Origin: a virus | Virus record (IMG/VR): IMGVR_UViG_3300021197_001241 | Location: 1-62,606 of that record | Reading direction: 5' to 3' (one strand) | DNA length: 62,606 nt | Shown here: positions 1-62,606 of the stretch, in pieces | How the letters are laid out: every line of letters begins with the position of its first letter | How positions within the stretch are numbered: the first letter of the stretch is position 1 | The notes under the pieces: model-generated | What the model saw: the letters and a program-made list of their open reading frames with translations, nothing else | Database searches by the model: none | Told to the model about the DNA's origin: nothing | Position numbers and translations under genes: made by a program

Positions 1-54
1 AGTGGTGGATTGCCAGTTTAGAATCATACCAGTTTGAATGTCCTCAGCCCTCAT
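1..54 (-). CDS. Hypothetical protein, 5' fragment only
   Basis: Reading leftward from an ATG at 54, the frame stays open to the window edge and gives MRAEDIQTGMILNWQSTT. An AGGGG ribosome-binding site lies 8 nt upstream, which supports a real start. The start overlaps the end of the upstream 43-aa gene, as is usual for this phage. Only 18 residues are visible, so no function can be given. Confidence 0.5.
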   Translation of the reverse strand, partial: MRAEDIQTGMILNWQSTT

Positions 55-175
55 TCTTTTGACCCCTAAGAGATTGCAATCTTAATTTCACCCACAGGGC
101 ACCAAAAGAAAAGTATCCCGCTAGTGCGACTAAGGCAGTCCATTCTCCATGGCAGTTAGCTAAATGCGGCAACAT
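44..175 (-). CDS. Small membrane protein (43 aa)
   Basis: This short ORF begins with an ATG whose A overlaps the last base of the upstream stop (TAATG), a typical translational-coupling arrangement. The product begins MLPHLANCHGEW and has one hydrophobic stretch (about residues 13-30) followed by a basic tail, so it is probably a single-pass inner-membrane protein. I recognise no family with certainty. Lysis-related or host-membrane roles are possible but unsupported. Confidence 0.5.
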   Translation of the reverse strand: MLPHLANCHGEWTALVALAGYFSFGALWVKLRLQSLRGQKNEG

Positions 176-531
176 TATAGTTTACCCTTATGGTTATCGT
201 TGCCACGGTTCTCTGAAACAATCTTGAACTTCAATCCAGATGTCATAGAGGTGTGTTTACCAATTTGACACTCTTTGCCCAGATTTTGACCGGCATTATT
301 TCGCCATGCCTTCTGAAAGGTATTTCGAGATGCTTGATCTTCAAACTTTAGGATTGTCACGTCACTCATTTTGCCATTGCCAGCGGTGACACCAAGATAT
401 TTAGGCGGTGATTGGTCGCCACCGTTCTCCTCCACGCAATCGGGGCACTCATTAATATATCCACCGACTAACTTCTTACGTCGAGAATGCAGGTCGAATT
501 CATTTTCACAGTGTTTACAGTTTTTAATCAT
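175..531 (-). CDS. Zinc-ribbon hypothetical protein (118 aa)
   Basis: The start was chosen at 531, where GAGAGG precedes the ATG by a good distance. A longer in-frame reading would run through the upstream gene. The N-terminus has CKHC (residues 4-7) and CPDC about 20 residues later, a likely zinc ribbon. The remainder is basic, with no recognised domain. A small nucleic-acid-binding protein is plausible. It sits in a run of tiny genes between the 557-784 gene and the 43-aa membrane protein. Confidence 0.65.
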   Translation of the reverse strand: MIKNCKHCENEFDLHSRRKKLVGGYINECPDCVEENGGDQSPPKYLGVTAGNGKMSDVTILKFEDQASRNTFQKAWRNNAGQNLGKECQIGKHTSMTSGLKFKIVSENRGNDNHKGKL

Positions 532-556
532 ACTATCCTCTCGTTCAAAATTTAAA

Positions 557-784
557 TTATAGGTTACAGTCTTCTGTTTCATCAAGTAAGGCATCCAAGA
601 GGTTGATAACCCCTTCGATTTTCTCGCAAGCATCATCTCGATCAAAAGCGAAGAACTCTTCGACATCAAAGCGGGTGGAGTTGGCTAAGACTTCTGTAAG
701 CTCTAATAAAGCATTGCGCTGCTCTTTTAATAGCTCGACATCTATAATGGTGGATTCGGTAATATTGATTGTTGATTTGGACAT
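557..784 (-). CDS. Hypothetical protein (75 aa)
   Basis: A small acidic protein, predicted mostly helical, beginning MSKSTINITES. An AGGGAG site precedes the ATG and a consensus promoter (810-838) lies directly upstream, so it probably opens a transcription unit that continues into the zinc-ribbon gene. No domain is recognised. Confidence 0.6.
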   Translation of the reverse strand: MSKSTINITESTIIDVELLKEQRNALLELTEVLANSTRFDVEEFFAFDRDDACEKIEGVINLLDALLDETEDCNL

Positions 785-809
785 TGGGTTCTCCCTGATT
801 TGTATATAT

Positions 810-838
810 ATTATACATGTTTGAAATAAGTTTGTCTA
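810..838 (-). promoter_or_regulatory. Sigma70-type promoter
   Basis: On the minus strand TAGACA (833-838), a 17-nt spacer and TATAAT (810-815). It lies in the gap ahead of the 75-aa gene. Further TTGACA boxes upstream are too far from the -10 to pair with it. Confidence 0.75.
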
Positions 839-860
839 CATAAAAATTGTCAAGTAAATG

Positions 861-1055
861 TCAAGAGTCAAAAATTACTGTGTGGTTACCCGGAATCAGG
901 GCGATGACCCTTTTTCTAAACTTTGCTTGGGACTGTCGCCATGCGTTTGGCTTGCTGTGTGACCCCGAAACCACATCTGACGCAAAATCTCCGTTTAGCT
1001 TTTGATAAATTACCGTGTAAATCATCGATCCCGGTCCAATATTAGTATTTTTCAT
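861..1055 (-). CDS. Hypothetical protein (64 aa)
   Basis: Begins MKNTNIGPGSMIYTVIYQ with TTAGGAG before the ATG. It overlaps the end of the 53-aa gene upstream in another frame by 14 nt. The product is basic and small, with alternating hydrophobic residues (a beta-rich fold is likely). No family is recognised. Confidence 0.55.
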   Translation of the reverse strand: MKNTNIGPGSMIYTVIYQKLNGDFASDVVSGSHSKPNAWRQSQAKFRKRVIALIPGNHTVIFDS

Positions 1056-1203
1056 TTTTGACTCCTAAGTTTTTGGCGTGCTCAATGAAATCACGCTTTG
1101 CAGTTTTGACATCAGCAAGATAATCTAGCGTAGCAATATGGTCAGAACGCCGGATCTCTCTATTTAAAAGGTGAATAATTAAAAGTTGGGTATCAATAGA
1201 CAT
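1042..1203 (-). CDS. Hypothetical protein (53 aa)
   Basis: Begins MSIDTQLLIIHLLNREIRRS and ends within the next gene. A GGAG lies 11 nt before the ATG, and a perfect consensus promoter (1233-1261) stands just upstream, so the ORF is the first gene of its unit. It is predicted helical throughout, with no recognised family. Confidence 0.5.
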   Translation of the reverse strand: MSIDTQLLIIHLLNREIRRSDHIATLDYLADVKTAKRDFIEHAKNLGVKNEKY

Positions 1204-1232
1204 ATAACAAAAAACTCCGTCTTATGTATAAC

Positions 1233-1261
1233 ATTATACACGTTACGGAGCGTCTTGTCAA
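1233..1261 (-). promoter_or_regulatory. Consensus sigma70 promoter
   Basis: Minus strand TTGACA (1256-1261), exactly 17 nt, TATAAT (1233-1238). The -35 box overlaps the stop codon of the 1258-1563 gene. It drives the 53-aa and 64-aa genes. Confidence 0.85.
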
Positions 1262-1563
1262 GAACTTTTTTCAGAAAAATCAACTTTCTCTATTTGATAA
1301 GGTATATCCTGTGGATTCCTGTACAGGGTGATTACTCTTTGTTCGCCAAAAGAGAATACTGTCACTGACATGAGCGGCTCTTCTATTGCAAAAGAGCTAT
1401 CTTGAATATCTAAAATCTCGATAACTTCATTTGCAAACTTATAAACTCCACCACGAACGATTGAAGGTGCCTTGATGACCATACCGTATTCATAGCCCTC
1501 GATTATCTTCGAGTCTTTCCATCGAACAATATCGCCCAATTTATAGGTATCGTCTTTTTTCAT
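1258..1563 (-). CDS. Hypothetical beta-rich protein (101 aa)
   Basis: Begins MKKDDTYKLGDIVRWKDSK. The pattern of short beta strands and a glycine-rich turn (IVRGGVYKF) resembles small SH3/KOW-type barrels, but that is a visual impression only. It lies 10 nt after the nucleotidyltransferase gene. Its last bases carry the -35 box of the next promoter. Confidence 0.6.
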   Translation of the reverse strand: MKKDDTYKLGDIVRWKDSKIIEGYEYGMVIKAPSIVRGGVYKFANEVIEILDIQDSSFAIEEPLMSVTVFSFGEQRVITLYRNPQDIPYQIEKVDFSEKSS

Positions 1564-1573
1564 TCAGCAATGA

Positions 1574-2491
1574 TTACCCCCGCACCTCTCTCACAGACAT
1601 CATCGCGTCATAAGCATCTTTTTTTAGATCCATGATTCTTCCGATTTCTTCTGTGTTTCTAAGATATTTAAAAACTAAATTCTCGACCGAAAATTCTCCG
1701 CCTTCCTCCAAACCAGACTGGCGATAATTCCCTAGCTTGTCTTTGAGTCTGTCGGTATCTCCATAGACTTCTTCATATTTTTCTTCGTCAAACCTCTTTT
1801 GAATACTATCAATCATTTTAACGAAATGCTCTGCCTTTTGGGTCACAGCGTCTTCGCTAACTTCAAACGTCTTTCTATGCGGCTTAATAATCCAATCGTC
1901 ATCAGATACCGAATACACTGCTGTAGAGTGATGCGGCTCATTGGAGTCTTGAACATAGATCTCAACCTCGTGACCTTTGATTTTAATTTCGTGTGCTCTA
2001 TTCCAATTTGATTTGGCTTCCATCAAATAATTTCTCACTAGATCCTGATCTTCGTTGACGGCAGTGTAATCAATCAGGATATGTAAATCGATATCAGAAA
2101 GGTTAGTCCAATTATAGTTTGCCATTGACCCTGTGAAGGTTATATCTAAAATTGGTACAGGCAAATCTAATCTCTCATAGAAATCCTCTGCTATTCTCAA
2201 TAACTTTTCAGATATTTCCGGCTTTAATTTGTTGTCTTCGGTCCAAACATCTCGATTGAGGTCGTCTTGAATTTGTGGAACGACATCCACCTCTGATTCT
2301 CCCATTGCACCGAAGCCCGGTGGGGCAGACTTTGACCTCTTAAGAGAAGGTTTAATCGTATAAGGTGAAGAGTTGCGTTGGCCGCCTTTGGTTAACAATC
2401 TTTTCTTTGACCGATTATTTAACGCAGCCATCTTTTTCTGAAAGTCTTCAACTTCTGATATTATACTTTTATATTCATTCCACTCTTTCAT
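1574..2491 (-). CDS. Minimal nucleotidyltransferase-fold protein (305 aa)
   Basis: The motif FTGSMANYNWTNLSDIDLHI (about residues 115-134) is the GS...DxD signature of the Pol-beta-type nucleotidyltransferase fold, so both metal-binding aspartates are present. The N-terminus (MKEWNEYKSIISE) looks like a T4 internal-protein capsid-targeting sequence and is followed by a basic, proline-rich linker with SAPPGFGAMGE. The C-terminal half is helical and charged. GAGGG precedes the ATG. The substrate is unknown: nucleotide transfer to a protein, RNA or small molecule is possible. The N-terminal tag would fit a virion-packaged effector, which is inference. Confidence 0.65.
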   Translation of the reverse strand: MKEWNEYKSIISEVEDFQKKMAALNNRSKKRLLTKGGQRNSSPYTIKPSLKRSKSAPPGFGAMGESEVDVVPQIQDDLNRDVWTEDNKLKPEISEKLLRIAEDFYERLDLPVPILDITFTGSMANYNWTNLSDIDLHILIDYTAVNEDQDLVRNYLMEAKSNWNRAHEIKIKGHEVEIYVQDSNEPHHSTAVYSVSDDDWIIKPHRKTFEVSEDAVTQKAEHFVKMIDSIQKRFDEEKYEEVYGDTDRLKDKLGNYRQSGLEEGGEFSVENLVFKYLRNTEEIGRIMDLKKDAYDAMMSVREVRG

Positions 2492-2512
2492 GCTTTTTCC
2501 CTCGTACTATAA

Positions 2513-2851
2513 TTAGTCTCCATATATCTCTTGTTCCCCTTCTTGATAGGTAATAATCGTTTTATTACCGGGATGCGGTTCGATGTGGACTTTCACAAAA
2601 TCAGTCATAGAATCAAAAATAGCAATACCGCCTCTAGGCGGAGGATACAGCCAGTGAATCATACATTGTCCTGTAGCCAAAACGACACCCTCAATGATCA
2701 CACCTTCGCCGGATACTCCGGTCTCATCGTACTGGCGACATACAGTGAAAGTTTCGATGCCTCGTGGTGCCAACTTGGGGCGAGGTTTTGGCTTTAAATC
2801 CTCCTGCTCAATAGTTGTCCCACTTGATTCTTCTTCATTCTCATCTTCCAT
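2513..2851 (-). CDS. Hypothetical protein (112 aa)
   Basis: The start was placed at MEDENEE because AGGAG precedes it. The ORF could be extended six residues upstream. An acidic N-terminus is followed by a proline/lysine stretch (KPKPRPKLAPR) and a beta-rich domain with WLYPPPRGG. It overlaps nothing essential and follows a coiled-coil gene. No family is recognised. Confidence 0.6.
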   Translation of the reverse strand: MEDENEEESSGTTIEQEDLKPKPRPKLAPRGIETFTVCRQYDETGVSGEGVIIEGVVLATGQCMIHWLYPPPRGGIAIFDSMTDFVKVHIEPHPGNKTIITYQEGEQEIYGD

Positions 2852-2861
2852 TTTGGATCTC

Positions 2862-3191
2862 CTAAGCATCCCCGATGGGCTTAAAATCTTTCATCATCTC
2901 ATCTGTCAACATGTCTTTTATGTCTTCGATAGTAGACGTGTATTGTTCCTTACCAAAGGTTTCAGACGATTTCATGTCGTCTAACATATCCCAAAGCGAA
3001 TTGTTTTCATCTACCAAATGCCTCATTTCATCAGCTATTTGCTTATTAATCCTCTCAAAGTCTTCACACTTCTTTGAAAGTTTGCCTATCTCTTGCTGCA
3101 TTTTAATATTTTCATACATTGCAACATCATAGTCAATTGCAGAAACATAACCTATCTTCCCTAAGATGTTTCCAATTATTTTTTTTAACAT
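2862..3191 (-). CDS. Coiled-coil hypothetical protein (109 aa)
   Basis: Begins MLKKIIGNILGKIGYVSA with AGAGG before the ATG. The amphipathic N-terminus could associate with membranes. Most of the rest is a predicted coiled coil rich in E, K, D and M. It has both a consensus promoter (3230-3258) and an ACTATTTAT motif (3211-3220) upstream, so it may be expressed at more than one stage. Confidence 0.6.
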   Translation of the reverse strand: MLKKIIGNILGKIGYVSAIDYDVAMYENIKMQQEIGKLSKKCEDFERINKQIADEMRHLVDENNSLWDMLDDMKSSETFGKEQYTSTIEDIKDMLTDEMMKDFKPIGDA

Positions 3192-3210
3192 TATATACCT
3201 CTAATTATAT

Positions 3211-3220
3211 AATAAATAGT
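3211..3220 (-). promoter_or_regulatory. ACTATTTAT recurrent upstream motif
   Basis: Minus-strand ACTATTTATT, 19 nt before the start of the coiled-coil gene and downstream of the -10 box of a sigma70 promoter. One of six similar sites near gene starts. Confidence 0.35.
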
Positions 3221-3229
3221 TTCTCTTGT

Positions 3230-3258
3230 ATTATAACCGATTAAATGTTCTGTGTCAA
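3230..3258 (-). promoter_or_regulatory. Consensus sigma70 promoter
   Basis: Minus strand TTGACA (3253-3258), 17 nt, TATAAT (3230-3235), between the VWA lipoprotein gene and the coiled-coil gene. Confidence 0.85.
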
Positions 3259-3265
3259 GGAGAAA

Positions 3266-4207
3266 TTATAAATTGTAGTATTTTACCGAATATGCTATTT
3301 CAACCAAAACACCTTCGTCCGGTACAATATCAAATTCCACTGTATTGTCGGATTCGATGTATGTCCATTTGGCTGTGTCCATCAGTCTTCCGTCTTCAAA
3401 GACTACAATTGTTTTTGTGTAAGGCTCGTGTGTCAACTCTATTTCTTCAAAAGGTTCTATCTTTTGTGTTGCATCTGCCACACCAGCAGACCAATCTTCT
3501 TCACAAATATCCACAATAACACCACTAAAGTAGTTAACAGCGTCAATGTACCTGATTCCTGTATCAGTTATTCTAGGAGGGAAATCACAAATCGAATCTT
3601 CTGGGTATACATTACCTATGAAGGATAGGAACACGCTGGATCTTATGCTTTGATACCATGCTTGAAAGTCTATATTCGACATCGTACTTTGCTCCTCTTC
3701 ATCTGAAACAATTACTGTCAACAAAGCCGCATCGGAGCGCATCCATGTGGAAGCATAGGCATCTAGTGTAACGTAGTTCTTTACTGAATCAAAACCTTTC
3801 TCCATTCCATCTGGAGGCAGATCGCCGTGCATCGCAATAGCATCAGCAATAGTATCGCCTCGGGTAAGCGGAAATGTTTGTGGCTGAGGAACGGCGCGAC
3901 CGTCGCCAGTCGTTATCATCTTTAGTCTCCAGTTTACATCTGCGGGGAGACTATTCATCATTAACTCAATGCCACTCAATAAAGCTGGGCGATGCTTCAT
4001 CATGGAGCAAGACCCATCAATAACCCAGAGGATATCTATCGAATCATAGCTTGCAGGCTGTCTAAAAGATTCAATCCAGATTTCTGGATCTGGCTCTGCT
4101 ACAATATATTCTTTTTCACCCTCACCGTGAATAACATAGTCAAAGTTGTTGTCGCAACTCATAAGCATTGAGAATAGAAATATGAGAGCTACCCTAAAAG
4201 CGGTCAT
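3266..4207 (-). CDS. VWA-domain lipoprotein (313 aa)
   Basis: The start at 4207 follows GGAGG and overlaps the protease stop by 14 nt. The N-terminus MTAFRVALIFLFSMLMSC is a lipoprotein signal ending in lipobox LMSC. The mature part carries a von Willebrand factor A domain with MIDAS residues D-G-S-C-S in VIDGSCSMM and a later acidic SDEEEQS. The last 60 residues form a beta domain (KTIVVFEDGRLMD...VLVEIAYSVKY) similar in pattern to the C-terminus of the tail-fibre protein here. It is predicted to be anchored on the periplasmic or outer face of the envelope and to bind a metal-dependent partner. It is probably co-translated with the protease lipoprotein. Role unknown. Confidence 0.75.
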   Translation of the reverse strand: MTAFRVALIFLFSMLMSCDNNFDYVIHGEGEKEYIVAEPDPEIWIESFRQPASYDSIDILWVIDGSCSMMKHRPALLSGIELMMNSLPADVNWRLKMITTGDGRAVPQPQTFPLTRGDTIADAIAMHGDLPPDGMEKGFDSVKNYVTLDAYASTWMRSDAALLTVIVSDEEEQSTMSNIDFQAWYQSIRSSVFLSFIGNVYPEDSICDFPPRITDTGIRYIDAVNYFSGVIVDICEEDWSAGVADATQKIEPFEEIELTHEPYTKTIVVFEDGRLMDTAKWTYIESDNTVEFDIVPDEGVLVEIAYSVKYYNL

Positions 4208-4979
4208 TCTTTTTCGCCTCCAACTTTTCAATATTTTGCTTTAAAAAAGCCATATCAATCAGATTGGCAGGGGCAACGTAAACAATAGTTCCAACCAATT
4301 GTGGACCCATAAATCCACGACCGACCATAATTGAACTCACTACCCCAACAAAGCGGCCTTTGGAATCAAAGACTCCGGAGCCAGATGATCCACCCCATGC
4401 CATCGAGTGCATTGCTAGATCCGTACCGTAACCATCTCCAGCCAATTGACCGTCAAATGTCAATAGAGAATTGTTGCCGGGGAAGCCAGAATACACAACA
4501 TCTTCACCTACTGTGTACTTTGGATCTCTTATAAAATTTGCCGGGGTTCTGCTTTCCAAAGCTGGAACAACCAGAATAGCAATATCTACGATGTGATCCC
4601 AATATACTATCTTGCCAATGACTTGCTCATGCGGTGATTCAATCATTGCGGCAGAAGTCAGTGGTTCCGGTACCGACTCTGCCCAAATATGAGCGGCAGT
4701 CACTACGATATGATGATTCTTATACTTAAAATAAGTGCCGGTTCCGCGATATCTTCCACCCGCTTGCTGAACATGTACAGATACAGCAGCCTCGCGTGAA
4801 ATCTTGGCTGATTTACCCTGTACTTTTTCTTTTACACCATATTCTAGGTAACAACACTCTTGACTTTGCTGGAGTTGTTGAATAGCTGCTTCGTGGTTTG
4901 TCGGCTCTACTGTAGTTTTAGTACAACTAGGTACAGTGAGCATCATAACAAAACCTATTAATAATAAAATATTTCTCAT
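4194..4979 (-). CDS. Trypsin-like serine protease lipoprotein (261 aa)
   Basis: The N-terminus MRNILLLIGFVMMLTVPSC is a signal peptide with a Cys lipobox. The chymotrypsin-fold triad is visible: His in VVTAAHIW, Asp in DIAILVV, and Ser in WGGSSGSGVF. The length fits a single S1-like (DegP/V8-like) domain without a PDZ. It would act in the periplasm or outer envelope of a Gram-negative host. It is followed, with overlap, by the VWA lipoprotein and preceded by a 48-aa lipoprotein. Possible roles are processing of surface proteins during infection, superinfection exclusion or release; none is shown by sequence. Confidence 0.8.
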   Translation of the reverse strand: MRNILLLIGFVMMLTVPSCTKTTVEPTNHEAAIQQLQQSQECCYLEYGVKEKVQGKSAKISREAAVSVHVQQAGGRYRGTGTYFKYKNHHIVVTAAHIWAESVPEPLTSAAMIESPHEQVIGKIVYWDHIVDIAILVVPALESRTPANFIRDPKYTVGEDVVYSGFPGNNSLLTFDGQLAGDGYGTDLAMHSMAWGGSSGSGVFDSKGRFVGVVSSIMVGRGFMGPQLVGTIVYVAPANLIDMAFLKQNIEKLEAKKNDRF

Positions 4980-5044
4980 GATAGTGGTCCTTTGGGGAAA
5001 TACCCCTATTAGTAACTATCAGAAAAATATTTAAAAGAAGTAAT

Positions 5045-5191
5045 TTATTGAGATTCTGGAAGTTCTTCCAAGTCTTCTTCATTTAAAATATCAGTAGATC
5101 TTTCGATTACACGTATTTCTTCAGTGTTTTGATTATTTTTTTTGATACATCCGTAAGAGAAAAAAATCATAAATGGTAAAATAAATTTCAT
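5045..5191 (-). CDS. Small lipoprotein (48 aa)
   Basis: Begins MKFILPFMIFFSYGC, a short signal peptide ending in a plausible lipobox cysteine, followed by a 33-residue acidic tail. The ATG overlaps the Nudix stop as ATGA, arguing for a real, coupled gene. It is the first of three consecutive lipoprotein genes. It could be an Rz1-like spanin component, but it lacks the usual proline richness, so that is weak. Confidence 0.55.
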   Translation of the reverse strand: MKFILPFMIFFSYGCIKKNNQNTEEIRVIERSTDILNEEDLEELPESQ

Positions 5192-5592
5192 GTGGTTGCC
5201 CTTTTTATAGCCTCCACATAAATATCTCCGACATTATTTAATTTATCAATTTTTTTTGGATCTAGCCACATATATTCATCGTGCTCTGGAAGATCCTGAT
5301 GATCGAATACTTCACCTTCATAAACATCTGTTTTGTAGTAAGACATCCGACCCTCTTGAAATAGTTTTTCTAACTTATCTATTGTTAAGTTAGTCTCCTC
5401 CTTTACTTCCCTAATCGCACCGGGAATCCATTCTTCTCCCTCCACCAAGTGACCACCGGGCAAATCCCACTCTTCAGGAAATTTTTGGTTCTTTTTTCTC
5501 TTTAAAAGTAAAATATCTCCGTTATTGTCGAAGATAATTACTTTTGCCACGTATTTTGTATCAGGCGGTCTTACAGATAATTTAACTGGCAT
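5188..5592 (-). CDS. Nudix hydrolase (134 aa)
   Basis: The Nudix box is complete: GGHLVEGEEWIPGAIREV followed by KEETNLTI, giving GX5EX7REUXEEXGU with the metal-binding REVKEE glutamates. The length is typical for a single-domain Nudix. It would hydrolyse nucleoside diphosphate-X compounds (for example oxidised dNTPs, ADP-ribose or NAD caps), but the substrate cannot be read from the sequence. It overlaps the gene upstream and the 48-aa lipoprotein downstream. Confidence 0.85.
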   Translation of the reverse strand: MPVKLSVRPPDTKYVAKVIIFDNNGDILLLKRKKNQKFPEEWDLPGGHLVEGEEWIPGAIREVKEETNLTIDKLEKLFQEGRMSYYKTDVYEGEVFDHQDLPEHDEYMWLDPKKIDKLNNVGDIYVEAIKRATT

Positions 5593-5957
5593 TAACTAAT
5601 TTGCTCTGGAGCTTTAATTACTCGGATAACTTTGCAGCCGGGAATTTCAGTACCGCGAATCACAGGCAAAAGATGGTCTTTCATAAATGTCTTAGCAGTA
5701 ATGGAATCTGCGCGTGGGTGGAATTTTATTTTAATGTGACTTAAATAAGATCCACTATCTTTTCTAAATAGAGAGTCTACTGCCGTTACTACGGTGACAC
5801 CCCCAATTGATCTAATGTCCTGTAGGGTTTCTTCCACTCCATACTCTGATTCGATTCGGATTAACAGTTCCATTTCAAAAATTCTTAATTTGTATCTTTC
5901 TTCATGTAGCTGTTCTAATTTTTGGTCTATCAGACTATCAATTAAGTTTTCGTTCAT
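5592..5957 (-). CDS. Hypothetical protein (121 aa)
   Basis: CTGGAG precedes the ATG. The N-terminal 45 residues form a coiled coil (LDQKLEQLHEERYKLRIFE-like). The C-terminal part (IRSIGGVTVV...IKIKFHPR) has a beta-alpha-beta pattern like small ferredoxin/ACT-like folds. Unrecognised otherwise. It overlaps the Nudix start. Confidence 0.6.
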   Translation of the reverse strand: MNENLIDSLIDQKLEQLHEERYKLRIFEMELLIRIESEYGVEETLQDIRSIGGVTVVTAVDSLFRKDSGSYLSHIKIKFHPRADSITAKTFMKDHLLPVIRGTEIPGCKVIRVIKAPEQIS

Positions 5958-5984
5958 GCCTTTCTCCAGTATATAAGTAGTATA

Positions 5985-6332
5985 CTATTTCCAAAATACC
6001 TGTATTGCTACGATAACAAATGAAAGTAAAATGCACACTAAGGTTTTAGGAGTTGTAAAACTCTCTCCAAAATAATGAAACACCAAAAAAGGAAACACCA
6101 GATACGACAATCCAAAACCAAGCAATCTCGGGCCCCACGTTTCACCCATCTCCTCAACGGCGAATCTCATGCCATACAGAAAGAGGTAGCCCGTGGGGAT
6201 AGAGAAAATAAGAGGCATAAAAACCATATGGTCCTTTGCCCATTTCCAGATAAATGGCGAATAAGTTCCGTACCACGACACAACCTGACCCGCTGTAATT
6301 AGAACACACGCTAGGAAGAATTTTGAACTCAT
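5985..6332 (-). CDS. Small multi-pass membrane protein (115 aa)
   Basis: Four hydrophobic segments are visible (about residues 4-20, 35-55, 70-86, 95-113), and GGGAG precedes the ATG. Size and layout resemble DUF486/DMT-type four-helix membrane proteins. The GESFTTPKTLVCILLSF segment is compatible with that family. It would act in the host inner membrane. Transport or a holin-like activity cannot be told apart by eye. Confidence 0.6.
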   Translation of the reverse strand: MSSKFFLACVLITAGQVVSWYGTYSPFIWKWAKDHMVFMPLIFSIPTGYLFLYGMRFAVEEMGETWGPRLLGFGLSYLVFPFLVFHYFGESFTTPKTLVCILLSFVIVAIQVFWK

Positions 6333-6335
6333 ATT

Positions 6336-6674
6336 CTACTCCCTGTCGTAGTCGTCTTCCAATCTCACAACATCTTCTAGGTGATTTGTACTAACTTCAA
6401 ACATATCTACCGGAGAAAACCTAGCACCAAATCGATGGACCTGACCCGGATTTACATGAAAGCAATCACCCTGATGTACTTCGGTGATAGTATCATCCTT
6501 ATCTTCTACAAACAAAATACCATTGAGAACATAAATAGTTTCTTCTTTATCTACGTGATACTGCTTTGACATTCGATGACCCTGCTTGATAATAATTCTT
6601 TTTGCTGCGTAATTGGGAGTTTCCGCCCAGATGATTTCCATGCCCCAAGGTTTTTCCACTTTTCTAATGCTCAT
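6336..6674 (-). CDS. Cupin, mannose-6-phosphate isomerase-like (112 aa)
   Basis: The start at 6674 overlaps the metallopeptidase stop (ATGA) and follows AGGTGG. The single cupin barrel shows KPWGMEIIWAET near the start, then HRMSKQYHVDKEETIYVLNG and GDCFHVNPGQVHRFGA, the two histidine-containing cupin motifs of the type II mannose-6-phosphate isomerase/GMP family. It lacks the pyrophosphorylase domain. It may act on sugar phosphates or simply bind them. It ends 4 nt before the membrane-protein gene. Confidence 0.75.
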   Translation of the reverse strand: MSIRKVEKPWGMEIIWAETPNYAAKRIIIKQGHRMSKQYHVDKEETIYVLNGILFVEDKDDTITEVHQGDCFHVNPGQVHRFGARFSPVDMFEVSTNHLEDVVRLEDDYDRE

Positions 6675-7063
6675 AACTGTACCCACCTTACATATTTCAT
6701 AATTGCCTGACGAACATGTGTGTTCCACTTTTCGTCAAGCTGGATTGATAATTTAATTGATAATTTTCTAGCCTCTTCCCAAGCCATCACCTCTTCTTTC
6801 AACACCTCTATTCGACTCGTATTAATGTCGGGAAACATTTCATTGAAATTTTCATTAGCTCTCAAAATAACATGTCCAGCCTCATGCAACAAAACAAACA
6901 ACTGATGCTCTTGATCTTTTAAATTATTGATTGTAACTACCTTATCGTCAATCCAGTATTCATCCAACCCCATAGGATCATAATCAACAACCACATCGTG
7001 AACCTCTAATAAATAAGTCTCAACAAATTCCATATGATCCTCAAGTGTAGTATTGAAAATCAT
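6671..7063 (-). CDS. ImmA/IrrE-like zinc metallopeptidase (130 aa)
   Basis: The HExxH motif is LLHEAGHVIL, with a downstream EEVMAWEEA that supplies the third ligand typical of ImmA/IrrE peptidases. The start at 7063 overlaps the upstream stop (ATGA). The family cleaves repressors (ImmA) or controls stress responses (IrrE/PprI). In a phage it could cleave a host or phage regulator. No helix-turn-helix partner is fused to it. The upstream gene ends in an AT-hook. Confidence 0.75.
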   Translation of the reverse strand: MIFNTTLEDHMEFVETYLLEVHDVVVDYDPMGLDEYWIDDKVVTINNLKDQEHQLFVLLHEAGHVILRANENFNEMFPDINTSRIEVLKEEVMAWEEARKLSIKLSIQLDEKWNTHVRQAIMKYVRWVQL

Positions 7064-7482
7064 TTGTTTTTCCTCGGACGACCGCGCTTCTTTTGTATCC
7101 CCAGAGTATTGATGGACCCACGACCCCAAAAGTGCTTGTTGTTTCTATCATTTGTCATCAGAGACATGCTTATATTGTCTTCTTTAAAGATAAAATGCCT
7201 ACACGCGACTTCGCCATACGGAAGTTTTCTAGCTCGGTAAGGCTTTTTATTTAAAAAAGCTACACAGGCTTCTACGATTTGTTCTTCAGTCAATCCTTGG
7301 CTAAGATATTCTTTTATGGGCAACTTGGTGGCCACGCTAACTGCAACAGACCACTTTTTATCACCTGAATTAATCGAGGGAACCATGCCGCCCTCGTACC
7401 TACCTAGCTTCATTTTTTGGTTTTCATAACTGAAAGCCGGTTCATAGGGTCCAAACTCTTTAAAATAACATTCGATTTCCAT
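7060..7482 (-). CDS. Hypothetical protein with C-terminal AT-hook (140 aa)
   Basis: The last ten residues, KKRGRPRKNK, match the AT-hook core GRPRK, so minor-groove binding to AT-rich DNA is likely. The rest is unrecognised. GAGG precedes the ATG and the stop overlaps the start of the metallopeptidase. The pairing hints that the two act together, but that is inference. Confidence 0.65.
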   Translation of the reverse strand: MEIECYFKEFGPYEPAFSYENQKMKLGRYEGGMVPSINSGDKKWSVAVSVATKLPIKEYLSQGLTEEQIVEACVAFLNKKPYRARKLPYGEVACRHFIFKEDNISMSLMTNDRNNKHFWGRGSINTLGIQKKRGRPRKNK

Positions 7483-7484
7483 TT

Positions 7485-7778
7485 CTATCCTCTCAAAAGG
7501 TTTTTTGTTTCTGCGTGGAACTTATTATAAATTTCATCGATTGCACCGATGACTAGAATCTCTTGCTGCATAGAGTTGTTACTCAAAGTTATGCGGGTAA
7601 AGTCCTGCCTCTTATCTAAGCCATCAACCAAGCGACCTTCAGCGAGAACGTTTTTCAGTGCTACATCTTCCCTCATACAAACAACATGGTCAGAATTGAT
7701 GTACACCTGCCTGATTGAATATGTTTTTTGTGAACCGTTTCCAATACTATAAATTTCTGCTAGTTTTACATTACTCAT
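7485..7778 (-). CDS. Hypothetical protein (97 aa)
   Basis: The start was set at MSNVKLAEIYSIG after GGAAAG. A longer reading would overlap the upstream gene by over 100 nt. The product is beta-rich, with no recognised domain. It overlaps the upstream gene by 8 nt. Confidence 0.6.
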   Translation of the reverse strand: MSNVKLAEIYSIGNGSQKTYSIRQVYINSDHVVCMREDVALKNVLAEGRLVDGLDKRQDFTRITLSNNSMQQEILVIGAIDEIYNKFHAETKNLLRG

Positions 7779-8004
7779 TTTTCTTTCCGGGGTAGATGTT
7801 TCTGGTATGGGTTGACCACACCTTTCCTTCATAAAACACTTGACCATAAAAACAATTTTGTTTAGATTCTCCAAGATATAAAACGTATACAGGCTCTTGT
7901 AAGGTCTTGGTCTTCTTTATATATTTATTATTTTCCTGTATTATCAATACCGAAGAAGAAGGTATATAAACATAGCTTCCTTCTTTTATTTCTTTATTGA
8001 TCAT
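7771..8004 (-). CDS. Hypothetical protein (77 aa)
   Basis: Begins MINKEIKEGSYVYIPSSSV, with GGAAGAAGAGG directly before the ATG, overlapping the upstream stop by 11 nt. A small beta-strand-rich basic protein, unrecognised. Confidence 0.55.
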   Translation of the reverse strand: MINKEIKEGSYVYIPSSSVLIIQENNKYIKKTKTLQEPVYVLYLGESKQNCFYGQVFYEGKVWSTHTRNIYPGKKNE

Positions 8005-8281
8005 CCTCTTCTTCCGAGTTTGGTGTTTCTGCTGATGATTTGTTTTGCAACTCAACGTAGCCTGATAGGATATTAGAACAATCTGAAAGTCTCAAATCTA
8101 AGTCTGATAGACCTTCTCGAACCTCTGTGATGGATTTGATTGCCTTTGTTGGATTTGACGTAGCAATGTTTTCAACTTCATCCAAAAGCATAGATATTTG
8201 ATGTTCTACGTTCGTCATTAATTTACCCACTTCAGCAGGGATATCATTAAGCTCGACAGCATAAGAAATATTTACTTTCAA
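7994..8281 (-). CDS. Helical hypothetical protein (95 aa)
   Basis: Begins MKVNISYAVELNDIPAEVG and is mostly helical, with an acidic tail (SEEEDDQ). It is compatible with a small oligomeric coiled-coil protein. AGAGG precedes the ATG. No family is recognised. Confidence 0.6.
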   Translation of the reverse strand: MKVNISYAVELNDIPAEVGKLMTNVEHQISMLLDEVENIATSNPTKAIKSITEVREGLSDLDLRLSDCSNILSGYVELQNKSSAETPNSEEEDDQ

Positions 8282-8289
8282 ATTAACCT

Positions 8290-8571
8290 CTATTTAAAAA
8301 ATGTATGCCATACTGTTGCCGTTGACAAACCAATTACACTCGTTGTTATTACCCAGATTACTCTTGATGTATTTTCTTTCCATTGTTCAAGCTCTCTTAG
8401 TCTTGCATAAAGACCCTGATCTGGGTCGTAAACTGCCTTCTTTACGGAACTTAAAGATGTTGCCATCTCTTCACATCTTTGTTTGACGACCTCGATATTA
8501 TCTGCCATGCGGTCAAGTTTTCCGCCTAGCTCCACAATATCAATTTTTACCTCGTTGTTAGTATCAGACAC
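8290..8571 (-). CDS. Tail-anchored coiled-coil membrane protein (93 aa)
   Basis: GTG start after a GGGGGG run. About 65 residues of helix and coiled coil are followed by one C-terminal hydrophobic segment (IWVITTSVIGLSTATVW). This layout matches XhlA-type holin-associated proteins. It could therefore belong to lysis control, though no endolysin is adjacent. An ACTATTTAT motif lies 19 nt upstream. Confidence 0.5.
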   Translation of the reverse strand: MSDTNNEVKIDIVELGGKLDRMADNIEVVKQRCEEMATSLSSVKKAVYDPDQGLYARLRELEQWKENTSRVIWVITTSVIGLSTATVWHTFFK

Positions 8572-8590
8572 TACACTGCCCCCCTTGTGA

Positions 8591-8600
8591 CATAAATAGT
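8591..8600 (-). promoter_or_regulatory. ACTATTTAT recurrent upstream motif
   Basis: Minus-strand ACTATTTATG between groEL and the tail-anchored membrane protein gene, 19 nt before its GTG. Confidence 0.35.
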
Positions 8601-8603
8601 GCC

Positions 8604-10178
8604 CTATTTTTCAATAACTGAATAGTTTGTAGTTATTAGTGTTCCAGCGACTGATGCTGCGTTTTGTAGAGATGTTCTAGTGACTTTTACGGGGTCAATT
8701 ACTCCTGTTTCAAACAAATCTTCTATCTCGTTTGTTACAAAATTATAGCCGTAATTGCCATCTTTAGAACTATTTCGTACCATTTCACTAACGATGTCTG
8801 GAGACAGACCTGCATTCTTAGACATCTGACGCAATGGTCCTTCAATAGCTTGTTTAATAATCTGAACACCAACAGCCTGATCTGGATTATCTACTTCCAC
8901 ATCCAAACTATTTGTTGCCCTCATTAATGCCACGCCGCCTCCGGGTACAATCCCTTCCATCTGTGCTGACCGTACAGCCTCAAGTGCATCTTCAATCCTG
9001 TGTTTCTTTTCTGTCATTTCAATCTCTGTCAGTCCTCCGACACGGATAATTGCAATGCCGCTTGCGAGTCTGGCAATCCTATCTTGAATCTTTTCACATT
9101 CATTTAAATTGTTTTCTTCCCGCAAGTCGTCTTTTAGGTCTGCGATAGTTCTATCAATTTGATCTTGGTCACCTCGACCGCCGACGATTGTTGTTTGTGT
9201 TCTGGTAATATCAATTCGAGAAGCATTTCCAAAATCAATAAGTTTAACATCTTGCAGTTTCTTTCCTGCCGAGCGACTAACAAAAGTTGCGCCAATCGAT
9301 ACTGCCAAATCTTTAAGAATGTTTTGTCGCTCTTCTCCATATCGAGGTGCTTTAATGGCTGCGACTTTCAGAGTTCCTTTTAGCGCGTTCATAATCATTG
9401 CTGCCAATGCCTGACCTTCAACCTCGGTCGAAACAAAGATCAAGGGTCGTGCTTCTCGTGCAGCCAGTTCCAGAGTCTTCATGATATCTTGAACATGCTC
9501 GATTTTTTCATCCGTCACTAGAATTAAAGGATCGTCATATGTTGCAGAGCGTCGTCTCTCGTCGGTGATAAAAGAACTAGAAGCCCAACCAGAGTCCACG
9601 CGAAACCCTTCAACCAAATCCAGAGATGTTTTGTGTGACTTAGCTTCTTCGACAGTGATGGCACCGTCTTTGCCAGCAGCCGAAACAGCTTTTGCAATAA
9701 GGTTCCCGATAGTGTTATCGTTATTCGCAGAAATGCTCGCTACGTGGGCGATGTCGGCTTCGGACTTAATAGGAGATGAAATACTCTCTAGGTTTTCTAC
9801 GATAGCGTCAACAGCCTTCTCGATGCCTCTCTGAATCTCTACTGGCGGAGTTCCAGCCGAAATATGCTTTTGTGCACGATTCAGAATTTCTCTTGCCAAG
9901 ACTGTAGAAGTTGTTGTTCCATCTCCAGCATCTTGATTAGTTTGGGCGGCCGCTTGTTTTACAATTTGGACTGCTGCATTTTCAACGGGATCTTCTAGAT
10001 CCACGAAGTTTGCCACAGTAACGCCGTCCTTTGTAATGATTGGACGCTTGCCCCTCTCTTGAAGGATAACATTTCTTCCTCGTGGACCGAGTGTAGACCC
10101 TACGTTGTCAGCCAAAATATTAACACCGTTCAAAATCTTTTGGTTCATATTGGAACCAGAACTATAATGCTTAGTCAA
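8604..10178 (-). CDS. groEL: Chaperonin GroEL (524 aa)
   Basis: Near full length for a GroEL subunit. Visible signatures: LGPRGRNVILQERGKRP, the ATP-binding GDGTTTSTVLAREIL (the catalytic Asp kept), and the hinge/equatorial return VPGGGVALMRA. The C-terminal GGM repeat of E. coli GroEL is absent. The start is TTG, placed after AGAGG, with a perfect promoter directly upstream. It folds phage (and possibly host) proteins in the cytoplasm. A GroES-like gene lies at 27257-27535, so phage EL-like independence or a matched pair are both possible. Confidence 0.95.
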   Translation of the reverse strand: MTKHYSSGSNMNQKILNGVNILADNVGSTLGPRGRNVILQERGKRPIITKDGVTVANFVDLEDPVENAAVQIVKQAAAQTNQDAGDGTTTSTVLAREILNRAQKHISAGTPPVEIQRGIEKAVDAIVENLESISSPIKSEADIAHVASISANNDNTIGNLIAKAVSAAGKDGAITVEEAKSHKTSLDLVEGFRVDSGWASSSFITDERRRSATYDDPLILVTDEKIEHVQDIMKTLELAAREARPLIFVSTEVEGQALAAMIMNALKGTLKVAAIKAPRYGEERQNILKDLAVSIGATFVSRSAGKKLQDVKLIDFGNASRIDITRTQTTIVGGRGDQDQIDRTIADLKDDLREENNLNECEKIQDRIARLASGIAIIRVGGLTEIEMTEKKHRIEDALEAVRSAQMEGIVPGGGVALMRATNSLDVEVDNPDQAVGVQIIKQAIEGPLRQMSKNAGLSPDIVSEMVRNSSKDGNYGYNFVTNEIEDLFETGVIDPVKVTRTSLQNAASVAGTLITTNYSVIEK

Positions 10179-10208
10179 ATAACACCTCTTAACGTTTAAC
10201 TATTATAT

Positions 10209-10237
10209 ATTATAACCACTTTTTATATGAATGTCAA
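10209..10237 (-). promoter_or_regulatory. Consensus sigma70 promoter of groEL
   Basis: Minus strand TTGACA (10232-10237), 17 nt, TATAAT (10209-10214). Confidence 0.85.
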
Positions 10238-10240
10238 GGA

Positions 10241-11092
10241 TTATTTTTTAATTGGGGGATAAATTTTTTCAATAATGTTTTCTATATCGGTGCTAGAAGA
10301 GTTGTTGAACACGCCTCTTAGGGCAACAGTATAAGAATTATTTCTGACACCTGTATTTTTATTTGTGCTGTGATACTTAATTCTAAAAACGACGTATGCT
10401 TTTACCAATTTGGAAGTCAGGCTCGGGACCGAACTTATTCCTTCGTCGAGGGAGAAAACATCTTTACCACAGATCATATATTTATCCCCCTTGTAACTGT
10501 AGTAATCTTGGATAAGATTTTTTGAGACCTCCATCTGGATAATATCTCCGCTTGTGCTTTTTGTTCTTTCTCTTCCTTGGTACGCTTCCCAAAATTCGAG
10601 AGCATCTTCGTGATTTAGCTTAGGTCCGGCTGGGAAGAAGCCGCCGATTTCACTCTTGTTGATGACTTCAGAATCCAAGGTTGACTTAATTTCACCGAAT
10701 ATCTTTTTCACAACAGGATTATTTTTACCTGTTGCCTGTTGCCAACTGTTCCCATCATGGCTAATTCTAAATTGTCCGAAGTCAACCCTTGTTCCCGAAC
10801 TTGTTTTCACTTCGTAGGAGTCCAAGATGCTGCCATTTTCATCGTCAACCACTATCACATCCTTTGCATTAGAAGAACCACCTTGAGCTATCGCAGTTAA
10901 GGGCATCTCAAGAGAGTTAAAATACGAATTCATATAGGCAGCAATTGCTTTTTCGTGTTTGGTTCCTTTCTGCGCCATCCCCTCCTCATCCAACAATGTC
11001 TCGACTAGAGAAATTAAACCTTGTGCTGAAATTGGAGTTTCGGTTCTTCTGGAAGCATATGCGGCTTCGATTAAAGTATTGAATTCTTTCAT
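10241..11092 (-). CDS. Putative PD-(D/E)XK nuclease with capsid-targeting-like N-terminus (283 aa)
   Basis: The core KDVIVVDDENGSILDSYEVK (about residues 77-96) has an Asp then an E-V-K spaced by a beta strand, the pattern of PD-(D/E)XK nucleases. The N-terminus MKEFNTLIEAAYASRR resembles T4 internal-protein targeting peptides (MKTYQEFIAEA). If both readings are right, this is a nuclease packed in the head and injected. The C-terminal half is beta-rich and unrecognised. The gene follows an L,D-transpeptidase-like gene and precedes the groEL promoter. Confidence 0.5.
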   Translation of the reverse strand: MKEFNTLIEAAYASRRTETPISAQGLISLVETLLDEEGMAQKGTKHEKAIAAYMNSYFNSLEMPLTAIAQGGSSNAKDVIVVDDENGSILDSYEVKTSSGTRVDFGQFRISHDGNSWQQATGKNNPVVKKIFGEIKSTLDSEVINKSEIGGFFPAGPKLNHEDALEFWEAYQGRERTKSTSGDIIQMEVSKNLIQDYYSYKGDKYMICGKDVFSLDEGISSVPSLTSKLVKAYVVFRIKYHSTNKNTGVRNNSYTVALRGVFNNSSSTDIENIIEKIYPPIKK

Positions 11093-11100
11093 GATATTAA

Positions 11101-11736
11101 TTAGTCCTCAAGATCTTTTTCTTCTAGTAGAGTATAGCTAAAACTATTTCCGTAAAGTGTGGCAGACTTTTTGACTGCCGACATGAACAACTTAAAATCT
11201 GTGCCGTTTTTAAAAACTTGGCACCCGGCGGAGTAAGACCCAACATAATCTGCTGTCCCGGTCTTGGAGCGATGTATATTTATTCCGAACCAGCCTTCGT
11301 CTACTGTCTCTGGGTCATGGTCCAGAATTTTATCTCTGTTTCCATCACGCCACACTTTCAATACGTTGCCTCGTTGACACAGGGCTTCGTGAGCAAACTT
11401 AGAGTTGTGTCTGGCGTGAATATCCACCTTATAAACTCCGCGATATTGATTGGGGATCAATATTGCAGTTCCCTTTTTATTCATAGGGTGAACCAAATAT
11501 TTCTCGCCGGGGTCTGTAGTAATGACAGAAGATTGAACTTCCCACTCCTTTTTCTTATTTTTATAAATAAGAAGCATTGTATCATCAAATTTGTTAGACC
11601 TTTGCTCTTTGGACCTTATACCAACAATATTGACATTAAAAATGCCCCCTTCAAAGAAAACATATCCCTTGTTCTCCATCGCCGATTTGATCTGTTCGGC
11701 TATTAATTTTGCGTGTAACCCTTTGATAATAGACAT
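11101..11736 (-). CDS. L,D-transpeptidase-like (YkuD-like) protein (211 aa)
   Basis: The C-terminal segment GINIHRS...VGSYSAGCQVFKN matches the HxxxxxxxxxSxGC core of YkuD-type catalytic domains (His about residue 150, Cys about residue 168). That fold acts on peptidoglycan stem peptides, so a cell-wall enzyme (endolysin or modifier) is possible. No signal peptide and no peptidoglycan-binding repeat are seen. AAAGGA precedes the ATG. The assignment rests on the short motif only. Confidence 0.45.
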   Translation of the reverse strand: MSIIKGLHAKLIAEQIKSAMENKGYVFFEGGIFNVNIVGIRSKEQRSNKFDDTMLLIYKNKKKEWEVQSSVITTDPGEKYLVHPMNKKGTAILIPNQYRGVYKVDIHARHNSKFAHEALCQRGNVLKVWRDGNRDKILDHDPETVDEGWFGINIHRSKTGTADYVGSYSAGCQVFKNGTDFKLFMSAVKKSATLYGNSFSYTLLEEKDLED

Positions 11737-11750
11737 TTATATTATTTCCT

Positions 11751-12332
11751 TTAAACAACAATATCCGCGATGCCATATTCGACAGCTTGCTCGGCGGAGA
11801 GATATACATTCACATTCTTAGAGAACATCATCTTTAACTTTGCTCTAGTTAATTTTGTCTCCTTGCAGATTGCATCAATATATATATCTTGAATCTCTTG
11901 AATCTCTTTCATTTCATTTTGCAGGTCATTGATAGCCCCTGAACTACCCGCTATGATTGAATGTATCATAACTCTACAATTTTGACCGATCCTTCTTCGA
12001 CCTTTGGTTCCCGCTGCAAGAAGAAGGACAGCGGCAGACATCACCTTACCAATACCATATGTAGAGATAGGCGTTCTTTCTCGCGTGACTCTCATAAAAT
12101 CATATATGGCAAACATATCTGAAGCTACGCCACCGGGAGAATTAATAAAAAATTCAATCTCTTCCGATGATTCAATTTGATATAATTTCAGTGCATAGAT
12201 GACCTCTTCAGATTGTTTCTCGTCTATATCTTGAAAAATACCTAGAACTCTCGGTGGAGAGGGTAAAGCGTCTTCCAATTCTTTTTCACTAGCCAACCCT
12301 GAATCATCTACCAGCTCTTTATCATCCGACAT
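11751..12332 (-). CDS. clpP: ClpP-like serine protease (193 aa)
   Basis: Typical ClpP length and order: FFINSPGGVASDMFAIYDFM, catalytic Ser in GKVMSAAVLLLAAG, His in VMIHSIIAG, and a later Asp in the helix region. ClpP degrades unfolded or tagged proteins with a Clp ATPase. No ClpX/A is in the window, so host ATPase use is expected. A ClpP-fold prohead protease is the main alternative, but no capsid gene is near. GAGGGAG precedes the ATG. Confidence 0.85.
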   Translation of the reverse strand: MSDDKELVDDSGLASEKELEDALPSPPRVLGIFQDIDEKQSEEVIYALKLYQIESSEEIEFFINSPGGVASDMFAIYDFMRVTRERTPISTYGIGKVMSAAVLLLAAGTKGRRRIGQNCRVMIHSIIAGSSGAINDLQNEMKEIQEIQDIYIDAICKETKLTRAKLKMMFSKNVNVYLSAEQAVEYGIADIVV

Positions 12333-12657
12333 TTATTTTTCTCCCTCTTGTTTTTTGTTGGTATTCCAGCCCCAACTTATAAGGCTTTTTGCGCCCTGTC
12401 TTTTCAGTCTCTTCTGTCAGTAAAAATGGAAACTTCCTAGCCCAAGATTTCCATTCACCTTCTGTATTAAAAAATCTTCTAAATAAATAACATTCTGTTT
12501 TAGATTTGGGGTCATACCCAGAGCCTGTACATTGCCAGCCATCTAAAGATTTCAATAATTTATTTTTTTCTCTGACTCCGCCAACTCCATCTATTTGCAG
12601 GATGTAAACATCCCCTTCTGTATCAAATTTAGTATTTTTCCAAGCTACACCGATCAT
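12322..12657 (-). CDS. Hypothetical protein (111 aa)
   Basis: The start at MIGVAWKNTKFD follows GGAGG. A 17-residue extension upstream is not supported. It is rich in aromatic and basic residues with a GRKKPYKLG tail. It overlaps clpP by 11 nt. Unrecognised. Confidence 0.6.
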   Translation of the reverse strand: MIGVAWKNTKFDTEGDVYILQIDGVGGVREKNKLLKSLDGWQCTGSGYDPKSKTECYLFRRFFNTEGEWKSWARKFPFLLTEETEKTGRKKPYKLGLEYQQKTRGRKINVG

Positions 12658-12679
12658 GAGATAACCTCCTATGTTTTTA

Positions 12680-12708
12680 AATATACCACTTTTTAAAAAA
12701 AAAGTCAA
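12680..12708 (-). promoter_or_regulatory. Sigma70-type promoter
   Basis: Minus strand TTGACT (12703-12708), 17 nt of mostly T/A, TATATT (12680-12685). The -35 overlaps the stop of the membrane-anchored protein gene. It drives the 111-aa gene and clpP. Confidence 0.7.
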
Positions 12709-13079
12709 TCATTTTTTTTAAAAATATTCAAAAAAGTCATCGCCCCTTTCCAACTTTTGTATTTAACAGACTGACGGAAGCGTGGAGGGATCGCTAATAA
12801 GAATTTATTAATTGCAGTTTTTTGCCAATTCAAAATATTCTGTTCATCTACATTTTTTACAATTCTTATCTCCTTCTCATCAACACCTAATTTGTGCATC
12901 ATCATTTGTTTCTTTTGTTTTAAATAACTGTAATCTTCGTAAGTCATAATAAGAAGATGTAAACAACTTAGTTCTATTTCTTTAAATGCAGCTTGTTCCC
13001 ACTTAGTGACAAAATACTTATTGTATATCCCTCGCAGGATAAAACCAAAAAATACTCCTATCATTAAATTAGCTATCAT
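12705..13079 (-). CDS. Membrane-anchored hypothetical protein (124 aa)
   Basis: The start at MIANLMIGVFFGFILRG follows AGGA. The N-terminal hydrophobic segment anchors a basic, helical cytoplasmic domain ending LNIFKKND. The segment LLAIPPRFRQSVKYKSWKG is a distinctive basic/aromatic block. No known family. Confidence 0.6.
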   Translation of the reverse strand: MIANLMIGVFFGFILRGIYNKYFVTKWEQAAFKEIELSCLHLLIMTYEDYSYLKQKKQMMMHKLGVDEKEIRIVKNVDEQNILNWQKTAINKFLLAIPPRFRQSVKYKSWKGAMTFLNIFKKND

Positions 13080-13099
13080 TTCATTTCCTAGACGTAAGA

Positions 13100-13131
13100 G
13101 AACCGCAAACAAATGAATTCATTTGCGGTTC
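13100..13131 (-). terminator. Hairpin with 10-bp stem
   Basis: Perfect inverted repeat GAACCGCAAA / TTTGCGGTTC with a 12-nt loop, in the gap after the acidic protein gene and before the membrane-protein start. On the minus strand it is not followed by a T run, so it is more likely an RNA processing or stability element than a strong terminator. Confidence 0.45.
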
Positions 13132-13158
13132 ACCTATTTTATTTTTGGAGAAATAGAC

Positions 13159-13851
13159 TTACTTTTTTTGTGACATGGCACCTAAGCGAGTCTTGACTCT
13201 GCGAAGAACTTCTTGCACTAATTCTTCTTCCATTCTCTTGTGAGACTTTGCGTGACGATCTCTTTGGCTTTTGCGAGTCTCCTTGCGGCGGTCGCGATCG
13301 TTGCGGGCTTTATCTGCCTCTGCTCTTTCAGCGGGAGTAGACTCTGCTTCTTCGAGAGTGTCTTCTTCGGATTCTTCCAAAGCTTCATCCTCTTCAGCCA
13401 AGACATCAGCTAAAATTTCCTCAAGAGTTTCCTCTTCAAGATCTTCTAGTGGTTCTTCATCCATGTCTATATCCATGTCCATGTCGTCGCCACCATCTTC
13501 TCTGGCAGCGCGAAGTTTATCGGCTAAAGCAATAATTGCATCTGCTTCTTCGTCCGTCAATACAGCTTCGTCAGCTTCGTCAGCTAAGGCTGCATCGTCA
13601 GGCATATCCATATCCATGGCCATGTCTTCTTCGCCTTCTTCTTCAGCGTCAGGCATCGCCATGTCCATTTCCATTTCTTCTTCTTCTTCTTCTTCTTCTT
13701 CTTCTTCCTGCATCATTTCTTCATCATCATCTCTTAGATATGCTTTATCCATTTCTGTGAGGTTGGTGACGAAATTACTAGATACGGAAGCATCCAAGTT
13801 AGCTAATTTCATAAAACGACGTACTTCGTTTAAAAGATTCTTTTTGCTCAT
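13159..13851 (-). CDS. Extremely acidic low-complexity protein (230 aa)
   Basis: The N-terminus MSKKNLLNEVRRFMKLANLD is followed by a long Glu/Asp/Met region with an E run from a (GAA)n tract (about 13670-13710) and MDMDMD repeats, then a basic tail (KARNDRDRRKETRKSQRDR). Charge separation of this kind is seen in scaffolding, internal head and DNA-mimic proteins. The leading segment resembles a targeting peptide shared by virion-associated proteins in marine phages (from memory, unverified). TAGGAG precedes the ATG. An ACTATTTAT motif lies 49 nt upstream. Confidence 0.7.
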   Translation of the reverse strand: MSKKNLLNEVRRFMKLANLDASVSSNFVTNLTEMDKAYLRDDDEEMMQEEEEEEEEEEEMEMDMAMPDAEEEGEEDMAMDMDMPDDAALADEADEAVLTDEEADAIIALADKLRAAREDGGDDMDMDIDMDEEPLEDLEEETLEEILADVLAEEDEALEESEEDTLEEAESTPAERAEADKARNDRDRRKETRKSQRDRHAKSHKRMEEELVQEVLRRVKTRLGAMSQKK

Positions 13852-13900
13852 CTTAATTTCTCCTAATAATACTTTAGCAAAAAAGCGGTATAATATCAGT

Positions 13901-13910
13901 AATAAATAGT
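13901..13910 (-). promoter_or_regulatory. ACTATTTAT recurrent upstream motif
   Basis: Minus-strand ACTATTTATT, 49 nt upstream of the acidic protein start. Confidence 0.35.
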
Positions 13911-13935
13911 CTGTAGTTTTTTAAAAAACCAAAGT

Positions 13936-14262
13936 TTATAAATCTGGATGTTGTTTTTCTAGGATATCAAAAATATCTTGAATATCTCCATCATCTAAAC
14001 CAAATTTATTTTTTGTTTCTTGTTCGACTTTTTCTATATTTTTTAGTTTTTTAGTTTTGTTTTTACTTTGAGATTTTGAACTCTCCTTATAATTATCCAG
14101 AAAAGAAATAATATCATTATCTCTTTCTAAATATCCTGTAAGCAACGCACGGAAGAACTTTGTTTTCGTTAATCCATCATGTTTCAACCTAACAATAAGT
14201 TCGGCTGCCCTTTTATCTGTATCCATAAAAGAAATTCTTTTTTCATTTTTTCCGTATTCCAT
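13936..14262 (-). CDS. Hypothetical protein, ribbon-helix-helix-like N-terminus (108 aa)
   Basis: The segment EKRISFMDTDKRAAELIVRL followed by LTKTKFFRALLTGYL has the strand-helix-helix rhythm of small ribbon-helix-helix DNA-binding proteins. The second half is charged and lysine-rich. No clear ribosome-binding site precedes the ATG, which lies 8 nt after the GMP reductase-like gene, so coupled translation is likely. The assignment is tentative. Confidence 0.5.
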   Translation of the reverse strand: MEYGKNEKRISFMDTDKRAAELIVRLKHDGLTKTKFFRALLTGYLERDNDIISFLDNYKESSKSQSKNKTKKLKNIEKVEQETKNKFGLDDGDIQDIFDILEKQHPDL

Positions 14263-14270
14263 ATCATTAA

Positions 14271-15293
14271 CTATTTTCGAGAAAGAATATGTGTCTTACT
14301 TTCTGATTGCCCGGACGAAGTTTGTGTTATAAACTCTGCTTTTGTCTGTAGTTCCAAGATAGTTCTGGCTCCAGAATATGAAAGACCGCTTCTGATTCCA
14401 TTGTCCAGATCTCTTAAGATATCTTTGACAGAACCTTTTGTTAGAACTGTTGTCGAGATACCCTCATTTGAACTGTGTTTGCCTCTCCAATTGTGTTGAG
14501 CCTCCTTACTTGCCATGCCTCTATATATTTTTCTTTTCGTACCATCAGAAGAATGAATGACCTCGCCCGGTGTTTCGTTGGTGCCAGACAATAAAGATCC
14601 AACCATCACAAAATCAGCTCCTGCTGCGAGAGCCTTGACCATATCTCCGCTATTTTTTATGCCTCCGTCTGCGATAATCTTGACATCCCTTTTGATGTCT
14701 GCTGAAAAACATTCAAAGATAGTTTGGAGACCGGGCATTCCGTGACCCGTCTGGATGCGAGTAGAGCAAATAGACCCTGAACCAATATTACATCGAATAG
14801 AGTCTGCGCCCCAATTAGCAAGATCTTCGAACCCTTTCTTTGTTGCTACGTTGCCCGCCATAATGTGGATGTCGCTGTATAGGGATTTTAAATTCTCGAT
14901 TGCTTTCGACATCAAGATGTGGTGACCATGTGCTACGTCTAAGCACAAAATCCTCACACCCGAAGCATATAATGCCTGTGCTCTCTCTAAATAATCTCCC
15001 GTGATACCGATAGCGGCCGCTTTGCGGTCATAGTTCTTTACCTCACAAGAGTGTTGAACCTGCATTTCTATAGAGTTGTACCTATGTATAATACCTAGCC
15101 CGCCGAGGTCTGCCATAGCATTTGCCATAGAGCTTTCAGTAACTGTGTCCATTGGGGATGATATAATTGGGAGCTGTAGCTCTCTCCAAAAATCCAAACC
15201 AGAAGTTAAATCAACTTCTTTTCTGGAAACAATGTCTGAATATTGAGGAACAAGTAGGACATCATCATAAGAAAGGGAAGCGGGGAAGCTCAT
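14271..15293 (-). CDS. IMP dehydrogenase/GMP reductase family enzyme, probably GMP reductase (340 aa)
   Basis: TIM-barrel enzyme with no CBS insert. Catalytic loop GSGSICSTR (residues 171-179, Cys176), phosphate site [11 protein letters not shown], and [13 protein letters not shown] dehydrogenase needs an Arg-Tyr pair in its flap. The matching region here ([10 protein letters not shown]) lacks it, which favours GMP reductase (GMP to IMP with NADPH). The start at MSFPAS follows GGAG and overlaps the dUTPase stop (ATGA). With adenylosuccinate synthetase nearby it would turn guanine nucleotides into adenine nucleotides. Confidence 0.8.
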
Positions 15294-15796
15294 GTCGGAT
15301 CTCCCAGCTCCCAAAACCCATCGCCGCGTGGCTTCTTGTCTGTAGAGCCCAGTGCTCCGTCTCCACGGTCGCTAATTGTAATTGGGTGCCAATCATAAAG
15401 ATTATCTTTGCTTGTCTCAAGTGCTCGAAAGTGAACTACAGGAACCATTACAACTTGAGCTATCTTCATTCCTCGCTCAATGAATTGTGTCTTGGTTCCA
15501 ACATTGTGAAGATTAACAAACACTTCTCCGTTGTAACCAGAATCAATGACACAAGCACCCACGAGAAGAGATCGCTTTGATGCGTTTCCGCTACGGTTCT
15601 TTACTTCTAGCATATAGCCATGCGGTACACCGAACTTCAAACCTGTGGAGAAAAGTTTGCTTTCTCCCGGCTCCAGATAGGCTCCTGCCAATTCCCCATC
15701 GTCGGGATTGAAGTGTACATCCAGTCCAGCATCGGATGGATTTGCTCGTGTTGGTTTGGTGACATCGCCTCGTGTACAGTAATATTCTAAAATCAT
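15290..15796 (-). CDS. dut: dUTPase (168 aa)
   Basis: Trimeric dUTPase motifs in order: SDAGLDV (1), NRSGNASK (2), VIDSGYNGEVFV (3), GMKIAQVV (4) and RGDGALGSTD (5, with Leu at the usual Phe). It removes dUTP to give dUMP, limiting uracil in phage DNA and feeding dTMP synthesis. It is translationally coupled to the gene before (TAATG-type overlap) and the GMP reductase-like gene after. Confidence 0.92.
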   Translation of the reverse strand: MILEYYCTRGDVTKPTRANPSDAGLDVHFNPDDGELAGAYLEPGESKLFSTGLKFGVPHGYMLEVKNRSGNASKRSLLVGACVIDSGYNGEVFVNLHNVGTKTQFIERGMKIAQVVMVPVVHFRALETSKDNLYDWHPITISDRGDGALGSTDKKPRGDGFWELGDPT

Positions 15797-16107
15797 TACG
15801 CTCCCCCTGTAATTTTAGCTAGTGATTCGTAAACTTTTGTGAACTCATCAAAGTCAAAGCCTTTCATCTTCATCATGCGGTATGCCTTTACCGTCATAGA
15901 AATTTCGTCTCCTGTGAGCCATTCAGCCTCTTTGTAATCTGTTTTAAGTTGACGCTTTAATTCTTTGAATGGTTCCATCTGATCTTCAATCTCTGCAAGC
16001 TCTCTGACATACTGAATCATTTTCTCTTCTTTGCTTGAAAGATTTTCATCTCGAACCTCTTGATGAATTTCAACTACGTTTTCAAAAATTTCAAAACTGC
16101 CTGTCAT
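15796..16107 (-). CDS. Coiled-coil hypothetical protein (103 aa)
   Basis: Mostly helical and charged (REL..IEDQMEPFKELKRQLKTD), with GAGG before the ATG. It heads the dUTPase/GMP reductase unit behind a sigma70 promoter. Unrecognised. Confidence 0.6.
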   Translation of the reverse strand: MTGSFEIFENVVEIHQEVRDENLSSKEEKMIQYVRELAEIEDQMEPFKELKRQLKTDYKEAEWLTGDEISMTVKAYRMMKMKGFDFDEFTKVYESLAKITGGA

Positions 16108-16140
16108 TTTAATGTAACTCCTCTTGTTGATTACTTATAC

Positions 16141-16169
16141 AATATAGCATTAATGTGAACTGTTGTCAA
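16141..16169 (-). promoter_or_regulatory. Sigma70-type promoter
   Basis: Minus strand TTGACA (16164-16169), 17 nt, TATATT (16141-16146). The -35 box lies inside the 3' end of the Smr-like gene. Confidence 0.8.
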
Positions 16170-16410
16170 GGTCTTTTTTCCAATTATATGAATGAATTAT
16201 AAAAGAAGCATGACTATGCAAGGGATCTGGATATCCTCCTAATGAATACTTTTTACACATCTTCCATAAAACATTTCTGAAGTATTCTGAATTCCCTGTG
16301 ATTACTTTAAGTGGAAAGTCGTCAAAGTGATCAGTTATAAATTTTTCCAGTGTATCTTCTGCATCCTCATGCGAAACACCATGCAAATCAATGATGTTCT
16401 TTTTTTTCAT
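16150..16410 (-). CDS. Smr-domain-like protein (86 aa)
   Basis: DLHGVSHEDAEDTLEKFI, then LKVITGNSEYFRNVLWKM, matches the DLHG...A...L and (V/I)I(T/H)G pattern of small MutS-related domains, which bind or cut branched DNA or stalled ribosome mRNA. The usual HGxG loop is replaced by TGNS, so nuclease activity is uncertain. The start overlaps the adenylosuccinate synthetase stop by one base (TGATG). Confidence 0.6.
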   Translation of the reverse strand: MKKKNIIDLHGVSHEDAEDTLEKFITDHFDDFPLKVITGNSEYFRNVLWKMCKKYSLGGYPDPLHSHASFIIHSYNWKKDLDNSSH

Positions 16411-17408
16411 CAGATTGTCTCTGGGCTAGAAGAAAATACAACCTCTATGTCTTTGAAATAATTTCTAATGTAATCACAGAACTGTTCTTTATTCTGGAAT
16501 GTAAATAAATTATTTCTCCCCTGATCGACGTACACAGACCACGAACCCACTGTTTCAAGTATATCCATCTTGTTAAAGATCAAGTTAGTGACCCCGTTCA
16601 TTCGGATAACCTTATCTAAGTTTGGCAGATTCATCCAGTTACATTGACGTTTTCTGCCTGTAGTCGCGCCGTACTCTTGACCAACTTCCTGAATGGCATT
16701 GAACACCTCGTTCTCTGGTTGGAATTCTTTTGTACCGACATAAGTTTCATATGCCTTTGCTACACCAATGACGTGACGGATTGAATTAGGGGGAAACCCA
16801 TTTAGACAAGCACCTGCGCTAGTGCAATGACTACTTGTTACATATGGATAATCTCCCCAATCGATATCAAGCTCGGCTCCTTGAGCACCCTCACATAATA
16901 CTCGCGCATCTGGATTGGCAAGATAAAACTCCTCATACATATCAATCAGGTAGTCTTCCAATATAGGGTAATCCTCTGCACGCTTTCCCTGTCTGGCATA
17001 CTTATCACTGTAGCAAGGACCGTTTCCTGTTCGCGTTGTTCCTAGCTTTGTTTCTTTGGAATCTGCTCGCTGATGAGTTCCTTGGATGATGTGCGCGTTT
17101 TTGGCAATAAAGATTTTGTTGTAAATCTCTATGCCTCCTTCGCGAAGCATCTTAATTTCATCGAAAAACTTATGGATGTCTACGACGCAGCCGGGCCCGA
17201 TGACACTCTTTACACCAAAGAAAACACCAGCTGGGATATGATGTGTAACAAATTTTTCACCATTATGATAGATTGTGTGACCAGCATTGCAACCCCCATT
17301 GTAGCGAACACAATGAGTATATCCTCCATTCTTAAGAAGGTGATGGGTAACTTTTCCCTTACCCTCATCTCCGTGTTGCATCCCAATAATTACGTCTACT
17401 TTTAACAT
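16410..17408 (-). CDS. purA: Adenylosuccinate synthetase family (PurA/PurZ) (332 aa)
   Basis: The family loop QHGDEGKGKV keeps the catalytic Asp (D14), NAGH keeps the catalytic His (H44), the aspartate-binding loop is ATTGRKRQ (248-255), and NKMD (279-282) is the guanine-recognition motif. At 332 aa it is short, like archaeal PurA and phage PurZ. As I recall, PurZ enzymes that make 2-aminoadenine replace the catalytic Asp, so D14 points to a PurA-type reaction (IMP + Asp + GTP to adenylosuccinate), with a GTP-using PurZ0-like enzyme as the alternative. The start follows GCAGGA. Confidence 0.88.
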   Translation of the reverse strand: MLKVDVIIGMQHGDEGKGKVTHHLLKNGGYTHCVRYNGGCNAGHTIYHNGEKFVTHHIPAGVFFGVKSVIGPGCVVDIHKFFDEIKMLREGGIEIYNKIFIAKNAHIIQGTHQRADSKETKLGTTRTGNGPCYSDKYARQGKRAEDYPILEDYLIDMYEEFYLANPDARVLCEGAQGAELDIDWGDYPYVTSSHCTSAGACLNGFPPNSIRHVIGVAKAYETYVGTKEFQPENEVFNAIQEVGQEYGATTGRKRQCNWMNLPNLDKVIRMNGVTNLIFNKMDILETVGSWSVYVDQGRNNLFTFQNKEQFCDYIRNYFKDIEVVFSSSPETI

Positions 17409-17412
17409 TTAT

Positions 17413-18354
17413 TTATCCTGCAAGAAGCTGCTGTGTGTTGTGGTATTTGTTTCGATATTCAAGAAGAGCAAGCTCTTTGTGCTTTGCCTCGATCATGACG
17501 TGGACCTCTTGACCATAAGTGTCGATGTAATTTTGAATCATATCCGAATGCGCCTGTGGTCTGATCTTTGGATTGTTGTGCTCTTTTGCTCTGGATTCAG
17601 AGTAGTGGACCACAGGAATAACATCACCCCAAGTAGAGCAAGCAAGCGATAAGGCTTCGGCTTGAGACATGCCGCGATGAGTGAACAGGTGATGATGAAA
17701 GTCATGAACAACGGGAATACCAATACGAGAATGAATTTCTTCGACAAGCTCGGCTGTAGAGTACAGTGAGTCTCGGTCGTCGTTCTCTACAGTAAGTCGA
17801 GACTTGACAGCATCAGATAACTTTTCGAAGTTACGGCAGAAGTTGCCAATAGCCATTGGCTTGTCGCCGTATGTTGCGCCAACGTGAATGTTGATCTTAG
17901 CCCAAGGAGTACGAGGCTGTCCGAGCAAGTCCATCATTTCGCCATGGATCTCCAAGTCGCGAACAGTATTCTTGATTACGCGCTCCTTGGGACTCGTCAG
18001 TTTGTTGAATGGACCGGGGTGAGTAGTGAGCCTCTGACCCACACTACGGGCGAATTCCCCTGCTTTGGCAAGCTCTTCTCTGATTTGTTCGTAGTGCGGC
18101 ATATCAGAAAGCTCATACTCTGAAGCCCATGGGAACATAGCTGATGACATCCGAAAGAAATGAATGTCATTGTCGAAGTTCCATTTGAGAATTGTACGGA
18201 GATCTTTCGCATTTTGCAAAGCAAGTTCGGATGCGTATGCAATTCCACGCTGCTTGAATGTTCGTTTGATCATCGTCCGGTTGGTTGTGACACGTTTATT
18301 TTTCGGCTGTTCCGAAAGACCCATATTGATACAAGCATAACCTAGAATTTGCAT
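17413..18354 (-). CDS. uvdE: UV damage endonuclease UvdE-like (313 aa)
   Basis: Full-length UvdE TIM barrel: LGYACINMGL at the start, MSSAMFPWASEYEL, THPGPFNKLTSP, ENDDRDSLYS and VVHDFHHHLFTHRG, the last four carrying metal ligands. The enzyme nicks 5' to UV photoproducts, starting alternative excision repair. The start at 18354 follows GAGG. An upstream GTG two codons earlier is within the ribosome-binding site. It shares a promoter with purA downstream. Confidence 0.88.
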   Translation of the reverse strand: MQILGYACINMGLSEQPKNKRVTTNRTMIKRTFKQRGIAYASELALQNAKDLRTILKWNFDNDIHFFRMSSAMFPWASEYELSDMPHYEQIREELAKAGEFARSVGQRLTTHPGPFNKLTSPKERVIKNTVRDLEIHGEMMDLLGQPRTPWAKINIHVGATYGDKPMAIGNFCRNFEKLSDAVKSRLTVENDDRDSLYSTAELVEEIHSRIGIPVVHDFHHHLFTHRGMSQAEALSLACSTWGDVIPVVHYSESRAKEHNNPKIRPQAHSDMIQNYIDTYGQEVHVMIEAKHKELALLEYRNKYHNTQQLLAG

Positions 18355-18377
18355 AAACACCTCTTGTTTGTCTTATT

Positions 18378-18406
18378 AATATAGCATCTTATGAGGCTCT
18401 TGTCAA
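18378..18406 (-). promoter_or_regulatory. Sigma70-type promoter for uvdE-purA
   Basis: Minus strand TTGACA (18401-18406), 17 nt, TATATT (18378-18383). It overlaps the dnaE stop codon. Confidence 0.82.
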
Positions 18407-21400
18407 GATAAAATTCTAAAATTTCTTCTAAGATTTCTTGTAGAGAATCCCCATTTTCCATTGTATTCTAGTTTAGCCATATACGGCTTGTTTACAAAAA
18501 TTTTATCATATTCTTGCACACCCCAAACTCTAATCTTTGTTAAGGTGTTGGTGTCATCGATTACCTCTATAACCCAATAAGTTTTTCCAGTCTTCGTCTT
18601 CTTTGGAATGACCTTTCGAGGGATAAACCAAACCACTTCTGACAATTGAGGGTCGTAGTTTCCAATAGCGGGAATAGACGCTTCATTTAACTGTGCATAT
18701 ACATCGTCTTTCATGACTCTGTTAAAAGGGAACACCCCGGTCAACTCCACCAGATATCCGATCTTTTCTTCATCAGTGAAGTCGCCCTCTGGCTTATAAG
18801 CCTCGATGTTCTCATCTAGGTTTTTTTGTTTCCTAGGTCGGTCTACACACACTGCTGTCCAGAAGTGCTTACCGCCGGAGAACCTTTCGTCAATTAGACT
18901 ACTCATTGCACCTGCGCGGCACAAGACATCCAATGCCTTCTTGTTTAACTTGGAATATATTATGTTTTCATTAAACAAGAATTCTTCTACTTTTTTGAAT
19001 GGTCTGTTGGCCATAATCTGTTCGATTGCTATAACACCCAATCCCTTGATGGAAGATAGGGGCTGAATCAAAGTTTCTCCGTCAGTGGAAATCTCCCATA
19101 CGCGCCCAGAAGAGTTAACATCTAATCCTTTAATTTTAAAATCAAACGACTTGGCAATGTTAATTGCTTTTTCTTTTCTAGATTCTGGCTCCTTGTCTAA
19201 GAAAGCTGCCATCCATTCTGATTGATAATAATTTAAAAGCCAAGCACACTGATAGGAGATAAAGCAATAGGAGACTGCGTGAGACTTGTTAAATCCGTAT
19301 GCGTTGAAGAACTCAAAGTTTTCCCACAATCGCTCGCCAGTAGTCCTCTGGAGACCTTTCTCGACGCACCCTGCAATAAACTTTGCTCTCAATTCGTTCT
19401 TTACTTGTGCTTCTTTGCCTGTGCCCTTCTTAGTCAATACCTTGCGGAGCATATTCCCCTCATCGAGAGAAATGTCCTTGCCTAGTCGGTGTGCCATCGA
19501 AGCGATCTGCTCTTGGAAAATCAAGAACCCATATGTTTCTTCCGTCACTTCCCTGTGTTCTTCTGTGAGATACTTTACAATATGTGGTCTGTTCTTCGCC
19601 TCCACATAATCATTATGAACATTTGCCGAAAGTGGTCCGGGTCTATAGATCGAGGTAATAGCAGCCAAGTCGATCAGGTTTGTTGGTTTTGCCTCTACAC
19701 AGAAATTTTGAGCACCCGTTTCGGTAAACTGGAAAACACCAGCCCATCTGCCTTCATGAAAAATGTTTTCATACACGTTCTGATCGTTTAAGTCGATGAC
19801 ATCTGGATGTAGATTGTTGTCATAGAACTCTTTTATTTCTTTGAACGTTGGATCTTTTACTCCGTGATGTCTTCGGAGGATGTGTGAAATGCAACCTTCA
19901 ATCATTTTTAGAGTAGACAGACCCAGCACATCGAATTTGATAAAGCCCATTGGTTCTAAGTGACGGACGTTTTGACCTTCTGACCAAGGAGTCTGTCGAA
20001 CTCCTCCAGAGTTAATTAGCGGCATCCTCTTATTGAGATCCTCGGCAACAACAACACCCCCAGCGTGACGCGAGCATGATCTGACTTGACCGACTAGGGT
20101 TTCAACGTGAGTTTTAACGTGAGGATATTTAGCAAGGAACTTGTTCAAAGATTCGCTAAACTCCATTAGGTCTTCAAATGTCGGGTTATATAATCCCGCT
20201 GTCATTCCATGCTTCTTCTTAGCTGGTCCGATAGATTCTCCTACCATCGCGCTCGTCACATTATTAACTTCAGAAAATTCAATGCCGTAAAACTTAGAGA
20301 TGTCCTTAATCAAAGATTTTAATTGCAAGGTGTTCCAATTTGAAATAGGGGCAACCTTGTCAGATCCCCAGTCGCTGATTAATGTTTCTTTCAGCTCCAT
20401 GCTATCTGCTACATCATAATCAATATCGGGATAATCTTTAGCATCTTTTCTTAAGAAGCGAGAGAATTGAAGCCCATACTTTAATGGATCCACCTGCGTA
20501 ATGTTTAAAGCATATGCCACCAGAGAACCAGCAGCAGAGCCACGTCCGGGACCGACCAACATCTTTTGGTTAGCTTTTTGACTGATTTGATCCATCGTTA
20601 AAAAGTATTTTGAAAAGCCTCGACTAGAAATAACCTCCAGCTCCTCTCGCAACCTTTCAGTGTAATCTTCTTTATTGTGTAGATCTTTCGAGCGGAGCCC
20701 TTCGAGGCAAAACTTTTCCAATGCTGAATCGGCTGTTTCGCCCGCAGGAATAACAAAGTCTGGTAGCCTCACTTCGTTGTCTGGAATAAAATTATCAATC
20801 CGATTATGAGCGATGTGGTGAGTATTCGTGAATGTTTCCATAATCATTTCATCATCGTATTCCACGCTACAATCAGAAGAATATTTTTTATATGCATCCC
20901 ACATTTGGTTTCCATTCCGTGGGTATAATTCATATCCTACCTCTTCCACATCAATGGGTAGCTCGCCGTCTCCAGCCCATGAGGGCTTTGATTTACCAAG
21001 CCAGCCCAGTCGTTTGTATAATTCTCTGTCTTTCCAAGCCTTCGGGTTTGGATAATGAGAATCAGAAGTAGAGATCAGACTAATTCCAAATTCCTCATGC
21101 ATCTTGATGATCAACTTATTGAGTTCATGTTGCTCTGGAATGTTGTTCCATTGGAGTTCTCCATACCAGCGGTCACCGAAGATATCAACCATTTTGGTTG
21201 TGGTTTCTCGCATGGCGTTTAGGACAGCCTCTTCGCCCTTCTCGCGGTTTTCCCAATAATTACCAGCATAGACACCACCTAAACACGCGGATGCCGCTAT
21301 GACTCCCTTAGAATACTTTTTGAGTAATTTATAATCAACTCGTGGATAGCGATAATAGTTACCCGGCGAGAACGATTCAGAAATCAAAGAAAAAAGATTA

Positions 21401-21825
21401 TTCAAACCTTCTTGATTCTGCGCTAAAAGGATCATATGTCGTCGTCGATTTAAAATATTGCGAACTGCTTTCTTTGATGCGTCCTCATCTTCGACAGTTG
21501 TTGCAGTAACATCCTTGCTCAATGTTTTGCTTTTCTTCTTGTCAGCCTTAGCTGCATCGTAATCCTCTTTCCATTCCTCAATCGATGGGAGGAAGTAAGC
21601 TTCGACACCAAAGATGGGCTTGAAATCTCGGCCATCTGCTTTCATTTTCTTTGCGTGCAAAACTTGGTGTGGCAAGCCATTCATGTTCCCGTGATCAGTC
21701 AAAGCCAAAGCTGTCATTCCGTTCTCATAAGCAAAGTCCATATGTTCTTGGGGATACCCAAGAGCATCAAAAATAGAACCAGCAACAGAATGGGCATGAA
21801 GCCCGACAAATGGAATCTTTTTCAT
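18403..21825 (-). CDS. dnaE: DNA polymerase III alpha subunit, DnaE-type (1140 aa)
   Basis: C-family replicative polymerase. The PHP domain at the N-terminus keeps metal residues (GLHAHS, ALTDHGNM). The palm shows GPGRGSAAGSLVAYAL, the catalytic PDIDYD and later KFDVLGLSTLKM. Then come the finger region, helix-hairpin-helix-like repeats and a C-terminal OB fold (VWFIPRKV...IRVWG). The start at 21825 follows GGAGG. An 18-residue extension is not supported. An intact PHP domain may give proofreading, since no separate epsilon gene is seen. It is presumably the main replicase, with the DnaB-like helicase at 29.8 kb. Confidence 0.93.
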   Translation of the reverse strand: MKKIPFVGLHAHSVAGSIFDALGYPQEHMDFAYENGMTALALTDHGNMNGLPHQVLHAKKMKADGRDFKPIFGVEAYFLPSIEEWKEDYDAAKADKKKSKTLSKDVTATTVEDEDASKKAVRNILNRRRHMILLAQNQEGLNNLFSLISESFSPGNYYRYPRVDYKLLKKYSKGVIAASACLGGVYAGNYWENREKGEEAVLNAMRETTTKMVDIFGDRWYGELQWNNIPEQHELNKLIIKMHEEFGISLISTSDSHYPNPKAWKDRELYKRLGWLGKSKPSWAGDGELPIDVEEVGYELYPRNGNQMWDAYKKYSSDCSVEYDDEMIMETFTNTHHIAHNRIDNFIPDNEVRLPDFVIPAGETADSALEKFCLEGLRSKDLHNKEDYTERLREELEVISSRGFSKYFLTMDQISQKANQKMLVGPGRGSAAGSLVAYALNITQVDPLKYGLQFSRFLRKDAKDYPDIDYDVADSMELKETLISDWGSDKVAPISNWNTLQLKSLIKDISKFYGIEFSEVNNVTSAMVGESIGPAKKKHGMTAGLYNPTFEDLMEFSESLNKFLAKYPHVKTHVETLVGQVRSCSRHAGGVVVAEDLNKRMPLINSGGVRQTPWSEGQNVRHLEPMGFIKFDVLGLSTLKMIEGCISHILRRHHGVKDPTFKEIKEFYDNNLHPDVIDLNDQNVYENIFHEGRWAGVFQFTETGAQNFCVEAKPTNLIDLAAITSIYRPGPLSANVHNDYVEAKNRPHIVKYLTEEHREVTEETYGFLIFQEQIASMAHRLGKDISLDEGNMLRKVLTKKGTGKEAQVKNELRAKFIAGCVEKGLQRTTGERLWENFEFFNAYGFNKSHAVSYCFISYQCAWLLNYYQSEWMAAFLDKEPESRKEKAINIAKSFDFKIKGLDVNSSGRVWEISTDGETLIQPLSSIKGLGVIAIEQIMANRPFKKVEEFLFNENIIYSKLNKKALDVLCRAGAMSSLIDERFSGGKHFWTAVCVDRPRKQKNLDENIEAYKPEGDFTDEEKIGYLVELTGVFPFNRVMKDDVYAQLNEASIPAIGNYDPQLSEVVWFIPRKVIPKKTKTGKTYWVIEVIDDTNTLTKIRVWGVQEYDKIFVNKPYMAKLEYNGKWGFSTRNLRRNFRILS

Positions 21826-21849
21826 TCTAATAACCTCCAATAGAATGTA

Positions 21850-21879
21850 ATTATAGCACAGTACTGATGAAGTTGTCAA
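21850..21879 (-). promoter_or_regulatory. Sigma70 promoter of dnaE
   Basis: Minus strand TTGACA (21874-21879), 18 nt, TATAAT (21850-21855). It overlaps the 3' end of the upstream 93-aa gene. Confidence 0.8.
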
Positions 21880-22132
21880 CCATTTTTATTACTTTTTTCT
21901 TATCTTCTGATGATTCAAACTTATGTTGAGACACTTGGTATCGCAAAACTCCCGCTGCCTTCTGAATCTTACCGATGTCTGGAGCTGAAATGTTTGAGAG
22001 TGCATCTCGCATTTCACGATTTTCCTTTTGTGTGTGAAGATGATCGTTCTCAATCATTAATTGCATTTTTTCAATATGCAACAATAGATTCTTTTTGGTC
22101 ATCTTGTTTAATTCTGCTTTGGCTTTACTCAT
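21851..22132 (-). CDS. Coiled-coil hypothetical protein (93 aa)
   Basis: The start at MSKAKAELNKMTKKN follows GGAG. A 14-residue longer reading is possible but weaker. The N-terminal half is a predicted coiled coil and the tail is basic/helical. Its stop region doubles as the dnaE promoter. Unrecognised. Confidence 0.6.
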   Translation of the reverse strand: MSKAKAELNKMTKKNLLLHIEKMQLMIENDHLHTQKENREMRDALSNISAPDIGKIQKAAGVLRYQVSQHKFESSEDKKKVIKMVDNFISTVL

Positions 22133-22157
22133 TGTCTTCTCCTGTAATATATTGATA

Positions 22158-22979
22158 TTATTTATTTGTAGCAATTATTTCTGAGACTTTTTTTCTAGAA
22201 CTAGCTTTTGCGGAAATCGTTCTTGATACTAATATTTCCTGCAAATTTAACCCCTTGTAAAGTTCTCTAGTTCTAGGCGTATCGCTATTGGATACCACAA
22301 CTCTGTGCTTTGAATCATATATACAAGAAGCTAATTTCTCTTGCTGTGCCAACCCAAATGATTCTGGAGAATAGCTTGTAAAAGATGAAGTTTCGCTCAT
22401 GGGAATATATGGAGGATCGCAATAAATGACAGTATTCTTATTGGTAGAAATTTCATTAGCAATATTAAATACCTCCCCAAAGTCATTGCTAATAAATTCC
22501 ACTTTTTGGCTTTTTTCAGCAAATAATTCTATTGCCTCTATGGGAAACTGTGGGTTTTTATATTTTCCATAAGGAACATTAAAGCCACCTGACCTATTAT
22601 ATCTACACAACCCATTGAAAGAATGTCTATTCAAATATATAAAAAGTGCCGATCTTTCGCTACTGCCAATATCTAAGTTGTTAAATCTTTCGCGAAATTC
22701 ATAAAATACTTCAGAAGAATTAGATTCATGGGAGAAAAAACTTTGGGCATATTCAATAAATTGTGGCCCGGTTTCTTTAAGCTCCTTAAATAAAGAAATC
22801 AAATCAGTATTTAGGTCGTTTATCAAATATTTTTCGCTTTCAACATTTAGCCAGACCACCCCCGAACCACAAAATGGTTCAATGAAAACATCTGGAGAAC
22901 CAATGAGTGGCAAAAGTTTTGGCAAAAGCTTTCTTTTTCCACCAGCCCACTTTAAAAATGCTTTATTGTAGTTGCCCAT
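22158..22979 (-). CDS. dam: Dam-type adenine-N6 DNA methyltransferase (273 aa)
   Basis: D12-class methylase: FLKWAGGKRKLLPKLL (SAM site), FIEPFCGSGVVWLNV, and catalytic DPPY in IYCDPPYIPMS, then VVVSNSDTPRTRELY. This order is the T4/E. coli Dam family, which modifies GATC-like sites. GGAG before the ATG lies inside the nuclease gene, so the two are overlapping and co-translated. It may protect phage DNA from the partner nuclease or from host restriction. Confidence 0.9.
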   Translation of the reverse strand: MGNYNKAFLKWAGGKRKLLPKLLPLIGSPDVFIEPFCGSGVVWLNVESEKYLINDLNTDLISLFKELKETGPQFIEYAQSFFSHESNSSEVFYEFRERFNNLDIGSSERSALFIYLNRHSFNGLCRYNRSGGFNVPYGKYKNPQFPIEAIELFAEKSQKVEFISNDFGEVFNIANEISTNKNTVIYCDPPYIPMSETSSFTSYSPESFGLAQQEKLASCIYDSKHRVVVSNSDTPRTRELYKGLNLQEILVSRTISAKASSRKKVSEIIATNK

Positions 22980-23442
22980 TTTTACACTCCGTTATATAAT
23001 TTTTAAGTTCTGATAATTCTGTACACACCTTTATTTTTTTAGAAGCCCAAGACTGTGGTATTCTCCCATTTTGATGCCCTTGGTATGAAGCCCAATTAGC
23101 TGGCACGCACATCTCTTTAAACCAATCCACCGAGCCTTTTGCCCACCCATTTCCCAATATCGCAAATATAATTTCGTCTTCCTCATAATGATTATATGCA
23201 TGGATTAGCATGTTGGGCATTTTTTCCGACACACTTCCGGAGACATTTTGAGTTTTGACTTCTACTCTTATTTTTCTATTTTTGGAAATATGCACGACTC
23301 CATCTGATTTTCCCTTTCTGGGACCGTATGCCTTTTCGAAAAGTGCCTGTTTTTCATATTGTAGACCTGCATTTTCTACAATTAACTGTACACTTTCCTC
23401 CGCTTCGTATCCATTTTTATTTGCCTTACATCCACCAGCCAC
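22963..23442 (-). CDS. Putative PD-(D/E)XK restriction-type nuclease (159 aa)
   Basis: GTG start after GAGGG. The segment KSDGVVHISKNRKIRVEVK gives D-x12-ExK, the catalytic core of PD-(D/E)XK nucleases, near residues 41-59. A conserved-looking block HAYNHYEEDEIIFAILGNGW follows. It overlaps the Dam gene by 17 nt, the layout of a restriction-modification pair. Alternatively it degrades unmodified host DNA for nucleotide reuse. The recognition sequence is unknown. Confidence 0.6.
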   Translation of the reverse strand: MAGGCKANKNGYEAEESVQLIVENAGLQYEKQALFEKAYGPRKGKSDGVVHISKNRKIRVEVKTQNVSGSVSEKMPNMLIHAYNHYEEDEIIFAILGNGWAKGSVDWFKEMCVPANWASYQGHQNGRIPQSWASKKIKVCTELSELKNYITECKNGQLQ

Positions 23443-23462
23443 TAATCCCTCCTCTAAAGAAT

Positions 23463-24347
23463 TTACTCTTCATCATCGACTCCTATTTCATTCCATTCGT
23501 GATACTTCATAAAGATTGGGTGAGGTCTTTCAACCTGCTTCCTTTCTTCTGACCCCAAGTAATTGCAATACCCATCCCAAGAATCTACGTTGTAATACCA
23601 AGGGACTTCAACTTTCTTTTCTATATCTATTATAACAGGTTTAAAGATTTTGTCAAGGGAAAAATAACGTGCAGACCATCTTTCTTCTTTTGGCAGCTTC
23701 TCCCTTGGGAATATGCCGCCTTCCATAACCTTTGAATTGTATTCTCCGGTGCCCTTTCTTATTTCCCTGCGGCATTTGACGAAATCATCTTTGTCGAATG
23801 TAAATCCAAGATACTCTCCGTCTTGCACTGTCTTGCCGTTGTGCGACAACATAAATGAATTGTTGCTTGAGATTATTTTTCTATGCTCTCGGATTATCTC
23901 TGGATCATAAACACCATAAGGAAAAGCCACATAGTTTCTTTTTGGTATCACCCACTTGCTTAACCTTGCTGACACTTCAAAGGCAGTAACAGCACCGTGA
24001 AGAACTGACCAAGCCAAGCAGTCTCTCTTTCCTATATCTTTGGCCCTTACTGGAACATAATAGATTGGTATTTGTTTTCGTGTCTGTGATGGATAAGGGT
24101 CAAGGCTACGACCAATCCAAACAGGATCCTGCACCCACTCTCCTAGCCTATGTCTGATAAGCGGTGTCATATCATCGTTGGCTACAATCCAGATGGTTTC
24201 GCATCCAGCCCATGCACACTCAAAGACCGCTCGTTCAACTGCGAGGTAGTCTGGCGCGATTGGCATTAGCGAATCATGCCAATCCATTTTAAAATCGAGT
24301 GGCTGTCCTGCCACGGGAACAATCCCTGCTAAATGAAAAGAACTCAA
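23463..24347 (-). CDS. GT-A-fold nucleotidyltransferase-like protein (294 aa)
   Basis: TTG start directly after the stop of the upstream gene. The N-terminus LAGIVPVAGQPLDF...SLMPI and then AVERAVFECAWAGCETIWIV follow the layout of sugar-nucleotide pyrophosphorylases (GlmU-like), although the classic GGxGTR loop is altered to PVAGQP. The rest is unrecognised. A promoter-like sequence lies inside the gene and may serve the nuclease/Dam pair downstream. Confidence 0.5.
   Translation of the reverse strand: MSSFHLAGIVPVAGQPLDFKMDWHDSLMPIAPDYLAVERAVFECAWAGCETIWIVANDDMTPLIRHRLGEWVQDPVWIGRSLDPYPSQTRKQIPIYYVPVRAKDIGKRDCLAWSVLHGAVTAFEVSARLSKWVIPKRNYVAFPYGVYDPEIIREHRKIISSNNSFMLSHNGKTVQDGEYLGFTFDKDDFVKCRREIRKGTGEYNSKVMEGGIFPREKLPKEERWSARYFSLDKIFKPVIIDIEKKVEVPWYYNVDSWDGYCNYLGSEERKQVERPHPIFMKYHEWNEIGVDDEE
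23629..23656 (-). promoter_or_regulatory. Intragenic sigma70-type promoter
   Basis: Minus strand TTGACA (23651-23656), 16 nt, TATAAT (23629-23634), inside the nucleotidyltransferase-like gene and about 190 nt ahead of the nuclease/Dam pair. Confidence 0.6.
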
Positions 24348-25376
24348 TTAACCTTCTTTTGCTGTGTCCATAAGTTTCTCTAAATCATGCATACTCTTCG
24401 GAGGATTGTATGGAGGTAATCCAGCATCTTGCTTGTGCTTTGCATATAGCCCAAGCAACTGGTCCCTTGCACGGTATAAGACTTTAAGAGCATGCTCTAG
24501 GGCTTCAGTTGGGTCTGACAGCTTGTGCGACATGATACCCCCGACACCACGAGATTCGAGGTCGGTGGGCCATTTGTGGGTACCATTTTCAATCTGTTTT
24601 TTAACCACCATCATCTGCGACAGCAGCGGGTCAACGGCTTTTTCATACACTCCTATCGCCATAATGAGAACACGTTTATATTCATTCATTCGCTTTTTGG
24701 GATCAAAAATCACTGAAGACGCTGAATGCACTGACCTTATTAATTTGTTTAGATAGTCAGCGTCTAACTGGGTTTCAAAAACCTTTCTCAAAGTTTCACT
24801 ATCTATATCGGCAGTGTCTTTCCCCATGCCGAAGATCTCATTTACCTCTTCGCGAACCTTTGCTTTTCCCATTAAGTTTTCTAAATCATGCATATTTGGC
24901 TTCGGCTTATAGGGCGGCATATTCGAAACCTTGTTTCGGTGTCTCTTATATGCTCCGAGAATTTTGTTTCTCATATTCAAAATTAGCTCTATGAGTTGTT
25001 TTATTAAATCCGAATCATTTTCCCAAGATGCTACTTCATCTGGCAGGTAATGGTTCACTGATTTAGCTACGAAAGGATCTATGGTGCGAGTGGATTTGTC
25101 GATTTGGCTCTTGGCGACCATAAGTCGAGACAACATTGGATCTACTTCTTCCTCATAATCTTTTATTAATTTTTCAAGATATTCTTTATAAAGCTCTTGA
25201 GAGTATCCCTCTTCTTCCAGACCTCTCACTGCATGATTAATGGCAATGGGGATTTGTTGAATAGCATCCAGATGATCGGTGTCTAAATCAATGTATTTTT
25301 TGCCCATGCCGAAGATTTCATTGGTTTCTTCTTGTTCCTTGATGTATTCTCGCCAATTTTCAAGTAGGAGTTTCAT
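24348..25376 (-). CDS. Two-repeat helical protein with MKLLLENWR N-terminus (342 aa)
   Basis: Two similar halves: NEIFGMGKKYIDLD / NEIFGMGKDTADID, VDPMLSRLMVAKSQI / VDPLLSQMMVVKKQI and PPYKPKPNMHDLENLM / PPYNPPKSMHDLEKLM, so an internal duplication of about 170 residues is clear. It is predicted all helical. The N-terminal MKLLLENWREYIKEQEE is shared with the next gene upstream and resembles a T4 internal-protein targeting peptide. No known domain. A virion-packaged protein is a reasonable guess. Confidence 0.7.
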   Translation of the reverse strand: MKLLLENWREYIKEQEETNEIFGMGKKYIDLDTDHLDAIQQIPIAINHAVRGLEEEGYSQELYKEYLEKLIKDYEEEVDPMLSRLMVAKSQIDKSTRTIDPFVAKSVNHYLPDEVASWENDSDLIKQLIELILNMRNKILGAYKRHRNKVSNMPPYKPKPNMHDLENLMGKAKVREEVNEIFGMGKDTADIDSETLRKVFETQLDADYLNKLIRSVHSASSVIFDPKKRMNEYKRVLIMAIGVYEKAVDPLLSQMMVVKKQIENGTHKWPTDLESRGVGGIMSHKLSDPTEALEHALKVLYRARDQLLGLYAKHKQDAGLPPYNPPKSMHDLEKLMDTAKEG

Positions 25377-25387
25377 TTTCTATTCTC
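25348..25387 (-). repeat. 40-nt exact direct repeat, copy 1
   Basis: Identical to 25798-25837. Each copy covers the ribosome-binding region and the first eight or nine codons of a gene starting MKLLLENWR. Confidence 0.85.
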
Positions 25388-25826
25388 CAATAAAATTTTC
25401 TATAGTGGCACCGCACTGCTTGCCTATTCCAAAAAATCCATTCATCTGCGGTAACCTGTCGGAATAAGAATAAATCCGATGTTCCCCGTCCACGACAGAA
25501 ATTTTCCACCGACCTTCATCACAATAATTCCCCTCATGATCAGACAGCACAAAGATAGGGGGCAGAGTATCTTGGCTTTCCAATTCCTCACTCCGATACC
25601 TTTCTGGATTAAATGGTCTCGTTTTCGGAAGATTATCAGAAATGAACTTGACATTATACCATGTGTAATCGCTCATACTTGAACCCCAAAAAAGTATCCC
25701 AACATCGCCACCCGTCAAGACCAACTCTTCCTTGACTCTCTGGGGATCAATTGGATTGGGATCAAATGAGGCAACAACTTTAGGAAACCTAAGTCGGTCT
25801 CGCCAATTTTCAAGTAGGAGTTTCAT
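25380..25826 (-). CDS. Hypothetical protein with MKLLLENWR N-terminus (148 aa)
   Basis: Shares MKLLLENWR and 40 identical nucleotides with the neighbour downstream, but the rest is unrelated and beta-rich (ISVVDGEHRIYSYS). Near the C-terminus NGFFGIGKQCG echoes the FGMGK motif of the neighbour. It overlaps the 65-aa gene by 4 nt. Unrecognised. Confidence 0.6.
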   Translation of the reverse strand: MKLLLENWRDRLRFPKVVASFDPNPIDPQRVKEELVLTGGDVGILFWGSSMSDYTWYNVKFISDNLPKTRPFNPERYRSEELESQDTLPPIFVLSDHEGNYCDEGRWKISVVDGEHRIYSYSDRLPQMNGFFGIGKQCGATIENFIGE

Positions 25827-25837
25827 TTTCTATTCTC
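25798..25837 (-). repeat. 40-nt exact direct repeat, copy 2
   Basis: Second copy of the repeat at 25348-25387. In this copy the 5' part also encodes the last residues of the 65-aa gene. Confidence 0.85.
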
Positions 25838-26020
25838 TGGTAATTTTGATTCCAAAAAAGAGATAAGAGATCTTACATCAGAACCGAGTGGCGGATGTAC
25901 ATCTGGAACAAAAGCGTGTAGTGCTTGCCCTATAGATGACAGGAAAAGGCGAGAACTCAAAGCCATGGCATGTCGGCAATGAGTTAGGTAAGTTTCGTTA
26001 ACGTCTTTTAAGTGTCCCAT
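25823..26020 (-). CDS. DUF6356-like small membrane-associated protein (65 aa)
   Basis: MGHLKDVNETYLTHCRHAM, then a hydrophobic helix with HAFVPDVHPP, matches the remembered DUF6356 pattern (HL...E.YF.H...AL, then an IHA(F/L)xP). Family function is unknown. No ribosome-binding site is evident. The stop overlaps the next start. Confidence 0.55.
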   Translation of the reverse strand: MGHLKDVNETYLTHCRHAMALSSRLFLSSIGQALHAFVPDVHPPLGSDVRSLISFLESKLPENRK

Positions 26021-26031
26021 AACTTATATAA

Positions 26032-26901
26032 TTAGTTTGTTTTGGTTAATAAGTTCAATAATTTTGACGAGTAGTTATTCGGATCACATTCAAATTGCTC
26101 TATGATTTCTTCTGGAGTGTCATAACGGAACTCAAACCGAGCATCTTCTTCATAATAATTCGTGACATCTGGAATTATTTCTCTTTGTGTTGCCTCAATC
26201 TTGGGAGAATAGTACCGATAAGTCTCTGGGTTTTTCATGTCTCGACCGTTACGAGCACCCTTGATCCCAGCATCTTTCATCATCTGTAATATTTTGAATC
26301 TAGCCATTGTGTCAGAATACTCAAAGTCTCTTACTTGATCTTCTTCTAAAGATGATACCGCGACCAGATCTTTTCTAACTCTTCCTGACGCTTGATTTCC
26401 AAATCTGTCGGAGGGGTAAAAGATAACTTTTCTGATGAATTCATCTTGGGTCTCAAGCAAATCATGGTCATGCTCCATGCCAGAGCGCACATTAAACCAG
26501 TCCAGAACTCGTGATTTTCCAACTTGTTTCCTTTTTATTGGTGGAAGCCCGTAGACCCCGATGTCGTTAAAAATTATTAATTTATTAAACTCAAAGCGTC
26601 CGAGTCTAGAATTGTGAGTAGCGACTTTTAAAAGATTGTCTCTGATATTTAGACTTTGAGCCTTATCTCCCACAAGGAGCTGTCCAGACAATCCAAGAAT
26701 AAAATTTATTTGCTCATGCGCCTGAAGCATGTTTTGTGTCTTGAATGAGGACAATTCTTTTTCAAACTCATCAAACCTAAAGGGAGCATCAAAGCCTCTA
26801 TAAACACAAGGAAAGTTATTATAATAAGCATACAGTTTAGCACTTAAACCACCTCCAATGACAATCTTATTGTATTGATATATATGTTTATCTAATCTCA
26901 A
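26032..26901 (-). CDS. Hypothetical protein with glycine-rich Rossmann-like N-terminus (289 aa)
   Basis: TTG start. YNKIVIGGGLSAKLYAYY (about residues 10-27) looks like a GxGxxA dinucleotide-binding loop as in FAD enzymes such as UDP-galactopyranose mutase, but no further FAD motifs are visible. The C-terminal third is acidic and aromatic. Treat as unknown with a possible cofactor fold. Confidence 0.5.
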   Translation of the reverse strand: MRLDKHIYQYNKIVIGGGLSAKLYAYYNNFPCVYRGFDAPFRFDEFEKELSSFKTQNMLQAHEQINFILGLSGQLLVGDKAQSLNIRDNLLKVATHNSRLGRFEFNKLIIFNDIGVYGLPPIKRKQVGKSRVLDWFNVRSGMEHDHDLLETQDEFIRKVIFYPSDRFGNQASGRVRKDLVAVSSLEEDQVRDFEYSDTMARFKILQMMKDAGIKGARNGRDMKNPETYRYYSPKIEATQREIIPDVTNYYEEDARFEFRYDTPEEIIEQFECDPNNYSSKLLNLLTKTN

Positions 26902-26914
26902 AACGCCACTTAGT

Positions 26915-27103
26915 TTAATTATATTTTAGAAGCTCTCTTTCTATAAAGAATTTTGCTCTCTGTAGATTATCTTTCTTGTCTTTGTCTTCTTCTTCTATGC
27001 CGCTTAAAAGCAAACTCTTTAAGGCAATAGAAATAGTCAAAGGAAGGTTGTGATCCTTTGAAACTACCTCTATGTCTACTTTTAATTTATCAGAGTTACT
27101 CAT
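26915..27103 (-). CDS. Hypothetical protein (62 aa)
   Basis: Begins MSNSDKLKVDIEVVSKDHN. A small helical protein, overlapping the upstream 51-aa gene by ATGA. Unrecognised. Confidence 0.55.
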   Translation of the reverse strand: MSNSDKLKVDIEVVSKDHNLPLTISIALKSLLLSGIEEEDKDKKDNLQRAKFFIERELLKYN

Positions 27104-27255
27104 TTTTTTGTTTCTTTGATTATCTTGTTGATTTTTCCTTCAACCAGCAAACTACCTTTTGTTGGAACAGGGGATTCCAATAATGGTTCCCTGTTTACCA
27201 ATTCTTCTTGAATCAACTCTTTAAGCATGTTCAAAAAATCTTTGTTAATTTTCAT
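27100..27255 (-). CDS. Hypothetical protein (51 aa)
   Basis: Begins MKINKDFLNMLKELIQEEL, with AGAGGAAG before the ATG and overlapping stop/start junctions on its 3' side. It is a charged helix, then a basic tail. It sits directly after the GroES-like gene. Unrecognised. Confidence 0.5.
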   Translation of the reverse strand: MKINKDFLNMLKELIQEELVNREPLLESPVPTKGSLLVEGKINKIIKETKK

Positions 27256-27256
27256 T

Positions 27257-27535
27257 TCAATCTTCCTCTAAAATCCCCAGAACGTGATTTTCCAATACTA
27301 AATAGTTGGTTCCCGAACCAAAATCCACTTCTTCAATCATGTGGTTTAGCACTACGGCGTATTTGCCCTCTGCAATCGGAGGACGAACCGATGGGGCAAC
27401 CGAAAGAATTTTAACTTTCTCATAGCGGCTTTCGCTTTTAAAAGTCCCTTCCGGTAATGCAATCAACGATTCAGGCTGATTAGATTCCTCATCTAGACGA
27501 CCAACTAACAAATAACGATTACACGGCTTAAACAT
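27257..27535 (-). CDS. GroES-like co-chaperonin (92 aa)
   Basis: The size and order of a GroES barrel: NRYLLVGRLDEE at the start, a mobile-loop-like ESLIALPEGTFKSE, then VKILSVAPSVRP, GKYAVVLNHMIEEV and the C-terminal YLVLENHVLGILEE, which corresponds to the GroES end (EEVLI...ILAIVE). Conservation is modest, as in T4 gp31. It would cap the phage GroEL (8604-10178). Overlaps the ribonucleotide reductase stop (TAATG). Confidence 0.6.
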   Translation of the reverse strand: MFKPCNRYLLVGRLDEESNQPESLIALPEGTFKSESRYEKVKILSVAPSVRPPIAEGKYAVVLNHMIEEVDFGSGTNYLVLENHVLGILEED

Positions 27536-29775
27536 TATAACTCCTCTACGTTTTCTTTTCCACGAAGGGCTTCGAGATATTCAGCTGGCATCTCACAAGC
27601 ACCACCGGCACATGCTGAATCTTGCTGGAAATCAATATTATCTTCTTCTTCACATAAGGTTGTCCAATCAACATCTTTGTATTCTTTACTTAACTTTTCC
27701 CACATTTTTAAATTATAAACATCTTTCAAGCAATAGGTCATCTTTCTAACGTCACCGTCAAAGTGACTATCAGCAAATTTAATTGCGGCGGTGACCCACT
27801 CTCTCTTATTCCAAGTCACGCTTGTTAGTGGCTCTCCAATACCCAACAAACAATCACTAGCGGCCCATAGGTTACCATTGAACGCCTCTAATCCTTTCTC
27901 AATAATACCAGAAGCAAAGAAAGATCCGCTTCCGTATTCTCTAAGGATATCAGTTTCGTAAGGAACAGCACAGAAAGGTGCCTGTGGATAGTCTTTGTCG
28001 CCAGAGTTAGGAATCAAAGAAATACCAGCAAAGTATTTTCTGTTCTGGTAGATGTAGTCTTCGATAAGATCCCACTCATCTTGGCGAACGTGTATAGTAT
28101 TAGATACGTTATGGCTTAACCAAGGCTGTGTACAAAGATCTTTGTTCGTACCATAGCGAACCCAGTTTTGCTGGGTTAACTTAACACTCTCCAGCAAGTC
28201 AGAGGCATTAATTTGGTTTTTTGTCTTTGCACCAACTGGGACTTCACACAAAAAGGTAATAACCTCGGTTACTCCGTTCGGATCCCAAACAGATGTTTCC
28301 ACTGCTCTAGGGTTAGTCTTTCTAAAGTGCTGTACTGGATTTTCTTGAACATTTGCTTGTACACGGCGGAAATATCTCTTTGCGTGATGCGGGTGAATGC
28401 CGCTTGCGGTGCCTAAAATACAACTTGTTGAGCCAGCGGGCTTTACACAGGTGGTTCTAGCTGCTGGATTGATTGAGATCATAGCGGCGATTTCTTTGTT
28501 GATGTCTTTAACAATTTTTGCCCCATTTCTTTGAATCTGCGGATTAAAAAGAACGTCGGGATTATCCATCATGCCTGTGATAGAGACACCCAATAGGGCT
28601 TCACGGCGAGTGATTCTTTCTGTCGTTTCTCCAACGTAAGGAAAGCTAGTGTAAGCAGCCTGAAGAGTGCCGACAATAGCAGCTGCTTTACATGCTGCAT
28701 AAAAGTTTTCTTCCGTGCTTGCCTTCTTGCCATTAATCTCTGCCAAATTACAGAATTGCCACCCTGACTTACCTGTTTCATCATCGACTGGATATAGCCC
28801 GATTTCAACACAAGGATTGAAGCCCATCTCTGTACTATCTGCCCATACGAAACCCGGCTCCCCAAACTCCTTAACCCAAGACATCAATTGGTTAAAGGTC
28901 TGCTTAGAGGTCTTGTCTCTAATAAGTAACGCACTGTTGTTAGAGCGTCCTCGTTGTGGGTTCTCAATAAACCAGTTTCCTGTCTTGGCTTTTGCCATCT
29001 CCTCATCTTCTGGAGAAAACAGTGCGATAGTTGCCGAACGACGAACTCCGCCAGAGATCACAGCGTCGGCAGCGTGCATAATAATATCATAAACGTCAAT
29101 TGAGCGTAATTTGACCCGAACACTATCTCTCAATCTTCTTTCAAAAATTTCTGTAATCTTTTCGATTGATCTCATGAGCCCGCCGGGACCGGGTGCTTTT
29201 GCTCCAGACGACAATGGAGCACCAGCAGGGCGAATTCTAGAATAATCAAACTCTACTTTTTCCCCAATGTACTCATCAAATTCATTAATGCCGCCCATAT
29301 AGCTCGCAATTAAAACACCAATGGCATCAGCCCATCCTTCAATGGTATCTGGAACCTCATAAATCTTTGGTACAATGGCGTTCCTTCGTGCAACGAGTGG
29401 AAGTTGGCTAACATGGTGAGTCTGAACAGAAAAACCAATACCACAACCACAAAGAAGCAGATACATAAGCTCTTGAAAAGCACGAGCGCGATTGATGTGA
29501 CCAAAACCACAGTTATAAACACGAGCGTTGTGTTTAAAAATTGGCTCACCACCAAACTGTAAAATCCGCTGGGATCCTAAGATTTCCTTTTTTAATACTG
29601 CCTGCTCTGCATAATCAATGTGCTCCATAACATCTGGATAATCTTTAAAATACTCTCTATGCATCGAAAAGACTCGATCAACTTGTTCTTTCCAAGTTTC
29701 TCTTCTTTTCATCTCCGGTAGATATCTCGCGTATTTAGCGATTCTTGTGTATTCTTGTAGACTGTTAATTGACAT
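27535..29775 (-). CDS. nrdJ: Adenosylcobalamin-dependent (class II) ribonucleotide reductase (746 aa)
   Basis: Full-length, monomeric RTPR-type enzyme: KYARYLPEMKRRETW at the N-terminus, active-site Cys in ARVYNCGFGH, FNPCVEIGLY with the Cys/Glu radical residues, finger-loop region CVKPAGSTSCILG, and the C-terminal redox pair CAGGAC. It reduces ribonucleotides using B12, so host or environmental cobalamin is needed. AAGGGG precedes the ATG. It is followed by the GroES-like gene. Confidence 0.93.
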   Translation of the reverse strand: MSINSLQEYTRIAKYARYLPEMKRRETWKEQVDRVFSMHREYFKDYPDVMEHIDYAEQAVLKKEILGSQRILQFGGEPIFKHNARVYNCGFGHINRARAFQELMYLLLCGCGIGFSVQTHHVSQLPLVARRNAIVPKIYEVPDTIEGWADAIGVLIASYMGGINEFDEYIGEKVEFDYSRIRPAGAPLSSGAKAPGPGGLMRSIEKITEIFERRLRDSVRVKLRSIDVYDIIMHAADAVISGGVRRSATIALFSPEDEEMAKAKTGNWFIENPQRGRSNNSALLIRDKTSKQTFNQLMSWVKEFGEPGFVWADSTEMGFNPCVEIGLYPVDDETGKSGWQFCNLAEINGKKASTEENFYAACKAAAIVGTLQAAYTSFPYVGETTERITRREALLGVSITGMMDNPDVLFNPQIQRNGAKIVKDINKEIAAMISINPAARTTCVKPAGSTSCILGTASGIHPHHAKRYFRRVQANVQENPVQHFRKTNPRAVETSVWDPNGVTEVITFLCEVPVGAKTKNQINASDLLESVKLTQQNWVRYGTNKDLCTQPWLSHNVSNTIHVRQDEWDLIEDYIYQNRKYFAGISLIPNSGDKDYPQAPFCAVPYETDILREYGSGSFFASGIIEKGLEAFNGNLWAASDCLLGIGEPLTSVTWNKREWVTAAIKFADSHFDGDVRKMTYCLKDVYNLKMWEKLSKEYKDVDWTTLCEEEDNIDFQQDSACAGGACEMPAEYLEALRGKENVEEL

Positions 29776-29776
29776 T

Positions 29777-31138
29777 TTATTTCCCCTTCCCTTTGTTGTT
29801 CTTTTTATATAATGTGGCGATTTTCATTTCTTGACGCTTCTTGGCATCTCTCTGAACTTCACCGATAGTCTCTCCGGTGTTTGGCAACACTTTGATAGTA
29901 ATATTATTAGTGCTCATAAAAATAGGATATATTAACCCATCAGGGCCGTTACGATTCTTTGCAATAAAAATTCTCCCCTGATTATTCAACTTATCCTCTG
30001 CCGTTCTGGATATTGAAAAAATAAAATCTGCTACAAAACATTTGTTAAAAGCCTCACTGATTGATTCCATTGTAATTACTTCTGCGTTCAAGCCAGAACG
30101 GTTTGTTTGACTTGCTGTCCATAAACAACATTTATATTCTTGCGCCAAACCACGAAGCTGTTCATAAATAGTCTCTAATTCGTGTCTTTTCTCTCTTAAT
30201 CCGGAAGTTGGTCTCAAAAGATCCGCATAATCAACAATAATAACGTCGGGCTTGAAACCTCTTTTTATAACTTTTTCCAAATGATTCTTCAAAGTTACGG
30301 GAGATGAGGACTTTGTTGGGTATTCTTTTACGATAAGCTTGCCATCAAGATCTTGAATTTTTTCGTATATCTCTTCTTTGAAAGTTGTTAAATCTCCTAG
30401 CGGAACATTTGTGATGCAGCTATCGAATCTCGAACCCACGACCGTATCTGATAATTCTAGTGTGTAATAGATTACATTCTTGCCTGCGATTAGTGCCTGT
30501 GCCCCTATGTGGACCAGAGCCATACTTTTTCCTGCGCCAGTTGGGGCGATTACGACTCCAAGTTCACCAGTCCCTAGACCCTGATGTGTAATCAAATCTA
30601 TCTGGTCCCACCCTGTTGCGACTGGATTCCTAGCTTTGAATGTGAATCTCTGCTCAAAATCTTTAATGTAGTCGTGTCCAAAATTAGAATCCGAACCGAG
30701 CTTGAGAGCCTCATTTATAACACTAGATATTTGATCAAAAGAATGGCTTTCGAGAAGCTTTACAGATTCCAACATTGCTTCTTTAAGTTTTTGCTTTCTG
30801 CAAAAATCGAGAGACGTAGTTTTAATATACTCAGCATCTTCCGGCTCACATCTGGATATGCGAGCGTAGAAATCACGAATCATGGTCTGTACGGACTCTA
30901 ACTCATTAGAAATTTCAGTCCGAAGAATGGATTTCATAATTTGTTCTGACGGATGTACAGAGAACTTTTCCCTATAGTTGTAGACTAGCTTTGTGAAAGA
31001 TTGTAAATATTTTAGTTCCAAGAAATTAATGTCCAGTACTTCAAATATTTGATCGGCGAATGGTCGATCTATCAGAATCATGTGACATAAATTTTCTTGG
31101 AACTCTTTTCCATATTGACTAAAGTTTTCTTTAGACAT
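29777..31138 (-). CDS. Replicative DNA helicase, DnaB/gp41-like (453 aa)
   Basis: RecA-fold helicase with Walker A APTGAGKS (about residues 198-205), Walker B PDVIIVDYADLLRP, and the NGPDGLIYPIF end typical of DnaB. The N-terminal 150 residues are helical, as in the DnaB/gp41 protein-interaction domain. It would unwind DNA 5'-3' at the fork with DnaE. No primase gene is recognised in this window. CGGAGG precedes the ATG. Confidence 0.9.
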   Translation of the reverse strand: MSKENFSQYGKEFQENLCHMILIDRPFADQIFEVLDINFLELKYLQSFTKLVYNYREKFSVHPSEQIMKSILRTEISNELESVQTMIRDFYARISRCEPEDAEYIKTTSLDFCRKQKLKEAMLESVKLLESHSFDQISSVINEALKLGSDSNFGHDYIKDFEQRFTFKARNPVATGWDQIDLITHQGLGTGELGVVIAPTGAGKSMALVHIGAQALIAGKNVIYYTLELSDTVVGSRFDSCITNVPLGDLTTFKEEIYEKIQDLDGKLIVKEYPTKSSSPVTLKNHLEKVIKRGFKPDVIIVDYADLLRPTSGLREKRHELETIYEQLRGLAQEYKCCLWTASQTNRSGLNAEVITMESISEAFNKCFVADFIFSISRTAEDKLNNQGRIFIAKNRNGPDGLIYPIFMSTNNITIKVLPNTGETIGEVQRDAKKRQEMKIATLYKKNNKGKGK

Positions 31139-31155
31139 CTAACCTCCGAATTGTC

Positions 31156-31184
31156 ATTATAATATTAAAGAATAACTTTGTCAA
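31156..31184 (-). promoter_or_regulatory. Consensus sigma70 promoter of the helicase gene
   Basis: Minus strand TTGACA (31179-31184), 17 nt, TATAAT (31156-31161). It overlaps the exonuclease stop. Confidence 0.85.
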
Positions 31185-32140
31185 GCATTTTTGCAAATTC
31201 TTTTACAACTGGTAAATAAATCTTGCATACTCCATTCTGCAAAACCATCTGTTCTGATTCTCTTAATTATCTCTGTCTTATTAAACTCTGGAGTAAAATT
31301 ATCTAATGCAGACTGAACTTTCATCTTTGTTTGGATTGAAATTGCTGGTGCGTATAGCTGCATGATTTTATAATTCTCTTGTATTTTATCATAACTCTCT
31401 AAGATAGCTGAGAAAGCTTTCAATCCCGTATTGTCGTTTTTGCAGTACTCTTGCAATTCAGTAAATGTAACCGAATCTTCTTTGGCAAAGAATTCCATCT
31501 TCTTGGCAATTGTCTTTAACCCAACACCCCTAACTCCTTTGAGATTGTCCGAAGCGTCTCCTGCGATTGCGCGAGCCATCGCAAAGTTCGTAGGATGGAT
31601 TCCAAAATCTTCCAAGATGCGAGGCTTGTTGACAAACTTTTTCTGAATTGGTCGATAAACCACAGTCTCGTCATCACAAAGCTGAAAGAAATCTTTATCA
31701 CTAGAGACAATAATCTTTTGCCACCCTTTATATTTACTATTCTGCACAACAAAAGAAATCAAGTCATCAGCTTCAATTCCATCGCTAACAAGTTGGATAC
31801 AAGGTAGAAAATTTAACATTTCCATTAGTCGCATCTGTTGCCACACTTTATTCTGCAACTGCTGGCTTTCCGTTAAATTACCAATATTTCTATTAAGTTT
31901 AATTGGCTTTCTTCCAGCTTTGTAATTTTTATTTATTTGCTTGCGCTTTTGAGATCCACCTGCGCCATCCCAAGTTATAACAATCTCATCAGGCTTCATC
32001 TCTCGGCATAGCTTTTGTAAGATTTTAATAAAACCCTGATATCCACCTATCGGCTCTCCCGACATGGTGGATAGAGAAGGATCAACAATATAAGCCCGGA
32101 AATACGCATTCAGAGCATCAATAACCATTAGTCTTTTCAT
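31181..32140 (-). CDS. 5'-3' exonuclease / RNase H, FEN family (319 aa)
   Basis: PIN/FEN-type nuclease: VIDALNAYFRAY, GIEADDLISFVVQ (acidic pair), IIVSSDKDFFQLCD, and the helix-hairpin-helix-like AIAGDASDNLKGVRGVGLKT. It is close in size to T4 RNase H and the Pol I 5' nuclease domain. Likely removes RNA primers and flaps. The small PolA-type protein at 37990-39174 lacks this domain, so the two could together replace a full DNA polymerase I. AGAGG precedes the ATG. Confidence 0.88.
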   Translation of the reverse strand: MKRLMVIDALNAYFRAYIVDPSLSTMSGEPIGGYQGFIKILQKLCREMKPDEIVITWDGAGGSQKRKQINKNYKAGRKPIKLNRNIGNLTESQQLQNKVWQQMRLMEMLNFLPCIQLVSDGIEADDLISFVVQNSKYKGWQKIIVSSDKDFFQLCDDETVVYRPIQKKFVNKPRILEDFGIHPTNFAMARAIAGDASDNLKGVRGVGLKTIAKKMEFFAKEDSVTFTELQEYCKNDNTGLKAFSAILESYDKIQENYKIMQLYAPAISIQTKMKVQSALDNFTPEFNKTEIIKRIRTDGFAEWSMQDLFTSCKRICKNA

Positions 32141-32156
32141 CTTTAACCTCTAAAAC

Positions 32157-32185
32157 ATAATAGCACTTTTTCGTAAGTTTGTCAA
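32157..32185 (-). promoter_or_regulatory. Sigma70-type promoter
   Basis: Minus strand TTGACA (32180-32185), 17 nt, TATTAT (32157-32162), overlapping the J-domain gene stop. Drives the exonuclease gene. Confidence 0.78.
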
Positions 32186-32808
32186 GCTTTTTTTGTAGCT
32201 CTTTCAACCATTATATTTATATATTCAGCCATTATAGCTTGTCTTTGTTCTTCTGATTTAGCGTTATGCCAATTCCAAGCGAATGTCTTTTCCATATCTC
32301 CAGTCTGTTTTCTAACTCCATTTGCTTCTTTTTCAAATATTTCAAGTTGTTCACTTGTAGGTGAGGGTAGTTCGATGCCAAGGTCCATGGCAATCTGCTG
32401 AAGTGCAAAAAGGTTATCTTTCTCTGCGGCCGCCGTAGCCTTTAAAAAGATACCTTCTCTGTGAGACCTTTCTTGTTCTGACAACTTAATCAACTTGTCT
32501 GGATGAGTCATCGAAACAATCTTCTTATGAAGAAATTTTACTTCTTTGCTGATGTTCTTTTTGTCGAGTTCATATATTTTTTCGCTCTCGACTTTGCCGG
32601 AGTCTTGCTGGGTGGGCTCTGGTACGTCATCTTCTGGAAATAAAATTTCATATATTTTCAATTCCTTTGAAGCATTTAAAAATTCTTCTTGGAATGTTTT
32701 AGTTGCATCGTTCATAAGACGCTGATGATACTCAAGATCGGCATACAAAAATTTAAGTTCAAATAGAAGCTTGTGGTGCTTCATCTTGAGTATTTCATCA
32801 TCATCCAT
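32182..32808 (-). CDS. J-domain-like protein (208 aa)
   Basis: LHKKIVSMTHPDKLIKLS (HPD at 102-104) is the J-domain signature in the middle of the protein, with helices before and after it. The N-terminal 60 residues form a coiled coil and the C-terminal part is helical and charged. J-domains recruit DnaK. In phages such proteins may help helicase loading or disassembly of host complexes. GAAGAAG precedes the ATG. It lies between RecA and the exonuclease. Confidence 0.65.
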   Translation of the reverse strand: MDDDEILKMKHHKLLFELKFLYADLEYHQRLMNDATKTFQEEFLNASKELKIYEILFPEDDVPEPTQQDSGKVESEKIYELDKKNISKEVKFLHKKIVSMTHPDKLIKLSEQERSHREGIFLKATAAAEKDNLFALQQIAMDLGIELPSPTSEQLEIFEKEANGVRKQTGDMEKTFAWNWHNAKSEEQRQAIMAEYINIMVERATKKA

Positions 32809-32816
32809 ACTTACAA

Positions 32817-33935
32817 TTAGTTTTCTTCTTCTTCAGAGTCATAGAAATCTGATGCAGAGCCTTGTCTTTTATCAAACTTCATAATAACTTCTTCGTCCAT
32901 GATTTGATAAACTCTCTGGCGGAACTTTTCATTCTGCATCTTATCTACCCACTTAGCCGCTTGGAACTTCTCTGTTGTTCCATCTTCAAAAACCATAGTG
33001 TACCACGCTCCCGATCTAATAATATTTTCGGAAGAGCTTACGGCATCGAACAATGACTCATCATCTTGGATCGCCACTGTATTTCCGCCCCATAAGATTC
33101 TGAAGTTGCACCTTCGCCCAGCAGTGCCAAAGCGAGACTTTTCTAGCTTAACTTTGACCTCTGATCCAATACGGAATCCGTTGTCATCTAAGACAAAGCT
33201 TGCTTTTGCTTTTCGACCTGTTAGCCAGATTCGCAAAGAATATGCATAATTCATAGCTTTGCCGCCCGGTGTAACATAGGGTGTTGTCATGGCTTCGGAT
33301 GGACTTCGGGTTATGTTTGTTTTTAATTGGTTTAAGACAAGCAGTGTTGCACTCGCATTGGCGATTGGCAGTGCGAGCTTGGACATCGCACGGGCAAGAA
33401 TTCGCGCCTTCATAGCCATTTGCGACATGGGGTCGAAGCTTCCCTCGACTTCGCTAACTGCGGGAGTAAGTGCCAAAGAGTCCCAAATAAATAACATTTG
33501 ATTTTCTGATGCCAGCAGGTCTTCGATTGTCTCTAATACAAATTCTACAGATTGGGCTTGGACATATAAAAGATTACTTAAATCACAACCAGCATTTACA
33601 AGGAAAGAAGGGTCGATTGCCGATTCCGAATCAAAATAGACAACATCAATTCCCATTTTTTGAGCATTGGCAGCGATTTGCGCAGCCATATAAGATTTGC
33701 CTGTTGCCTCAAGACCTGCAATTTCAGAAACCTTTCCAACCGGGATGCCAGAAAGTTGACCCTTGCAAACAATAGAATCTAACCAGCGAGAGCCAGTAGG
33801 GATCCATTGCTTGACCTCTGTGGGGTTTGCGTTGTTAAGATCGTGGGCTACGTCCATGCCCGCTCTCTTATTTATCATTTTTCTCATATCATCCATGGAT
33901 AGCTTTCCAGCAGATGATTTTGCTTTCTTTGTCAT
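32817..33935 (-). CDS. uvsX: RecA/UvsX recombinase (372 aa)
   Basis: Walker A GLEATGKS (74-81), FDSESAIDPSF, Walker B LFIWDSLALTP, and loop regions ending LNQLKTNITRSPSEAMTTP. The tail is acidic (DFYDSEEEEN) as in RecA/UvsX. It pairs homologous DNA for recombination-dependent replication and repair. AAGGAG precedes the ATG. It stands at the head of a group with the J-domain protein and exonuclease. Confidence 0.92.
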   Translation of the reverse strand: MTKKAKSSAGKLSMDDMRKMINKRAGMDVAHDLNNANPTEVKQWIPTGSRWLDSIVCKGQLSGIPVGKVSEIAGLEATGKSYMAAQIAANAQKMGIDVVYFDSESAIDPSFLVNAGCDLSNLLYVQAQSVEFVLETIEDLLASENQMLFIWDSLALTPAVSEVEGSFDPMSQMAMKARILARAMSKLALPIANASATLLVLNQLKTNITRSPSEAMTTPYVTPGGKAMNYAYSLRIWLTGRKAKASFVLDDNGFRIGSEVKVKLEKSRFGTAGRRCNFRILWGGNTVAIQDDESLFDAVSSSENIIRSGAWYTMVFEDGTTEKFQAAKWVDKMQNEKFRQRVYQIMDEEVIMKFDKRQGSASDFYDSEEEEN

Positions 33936-33948
33936 ATAATTCTCCTTT

Positions 33949-34920
33949 TTATCCTATAATAATAATTTCAGATGAGGAACCCATCTTTTTTGTTTCGTGA
34001 TTTTTTAAATGACTTCTGATAGATTTGATAACCTCGTTTGGTAATTTGTTTTTTTCACTAAGACTATTATATCTTTCTAGTTTATTTGCTGTTTCTTCTA
34101 ATATTTCACGTCGAACAAGCTCTTCATCTGTATACATATTTTTCATTCCATATGCCCATGCTGCTGGAATTATTTTATAATTAGAATACTTTTCTCTTAC
34201 ATACTCACAGTCGTTATATGACAGAACCCACCCTGTACGATTTGAAATGGAGTCATATAGACCATCATGATCAAAAGTAAAGTGGGTGTCGCCTTTGTTT
34301 CCATATAGCTTTTCTCTTGATTTGCCCAGATAATAAGGAGGATCAAGATACAAGAAAGCATCTGGATGTTTTGCAATCGATTCTTTAAAATCCATTCTCT
34401 GAACAAATATATTGGGCTCTTCAAAGTCTCTAATTCTATCGATTGAACTGTCTGTGAATCTTGCGTAAGAAGCCCTTTTGGAAAAGCCCCCGGATAATGT
34501 CTCTCCAGAAAAGCTAGAACGATTAATCGCATAAACTTTAGCAGCTAAGTCAAAACTAAACTGTGGAGTATCCTTTGCTAACTCTGCTCTTATTTCATCT
34601 CGAAATTCTTTGAATAGCTCTGGTGGTAGACCTTTTTTGATTTCGATCTTTCCTTTGTGGTTGTATTCCTTTTGAACTCGATATGAATCTGCAAGAGCTG
34701 CTAATCGCTTGGGATCTTCTAGAAGTGCTTCCCAAAACCAAACAAGGGGAGCAAAGATGTCATACCCGTACACCTTTGTTCCCCGCCCGGCCACTGCTAG
34801 TTCAATCGACCCTCCCCCAAGAAAGGGAGAGCAAAGCTCTCCACAGTCTTCAGGAATGAGAGGGAGGATATGTTTGACGGCGCGTGATTTGCCGCCCGGA
34901 TAGCGTAGTGGTGTTTTCAT
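33949..34920 (-). CDS. Second Dam-family DNA methyltransferase (323 aa)
   Basis: The start at MKTPLRYPGGKSRAVKHIL was chosen because it is the family N-terminus and lies 4 nt after the previous stop. Motifs: PFLGGGSIELAVAGRGTKVYGYD and catalytic LYLDPPYYLGKS. Longer than the first Dam and unlike it, so a different target is likely. It follows a ParB-like gene, a pairing common in phages and mobile elements. Confidence 0.85.
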   Translation of the reverse strand: MKTPLRYPGGKSRAVKHILPLIPEDCGELCSPFLGGGSIELAVAGRGTKVYGYDIFAPLVWFWEALLEDPKRLAALADSYRVQKEYNHKGKIEIKKGLPPELFKEFRDEIRAELAKDTPQFSFDLAAKVYAINRSSFSGETLSGGFSKRASYARFTDSSIDRIRDFEEPNIFVQRMDFKESIAKHPDAFLYLDPPYYLGKSREKLYGNKGDTHFTFDHDGLYDSISNRTGWVLSYNDCEYVREKYSNYKIIPAAWAYGMKNMYTDEELVRREILEETANKLERYNSLSEKNKLPNEVIKSIRSHLKNHETKKMGSSSEIIIIG

Positions 34921-34924
34921 AGGA

Positions 34925-36118
34925 CTAGACCCCTGATTTATTAAATGGAAGAACTTTGCTTTCTGCAGCCTCGGCACGTTCATTTTCGTGCTCTTCTTGT
35001 GCCTTTTGTTGATTTGCCCAAGCGGGATCCCATTCGGCGCGTGTCATTACCTTGTCTTCATTTGTGCCTATTTCTTGTCCAAGTACCAATATATGATCAA
35101 AAGGATTGTAAGGAAGTTGTGAGATATCTTCAAAAACTCCATTGATTGATTTGCGAACTTTTTCTCTGTTAGCCGCTTTGGAGTGCCAGATGCTAATAAA
35201 TTCGCCATCAGGGTGACGTGCTCTATATAGCATGGCTTCTCCGATTGACTTAGCAAGATTACCTTGGGAGGGATCTCTAGAAACGACCTTCTTCTTTGAA
35301 TTATTTGTTATAAGACCCTCTTCACCGGGGGGAACTAGCCATGTGCCACTAGGAATAATATCCTCTGATATGTTTGTCTTGATCGCAGTGTGACGATCTA
35401 CTTTTGTATTATATCTTTTTATATTATTGTTAGTAGCTTTTTGATTATTTACAATTTCAGAAAGCCAATTATTGACTGTAGACCTAGCTCTGTTCTTCCC
35501 ACACATTCGTAAAATAATGCCTACGATATTTTCTCTGTTATTATTAATTGAATCAGGGTCAATGGTTTTCAAGAAATCTTTAACATCTTGCGATGAAGAA
35601 GCCTCATTAGGGAGATGGTCATTCACAAGATTGCTAAAATATTTTTGATACTTTTTTACCAAGTCTGACAGCTCTCGTTCTACAATGTTGGCAACAGGAA
35701 TTACATCATTGTGGGTTTCATCTTTATCCTTTAAGTTTTTTTGTCCAGCTATTCTGGTAGCACCGTCTACTGCTGTACATTTATACCTTTTATTTTGACC
35801 GAAATCCAAATAAGCAACAATGCACTGTGTGATTCCACGGTCTTCAAGCGAGACTAAGAGCCTACCAAACGCATCACCAACTGATACATCCCCTGCTCTA
35901 ACTTGATCCACGCGATAGTTTGCCGTTTTAGCAAGAGTTGGATGGAGATTGTCTGGAGAATACTGTGGATTATAAAAATCATCAGAATTGGGATACTCCA
36001 TTTTTACTTTATTATAAAATTCATCTTCTTTTTTTAAAAATTGATCCGTTGCGATACTATCAGCCAAACGATCAAGCAGATCAATTTCGTGTTTTTCTGG
36101 CAAATCAATATAAGTCAT
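34925..36118 (-). CDS. ParB-like protein (397 aa)
   Basis: The start at MTYIDLPEKHEIDLLDRL follows GGAG at 12 nt. A 12-residue extension is possible. The segment YKCTAVDGATRIAGQ resembles the ParB/sulfiredoxin GxHR-like turn (here DGATR), followed by helical regions with RSTVNNWLSEIV that could be a DNA-binding helix-turn-helix. It may be a sequence-specific DNA-binding or regulatory partner of the methylase. The tail is acidic. Identification is tentative. Confidence 0.5.
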   Translation of the reverse strand: MTYIDLPEKHEIDLLDRLADSIATDQFLKKEDEFYNKVKMEYPNSDDFYNPQYSPDNLHPTLAKTANYRVDQVRAGDVSVGDAFGRLLVSLEDRGITQCIVAYLDFGQNKRYKCTAVDGATRIAGQKNLKDKDETHNDVIPVANIVERELSDLVKKYQKYFSNLVNDHLPNEASSSQDVKDFLKTIDPDSINNNRENIVGIILRMCGKNRARSTVNNWLSEIVNNQKATNNNIKRYNTKVDRHTAIKTNISEDIIPSGTWLVPPGEEGLITNNSKKKVVSRDPSQGNLAKSIGEAMLYRARHPDGEFISIWHSKAANREKVRKSINGVFEDISQLPYNPFDHILVLGQEIGTNEDKVMTRAEWDPAWANQQKAQEEHENERAEAAESKVLPFNKSGV

Positions 36119-36144
36119 TGTTGTATGCGTCTCCTGTTGTAAAC

Positions 36145-36173
36145 AATATAACACCTGACAAAATCTTTGTCAA
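36145..36173 (-). promoter_or_regulatory. Sigma70-type promoter
   Basis: Minus strand TTGACA (36168-36173), 17 nt, TATATT (36145-36150), ahead of the ParB-like and methylase genes. Confidence 0.8.
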
Positions 36174-36200
36174 GCATTATTTAAAAAAATATTTTGCGAA

Positions 36201-36233
36201 TAAAAAAGTGAGGCATCTGTAAACCCATGCCTC
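36201..36233 (-). terminator. Rho-independent terminator after ssb
   Basis: Minus strand stem GAGGCAT / ATGCCTC (36210-36216 and 36227-36233) followed by ACTTTTTTATT. It ends transcription from the SSB gene. Confidence 0.8.
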
Positions 36234-36281
36234 CCTGCGGTTGGAGGTTACGCGGTAAGGAACGTAAGACCAAGGAGAAAA

Positions 36282-37064
36282 TTAGCTTCCTGTTAGCTCG
36301 TTAAAGGCTGCTAAAACATTTGGAGTATCTTCGTCCACCACTAAGCTGGGAGTCTCAGAACCTGCTGAGGCTTCTTCATCTCCAGAAATGTGACCGATAT
36401 ATCCGTCAAGTGCTGCCTGCACCTCTGCTGCGCTTTTTACAACAAAGTTAGTATCAAAGGACGGGATGCTTTCTAGCAATCGGTTACACTCCGCATCTCC
36501 GCCTACAGCGTCATCGCACAGAACACTTGTTCGACGACGAGGCGTTAAGGTTGTTTTTGGATATTGTGCGCCGGGTGGCTTTCCGTATGTCATGTTGAGG
36601 TCTGTACCGTCTTCAATGTCTGTAATATCTCCATATTCCGGGTTAAGCACCAAGTTTAGCAAAGAAGTGTATGCTTCCTTACCATAACCCCAGATGCGAA
36701 TGCCTTCTGCTTCTTCGCCTCGGACCAAGACTGGTGAAAAGAAACGCTGGCGAGGTGTCAGATCTTTTGCTTTGTTGCGAATATCTTGATCCTGCGTTTC
36801 GTTAAACTCTTTCCACAGCTCGTCTTTGAAATTGCAGATAGGACAATCATCTCCGTGGTTTTTCTTTGGACACAGAAGACCACCTTTCTGATCTGGTCCT
36901 AGATTGTAGTGGAACCAGTAATCCTTGAAGGGGTCGCCATCCTGCGTTGGGACAATTCGGATTGTTTGGTTACCGTCTTTTGGTCGCCAGAAAGATCCTC
37001 CAGCTTTACCGTTGTTTTTTACGCCGTCTAAGCGTGCTCGAATTTTTGCAATGTCTAATGCCAT
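36282..37064 (-). CDS. Single-stranded DNA-binding protein, gp32-like (260 aa)
   Basis: The zinc-binding stretch CPKKNHGDDCPICNF matches the gp32 zinc subdomain (C-x4-H...CxxC). The N-terminal SFWRPKDGNQTIRIVPTQDG and the OB-fold region agree with T4-type SSBs, and the tail is acidic. It coats ssDNA and recruits replication and recombination proteins. The start at MALDIAK follows AGGAG. An upstream in-frame GTG reading is less likely. A hairpin sits just upstream (37111-37134). Confidence 0.88.
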   Translation of the reverse strand: MALDIAKIRARLDGVKNNGKAGGSFWRPKDGNQTIRIVPTQDGDPFKDYWFHYNLGPDQKGGLLCPKKNHGDDCPICNFKDELWKEFNETQDQDIRNKAKDLTPRQRFFSPVLVRGEEAEGIRIWGYGKEAYTSLLNLVLNPEYGDITDIEDGTDLNMTYGKPPGAQYPKTTLTPRRRTSVLCDDAVGGDAECNRLLESIPSFDTNFVVKSAAEVQAALDGYIGHISGDEEASAGSETPSLVVDEDTPNVLAAFNELTGS

Positions 37065-37110
37065 GCTTTTTCTCCTGTTGTTGTTGTTTTTTGCCACTAT
37101 TGGCTAAAGT

Positions 37111-37134
37111 CAGAGCGACAAATATCTCGCTCTG
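37111..37134 (-). promoter_or_regulatory. Leader hairpin before ssb
   Basis: CAGAGCGA / TCGCTCTG, an 8-bp perfect stem with an 8-nt loop in the 96-nt leader before the SSB start. It has no T run on the coding strand, so it could be a translational operator, recalling gene 32 autoregulation in T4. Confidence 0.4.
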
Positions 37135-37160
37135 CTGGGTTGTTAAAATCTAATATTAAT

Positions 37161-37988
37161 TTATTTTTGAATATGAGGCGTGCGGGAAATTACATATCCG
37201 ATATCTGCTTCGTATTCTACTGGATATACTGCATATGTAATTTCAACGTTTTCCTCTTTTTTTGAATCGATTTGTTTTTTAATTGTTTTCATTAAACTCT
37301 TATCTGTCTTTAACTTTTTCTCACTTACTCCATAAATATAGCATTTACTTCTCGGTTTGTCAAGGGAAAAAAACAATTTTTCTTCATTTTTTTTCGTATC
37401 GAAGGCCCCGACTGTATATATGCGATGAGTTTCTTTTGCTTTTGGGATGCCTCCTGACACTGGTGATGTGTTGATAAAATAATTTAACATGTGAAGGGTC
37501 GGGACTAGGGTTTCGTTCAAGGCATCATGATATCCAATAATAGGAGCACCACCAATCATTTTGTCTATTTCAGCATTATTGATGATCATCATATTTTTGA
37601 AAATCCCCGAACGTGTGTACTCTTGCAAAACATTGTAGACAACTTTTTCAATCTTTTTTTGCCTTTCATTAAGCATGTCTATATCTGGCTTAATGTATAA
37701 GATTGAGATAGGATTGTTCTTGATATTTTCTAAGATCTTTAAAGACCCACAAGACACCTTCCCAGATCCACCAATGATACAAGTAGTTTCCCCCTTCAGT
37801 CCCTTAAAGAAAGATTTGATTTTTGGATAAGAATAAGATTCATAATCCTCTGCTTCTTCAAACTTAGATATATTATAACACCCCTTTCCAGAAATGTCAA
37901 CATCTATTTTAAAAATTTTATATTCAGAGTACTGCGAGAACACATCTGCAATATTACACCCTGCTGAACCTATACCTACAATATTCAA
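37161..37988 (-). CDS. Divergent tubulin/FtsZ-like GTPase (275 aa)
   Basis: TTG start after AGAGG. The N-terminus MNIVGIGSAGCNIADVFSQY resembles the FtsZ/tubulin nucleotide-binding start. TTCIIGGSGKVSCGSLKILE is a G-box-like stretch (GGSGKxSCGS against GGGTGTG). LYIKPDIDMLNERQKKIEKV and IINNAEIDKMIG match the T6/T7 rhythm of FtsZ. Shorter than FtsZ or PhuZ. If real it would form filaments, possibly positioning phage DNA. The G-box is imperfect, so GTP binding is uncertain. Confidence 0.5.
   Translation of the reverse strand: MNIVGIGSAGCNIADVFSQYSEYKIFKIDVDISGKGCYNISKFEEAEDYESYSYPKIKSFFKGLKGETTCIIGGSGKVSCGSLKILENIKNNPISILYIKPDIDMLNERQKKIEKVVYNVLQEYTRSGIFKNMMIINNAEIDKMIGGAPIIGYHDALNETLVPTLHMLNYFINTSPVSGGIPKAKETHRIYTVGAFDTKKNEEKLFFSLDKPRSKCYIYGVSEKKLKTDKSLMKTIKKQIDSKKEENVEITYAVYPVEYEADIGYVISRTPHIQK
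37335..37363 (-). promoter_or_regulatory. Intragenic sigma70-type promoter upstream of ssb
   Basis: Minus strand TTGACA (37358-37363), 17 nt, TATATT (37335-37340), inside the tubulin-like gene and 270 nt before the SSB start. It would give SSB its own expression. Confidence 0.7.
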
Positions 37989-37989
37989 C

Positions 37990-39174
37990 TTATACCTCTA
38001 ACTTCTTAAGATTTCCGAAATTGGTTCCAACACTTATATTTACTTTAAAGTTGCCAAGATCTGTATGGGAAAAGATCTCTAAGAGTTCTGGCAATCTTTC
38101 TTTGTCTTCGACAGATAAGTCAAGTACAATAGAATCATGGATCGGGAAAGCAACATATGATTTGGTTCCTTTTAAATAATTAGATACTTTAATCATTTGT
38201 TTCAAAACATTTTCGGCACAAGTTGATTGAATGATATAATTCAACGCTGTTCTTTCCTGTGATTCTATTTCTTTTCCAAACGGTGTCGTTACCTTTGTGC
38301 CGTCGTAATATTTACCTACAATTGTCTCTCTATCATAAAACTTTTCACAAAGGCGATCTTTGCTTTCTGGGTTATAAAGCCAAGCGAAGATTCTTTTCTT
38401 TGCATCATCTCTGGATATGTTTCCTTTAAATATGTTTTCGACATTCCAAGCGTGCATGTCCTCTTGTGGCTGTTCTTTTCCAAGAAGGGATAATAAGGTT
38501 CTCAATTCTGCTGCGTTAAAGTCAAGCTCGACAAAGAAATCGTTCTTTGGTTTCACAATTGAACGAAACTCTTTATCCAAAGTCAAAATTGGAAAACTGT
38601 TTTTAATTGTTGTCAATCGACCGGTCTTAGTTCCCCACACGTTGAATTTACAATAAGGCTTGAGAGTCTTGAGAGTCTTTAAAAACTTTAAGTGTTTGAC
38701 TTTATAAAGCTTCAGCTCTCTTCTGTCAATGTTTAGCTTGTTGTGTTTGATTTCTTCAATTACTTTCACAAGCTCCAGAGTGTAATCGTAGTTTTTTGGC
38801 CTCTCGTATGTCTCAAATATGTGATCACAAATCAAATCTCTAATATAACACCACTCAAGTAAAAATTTACTTGGAACTAAATCGAAAAAACAGTTCTCAT
38901 CGAGCGATACACGCGATGTGTTAAAAGACTTGATAAATGACATGAATCTTTTTTCTGCTGCCTGTAAGCGGTCCTTTAAGGGCTCTGGACAGACTTGTTT
39001 AAGACTCATTCCTCCACAATATATTTTCGCGTACTGAATATCTTGATCTTTTAAGAAGGCAGAATATTCCCATGTTTTAGAAAGACCTGAAGGAAGCTCG
39101 TCATCAAAGCGAAGCTTCCCATCTAAATATATGCCGACGCAATCTTTCTTGTCGTCTAAAGTTTGAAATACCAA
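37990..39174 (-). CDS. Minimal PolA-type DNA polymerase (394 aa)
   Basis: TTG start after GAGG. Family A signatures: TGRLTT, motif A VELDFNAAELRTLL, motif B RDDAKKRIFAWLY (R-x3-K-x3-F-x3-Y spacing), motif C FPIHDSIVLDL (HDS, not HDE). No 3'-5' or 5'-3' nuclease domain, so it is only the palm/finger/thumb part. It coexists with DnaE. It may fill gaps after the FEN nuclease removes primers. It lies between the tail block and the tubulin-like/SSB genes. Confidence 0.82.
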   Translation of the reverse strand: MVFQTLDDKKDCVGIYLDGKLRFDDELPSGLSKTWEYSAFLKDQDIQYAKIYCGGMSLKQVCPEPLKDRLQAAEKRFMSFIKSFNTSRVSLDENCFFDLVPSKFLLEWCYIRDLICDHIFETYERPKNYDYTLELVKVIEEIKHNKLNIDRRELKLYKVKHLKFLKTLKTLKPYCKFNVWGTKTGRLTTIKNSFPILTLDKEFRSIVKPKNDFFVELDFNAAELRTLLSLLGKEQPQEDMHAWNVENIFKGNISRDDAKKRIFAWLYNPESKDRLCEKFYDRETIVGKYYDGTKVTTPFGKEIESQERTALNYIIQSTCAENVLKQMIKVSNYLKGTKSYVAFPIHDSIVLDLSVEDKERLPELLEIFSHTDLGNFKVNISVGTNFGNLKKLEV

Positions 39175-39181
39175 GGAGCCC

Positions 39182-40447
39182 TCAATAGATTGAATTAATT
39201 GAATTCATTACTATCATTTTAACATGTTCAGAGAAATTGTCAAGTACTTTTTCATCACTTTCTTCAAATTCTCTCTGCAATCTCTGATAAACAAGAGACG
39301 TAGGTGATAACCAAGGCATACTAAATTTTCGATTTATATAACTTTCTGAACTCTCTGTTTGGATCCTGACAGCGTTTCTCTTCATTGCTTCAACTTCTTG
39401 CTTGTCGAAATGATTTCCTGTTTCTTTATTTTTCATTTCGACATATTTGCCCGTCCAGTAAGAAGTTGGGAACAGGTTAGATATTACCAATTCGGACGGA
39501 GGTGTCATTTCAGAATCTTCACATCTTCTCCCATCACTGAAAAAAGTATTTTTTAGTGGAAGTCTGTCATAAAAAGTTCTGTAACCATAAAATATCGAAT
39601 CTACAACATCCTGTAATTCGCCTTCATAAGCTGGCGTGAAGTATTCATCAAACATGGATGACTTGAAATCTATCTTAACAAGAGGTGACGGCGGGTATTT
39701 ACCGACTATTACCGGAGAAGACAAATCTATATTCAGTCTCCACGGTATGTTTTTGTCGATTAAGAAACCTGAATTAATTGCGGCTTTTCTATAAAATTCG
39801 AAATTGGGAGATTCTATTATTTCCATTTTTACACGGTCGTCTGCTGGATTTAAATTTGCAATATTAATAGACAACCCTGACCCACCGCTTGGGCTGTTGC
39901 TTGACAAGTAAAAAGAACTCTTTAAAGCAATGTCCCTTCTTCGAAAATAAAATTTAAAAAACTCTTTTGTATAATCTTTGGGTCCAATTATTTTTTTATA
40001 TTTGCCTCCATTATATAAAAAATTATTAAATTTGTCCATCATCGAAATCATGTGATTTTGATACAGTGTTTCAGTATTTATAAAACCACGATGGGGAGTT
40101 GGGGATGTTAGGGGGGTGCCTTGTTCTAATTTTCCAAATTTTAAAGGCAACTTAAACAAAGATTTAAATTTATTAAAAGATTCTGCAACAAAGTCAAACA
40201 CCAGAATAGTACCTTGCTCCGCTTCAAGTTGAACCATATAGTCCACATTTGGTATAGCTGGTATAAAATTAGGATCCACTTTTCCATAAAAATAATCTTC
40301 AAAATTCCAGTAGTCCTTTACACCGGGTTTATTAAGTGTGGCAGTTTCTCCATCTGTGGACATTGCAAAAAACTTATATAAAAGCCTTCTGTGAAACAAA
40401 TCTGAAGATCCTAAATCATTATTGGCATCTAATCTATATTTTGACAT
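39182..40447 (-). CDS. Putative virion structural/baseplate protein (421 aa)
   Basis: No known domain. The protein is aromatic-rich and beta-heavy, like baseplate proteins, and ends the tail gene block. GAGAG precedes the ATG. It is transcribed with the large protein upstream (2-nt gap). Its 3' end carries the promoter of the polymerase gene. A structural role is inferred only from position. Confidence 0.5.
   Translation of the reverse strand: MSKYRLDANNDLGSSDLFHRRLLYKFFAMSTDGETATLNKPGVKDYWNFEDYFYGKVDPNFIPAIPNVDYMVQLEAEQGTILVFDFVAESFNKFKSLFKLPLKFGKLEQGTPLTSPTPHRGFINTETLYQNHMISMMDKFNNFLYNGGKYKKIIGPKDYTKEFFKFYFRRRDIALKSSFYLSSNSPSGGSGLSINIANLNPADDRVKMEIIESPNFEFYRKAAINSGFLIDKNIPWRLNIDLSSPVIVGKYPPSPLVKIDFKSSMFDEYFTPAYEGELQDVVDSIFYGYRTFYDRLPLKNTFFSDGRRCEDSEMTPPSELVISNLFPTSYWTGKYVEMKNKETGNHFDKQEVEAMKRNAVRIQTESSESYINRKFSMPWLSPTSLVYQRLQREFEESDEKVLDNFSEHVKMIVMNSINSIY
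39216..39243 (-). promoter_or_regulatory. Sigma70-type promoter for the PolA-type gene
   Basis: Minus strand TTGACA (39238-39243), 16 nt, TAAAAT (39216-39221), inside the 3' end of the structural gene at 39182-40447. It marks the boundary between the tail and replication blocks. Confidence 0.6.
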
Positions 40448-40448
40448 T

Positions 40449-43400
40449 TTAATTACTCTCCGAAGTTGTGTAGTCTACAGAGTCCACAACTACTAGCGGT
40501 TCTGGTTCTGGATTAGCCTTGACTGCAACAACGCTGGTTGAAACTCCCGTAGTCGGATCCTTTGTCTCACCATCACCGGAGGTTTCGTAACGAGCGTTTA
40601 TCTTTGTATTAAATCCGGTTGTGCTGATCTCGTTTTCTACAGATGTAATTAAGTGGTATCCTCCTAATCCCATTATTTTAGAAAAAGTAAAATCTGGATC
40701 ATAAGATTTTCCTAATTGAGAAAATCTTTCACCTAAATTTATAAAAATTCTCTGGCCCGGAAAGAATAAAGTGTTACCAACCAAATCTATATTGACATCA
40801 AAGACATTTGATAAAATTGCAAAGCTGGTTGCACCTTCTTGGGTGAATCTTTGTTCTCTCAAGCCTTTTTGATCTGTTTTTTGAAAGTTTATTTTCTTTA
40901 AGATACCTTTAGCAGAACCTATATCTAAATGATACAATCCTTGTTGTGCATCTTTATCTCTTGAACCTTTATAATTTTGAGGATTTATTTTTAACACCTT
41001 TTTATCAAAAGATTCTGAAGATATAATAAGGGCGTGAGTGCAATTTTTTCTTTCGTTTTTTGAAGCTATTTTGGGAACAAACCCATAAGATAAATCCAAA
41101 TAGCTTTTTGCTATAGAAGATGCCATATCATTTTTAAAATCATATTCTTCTCCCAAAGATAGCTCTCCTAATTTTAAATTCTGATCTTTATTTGTAGTTC
41201 TAGCAAAATGTTCGAAAGGATCAAGCTGAGAAAATGGAACCTCTGGCTTTTCTTTTTTGAAATCTAGAAATCCCGTCTTTATAGTGATGTCTAGATTTTC
41301 TTCTCCGAAACAGTCTTCGAAAACATTAATGATGCAATAGCTCACCAAGTCTCGGATAAATTTCATTAATGAATAAGATGAAACGTTAAATTTAACAACT
41401 TTTTCAAAATAAAAGCTCATAAACAAGTCAACTGATATTGGTATATCTCCCATATTTATGGTTAGAACATTTTTGTTTGTTAAATCTTTTGGATCGTAAA
41501 GCAGGAAATCTGTTAAGACTATTCTTGTGTCATCTAAAAATTCTTGCTCTGAAGGATCTCTATTTTTTCCTTTCGCTGATAAACATTCTTGGGCTAGTGC
41601 CTCCACCAAATCTCCTAAAAAGAAATAATTTAAGATATACTCTCCCTTCTTTTCAACAGGGACAAATCTAGTATCTTCAGCAGCGGTTTCTTCACCACTT
41701 TCGACATCTTGTTTTATGCTGGCTATCTCATCAGACAAAGACTGAAAAGGATTATAACCAGCTTTAGGTCTATTGGAAGGCTCTACTATATTTGCAGATT
41801 CCAATAAATAATCTTCTTTTTTAAAGACTTCGGAGAACACACTTTTATTTTTCAAAAGAAATCCAATGAGGTTAGAATAGGCATTTTCTTTCGATGCCAT
41901 TCTTAGACTGTTAAGTCCGGTCTCTAATTGTCTTACTTTTTCTATACTTGAAATTTCAGAAGATTGCTCTTCCTTCAGTTCTTTTTCTAAATTATTTATT
42001 TGTTTTTGAGAAATCTCGCTAGGCTGCAAAATGTTTGTTTTTTTGTCATACAAAGATTGTTCCAATCTGGATTTATAATTTATTGTAAGCTCGAAGTGTC
42101 CTTCTTGATTAAATGCAATGTCGTAATCCGTCATTGCTAAAAACAAAGTTCTTATGCTATCATCAACGTCGTATCCTGACAATTTATCGGGTGACGCACC
42201 GGTCCAGCCGACATCAACACGGATATCAAATCTAGCGTCGGGATCATTTTCTTTTAATTTTTTTAATTCTTCTTTTGAAATTGTCAGCAAATCTAAAAGG
42301 CGATATGTCTTTCCGTTTTGTTCCCTTTGTGCAGTGAATTGCTCGAAGTCATTGAAAAACAAAATCAAAGTTGCGTCTATGTCATTCGAGTAAGTAAAAG
42401 GATCGGAACCAATGAATCTCCAATTAAACGACTTTACTCCATATTCTTGTGTGTATTTATTTTTAATCGGGTTTAAAAAATCCATTTTTGGATTTGTGTC
42501 TGCGACGTTATAGAAATTTGGAAATTTAAATTCTACTTCTTCGGTTTTACCATTTTGACTAACGATTTTATAAATCTTCAAATAAGGGAAAAGTCTGGCT
42601 ATCTCGTTAGGCTTTAGTTCCAAAATGCTTGAATCGGAGCCTTTCTTTGTCAATTTATTCAATGTTGCTGCTGAGTTTTTTGGATTGCTAACAAGCCTCG
42701 TATAATCATAATTAATAAGTTCATCGCCCTGTGTTATTGATTTTATCGCGTTTAATCTTTTTCTATTTGATTGCGCCAAATTATATATGTTTTTTATTAG
42801 TATACATTGTGGCTTTACTTTTATACCTCGGAGGACGGCTTGTTTTAATGCTTCTTTTTGTTCTGAAGAAAGCTGCTGGAAGTCTGGGTTTTCGTTTACT
42901 TCCCTCTTGACTGTCTCTAATATTTTCTCTAAAACTTTTTCTGCTTGTTGTCTACTCTGACTGTCTAAGCCAATTTCGTTTCTTCTATACGTTTGAGACG
43001 CAAATGATAATATTTTTACCGCAAAGAAAACCATAATAATTCGAGCAATTTCATTTGAAGTAAGTGCGTCAGTATTTATTTTTGATTCATAGGTCTCGAT
43101 AAACCTATTTATAAATTGTTTTTTTTCAGGATCACTGGAGAATTTTATATCTCCGGAGCGGAAGAAAGTAATAAAAGGGGCACTAACGCTTTGCCAATCC
43201 CTTTTGGAATTACCAGTGGCTTCGGGAGTTTCCTCAAAACTAAAAAAAGGCTTCATAGTGCCGGTTACATTTGCTGCTTTTATTGGAAAATAATATGGTT
43301 CGAGATTAAAATTTGTTGTATGATTAACAATCCCTAAACCTTCAGATCCGGCTAATAAAGAAACTTCTTTTTCTAAAGTAGGCTTATCAATTGTTGTTTG

Positions 43401-43832
43401 CGATATACTATCAATTGTTTGTCTGTACGCCCGTCCATCGGGTAGTTGAAAAAATTCGCCTCCAGCTGCTTCTTTTGCTGTGGTTTCAAAATAAAATTTA
43501 CCTTTAGTTAGATTCACTCTTCGAAGTTTATCTATGACTTTTGTCAAGTCATCTATTTTAATTTTTATCAGTTCTTCTACTCTGGGTACAACAATTTTAT
43601 TAATTACGTCGATTTCATATACAGTTGCGTCCTTTTCGGGGAACATACTGCTATTTTTAGGTCTCGGAGAAATAGAGGTTGAGCCAGCGAATTCAGCATC
43701 GATTTCTCGTAATCGACCTTGAAAACTTTTCAGCCCCTTTTGGAAGGCGGTCACATTTGAACTGAGACCGGTTGAGGGTATGGCAGCCCAAAGAGCTTTT
43801 ATTTCTTTTTCAGTTAAAGGTGCAAACGCCAT
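40449..43832 (-). CDS. Large baseplate/tail protein (1127 aa)
   Basis: Very large, with coiled segments near residues 580-640. A C-terminal segment (GLGGYHLITSVENEISTTGF then TKINARYETSG) resembles the closing domain of gpD/gp27-type tail and baseplate hub proteins. ACGGAG precedes the ATG. The location next to the LysM-type gene fits a baseplate wedge or hub component. Not identified further. Confidence 0.55.
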   Translation of the reverse strand: MAFAPLTEKEIKALWAAIPSTGLSSNVTAFQKGLKSFQGRLREIDAEFAGSTSISPRPKNSSMFPEKDATVYEIDVINKIVVPRVEELIKIKIDDLTKVIDKLRRVNLTKGKFYFETTAKEAAGGEFFQLPDGRAYRQTIDSISQTTIDKPTLEKEVSLLAGSEGLGIVNHTTNFNLEPYYFPIKAANVTGTMKPFFSFEETPEATGNSKRDWQSVSAPFITFFRSGDIKFSSDPEKKQFINRFIETYESKINTDALTSNEIARIIMVFFAVKILSFASQTYRRNEIGLDSQSRQQAEKVLEKILETVKREVNENPDFQQLSSEQKEALKQAVLRGIKVKPQCILIKNIYNLAQSNRKRLNAIKSITQGDELINYDYTRLVSNPKNSAATLNKLTKKGSDSSILELKPNEIARLFPYLKIYKIVSQNGKTEEVEFKFPNFYNVADTNPKMDFLNPIKNKYTQEYGVKSFNWRFIGSDPFTYSNDIDATLILFFNDFEQFTAQREQNGKTYRLLDLLTISKEELKKLKENDPDARFDIRVDVGWTGASPDKLSGYDVDDSIRTLFLAMTDYDIAFNQEGHFELTINYKSRLEQSLYDKKTNILQPSEISQKQINNLEKELKEEQSSEISSIEKVRQLETGLNSLRMASKENAYSNLIGFLLKNKSVFSEVFKKEDYLLESANIVEPSNRPKAGYNPFQSLSDEIASIKQDVESGEETAAEDTRFVPVEKKGEYILNYFFLGDLVEALAQECLSAKGKNRDPSEQEFLDDTRIVLTDFLLYDPKDLTNKNVLTINMGDIPISVDLFMSFYFEKVVKFNVSSYSLMKFIRDLVSYCIINVFEDCFGEENLDITIKTGFLDFKKEKPEVPFSQLDPFEHFARTTNKDQNLKLGELSLGEEYDFKNDMASSIAKSYLDLSYGFVPKIASKNERKNCTHALIISSESFDKKVLKINPQNYKGSRDKDAQQGLYHLDIGSAKGILKKINFQKTDQKGLREQRFTQEGATSFAILSNVFDVNIDLVGNTLFFPGQRIFINLGERFSQLGKSYDPDFTFSKIMGLGGYHLITSVENEISTTGFNTKINARYETSGDGETKDPTTGVSTSVVAVKANPEPEPLVVVDSVDYTTSESN

Positions 43833-43833
43833 T

Positions 43834-44175
43834 TTAAACTCCGTATAGTTGTATGACAGCTTCGTAATCTATTGGTATCAAAATTTCATCACCGGGTTTT
43901 ACATGAGACTCTGTTGGCTTCTTGTTAAAAAGAGCGATGATCCACCAATAATCAACTCTGCCATACATCTCATAAGCCAATTTGTAGAACCTGTCTCCAG
44001 TTTTCCAAATGTATAGCTTTGATTGAATTGATTGTTTGTCAGAATTTGATACCTCATTATACTGCGGAGATGCGTACTGCACGAATCCGGTTTTGTTTTT
44101 CTTATCGAAAAACTCTTCGTATAACTTATTGTCATTTAAAAACTGTCTTCTACTTCTGTTTCTTTTATAGGCCAT
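43834..44175 (-). CDS. LysM-like baseplate wedge protein, gp53-like (113 aa)
   Basis: WKTGDRFYKLAYEMYGRVDYWWIIALFN, followed by HVKPGDEILIP, is the LysM-like fold found in T4 gp53 and other baseplate proteins that clamp the hub. The N-terminus is basic. It sits between the large baseplate protein and a tail protein, in line with that role. Confidence 0.7.
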   Translation of the reverse strand: MAYKRNRSRRQFLNDNKLYEEFFDKKNKTGFVQYASPQYNEVSNSDKQSIQSKLYIWKTGDRFYKLAYEMYGRVDYWWIIALFNKKPTESHVKPGDEILIPIDYEAVIQLYGV

Positions 44176-44195
44176 CTTTGTCTCTCTTAATATTA

Positions 44196-44912
44196 TTAGG
44201 AACTACCCGAAATCGATAAAGGTACTCCGTTTACATATAACTGCCCGTCTTTTAAATTAGAAAAATATATTTCTTTTGTCGCGTTAGTGGATCCAAATTT
44301 ATACACTCTCGCAGTCTTTGGCAAAGTGGTTGGAACGGTCACGTTATCTGAGTTTGTAGTTAAAAAATCCATACCCTGCAATTCTTCATTATTTGAAACC
44401 TCGAACCACCCTAAACTATATTCATGCAGCGGAATAACATTAAAAGTCAAAACAACAGCGTTTGGTGTAAGTGTGTTATCCTCGGTACTTGGTTTTCCTG
44501 ATACTGTCTCTGTTCTAAGAGATGTCTGATAATATCTTTCACCTCTTTCTACGCTAAGTGAATCTACTGCACAGAGCAGCCCTTTGCTTTCAGTAGATCT
44601 TAATAAATTTGCGAATTTTATTCTCACAAGGGGAGGATCTTTTAAGGAAAGAGCATTTTGATTATTATACGTGGGATATAGAGATCTTGCAATACCTTGA
44701 GCAACCATAATGTTGCCGTCTCCAGTTACTTTTAATTCAAAATTTAATTTTCTTCTTGTTCCAGAATATGATAAAATCGGATCCATTCTACCAAAAACTT
44801 CTTCGGCATTCCAGCTGGAATCAAAAGATTCAGAATAAACCTTCAAACCTACGCCTTCAAGCTGAAACTTTGCCTTTGTCGCAATATGTTCTACTGTAAA
44901 ATTTAAACCCAT
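44196..44912 (-). CDS. Tail/baseplate protein (238 aa)
   Basis: EEVFGRMDPILSYSGTRRKL is a recurring block in myophage tail proteins next to the tape measure. The rest is beta-rich, with LCAVDSLSVERG...YYQTSLRTETV. A tube-fold or tail-completion protein is likely from position, with no firm family. Confidence 0.55.
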   Translation of the reverse strand: MGLNFTVEHIATKAKFQLEGVGLKVYSESFDSSWNAEEVFGRMDPILSYSGTRRKLNFELKVTGDGNIMVAQGIARSLYPTYNNQNALSLKDPPLVRIKFANLLRSTESKGLLCAVDSLSVERGERYYQTSLRTETVSGKPSTEDNTLTPNAVVLTFNVIPLHEYSLGWFEVSNNEELQGMDFLTTNSDNVTVPTTLPKTARVYKFGSTNATKEIYFSNLKDGQLYVNGVPLSISGSS

Positions 44913-44917
44913 TCTTT

Positions 44918-47179
44918 TTAAATCCTATTCCTGATAGTGTTGGCATTTGCCCTTAGACCACTATCTTTATAACTATTAACTTGTTCAATTGTTTTTACAA
45001 TTAATTTAATTAAATCGCCTTCGTCTGCTTTAACAGCCACGTTTACATCTACTGGTGTTGCACCTGCTGTAGATCCTCCGGTTGTTGCTGTTGCTGCGGC
45101 GGCGGATGCGTTTGCAGAATTAATCCTTCCACTTGCGTTTCTGGCAGTTGTTGTGGAATTAATTCTACCGGCACCTGCTTGAGCTACCGTTGAACTGGTG
45201 GCAGTTGCATTTGTAGTTGTTGACATCTCAACTTTTGTTCCGTCAAGATCGTGTGCCGCTTTTGCGGAACCCATAATAGCTGAAGAAAGCATATTGAAAA
45301 TTCCAACAATTGGGAACATAAACGTTCCCAGTGTCTTGAAAGCTTTTCCAACCATTCCCAAAATTGTTATGAATCCCGGAGAAGCAGCCTTATGCATAAA
45401 TATATCAGCAATAGATAGAATTAGAGTTGCCAGCAAGCCAATTGCAGTCAATATACCCGCACTACCTACTTGCATTGTAACAAATCCGGCGGCGACAGCT
45501 ATAGATAAACCAATAAATGCTGCACCTAGCAAACCTAAAACCACCTGCATTGTGGTACTTTCGGATTGTAGAGCCATCAATAAAATAGTAAAACCAGCGA
45601 TTGCTAGACCAAGTGGTCCTTTATTTGCCTTGAGTACTTCTTTTGAAAGGTTTCTAAAGGCGATTGTCAAAAGACCCACCGCAAGAGTTACAGCTGGAAG
45701 CACTCTTCCAAGCACCGGGATTTCAGTACTCAAAAGCTGAATAAAGTTTAAAACGGTTTTAAGAATGTTGACCAGTGGCATCAGGGTCTGTGCCAACATT
45801 CGACCTGTTTGTGCTAATTCATCCATGACGCTTTGAAAATTCTTCGCTTCTTCAGCAAGTGCAACAATTTCCGCTTGACTTTGGGCTGCGGCAGGAACAG
45901 CTGCGTCGAAGCCGTTTGCCATCATCATGGCTAATTGTGGAATATCCATTCCCAAAGTATCTGCTAGAGCCTTTCTTTGGTAGTAGCTCATATCATCGAA
46001 TGCTACCCCGGCTTCATTAACTGCATCAGATAACATTTTCATTCTTTCTGTTGGGTCAGTGGTGGTAACCATCTCCAAAGAATCCAAAAACGGTCCACCC
46101 AATAGTGCATTAAGCCTCCCAACAGATTGGGCAGCCCCATCGAAAGTATCAAACTGTTCAACAATACTAAGAACATCTGAAACTTCCATCCCAGCGGCGC
46201 GAGCGTTTACTTGCAACTTCTTGAATACATCTGTTGATTCGGATCCAAAGGCTGAAAGCTTTGGCATTGCATCGCTGAATGCCTGTGCCATAGCCTCTGG
46301 TGGCATATCTATTGTTCTTGCCAAGACAAACAATTCTCTTTGAGTTTCAGCTGCTTGGGTTGCCGAAACTCCCAAAGCCTTTGTCATAAATTGAAGGTTT
46401 TCTGCTGTAATGTCAGAAGAAATACCCAACTCATTTAAAACAGCTGTTGTTTTTGCAAGGTCGGTGCGTACTGCAGGAGTCAGATTTCTTAGATCTGTAA
46501 AGTCTCTGTTTAAAGAAAGGAATGATTCACCAGCTTCTTCTACGGAGATGCCCGCTGTGAACATTGCCTGTTCCAAGTCCATTAGTTCTTTGCCGTATTT
46601 TTCTACATTTCCACCGTTTTTTGCAAATTGAACCAGAGCCGCGTCTTGTGCTTTTGTTAAATTTATCGAACCCTTTATTACCTGTTCGATTCCAGCGGCT
46701 GCAAAGTTAGATATATCAAAAGTCTTTTTAAGCTGTTCATTTAATATGTTTGTGGCATCACCCGTATTTAAAATAGAAGCTGCGGTTCCTGCTAAGGTTT
46801 GATCAAATTCCGATGCCAGACCAATCATTTTTCCAAATGGAGTTATTAATTGATCTGCAGCTCCAGTTGCATCTTTTAGGGCTTCAGCAAGGGCTTTTGT
46901 TTCGGGGGCAGCTGTTTTTAGAACTTCTTGTAACTCAGCCACCTCCCTTCTTAGGTGCATCGCGTTGTTTCCGCTCTTTTCAAGAGCTTCGGCTTTTACT
47001 TCCAAAAATTCTATTAAAGCTTTGGCGGCAGCAGTAGCCGCTTCTTCTGCTGCGACCTTATCTTTGAGAGATTTTGCGCTTTTATTTAATGCTTCTGCTT
47101 CTTTAAGAAGTGCATTGGCATTTTTTTCTGTAAGCTCTACCTTTAATTGCAGCCTTTGTAATTCTTGTTCTGATGCCAT
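44918..47179 (-). CDS. Tail tape-measure protein (753 aa)
   Basis: N-terminal 110 residues form an alanine-rich coiled coil. Long helical middle, a hydrophobic region (about residues 470-640) with several membrane-like segments, and a low-complexity Ala/Thr tail. This composition and the place between tail chaperones and baseplate genes is typical for tape-measure proteins, which fix tail length and may enter the host membrane. AGGAAT precedes the start. Confidence 0.82.
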   Translation of the reverse strand: MASEQELQRLQLKVELTEKNANALLKEAEALNKSAKSLKDKVAAEEAATAAAKALIEFLEVKAEALEKSGNNAMHLRREVAELQEVLKTAAPETKALAEALKDATGAADQLITPFGKMIGLASEFDQTLAGTAASILNTGDATNILNEQLKKTFDISNFAAAGIEQVIKGSINLTKAQDAALVQFAKNGGNVEKYGKELMDLEQAMFTAGISVEEAGESFLSLNRDFTDLRNLTPAVRTDLAKTTAVLNELGISSDITAENLQFMTKALGVSATQAAETQRELFVLARTIDMPPEAMAQAFSDAMPKLSAFGSESTDVFKKLQVNARAAGMEVSDVLSIVEQFDTFDGAAQSVGRLNALLGGPFLDSLEMVTTTDPTERMKMLSDAVNEAGVAFDDMSYYQRKALADTLGMDIPQLAMMMANGFDAAVPAAAQSQAEIVALAEEAKNFQSVMDELAQTGRMLAQTLMPLVNILKTVLNFIQLLSTEIPVLGRVLPAVTLAVGLLTIAFRNLSKEVLKANKGPLGLAIAGFTILLMALQSESTTMQVVLGLLGAAFIGLSIAVAAGFVTMQVGSAGILTAIGLLATLILSIADIFMHKAASPGFITILGMVGKAFKTLGTFMFPIVGIFNMLSSAIMGSAKAAHDLDGTKVEMSTTTNATATSSTVAQAGAGRINSTTTARNASGRINSANASAAAATATTGGSTAGATPVDVNVAVKADEGDLIKLIVKTIEQVNSYKDSGLRANANTIRNRI

Positions 47180-47192
47180 TCTTTATTGATTC

Positions 47193-47522
47193 CTATTTAA
47201 AAGGCCACTTTAAGCCTGTGGTCTTTTCAAACCCTTTTACTGCCTTATCTAATTTGGACTTAGTTTGAAATGTCTTGGGGTTGTCCAACCCATGCTTCTT
47301 TATAGCTTCAAGATGTTTCTTTTCGTGTCCGAGAGCCTTAGCCAAACTTTTAACGTCTGAAGGCTTGCCTTTGATAAAGGACTTAAAATTTCTCATTGTC
47401 TTCCATCCGAACATATGATTCAAAGCAAGCTCAAGAGTTCCAGCAAACATTCTGCTGAAATTCTCGTTTAATCTTTTTTCTTTTAATTCTTCTAAATCTA
47501 TTATAAAGTCTTCGTTTTCCAT
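47193..47522 (-). CDS. Hypothetical tail-region protein (109 aa)
   Basis: Helical, lysine-rich (KALGHEKKHLEAIKKHGLDN). AGGAAT precedes the ATG. The location before the tape measure suggests a tail assembly role. Unrecognised. Confidence 0.55.
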   Translation of the reverse strand: MENEDFIIDLEELKEKRLNENFSRMFAGTLELALNHMFGWKTMRNFKSFIKGKPSDVKSLAKALGHEKKHLEAIKKHGLDNPKTFQTKSKLDKAVKGFEKTTGLKWPFK

Positions 47523-47545
47523 TTATTAAATTCCTATTTATGTTT

Positions 47546-48286
47546 TTAGCTTTTTAGCCCAATTGCAAACCGGTTTTTGGGACTGCCAGCTGTTCTATGT
47601 CTGAATAAGTTTCTTCCAAATATCTTTGTTCCATCTGCATCATACGCTATATACTCTGCCACGATATAATCCAAAGTTACAGAGAATTCTCTTATGTCGC
47701 TATTTTCATAAGTCAACTCCGGAGATTTAAGTTCTGTGATCCATGGCTTTTTCAGTATCCACTCTTCCAATTTTACGCCGTACTCGTCTATTGTTTCGAT
47801 AGTGACAGTTGGTATCTTTCGGGCGAATCGTTTAGGTTCCATTGATGAGGCTCCTTGATATATTGCCGCTTTACCAAGAGCACGTTCGATAGCGTACAAA
47901 AGGGTACTATAAAAAGATTGAAATCTTCCTTTTTCGGGCAAATCGCCAAGTATGCGCCCTAGAAAAGCTGGAGGCTTTTCGTCTCCAAATTGAGGACGCT
48001 CCATTATATCATTAAAAGTAAAGGTTACCGGTTGCCAATCAACGTATCCGCCTTCAATTAATAGTTCAGTACCACCAATTGGTATTTTTTCTTTCACGCC
48101 TTCGGTTATAGAAAAAGACGGAAGACTAACTGACTTGGCAATGTGCTGAACCTGTTGAGATTCTGACTCTAAAACTTCTCTATCTTGCTTGAGAGAAAAG
48201 TCTGCAAACTCAAACTTTACCAAAAATAGATTATTTCTTTTTGCAAAAACAGCATTTGGTTCTGTAAACCAACCTTTCATAGTCAT
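47546..48286 (-). CDS. Tube-fold tail protein, possible tube initiator (246 aa)
   Basis: The start at MTMKGWFTEPNAVF follows GGGAGGG. An 8-residue upstream extension is unlikely. The closing pattern EWILKKPWITELKSPELTYE, then REFSVTLDYIVAEY, mirrors the tail-tube protein here (KWTLKNAFI...LSEVTIDFKYDWAEL), so it has the same fold. A tube initiator like T4 gp48/gp54 is the likely role. Confidence 0.6.
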   Translation of the reverse strand: MTMKGWFTEPNAVFAKRNNLFLVKFEFADFSLKQDREVLESESQQVQHIAKSVSLPSFSITEGVKEKIPIGGTELLIEGGYVDWQPVTFTFNDIMERPQFGDEKPPAFLGRILGDLPEKGRFQSFYSTLLYAIERALGKAAIYQGASSMEPKRFARKIPTVTIETIDEYGVKLEEWILKKPWITELKSPELTYENSDIREFSVTLDYIVAEYIAYDADGTKIFGRNLFRHRTAGSPKNRFAIGLKS

Positions 48287-48338
48287 AGATAAAGCCCTCC
48301 CATTCAACATAATTAGATAGATAGCAATCTTTTTTATA

Positions 48339-48584
48339 TCATTTTTTATTTGCTTTCTTTACTGCTTCTGCTTCGTTCTCTATTTCTTTAACAAGACGCT
48401 GCAAAAACCACCTTCTTATTTGAATAGGCAGGTTGTATGCTTCTGTGAAAGACCACCCGCCATGATACTTCATTAAGAAAAATTCTTCATACACATTCTG
48501 AATGTATTCATTATTTAGGCCAAAGAAAGGATACAGTGAACGGAACCTCCACGTCCGTATTAGCACCACAACTTGGACAATCAA
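48339..48584 (-). CDS. Tail assembly chaperone partner, possibly a frameshift product (81 aa)
   Basis: The useful part is FFGLNNEYIQNVYEEFFLMK and then GWSFTEAYNLPIQIRRWFLQ, typical of short tail-assembly proteins after a hub gene. The ORF opens with a TTG inside the upstream gene, overlapping it by 74 nt in the +1 frame, with no ribosome-binding site nearby. It may be made by frameshift from the upstream gene, or from an internal start such as the ATG of MKYHGGW. Confidence 0.55.
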   Translation of the reverse strand: MIVQVVVLIRTWRFRSLYPFFGLNNEYIQNVYEEFFLMKYHGGWSFTEAYNLPIQIRRWFLQRLVKEIENEAEAVKKANKK

Positions 48585-49350
48585 ATTCGAATGTCATATC
48601 AATGTTCGGAGTCGCCTTGGCATAAATACTTCTCAAATGTCTAGTATCTCTTGAAGGCATTACAGAAACAAACTGATTGATTGTTGATCTATCAGAGTTT
48701 CCGTTCACTGATACTATAATCGATTTTAAGTGGTCCGTCAAAGGAGTTTCTTGTAATTTATTTTTTCTTTTTGATTCCAACAGCGATGACAGCTTCTGTT
48801 CATCAATCCCATTTAGAAGTTTGACTTCGACTGTCACATTTGTCGTCGGAAGATCAATAAAGAAATTTCCGGTATCCGAAGTCTCTACTTCCGCATCGTC
48901 AGAGCTTGAAACACCAACGTTGTTTAAATCAAAAGAATACTCTGTCGATGTGGCACAGGAAGGACATGTGATTTGCGTTTCATAGTCACTTCCAAATCCA
49001 GTAATTCTTGTTGCGACAAGAATAGCATTTCTGTCTCCAACAAGCAAGGTTTTTGGATTAATATTTTTATCCAATATAACGCTTTCAAGCAATCTTTCAA
49101 TTGCCAAGCCTTTCTTTAACAAGCTTTGAGAAGTTAGAATATCTTCTTCTTTCGCTGTCATATATTTTATTTCAACAGTATCTTTGCCACATAAAGGATG
49201 ACCTTCGGGATAATATATTCCCCCCGAAGGCAAATCTACATGTTCTGTTGGTGCTGAAAAATTAAAACCTGTTGTCGGTACAGGGTCGGCATGAGCTGGC
49301 TTTTCTTTTTCCAAGCCTGTAGCCTTCTTTCTACTACTATTTCTAGACAA
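48511..49350 (-). CDS. Baseplate hub/tail chaperone, gp26-like (279 aa)
   Basis: LPSGGIYYPEGHPLCGKDTV, then MTAKEEDILTSQSLL, matches hub subunits of T4-type phages. Two CPSC motifs (about residues 128-131 and 260-263) suggest a zinc ribbon. The C-terminus VEVPFTVSFLWPK overlaps the 81-aa ORF. It lies between the tube gene and the tube-initiator-like gene, matching tail assembly chaperone position. Confidence 0.65.
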   Translation of the reverse strand: MSRNSSRKKATGLEKEKPAHADPVPTTGFNFSAPTEHVDLPSGGIYYPEGHPLCGKDTVEIKYMTAKEEDILTSQSLLKKGLAIERLLESVILDKNINPKTLLVGDRNAILVATRITGFGSDYETQITCPSCATSTEYSFDLNNVGVSSSDDAEVETSDTGNFFIDLPTTNVTVEVKLLNGIDEQKLSSLLESKRKNKLQETPLTDHLKSIIVSVNGNSDRSTINQFVSVMPSRDTRHLRSIYAKATPNIDMTFEFDCPSCGANTDVEVPFTVSFLWPK

Positions 49351-49376
49351 TTAACACCTCTTTGTAATAAGTTAAT

Positions 49377-49919
49377 TTAGTTTTTCCAATAAGTTCTACC
49401 AGATGCAACCAATTCCGCCCAATCATATTTAAAGTCGATTGTTACTTCTGATAAGGCATCATCGCCATACTCAAGCTCGCCATACCCAACTTTAATGATG
49501 AAAGCGTTTTTAAGAGTCCACTTTTCTAGATCATTTCCATCTGAATCAATAGCTCGGATGACGACATCACCAACTGCAGCTGTTGATCTGGCTTTTGAGT
49601 TTGTTTGCGGGTTTGGATTCTTCAATTGAGAAGGACCAGCATAGCCAGACTGCTCAAGCATTTGCGCTGTAAGTTTGGCAGCGTCTGGGCTAACAGGATC
49701 AACGAGAGTCATGCTGACCTCATTCCAAGTAACCATTCCCGGATAATGAAATTTGTGATTCAAGTATGTGTGTTCTGTTGATTCAACAGTGATTTCTGGC
49801 TTGTTGACACCTTTTGCAAACCAAATTGCTCCAACATCATCCATTCCTGTAATTTGAACCAGAAATCTATATTTTCTTTTAGGTTCGACATTTGCGCTAG
49901 TCCAAAAACTGTTTACCAT
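49377..49919 (-). CDS. Tail tube protein, gp19-like (180 aa)
   Basis: Begins MVNSFWTSANVEPKRKYRFL, then GAIWFAKGVNKPEITVESTE, and closes with YGELEYGDDALSEVTIDFKY: the standard myophage tube layout and size. It forms the inner tube, assembled on the initiator and surrounded by the sheath encoded just upstream. Confidence 0.88.
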   Translation of the reverse strand: MVNSFWTSANVEPKRKYRFLVQITGMDDVGAIWFAKGVNKPEITVESTEHTYLNHKFHYPGMVTWNEVSMTLVDPVSPDAAKLTAQMLEQSGYAGPSQLKNPNPQTNSKARSTAAVGDVVIRAIDSDGNDLEKWTLKNAFIIKVGYGELEYGDDALSEVTIDFKYDWAELVASGRTYWKN

Positions 49920-49975
49920 TTTGTAAGGTCTCCTATTATATCTTTAAGTAGTTTTTGCAGAGATTAATCGCTAAA

Positions 49976-52828
49976 TTAATCTCCGAATGCTGCTCCGCTA
50001 TCTGTGATAACAAAGTCAATTGCGATATATTCAATCGCCTTAGCTGGCTTAACATAAACCTTTGCATAAACAATATTTTGGTCTATTAAGTCAGGTGTTG
50101 TTGTTGTGTCATCGAGAATCAATCTATATTCACTGATTCCTAGTCTATTCTGGACACTTCTTAGAATCGGATCTGCAGCTGCAATAAACCTATTCCAAGT
50201 AACCTGTACATTTTGATCGAACAGGATTCCGTTGGCAACTGCTGAAATTTGTTTCTTAACAAAGATCATCATGCGGCGAACGTTAATTCTATCAAGAGCA
50301 GAAGGAGTAGCTTGAAGTGTCTTCTGACCGAAGATAACGATTCCTTCGTTCGGGAAAGATGCGATTGGGTTGATGTTTGCATCATAAAGTTCATCTCTAT
50401 CTTGAGATGTCAACCTTTCAGTGACTGCCACTACTGGAAGTCCCGCAGAACCTTCTGTTAAGCCGCCGCGATTGAAACCAGCTGGGGCGAACCAGACTTC
50501 TGATTGAGCTTCTGAAGAAGCAAAAGTTCCGAGAGCAACTACTGAAGGTGGAACCCAAAGTAGACCGCCGTTGACGGTATCCCTGACTTGAACCCAAGGA
50601 TAGTAAGTGCAAGCATAAGAGCTGTTAATTTCTCTAGCCTGAAGGTTACTGACCGCTGTGCTTACAGATCCCAATCTGTTGCTAAACTTCTTGTATGCCG
50701 AATTAGTTTCGACGAAAGGAGTGTAAACATCTGGGATATCGACAACAGCCATCGCGTCACCTCTGTCTTCACAAACTTGAATCATGTGCTCTGTCAATGT
50801 GGGATCTGTAAGACCCGGCATTGCGATAAGATTCATGTCTATAAATTCTGGGTCTGCAACTGTGTCAATCGCTCTTCTGATTGAATTAGCAGCGTAATTT
50901 TGTTGAGCCGATTGGTCGCTAATGATATTATTGCTGAATGGCTCAAGTGCTGTAATATCAAGTCCGTCGAAACCATTGAAAAGAGGCGAAGTGAATTTAG
51001 TGTATCCCTTATCAATAACTTCTTTCCAGCCTTTAGAGCCTGAAGCCGTCATTGAATCTCCGTCTTTTCTAGATTCTTCTTCCCAGTAAACGTTTGAAGC
51101 TCCAGAAAGAATCAATTCGTCCAAAGAGAATGTCCATTGTGGGTCTAATTTATCTGTTGAAGGATCATCAGAGGTGCCAAAGTCATCACTTAGAGCATAG
51201 ATATAGTCACTGTAACCCGGATCTGCTCTATTTTCTCTAGAACCATCGGTTCCAGACAATTCCATATAAGAAGAAACATTTAATCCAAAGTAAGCATTTT
51301 TTGGATTTGAAATTCCGCCTGCTGAAGCAGATGTTCTAATTGCCGATGATGGGAAGTTTAGCTTTAATTCAACCGCTGTGCCCAAAGAGCCGGTATTCAA
51401 AACATCAGCTGGTCCAAATGCACCTTTTGATCCGGACATAATGATTGTTGACGTGCTGCCGACTGAGGTAGCTGTCATTTTAGGAGTACCCTCATACTTT
51501 GGAGGCCCATAAACACCGAATGGTAACAATCTAGGATCGATAGCAGACTGTTCTACTGAGGAATCCATTTCGACTCTGACATATGCCGAAACATTGTCGT
51601 AGTTTCCATATGATTTTAAAATTCTTTTTGTGCCGTCCCAAGCCAGTGTTCTGTCTCCAATCTTTCTCGCGACATAGTTTTGCGAAAGAGGATTTAGATT
51701 ACAGTTTGAAAATCTTTCAATGATTTGTGGAACATTATCTGTATCGCTTGCTTTTCTAAGGACCACCGTGAAAGAACCAAAAGGATTTACGCCCGCAGTG
51801 TCTCTAGAGTAAGTTAAATCTTGAATCGAGATCTTGATATTTTCTTGTGTTTCCTGACCTGCAGAAAGTGCATGCAAGCGGAAAAGCTTTTGCATGTTAT
51901 CATATGCATATGAGCCAGTATTTGTTGTCAAATCCTGCGAGAAGAACCAACCAGTGTGGGATTCTCTTGCATCTTGGCGATACTCATTTTTTCCTAGAAG
52001 TGGCAAAATAACACCAACACAATTTGCATCGAGATCTACTTTGTCCATCAAAGAAGCTTCAAAAGTTTCTCCTAGCCAGTATTCGCTCTCTCCACTTTTC
52101 AGATTGTCAGTTGGAATAACACCGCCAACGGTTTGAGGATTTGTGTTGAAAACATTTCTGATGTATCTTTGACTTGATTTATTGAAATTAAATGCTGTTT
52201 TGTGTGCTACGTTGTCTGTAGCTGAACTGCCCGTAACAATCATCGCTACGAACTCGGCTTTGTCAGAATTGTTGATCAAGTGCCCGATGGAGGCTGTTAG
52301 GGTTGTTCCGCCCGCTTCTGAGCCACTTAGAACAACTGCTGATCCGCTATCAATATACCATATAGCTGCCAATGAGCCAGTCATTGAACCACCAGCAGAA
52401 GAGGATGGTGCGACGAACAAACCATATGCGCCGCCGTTTGAAAGAACTGCCGGATTTGGATCAAGTGTTTCCCAGCCTGCTTCACCGCCTGCTGTGACAT
52501 CTTCGTTTTTAAAACCAAGAAGTCTAACAAATGTAACAGAGTCAACATCGGCTGCTAAATAAGCTTGAGCCGCATAAGACCCATACGTTGGGGCTTGGTA
52601 GTTTCCCTCCCTCCATACATCGCCAGTTCTTTTGCCAGCAACAGGATTTCCGAAGACTTCCACAAATTGCTCGAATGAGTCTACTTTAACGGGCTTCATG
52701 CCCGGACCCTTTGGCGTTCTGCCAATAATTACCGGACCTGCCGGTGCTGCAGCTGCTGGGAGCTGCGAGTTATCAATCTCTTTGGTGAAAACACCGGGAG
52801 ATACAAATTTGAATTTTTTTACAGACAT
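49976..52828 (-). CDS. Tail sheath protein, gp18-like (950 aa)
   Basis: VSPGVFTKEIDNSQLP at the N-terminus is a sheath hallmark. The C-terminal domain with YPWVQVRDTVNGGLLWVPPS, FAPAGFNRGG and the end IEYIAIDFVITDSG gives the contractile domain. At 950 aa it is far longer than T4 gp18 (659), with extra Ser/Gly-rich inserted domains (about residues 150-560) likely exposed on the surface. It contracts to drive the tube into the host. AGGAGAA precedes the ATG. Confidence 0.92.
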   Translation of the reverse strand: MSVKKFKFVSPGVFTKEIDNSQLPAAAAPAGPVIIGRTPKGPGMKPVKVDSFEQFVEVFGNPVAGKRTGDVWREGNYQAPTYGSYAAQAYLAADVDSVTFVRLLGFKNEDVTAGGEAGWETLDPNPAVLSNGGAYGLFVAPSSSAGGSMTGSLAAIWYIDSGSAVVLSGSEAGGTTLTASIGHLINNSDKAEFVAMIVTGSSATDNVAHKTAFNFNKSSQRYIRNVFNTNPQTVGGVIPTDNLKSGESEYWLGETFEASLMDKVDLDANCVGVILPLLGKNEYRQDARESHTGWFFSQDLTTNTGSYAYDNMQKLFRLHALSAGQETQENIKISIQDLTYSRDTAGVNPFGSFTVVLRKASDTDNVPQIIERFSNCNLNPLSQNYVARKIGDRTLAWDGTKRILKSYGNYDNVSAYVRVEMDSSVEQSAIDPRLLPFGVYGPPKYEGTPKMTATSVGSTSTIIMSGSKGAFGPADVLNTGSLGTAVELKLNFPSSAIRTSASAGGISNPKNAYFGLNVSSYMELSGTDGSRENRADPGYSDYIYALSDDFGTSDDPSTDKLDPQWTFSLDELILSGASNVYWEEESRKDGDSMTASGSKGWKEVIDKGYTKFTSPLFNGFDGLDITALEPFSNNIISDQSAQQNYAANSIRRAIDTVADPEFIDMNLIAMPGLTDPTLTEHMIQVCEDRGDAMAVVDIPDVYTPFVETNSAYKKFSNRLGSVSTAVSNLQAREINSSYACTYYPWVQVRDTVNGGLLWVPPSVVALGTFASSEAQSEVWFAPAGFNRGGLTEGSAGLPVVAVTERLTSQDRDELYDANINPIASFPNEGIVIFGQKTLQATPSALDRINVRRMMIFVKKQISAVANGILFDQNVQVTWNRFIAAADPILRSVQNRLGISEYRLILDDTTTTPDLIDQNIVYAKVYVKPAKAIEYIAIDFVITDSGAAFGD

Positions 52829-52870
52829 CTAAAGATTCTCCTATCAAAATCTAGATTAATTTATCACAAT

Positions 52871-52880
52871 AATAAATAGT
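52871..52880 (-). promoter_or_regulatory. ACTATTTAT recurrent upstream motif
   Basis: Minus-strand ACTATTTATT, 42 nt ahead of the sheath gene, in a 95-nt gap with no sigma70-like promoter. Confidence 0.4.
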
Positions 52881-52923
52881 TAGCTAATTATGCAAAATCA
52901 TTTTATTTAAATTAAAGTTAATT

Positions 52924-53313
52924 TTACGATTCTTCATTTTTTACTTTTATGAATTTTCCAACTTTTCCGGTTGCCTCTGGCAATATAAATTCATATTCGA
53001 CATCCTCTAACTCAATAGGGATATCGTTTTCTTCTCTAAGCTCATTTATTTTTTCTTGTGCTTTATCATCTAATTCTTGTAAACTAGTAAATACTTCTCT
53101 CTCTCTCTTTCTTGTCTGGAGCATGAAAGTTGCTAAATCTGATTCGGTCTTGGCCATGAGTCTGACAATATTTAAAACTGGTGCCACTTCTTTCCATTCT
53201 AAAATAATTTCATCAGGATATTCTCTTGGCTTTTCTTCAGTCTCTTCGATATCTTCTTCGGCTATGATCTGTTCTTTATTATTCTTTTTGAAAAGATTTG
53301 TTAACCACTTCAT
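52924..53313 (-). CDS. Hypothetical protein (129 aa)
   Basis: The start at MKWLTNLFKKNNK follows GGAGG. A 22-residue hydrophobic extension is possible but lacks a better site. An acidic coiled-coil protein (EIILEWKEVAPVLNIVRLM) with a beta end. Located between the fibre terminator and the sheath gene. Unrecognised. Confidence 0.55.
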   Translation of the reverse strand: MKWLTNLFKKNNKEQIIAEEDIEETEEKPREYPDEIILEWKEVAPVLNIVRLMAKTESDLATFMLQTRKREREVFTSLQELDDKAQEKINELREENDIPIELEDVEYEFILPEATGKVGKFIKVKNEES

Positions 53314-53334
53314 CTTAATTCCTCCGACAATCAT

Positions 53335-53344
53335 TATAAATAGT
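53335..53344 (-). promoter_or_regulatory. ACTATTTAT recurrent upstream motif
   Basis: Minus-strand ACTATTTATA, 21 nt before the 129-aa gene and immediately after the terminator of the fibre gene, which makes a promoter role reasonable. Confidence 0.45.
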
Positions 53345-53356
53345 ATTGCGAAAGGC

Positions 53357-53386
53357 AAAAAACCCCCCCTTGTTTCCAAGGGGGGG
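53357..53386 (-). terminator. Rho-independent terminator after the fibre gene
   Basis: Minus strand stem CCCCCCCTTG / CAAGGGGGGG with a 4-nt loop, then TTTTTT. A very strong hairpin placed 39 nt after the fibre stop. Confidence 0.9.
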
Positions 53387-53424
53387 CAAAATCTTTATTT
53401 AGATTCTAATTCGAGTCGTGCAGA

Positions 53425-56400
53425 TTATGCAGAAGTTTTCTTAACGTACTTGATTACAACGTAGTCACCCGGCTCAGAAGCGTGCTTGAGTTCAACCTCA
53501 TCATCGCCACCTGATCCAAATTCCCAATCGTAAGAAGCACCCATACGCTGAAGCATACCGTTAACGAATACCATTACGGATTCCTGATGTGCTTCTGCAG
53601 AAATGGTAAACAATACTTGATTGTTTGTTGCGTCGAACTCTTCAGTTACGTGGTCGCCCTTACGAACGAATGCCGCGTTACCTGACTTGGTATCGATAAC
53701 TGCTGTCTCGAAGGTGTCGAGAGCTTGGTCAAGCTTATCGAGTGCGCCTTCTACAGAAGTTTCGATAGAGCCACCAGTTTTGATGTAACGAACATTACCA
53801 GCTTGAAGGTCAATTTGACCAGCAGATGTTAAGCCCATATTTGTCAAAGCTGTTCCAATAGCAGCGTCAAGATCTGAAAGATCAGTCGTGATGTCGCTGT
53901 TGCCGTTGATGTAATTCTTTCCAGAGAAAGCAACATAGTTGCCGCTGGAATCAATTATAGCACCCATAGCGTGGCGATTATCATCAATTGCGCCTACAAC
54001 AGAATCAAGAGCAGCGTCTACTTGAGAAGCAGCGAGCGTGAATTTGCTGTGAGCACCTGCCTGTCCGTCGTAACCGACCTTAGCAGAACCCTTAGTAGCT
54101 ACTTGAGAAAGAACGTCGGCGATGTGATCGTCGGTGGCTTTCATTTCAGCGTCTAAACCAAGAGCAAGTGAATCCAAAGAAGCATCTACCTTAGCGGCAG
54201 AGAGAGAGAAAAGTGAGTTTGCACCCGCTTGACCATCATAGCCAACTTTAGCAGCACCTGTTGCATTCGCAAGAAGAGCAGCTTCAAATACATCGAATTC
54301 CTGACGGTCAGCGTCGATGGCATCAACGATAGAATCAAGAGCAGCATCTACTTGAGAAGCAGCAAGAGTGAAATCTCCGTTTGCGCCTACCTTTCCATCA
54401 TAACCAACAAGAGCAGAACCTTCTCCAGCTACCTGAGAAGCCAGTGTGGTGTTACCAGCGTCAAGTTCGTTGATCGCTTCAATCAAAGTTTGAGCAGTTG
54501 TGGTCAAAGTTGAAGAAGCAGATGCTTCGATACGGGCCGCAATCTCAAGCATTGTGTCCAAAGATGGATCAACAGATGCGCGGAGATCCTGCTTAACTTC
54601 CAAAATCATGTTCTGGATGCTTGCAGAAAGTGAACTTGCACCTTGGTCATCAAGAGTGTTCAAAGAAGACGAAAGTTGTGATAAGGTTTGAACCATATCT
54701 GCAGATCCGCCAATAGCAGATGTAACAGCTTGGTCAATCTTATACTCAACAGAACCTGTGACATAATCGTCAGCTTCCATCAAGTCAACTTTGTCGATGA
54801 TTGCTTCAAGAGCAGACTTAACAGTACCACCAGCAACTGCAAAGTGAGCGCGTCCGTCGTTAGAGTTAGCAGCTGTGCCTGTGTAAGCCTTGAAGCCTAC
54901 TTTTGCAGAACCTTTAGCAGCGTCGGAGTTGTTAAGCATATCAGCGATGTGATCATCAGTTGCCTTCATTTCAGCGTCTAAGCCAAGAGCAAGTGAATCC
55001 AAAGAAGCATCTACCTTAGCAGCAGACAAAGAGAAGAGGCTGTTCGCGCCAGCTTGTCCGTCATAACCTACCTTAGCAGCACCTGTTGCATTTGCAAGAA
55101 GAGCAGCCTCGAATACGTCAAATTCTTGACGGTCAGCGTCAATAGCGGTTACAATGTCATCCAGTGCAGCATCGACTTGCTTTGCAGTAATACTGAAATC
55201 ACCATTTGCACCTTGTTGTCCGTCATAACCAATCTTTGCAGCACCTTTAGTTGCTGTCTGTGAAAGAAGATCTGCTTGATAATCATCAACAACTTTCATT
55301 TCTGCATCAATCTTTAAGATCACGTCGTCTAAAGCAGCGTCAACTTTCTTAGCTCCTACAGAGAAAAGAGAGTTAGCACCAGCTTGTCCGTCGAATCCTA
55401 CCTTAGCGGCACCTGTTGCATTTGCAAGAAGAGCAGCCTCGAATACGTCGAACTCCTGACGATCAGCATCAATAGCGTCAACGATAGAATCAAGAGCAGC
55501 GTCTACTTGAGAAGCAGCAAGAGTGAAATCACCATTTGCGCCGGTTTTGCCATCATAACCAATTTTGGCAGAACCTTTAGTTGCTGTCTGGGAAAGAAGC
55601 TCGGCTTGATAGTCGTCAACAACTTTCATTTCTGCGTCAATCTTTGTTACGATAGAGTCAAGAGATGCATCTACCTTAGCAGCGGATAGCGAAAAGAGTG
55701 AGTTTGCCCCAGCCTGTCCGTCGTAACCGACCTTAGCAGCACCTGTTGCGTTCGCAAGAAGAGCAGCTTCGAATACATCGAATTCTTCACGGTCAGCATC
55801 GATGGCATCAACGATGTCGTCGATTGCAAGATCCAATCTCTTGGCAGAAATTGAGAAGTCGCCATTTGCACCAGCGTGTCCAGAAAATCCGACAAGAGCG
55901 GAACCAGAAGCAGCTGCTGTAGAGGACATATCTGCCTCATGTTCAGCCATCTCGTTTGCGCGAAGTGTAGCTTGCTGATTCAAGTGGTAATCAAGAATCT
56001 GCGTAGCATTGTGAACACTTGTTGCAGAATTGATGTATGTTGCAGATGAAGAAACAACATATTGACCAGAAGCAGAAATACCAATTGCGGATTCATGCTC
56101 ATCAAATAAGTCTTGGAATGATGCGGTGCCTAAAGCAGCGTCATCAATTTTGTTAGCGATTGTTGTCAAAGCGGATTTGACATCAGTGTCGCCAGATGCG
56201 TTAAGAAGCGGAGCTTCAGAAGCACCCCATGAAAGTGACGCACTAAGTGAGTTAGCAACGCCTAATAGAGAATTCAAACGAGCAGCGACGAAACCACCGT
56301 GAGCAATTTGCTTACGGTCAGACATCGAATATTCACTATCCATCTTCACAGTACCATCTGCGAGAATCATGTGACCATCCGATCCTGCCACATCCGTGGT

Positions 56401-56451
56401 GTTATCGAGCTGAGTTTGTGCTCTCATTTTTGTTTTTTTAGATACAGCCAT
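53425..56451 (-). CDS. Repeat-rich fibre-like structural protein (1008 aa)
   Basis: About nine to ten units of roughly 55 residues with the core VGYDGQAGAN..F.L.A..VD..LD carry residues 185-830. These are coiled, trimeric-looking helical repeats alternating two types (DADRQEFDVFEAALLANATG and DAEMKVVDDYQAELLSQ). The last 70 residues form a beta domain (SVMVFVNGMLQRMGASYDW). The design resembles a long fibre or whisker. AGGAGG precedes the ATG. A terminator follows. Confidence 0.75.
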   Translation of the reverse strand: MAVSKKTKMRAQTQLDNTTDVAGSDGHMILADGTVKMDSEYSMSDRKQIAHGGFVAARLNSLLGVANSLSASLSWGASEAPLLNASGDTDVKSALTTIANKIDDAALGTASFQDLFDEHESAIGISASGQYVVSSSATYINSATSVHNATQILDYHLNQQATLRANEMAEHEADMSSTAAASGSALVGFSGHAGANGDFSISAKRLDLAIDDIVDAIDADREEFDVFEAALLANATGAAKVGYDGQAGANSLFSLSAAKVDASLDSIVTKIDAEMKVVDDYQAELLSQTATKGSAKIGYDGKTGANGDFTLAASQVDAALDSIVDAIDADRQEFDVFEAALLANATGAAKVGFDGQAGANSLFSVGAKKVDAALDDVILKIDAEMKVVDDYQADLLSQTATKGAAKIGYDGQQGANGDFSITAKQVDAALDDIVTAIDADRQEFDVFEAALLANATGAAKVGYDGQAGANSLFSLSAAKVDASLDSLALGLDAEMKATDDHIADMLNNSDAAKGSAKVGFKAYTGTAANSNDGRAHFAVAGGTVKSALEAIIDKVDLMEADDYVTGSVEYKIDQAVTSAIGGSADMVQTLSQLSSSLNTLDDQGASSLSASIQNMILEVKQDLRASVDPSLDTMLEIAARIEASASSTLTTTAQTLIEAINELDAGNTTLASQVAGEGSALVGYDGKVGANGDFTLAASQVDAALDSIVDAIDADRQEFDVFEAALLANATGAAKVGYDGQAGANSLFSLSAAKVDASLDSLALGLDAEMKATDDHIADVLSQVATKGSAKVGYDGQAGAHSKFTLAASQVDAALDSVVGAIDDNRHAMGAIIDSSGNYVAFSGKNYINGNSDITTDLSDLDAAIGTALTNMGLTSAGQIDLQAGNVRYIKTGGSIETSVEGALDKLDQALDTFETAVIDTKSGNAAFVRKGDHVTEEFDATNNQVLFTISAEAHQESVMVFVNGMLQRMGASYDWEFGSGGDDEVELKHASEPGDYVVIKYVKKTSA
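53962..55899 (-). repeat. Tandem ~165-nt repeats inside the fibre gene
   Basis: Near-identical nucleotide units encode the VGYDG...GAN blocks, about nine to ten copies with one interruption (around 54430-54850). Copies match well enough to recombine. Confidence 0.8.
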
Positions 56452-56604
56452 ATATTTACCTCCTATAATAAAAAATATGGTGGTTTTAGAAAACCGAAAT
56501 TTTCAAAAAACCGTGAACGCAGTCTAAGGGTAGACTTGTTCGCCCTAGATAGGAGGGTATTTCGCCAAAAGCAAAAAAAGATGAAAAAAGTCAAAAAAAC
56601 GGGC
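56452..56604. other. Leader of the fibre gene, no gene found
   Basis: Gap between the kinase-operon terminator and the fibre start. It contains AGGAGG for the fibre and short imperfect hairpins. I see no TTGACA box, so a different promoter type is expected here. Confidence 0.4.
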
Positions 56605-56637
56605 AAAAAAGAATCCCGCAAGTTGATTTGCGGGATT
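56605..56637 (-). terminator. Rho-independent terminator after the PrkA operon
   Basis: Minus strand perfect 10-bp stem AATCCCGCAA / TTGCGGGATT with a 6-nt loop, then CTTTTTT. It lies 28 nt after the PrkA stop. Confidence 0.92.
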
Positions 56638-56665
56638 TATTATTTCAAAAAAGCTTTTTTAAATT

Positions 56666-58606
56666 TTAACTGTCGCGCCACAAGTTATTTGAGGCATATT
56701 TAATGATCTCATTTGCTGAGTCTTCATTGTATGCATATTCCTCAATAAGCTTCTGAACCATTTCGTTGTATTTACCTTGTTGTTTCTTGTCTCTTGATTT
56801 AGACTTAGTAACAATTCGAGAAATATCCCTAACAGAATCAAGCAGCTTGTTTTCGATTGCTTCTTTTAACGGGCCATAAGATGTCCAGTCAATTTTTTCA
56901 CCTTTTCTCAACTTAGCAAACATGTAAGCTGTAATATCGGCTCTAAAGTTTTCTCTAGCGGAGCCAACGATTCCAATTTGCTCTTCAATCGAAGACAAGA
57001 AGTTTTCGTCTGCTTCCATTTCTTCGTTTGTTACGTTGTCTTTAACCTTTACGCCATTCACATAAGCTTCAGCGTGGTCAAGATAATTGTCAAACAAAGA
57101 TTCTGCTTGTTCTTTATAAGCTGATACGAAAGCTTTTGTGATTTCTTTTTCTAGAATCTTCAAATACTCTTCGTGAAGCTCTTTCTGCAAGAATGAAAGA
57201 TATTTTTCTCTTAGGTCTTCTACGACAACCTGTTCTTTGACTTGTTTGACCAGAGCATCTCTGATTGAAATAGGAGTAACCATGTTTCTGTCAGAATCTG
57301 CCAGAGCTGCATCGATAGCCTTCATGATAAATCTGGTTGAAATACCAGTCATGCCTTCATCTCTGGCCTCATCACGTAGGTCATTGATATCAATCTTTTT
57401 AACATATCCCTTCTCAACGATCTCTTCTCCGTTGTAGATCTTCATCTTAGTCAAAGGATCTACCTTGTTTGAGGTCTGTAGTCTAGAGAGGACAGCGAAC
57501 ATAGCTGCGAGTTCCAAGGTATGAGGAGCGATGTGTGATTCAAAATCAGATTCGTCAAGCATCTTCTTATAAATCTTTTGCTCTTCATCCACCTCAAGAC
57601 AATAAGGAACGTTAACTCTGACAATTCTGTCTAGAATCGCTTCGTTTGTGTTTTCTGATTTAAATTTGTTCCACTCTGCCTCATTACAGTGTGCCAAGAT
57701 AACACCATCGAAATAAATCATTGCACCTTTACCGGGGGATGGTACTGCTTTCTCTTGTGTTGCAGTAATCATTGTGTGCAAGAATTCAATTTCGTTTTTG
57801 AAAACCTCAACGAATTCGACAATTCCACGATTTCCTACGTTGAATGCCCCGTTAAGGCTTAGAGCACGAGGATCGTCTTCCGGATAGAGGTCTAATTTTG
57901 AAATGTCTTCTGACCCTATTAGAATGCTTGTGTCTTGAGTATTTGCATCCATAGGAGGAACAACTCCAACACCTCTTCTTCCTCTAATAGAGAAAGAGCC
58001 TTCGACTACTGGATAATTCATGTAATCTCCGCCATGCTCTTCGAGGAGACGATGACGACAGACAGGGCACAAATCACCTTCAATTTTGATGCCGTATATG
58101 TCTTTAAAATTTTCTCTTAAAGAGCGAGGGACCAAATGTAGTGGGCTTTCGTTAATAGGGCAATCCTTGAGAGTGTAAAAGGATCCGGACCCTTCAAGGG
58201 CGCGTTTGATGTGTTCAATCAGAGCTGACTTGCCAGCTCCTACCGGGCCAAGAAGTAAAAGAACCTGTCGGCTTTCTTCACCCTTCATTGATGCAGAATG
58301 CAAATACCTCATTACTTTAGCCAAAGACCTTTCCATACCAAAGAATCTAGATTGGAAATAATCGTAAGTGCGAACTGCTTCTCCGTTGAAAAGATTGTTG
58401 CATCTACTGTCTTCTTCTGACATCCTAGTGATGCCATGAGAGGTGATCGCCTTATAAAGCCTTTTGTGTGCCAAAATAGACAGTCCCTTGTCTTTTGCCA
58501 ATAACTCAAGATAGTCAGACAAAGTACCAGAAAACTTCTCTACTTTTTTGTTTTTTTTGTGCTCCTCAGTGAGCTTAAGAAATTGTTTTGTTTTTGAATC
58601 AGTCAT
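56666..58606 (-). CDS. prkA: PrkA/YeaG-like AAA+ serine kinase or protease (646 aa)
   Basis: Full length for the family (E. coli YeaG 644 aa). Walker A LLGPVGAGKS is at 118-127. NRGIVEFVEVFKNEIEFLHT, then FDGVILAHCNEAEWNKF and AILDRIVRVNVPYCLEVDEE, are strong PrkA signatures. The C-terminal PrkA domain is present. The family controls stress and starvation responses, acting with YeaH, and has been described as a kinase and as an ATP-dependent protease. It is the last gene of the operon, starting 1 nt after the SpoVR stop. Confidence 0.93.
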   Translation of the reverse strand: MTDSKTKQFLKLTEEHKKNKKVEKFSGTLSDYLELLAKDKGLSILAHKRLYKAITSHGITRMSEEDSRCNNLFNGEAVRTYDYFQSRFFGMERSLAKVMRYLHSASMKGEESRQVLLLLGPVGAGKSALIEHIKRALEGSGSFYTLKDCPINESPLHLVPRSLRENFKDIYGIKIEGDLCPVCRHRLLEEHGGDYMNYPVVEGSFSIRGRRGVGVVPPMDANTQDTSILIGSEDISKLDLYPEDDPRALSLNGAFNVGNRGIVEFVEVFKNEIEFLHTMITATQEKAVPSPGKGAMIYFDGVILAHCNEAEWNKFKSENTNEAILDRIVRVNVPYCLEVDEEQKIYKKMLDESDFESHIAPHTLELAAMFAVLSRLQTSNKVDPLTKMKIYNGEEIVEKGYVKKIDINDLRDEARDEGMTGISTRFIMKAIDAALADSDRNMVTPISIRDALVKQVKEQVVVEDLREKYLSFLQKELHEEYLKILEKEITKAFVSAYKEQAESLFDNYLDHAEAYVNGVKVKDNVTNEEMEADENFLSSIEEQIGIVGSARENFRADITAYMFAKLRKGEKIDWTSYGPLKEAIENKLLDSVRDISRIVTKSKSRDKKQQGKYNEMVQKLIEEYAYNEDSANEIIKYASNNLWRDS

Positions 58607-58607
58607 G

Positions 58608-59909
58608 TTAGAATTCCCAAGGTTCCCCTTCTATTATTGTTGTGAATGCCACATCGTCATTCCAAAGATAACAAATGTGATCGTAAACTCTGTTTGCGAA
58701 CGATAGTTCGAGATCTCTGCCGTCATGCTCGTGCTCAACATAAAGAGTATTAGTCTTTTTGTCAAAATCACTAACATACACTACAGGAGCGGATTTAAGT
58801 CCGACATTACTAATTAGAGTGTCCCGAACTGTTTTCCACCCTTCTTCATCAGAAATATCATTTATTGAGTAATTTCCCTTTCCTTGGTCAAAGGAATATG
58901 AAAAAAGGTTTAGCTCCCTGCAAAGATCTAGATCTAAATATTTTCTTATAAAAGACTCGTCGTCATGCGTTTCTCGAACCAATAAACATTCTTCGAAACC
59001 ATGCTCTTCTTCTATTTTCTTAAATATTTTGTAACCTAAGTGGTAAGGATTTACTCGACCAACAATTGGGCGTACCACTTGGTTGTGTGTTTTTAAAAAG
59101 GCAAGATGGTATTTATCTGGTAACTCCAAATCATTCATGATCTTTTCGTGGATAGTCACCGCCCATCCTTCGTTCATAATTTTGGTTTGTGCCTGTGGAA
59201 TAAAATACAAAGATCTTCTTTCCACCATCTCTATTAAATCTTGTTGCCAAGATTCTAAATTTCTAGCGTTTTCCTTAATGAATCTCAATAAATTATAGTC
59301 TTTGTTTAAAAGACCATTTCGGACATCCATTACTCCTTTTGTTTTATCAAAAAGCTCTCTCCTAGCCTCGTCCTCGGTTTTTCTTTTAATGCCGGGTGTT
59401 CTAGGCACTTGATATTGAATCGAGTGACACGCATCAAGTACGCGCTCTACACGGTCTATTCCAATATGGGGATCTTCAATATAGCTTTGAACTCTCTTGG
59501 CTGCGGCTCTGAATCTTGAAATCACATTGTTTGGATCTGTATATTTAAACATTCTGTTATTTTTAAAGAAGTCAGAGTGACCCACACAATGGGACATTGT
59601 TAACAAGTGTGTGCTCATTGGATTCTCAAGCATCAGATAGGCAATTGAAGGATTAGAGTTAATAATCATCTCATAAGGCAATCCTTCCATTCCGAGATTG
59701 TATCTTGTGATTGTTCTTTCGAATGACTTGCCAAAAGACCAATGACGATAATGCGTTGGCAAACCTGTATAAGCCATGGCACCAATCATCTCGTGATAAT
59801 TTAAAATTTCATACTCAATAGGGAACCAATCAAGATTGTATTTCTCTTTTGCGATCTTACATATCTCATCGTCCCACATTTGTAATTCTTTTACGGACCA
59901 GTCTTTCAT
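58608..59909 (-). CDS. SpoVR/YcgB family protein (433 aa)
   Basis: Slightly shorter than B. subtilis SpoVR (468) and E. coli YcgB (510). Visible family blocks: WFPIEYEILNYHEMIGAMAY, HWSFGKSFERTITRYNLGM, EMIINSNPSIAYLML and HCVGHSDFFKNNRMF. The biochemical function of the family is unknown, but it is linked to spore cortex formation and is co-conserved with PrkA and YeaH. CGGAGG precedes the ATG, which overlaps the YeaH stop (ATGA). Confidence 0.92.
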   Translation of the reverse strand: MKDWSVKELQMWDDEICKIAKEKYNLDWFPIEYEILNYHEMIGAMAYTGLPTHYRHWSFGKSFERTITRYNLGMEGLPYEMIINSNPSIAYLMLENPMSTHLLTMSHCVGHSDFFKNNRMFKYTDPNNVISRFRAAAKRVQSYIEDPHIGIDRVERVLDACHSIQYQVPRTPGIKRKTEDEARRELFDKTKGVMDVRNGLLNKDYNLLRFIKENARNLESWQQDLIEMVERRSLYFIPQAQTKIMNEGWAVTIHEKIMNDLELPDKYHLAFLKTHNQVVRPIVGRVNPYHLGYKIFKKIEEEHGFEECLLVRETHDDESFIRKYLDLDLCRELNLFSYSFDQGKGNYSINDISDEEGWKTVRDTLISNVGLKSAPVVYVSDFDKKTNTLYVEHEHDGRDLELSFANRVYDHICYLWNDDVAFTTIIEGEPWEF

Positions 59910-61114
59910 GGCTTTCCTCCGAACAGTTTCCTAAAAGAAGGCCATATATGTTGCGGCTTGGATATTTTAACTTTTTTGAAACTGTCGCCAGTAACAACAT
60001 CTAGTTTATTCCACAACTTAGAAGCCTCACTCTGATTATAATGAAATGACTTACTCAATATTGCTAATTCTGATTCTGGGTCAGAATTTGGATCGATCTC
60101 TGCGTAACAAGTCATCTGACTTATTTCTTTTAATTCCTGAAACAAGGCTATCGTCTTTGGGTCGTCAAATGACCAATTCTCTCCGTCGCCAGAATAGAAT
60201 GTATAGATGTTCCATGTTGAGGGGTGGTATCTCTTATTGATGATGTCTTTTTCCAAAGTAAGGGCTGAAGACATGACTGTTCCGCCCATTGTTCCTCTTT
60301 TAAAGAAGTCGTCCTCATTCACTTCCTTCGCTTCTGTGGAGTGAGAGATGAAAACGACCTCTATGTTATCATACCGATAGCGAAGAAACTGATATAAAAG
60401 GAAATAAAAGCTTCTTGCCATATATTTCTTTTCTTTGTTCATGGAACCAGAAACATCCATCAGGAAGAAGATGACAGCAGAATTGTTTTCTTGAGGCTTC
60501 TGCTTCATGTGCTTATATTTTAAGTCATCTTCATGAAACGGAAACCTTTCATCTGAATTTTCATCGTAGGTTCCAGCAGCTATTGCCATTTTCTTACGTC
60601 TAATCTTTCTTTTGATTGTTTCTTTTTTCGAAAGCCTTGAGTTTAACCCCTTCTTTCGGAATCCGCTTCTTTTGAGCTTGTAATCTTTGATAAATCTGAA
60701 TTTTTTCTTTTCTAAATCTGGCAATTCAAGATCTTGGAAAAGATATTCTGCGAGTTCATCTAATGTGACTTCGACTTCATAATATTCTTCACCTTTCTCA
60801 TTAGAGCCTTTATTGCCGGATGCTTTCTTCTTTTGTTTGCTGGACTTTCTTAAAATTTGTCCTTTTTTTATTTCTTTGTCACCGGCAGAACCAGCCTTTT
60901 TGTTGTCTTTGTTTTCACCATAGACAAGCTGATATTCCTTGATTCCTTTAACTGGAATCTTGACTTTCTTTTTGCCATTTTGACCGATAATAGACTCGTC
61001 AGCAACAACGTCTCTCAAGCCTTCTTTTAAGGCTTTGTCGATTTTTTCTTTGTGTCTCTTTCGGTCTGCTGCGGAACGGTCGGCAATAGATTTGTGTTCG
61101 CGAAAGATGCTCAT
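59906..61114 (-). CDS. YeaH/YhbH (DUF444) VWA-domain protein (402 aa)
   Basis: Starts MSIFREHKSIADRSAADRKR, the family N-terminus. The MIDAS motif DVSGSM lies near 220-225, then IEVVFISHSTEAKEVNEDDF and TVMSSALTLE complete the VWA-like fold. Slightly shorter than E. coli YeaH (427). YeaH partners PrkA in stress signalling in bacteria. It is the first gene of the three-gene operon. The start has no ribosome-binding site, with CTATTTATAGT directly ahead, so a leaderless mRNA is possible. Confidence 0.92.
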   Translation of the reverse strand: MSIFREHKSIADRSAADRKRHKEKIDKALKEGLRDVVADESIIGQNGKKKVKIPVKGIKEYQLVYGENKDNKKAGSAGDKEIKKGQILRKSSKQKKKASGNKGSNEKGEEYYEVEVTLDELAEYLFQDLELPDLEKKKFRFIKDYKLKRSGFRKKGLNSRLSKKETIKRKIRRKKMAIAAGTYDENSDERFPFHEDDLKYKHMKQKPQENNSAVIFFLMDVSGSMNKEKKYMARSFYFLLYQFLRYRYDNIEVVFISHSTEAKEVNEDDFFKRGTMGGTVMSSALTLEKDIINKRYHPSTWNIYTFYSGDGENWSFDDPKTIALFQELKEISQMTCYAEIDPNSDPESELAILSKSFHYNQSEASKLWNKLDVVTGDSFKKVKISKPQHIWPSFRKLFGGKP

Positions 61115-61116
61115 AC

Positions 61117-61125
61117 TATAAATAG
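61117..61125 (-). promoter_or_regulatory. CTATTTATA motif at the start of the YeaH operon
   Basis: Minus-strand CTATTTATA ending 2 nt before the ATG and lying between the adhesin terminator and the operon. Confidence 0.35.
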
Positions 61126-61130
61126 AAAGT

Positions 61131-61155
61131 AAAAAGGGCTTCCGACCAGAAACCC
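61131..61155 (-). terminator. Rho-independent terminator before the YeaH operon
   Basis: Minus strand stem GGGTTTC / GAAGCCC (one G-U pair), 6-nt loop, then TTTTT. It works only in the minus direction, since the plus strand would have a C-A mismatch. Confidence 0.8.
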
Positions 61156-61181
61156 TAATTATTTTTGTGATACGATTGCGA

Positions 61182-62606
61182 TTAAGATGTCTTAATCAAC
61201 AAGTATCCGCTTGTAGCAGTTATTGATCCACCGGTAGCTCCGCCTTTGCCGTAATTTGAATAATCAGAATCGCCTGTACCTGCCGGGGTGTGCCCAGAGC
61301 CTGCTGTGGTAGTTGCGTTTGTGACTTCCGAACTGGTTGAAACATATCCGGAGCCGCCGCCGCCTGTTCTAGCGTCAGAGTAGCCTCCGCCGCCTCCGAA
61401 ATAACCGCCGCCGCCTCCGCCGCCGTCGTCAGTACCGGAATTTTGTGCACCTCTCGAATTACCACCTTGGAGGGCAGATCCGGCGTAGGCTTGACCGGAA
61501 TTTCCACCTGCGGTTTGAGAACCACCTAGTCCCGCACTACCGTCTTGTCCAGTGGTTCCACCACCGGCACCAGCGTGAGTGCCGTATCCAGTACCACCAC
61601 CACCGCCGCCTGCGATAAGTAGTGCGCCAGATTGAGAATGATATGCTTTAAAGAGCCCACTATACCCACCGCCGCCGCCGCCAGAAGCATCGCCGCGAGA
61701 GCCGTACCCTCCACCGGGAAGTCCTCCGGAGCCGCCATTAGTGTATGCGCCAGCAGAGCCACCCTTTGTTGCGGCGTAGGCATAATATGCTACACCACTC
61801 TGGAATGCAATGTTTCCTTTGGTAAAGCCACCAGCACCAGCGTTACCACTGGTACCATAAGACCCATGTCCACCGCCAGCACCCCACATTTTAACATTTA
61901 CAGTAAATGTGCTTGTTGGAGTAATCGTGTATTGCGCCCCATCTTGTGGAATCGCCAATTGACCATCTGTGTCCAAGTTCCATGCAGACTTACCACTGAT
62001 AGATGGGGAAACATTGAATATCCTACCTGTGATAGTTCTTCCATTAGAGTGCAATGCAGCTGCCTCTGATGAAAAAAGTGACCTATTCCAGATTTGCAAA
62101 TCATCGAGGGATCCATCAAACCAAGTACCGGGTGAATGACTATTGTGATCCCACTTGCCGAGTCTAATTGCCTCTGTTGGAGAAAAGGTACCTGTTGCGG
62201 CTGTAGATGAAGCTTCGAGCGAACCATCAATATAGAGATACAAGTTTTGTCCATCCCTGACAGCAGAGACATGATGCCAGCTACCGTCGTTAATATTTGT
62301 TGTTGAATAAATTTTTGTTGTTGCATTAGCTCTGTTTCTCCAGAAGAACATAAGTTTATTTGCCGGTCCTCCTGATTCGTTTACTGCCATTAGCCAAGCC
62401 TCATTGTTACCTCCGCCGTAGGCTTTCAAGAAGAAATATCCTTGACTTGTCTGTGATGTTTTAATCCAAGTAGACATAGACACGGTATCACTAGAGAATC
62501 CGTGATTCGCATCATGTGGAATGTCTATCCCATCGTTCACGCCGTCGAATGTTACATGCCCTCTAGAATCTACTTCAGAGAACGTTGCGCCAGAATTCGT
62601 TCCGTT
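61182..62606 (-). CDS. LamG plus glycine-rich adhesin/tail fibre, C-terminal part
   Basis: The frame is open to the right edge (NGTNSGATFSEVDSRG...), so the true start is beyond the window. An in-frame GTG at 62540 is not the start. The first visible domain is a LamG/concanavalin-like fold (SMSTWIKTSQTSQGYFFLKA, HHVSAVRDGQNLYLYIDG, RLGKWDHNSHSPGTWFDGSL). Then comes a long glycine-rich segment (GGGGGGYFGGGGGYSDA) as in T4-type gp38 adhesins. It probably recognises a host surface glycan. A terminator follows. Confidence 0.75.
   Translation of the reverse strand, partial: NGTNSGATFSEVDSRGHVTFDGVNDGIDIPHDANHGFSSDTVSMSTWIKTSQTSQGYFFLKAYGGGNNEAWLMAVNESGGPANKLMFFWRNRANATTKIYSTTNINDGSWHHVSAVRDGQNLYLYIDGSLEASSTAATGTFSPTEAIRLGKWDHNSHSPGTWFDGSLDDLQIWNRSLFSSEAAALHSNGRTITGRIFNVSPSISGKSAWNLDTDGQLAIPQDGAQYTITPTSTFTVNVKMWGAGGGHGSYGTSGNAGAGGFTKGNIAFQSGVAYYAYAATKGGSAGAYTNGGSGGLPGGGYGSRGDASGGGGGGYSGLFKAYHSQSGALLIAGGGGGGTGYGTHAGAGGGTTGQDGSAGLGGSQTAGGNSGQAYAGSALQGGNSRGAQNSGTDDGGGGGGGYFGGGGGYSDARTGGGGSGYVSTSSEVTNATTTAGSGHTPAGTGDSDYSNYGKGGATGGSITATSGYLLIKTS

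Follow-up and report, generated by a model that had tools for sequence, protein, structure and literature searches.

The window, the whole 62.6-kb linear fragment from an IMG/VR virus record that was analyzed here, carries genes for DUF444/YhbH, SpoVR and PrkA, called as ORFs that are all full-length and run head to tail on the minus strand. Other phages have the trio too, and it recurs among them as an intact all-or-none cassette with the same order in nearly all of several hundred IMG/VR matches. The best explanation, held tentatively and falling somewhat short of probable, is that the phage owns a PrkA-DUF444-SpoVR stress system, a selected accessory cassette that would be made late and would sustain a stressed host.

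Genomic setting of the trio

The DUF444 and SpoVR genes overlap by 4 nt and a gap of 1 nt separates SpoVR from PrkA (Table 1); ORF calls and Pfam profiles thus agree with the original prediction of full-size genes that overlap or lie 1 nt apart. Its placement of the trio among virion genes also holds, as fibre-like genes flank the trio and the tail sheath, tube and hub genes follow. The downstream 1008-aa fibre-like protein returned no confident domain in Pfam and PHROG profile searches, and L087 has a 52% identical counterpart in the same place. The window comes from a marine phage, a genuine T4-like one with a contractile tail. Searches of the full 62.6 kb for tRNAs and Rfam families found neither. 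The idea that positions 16410-17408 encode PurZ, and with it 2-aminoadenine, was rejected, as the PurA-type GDEGKGK motif is kept and PurA models score higher.

Table 1. Features of the trio and its surroundings in the window
Feature	Position	Strand	Details
LamG and glycine-rich fibre-like gene, upstream, cut by contig end	61182..62606	-	Pfam Laminin_G_3 E 1e-22; PHROG virion structural protein
Terminator-like hairpin and T-run, ends upstream fibre gene	61135..61156	-	dG -13.4 kcal/mol, z -3.6
TATTTATA, possible short AT-rich phage promoter element (tentative)	61117..61124	-	between terminator and DUF444 start
DUF444 (YhbH/YeaH-type)	59906..61114	-	402 aa; vWA domain; Pfam PF04285 E 2e-107
SpoVR	58608..59909	-	433 aa; Pfam PF04293 E 5e-116
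PrkA	56666..58606	-	646 aa; AAA_PrkA PF08298 E 5e-143 and PrkA C-terminal domain PF06798 E 4e-81
Terminator-like hairpin and T-run, 3' of PrkA	56612..56637	-	dG -15.1, z -4.8
Repetitive fibre-like protein, downstream	53425..56451	-	1008 aa; repeated GYDGQAGANSLFSL-type units
Tail sheath	49976..52828	-	950 aa; PHROG_23 E 7e-71
Tail tube	49377..49919	-	PHROG_4542 E 4e-22
Baseplate hub	48511..49350	-	PHROG_150 E 2e-21

Transcriptional context

Both flanking terminators that had been predicted were found as hairpins with T-runs, and 0/200 shuffles folded as well as either; L087 has a near-identical hairpin ahead of DUF444. The claim that the trio forms a separate transcription unit stands for the window and only a small number of relatives: a terminator-like hairpin lies upstream of DUF444 in only 12/92 relatives (downstream in 34/90). 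Among the nearest relatives, the stop of the preceding gene mostly abuts or overlaps the DUF444 start, making the trio there part of the head-tail gene string.

On the gene strand of the window, three of the four TAYTTATA sites are intergenic and two lie directly 3' of terminators (61124, 53342); the total is not above chance, and the placement is suggestive. The T4 late promoter TATAAATA has one exact site upstream of DUF444 in 92 relatives, and allowing one mismatch gave no enrichment over shuffles in the same set. Late expression, also predicted originally, fits the window subclade and Thermus phage Lalka8 by position, but the neighbourhoods of other phages differ: there the trio adjoins GroEL-like, PhoH, helicase or PALP genes, or runs opposite to its neighbours, so that timing may differ among phages.

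Protein features

DUF444 is assigned to the YeaH/YhbH family from its profile match and vWA MIDAS, whose residues D220/S222/S224/T279/D310 are intact and invariant in 17 aligned relatives. Its predicted structure matches vWA domains with Z up to 17.1, and its best NCBIfam model is YhbH, at a score below that model's cutoff.

PrkA is classed in the PrkA/YeaG family from its two full-length domains, which together span residues 28-637, and its key lysines; Walker A Lys126 and Lys429 are kept, and alignment makes them the equivalents of YeaG K116 and K426. In E. coli, YeaG requires AAA+ Lys116 and C-terminal Lys426, and R232 is also required (PMC4664914). The R232 column is Ser236 in this phage clade, as aligned against YeaG; R232 is a lineage feature of YeaG rather than a family-defining one. 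The PrkA sequence matches the solved structures 9xip/9xiq/9xir, and sequence search returned no solved structure for SpoVR or DUF444.

SpoVR covers positions 1-404 of the 407 in the PF04293 profile, with a sub-threshold match only to the C-terminal domain PF24755. It displays the motifs H107-x-x-G-H111 and N246-E247-G-W-A-x-x-x-H254, in which H107, H111, N246, E247 and H254 are invariant across 90 phage and cellular sequences; the HExxH catalytic motif is absent, its Glu position being C, V or A in 90/90. Foldseek of the SpoVR model (pLDDT 93.7) gave no significant PDB match, and the pointer to gluzincins comes solely from a second look with VIA, where the best matches were gluzincin metallopeptidases and nearly all top rows were zincins. 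Gluzincins of families M2, M3, M61, M9 and M49 align with the model (best Z 11.9 for 3o0y, and 9.5 for Pz peptidase A), whose two His on one helix and Glu on a second would correspond to theirs; unlike them, SpoVR lacks the HExxH glutamate. The best reading of the model is a predicted metal-binding, gluzincin-like protein without the catalytic glutamate.

Distribution and linkage among phages

The original prediction proposed looking for the trio in other large phages, and it was found in hundreds of contigs representing several captures. It is therefore common in phages, but carries no known role there, as no description of one was found in the literature, in line with what had been stated originally. 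Of the refuting case set originally, a trio common in this lineage and of known role, only the first half thus applies. The same arrangement recurs in 151/157 loci examined, most of the remainder being cut by contig ends, and in 80/80 loci of an independent scan; because of this recurrence, chance and misassembly are excluded. The related idea of artefact or passenger DNA, whether joined during assembly or gained recently as a useless piece of host DNA, has next to no probability. Enterobacter phage LAU1 does have yeaGH at one record end, resembling a host flank, but phage genes lie on both sides of the window's trio, which recurs in hundreds of independent contigs; the clade made up of phages alone, the rotated order and the purifying selection also speak against this idea.

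The window ends before its own capsid gene, and its assignment as a distant T4-like (far-T4) phage is drawn from a Gp23-type capsid together with a T4-type contractile tail. A Gp23 capsid is present in 16/20 relatives and, in the nearest, lies a few genes upstream of DUF444; the capsid relatives are immuto, RM378 and Mel-JY01, with Flavobacterium, Rhodothermus and Microcystis as hosts of capsid relatives. Four capsid relatives do not have the trio, which is absent as a block and leaves an empty site ahead of the tail sheath.

Position in the genome raises the alternative of virion morphogenesis, in which the AAA+/vWA pair and SpoVR would be dedicated to phage proteins of the head, neck or tail, helping them to assemble as a chaperone or to mature. 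The trio of the window subclade sits between head-completion genes and the tail sheath, with the preceding gene running up to or into DUF444, while that of Thermus phage Lalka8 sits between portal/minor head genes and TerL and that of phiYS40 adjoins TerL. The four trio-less relatives nevertheless have the same head-tail cluster, and elsewhere the trio lies beside GroEL-like, PhoH, helicase or PALP genes or is reversed; this alternative is unlikely.

Thermus phages phiYS40, TMA, phiLo, Lalka8/27 and MN1 share the DUF444-SpoVR-PrkA order of the window, and in Lalka8 and phiYS40 the trio lies close to genes for head or packaging. They differ in forming a separate deep clade, with PrkA 33-36% identical, and in phiYS40 a further gene, of 616 aa, separates SpoVR from PrkA. 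YeaG-type phage trios, found in several IMG/VR lineages and in the LR7565xx/LR745206 huge phages, also combine PrkA, DUF444 and SpoVR, many with Gp23-type capsids; however, they follow the bacterial PrkA-DUF444-SpoVR order, consist mostly of Pseudomonadota-type proteins and represent independent captures. In the LR7565xx/LR745206 huge phages the three genes are not always adjacent. Ralstonia phage RsoM2USA is grouped with the YeaG-type trios by its published description, with DUF444 as a putative member (PMC8504454).

Origin and selection

The phylogeny of each gene, proposed earlier as a check, placed the window-type proteins in one phage-only clade in all three trees (SH-aLRT 99-100). The trio of the window clade goes back to a single capture, and phages acquired a trio on at least four other, separate occasions, among the Thermus phages, YeaG-type lineages and huge phages. 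The nearest cellular relatives of the clade's PrkA are Clostridia (identity about 55-61%, against about 36-46% for DUF444 and about 39-45% for SpoVR), and the pairwise distances are correlated between the three proteins (r 0.82-0.88). The best "cellular" PrkA match, a Methylococcaceae MAG (L178), was rejected as cellular, as it is nested inside the phage clade and resembles the phage contigs that make up the helicase/PhoH group.

The trio is under strongly purifying selection: pN/pS for PrkA is 0.10-0.14, compared to 0.31-0.43 for the tail sheath in the same phage pairs, with synonymous sites saturated. Such slow protein evolution is unlike that of usual anti-defence proteins and bears on the proposal of counter-defence or superinfection control, whereby the complex would disarm host defence or exclude competing phages. 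The accessory all-or-none distribution and repeated independent capture would fit an arms-race gene, but the bacterial homologues are stress genes, and this role is distinctly unlikely.

Relation to bacterial systems

The bacterial prkA-DUF444-spoVR operon (yeaG-yeaH-ycgB; prkA, yhbH, spoVR) comprises the same three families, full length and with motifs intact. Most cellular loci have PrkA first, followed by DUF444 and SpoVR, with few exceptions in Bacillota; in contrast, the phage order is rotated to DUF444-SpoVR-PrkA, the proteins form a separate phage clade and the genes lie among virion genes.

AAA+/vWA pairs such as MoxR-vWA, RavA-ViaA, CbbQ-CbbO and CobS-CobT place an AAA+ ATPase gene beside a MIDAS-bearing vWA gene. 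The trio resembles them in these neighbours, the MIDAS having been checked here in DUF444, but PrkA belongs to another AAA+ branch and SpoVR has no counterpart in such pairs. PrkA of B. anthracis has been placed in AAA+ Clade III; both sporulation and osmotic stress require it, neither protease nor kinase activity was detected for it, and even in Bacillus the kinase and protease activities claimed for PrkA are under dispute (PMC13001217). Mutants of yeaG and of yeaH in E. coli have the same starvation phenotype (PMC4664914), in keeping with the PrkA-YeaH partnership in bacterial stress that the original prediction named.

Work on oxygen-minimum-zone viromes has proposed a sporulation role for the spoVR of viruses (PMC8940887), and in that view the phage could be steering a spore-forming host. 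The Clostridia affinity of PrkA and the YhbH-like DUF444 would suit true sporulation control; however, many non-sporulating bacteria (Pseudomonadota) have the trio, as do Thermus phages, and the hosts of the capsid relatives are those given above. True sporulation control is very unlikely.

Proposed function

Under the stress-system explanation, the trio would derive from a Clostridia-like donor, acquired in one piece and since retained by selection as an accessory cassette in which the gene order is rotated. PrkA would be a ring-forming AAA+ motor and DUF444, as a vWA/MIDAS protein, is by analogy with other AAA+/vWA pairs most likely its adaptor, with SpoVR as a possible client or effector of the PrkA/DUF444 pair. 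In this phage group we infer that the three proteins form a complex, made with virion genes late in infection, which would act on host proteins by remodelling or holding them, allowing virion production to continue under starvation or stress of the host. The host-stress role is suggested because the equivalents of the YeaG-essential Lys116/Lys426 are kept and because in other phages the trio has GroEL-like and PhoH genes as neighbours. Counted against it are the change of YeaG R232 to Ser236, the related phages without the trio and the varied neighbourhoods.

A different account, which is unlikely, sees a phage-specialised AAA+/vWA/SpoVR module, captured at least five times, acting late on phage or ribosomal clients instead of a borrowed stress gene; SpoVR would then be a zincin-fold metalloprotein with non-peptidase chemistry.

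Significance

PrkA-DUF444-SpoVR is widespread in bacteria and tied to starvation, stress and sporulation. That phages have captured it whole more than once implies that the three proteins act jointly and do something for which a virus will spend about 4.5 kb; with hundreds of phage contigs and several independent captures, the benefit to phages is clear. To call viral spoVR a "sporulation AMG" probably misleads, and the results suggest that the "sporulation" genes of ocean viromes (PMC8940887), spoVR among them, should be re-read as parts of this stress system. As cultured Thermus phages carry the trio, the question is testable in a laboratory phage.

Gene content and genomic setting

The three ORFs of the original prediction, assigned there to DUF444 (YhbH/YeaH), SpoVR and PrkA (YeaG), lie where it had placed them, all on the minus strand, and the family identities are borne out beyond doubt. 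The DUF444 and SpoVR genes share 4 nt, and a 1-nt gap separates SpoVR from PrkA. The trio is indeed inside a tail gene block: upstream lies a LamG/Gly-rich fibre-like gene, and downstream come a repetitive protein of 1008 aa, the tail sheath, the tube and the baseplate hub; the flanks are thus virion genes of the phage, rather than the bacterial genes expected of an assembly join.

Features of the window and their positions
Feature	Position	Strand	Remark
DUF444 gene	59906-61114	minus	family assignment beyond doubt
SpoVR gene	58608-59909	minus	family assignment beyond doubt
PrkA gene	56666-58606	minus	family assignment beyond doubt
Terminator-like hairpin	53362-53387		very stable (dG -24.3)
Tail sheath gene	49976-52828		950 aa
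Adenylosuccinate synthetase gene	16410-17408		
GroEL gene	8604-10178		full-length phage type, 524 aa

The record is a linear fragment in IMG/VR, and its remaining genes include a DnaE-type polymerase, DnaB helicase, UvsX-like recombinase, B12-type RNR and GroEL. The tail sheath probably holds a large extra domain, since its PHROG profile (496) is about half as long. A PurZ assignment for the adenylosuccinate synthetase, whose PHROGs name is of the 2-amino type, was rejected since the protein keeps the GDEGKGK motif of PurA.

Close relatives share the order capsid, head-tail adaptor, two unknowns, trio, fibre, small gene, sheath, tube and hub. It is to this setting that the main rival explanation, an unlikely role of the trio in virion assembly, refers; PrkA and SpoVR are absent from four relatives with a 61-64% identical capsid protein (contigs of 95-185 kb), in which the head-completion genes lead directly into the tail sheath. 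Elsewhere the trio neighbours helicase, GroEL-like and PhoH genes, or a PALP enzyme, or runs opposite to its neighbours. Given this empty site and the varied neighbourhoods, the trio is an accessory module that occupies several genomic places and is kept whole. In one neighbourhood group (loci L051, L058-L067 and L130-L157) a GroEL-like gene of ~450 aa comes after the trio, and a PIN-PhoH gene lies a few genes further along; the adjacency of a chaperonin and an AAA+ system may reflect a functional link. In Thermus phage phiYS40, SpoVR and PrkA are separated by a gene for a 616-aa protein (L163:7565-9415) that has no Pfam match and might be an additional subunit or a client in that phage.

Transcription unit

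Hairpins with T-runs flank the window trio as predicted, and the stretch from the upstream hairpin to the DUF444 start contains a TATTTATA box. The box also follows the hairpin behind the 1008-aa gene, its total count in the window being not above chance. The proposed separate transcription unit holds for the window and a few relatives, but not for most near relatives, where the upstream gene runs up to or into the DUF444 start. Upstream of the trio, 12 of 92 relatives have a terminator-like hairpin (2 in shuffled controls), and downstream 34 of 90 have one (0 in shuffled controls); thus, a downstream stop is common and a private upstream boundary is not.

Distribution and origin

Scans of IMG/VR with the window SpoVR and PrkA returned 119 and 156 relatives, respectively, and a more distant SpoVR returned 282 matches, the sets overlapping. 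DUF444-SpoVR-PrkA stand on one strand in 151 of 157 loci from the first scans, most exceptions being truncated, and in 80/80 loci from the later scan. The trio is accordingly present in other large phages, as the original prediction had proposed to check, on contigs of up to 293 kb; among the large contigs, 16 of 20 carry a Gp23-type capsid and 17 of 20 a terminase. Flavobacterium phages immuto and Microcystis phage Mel-JY01 are relatives by capsid and sheath, Rhodothermus phage RM378 by capsid.

In a PrkA tree of 128 sequences, the 47 phage proteins resembling that of the window (window-type) form a single clade (SH-aLRT 100) near an 18-row, almost entirely Clostridia/Bacillota clade and Flammeovirga. 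Phage sequences again form one clade each in the SpoVR and DUF444 trees (SH-aLRT 100 and 99), so that the phylogeny against bacterial homologues suggested earlier gives a phage clade for all three genes; its exact sister is unsure, as the trees are quick, single-model ones with SH-aLRT as sole support. The usual cellular order is PrkA-DUF444-SpoVR, in contrast to DUF444-SpoVR-PrkA in window-type phages, but a few Bacillota (L204, L209, L210, L213, L217) share the rotated order, so that it does not require a phage origin. The rotated order is also found in Thermus phages, which form their own clade. The second large set, YeaG-type phages with mostly Pseudomonadota-type proteins, keeps the bacterial order, unlike window-type phages, and occupies at least three separate places in the PrkA tree; most of its large contigs carry Gp23-type capsids. 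With the further separate placement of huge phage L167, at least five captures are therefore seen on this tree.

The window-type clade has a single seemingly cellular member, a 305,838-bp phage-like contig binned as Methylococcaceae TMED69 (L178, NHDW01000006.1); it was rejected as cellular, having the phage order, a PhoH gene and a position nested in the phage PrkA clade. In Enterobacter phage LAU1 (L168), yeaG and yeaH lie in the first 3.3 kb, at the record end, and are probably host flank; IMG/VR contig L317 encodes identical proteins.

Protein integrity and selection

The window PrkA retains the Walker A Lys126 and Lys429, equivalent to YeaG K116 and K426, both of which are required in E. 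coli (PMC4664914); the YeaG R232 equivalent is Ser. DUF444 is predicted to be a vWA domain, with all five MIDAS residues intact. SpoVR carries the motifs H107xxGH111 and NEGWAxxxH254, with H107, H111, E247 and H254 invariant across 90 phage and cellular sequences, and in its model (pLDDT 93.7) one helix bears both His and another the Glu. Plain Foldseek of the model against the PDB gave no significant match; in a structural second look, gluzincin peptidases made up nearly all top matches (best Z 11.9). The family as a whole shows a zincin-like pattern of metal ligands, but none of the 90 sequences (alignment A4), cellular ones included, has the catalytic Glu of HExxH, this position being C, V or A. 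SpoVR thus appears to be a metal-binding protein of zincin-like fold and no standard peptidase, a reading that likely holds for the family generally, with no phage specificity. In huge phage LR756504.1, SpoVR (L165:14462-16369) has an intein-like insertion directly behind NEG in the EGWA motif, with Cys at its start and HN at its end ahead of the next Cys.

Comparison of the window with its nearest relatives gives pN/pS values of 0.10-0.14 (PrkA), 0.11-0.19 (SpoVR) and 0.12-0.25 (DUF444), lower than those of tail sheath (0.31-0.43) and tail tube (0.26-0.52); all are usable only relatively because synonymous sites are saturated. Relative to the virion genes beside it, the trio is slow-evolving.

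Functional interpretation

In E. coli, yeaG and yeaH mutants have a common phenotype under nitrogen starvation (PMC4664914). In B. anthracis, PrkA is required for sporulation and osmotic stress, and no kinase or protease activity of it was detectable (PMC13001217). Viral spoVR, reportedly the most abundant viral sporulation gene in an oxygen-minimum zone, was interpreted as sporulation control (PMC8940887), and in Ralstonia jumbo phage RsoM2USA, SpoVR and PrkA were entered apart, under replication and signalling (PMC8504454). In line with the original prediction, the openly accessible literature yielded no described phage role for the trio and no treatment of it as a phage module.

The phage carries a genuine, selected form of a known bacterial stress system, one that phages have captured repeatedly. 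The leading reading, to which we give slightly less than an even chance, is that its proteins would form a putative AAA+/vWA/SpoVR complex, made late in infection, that would act on host physiology.
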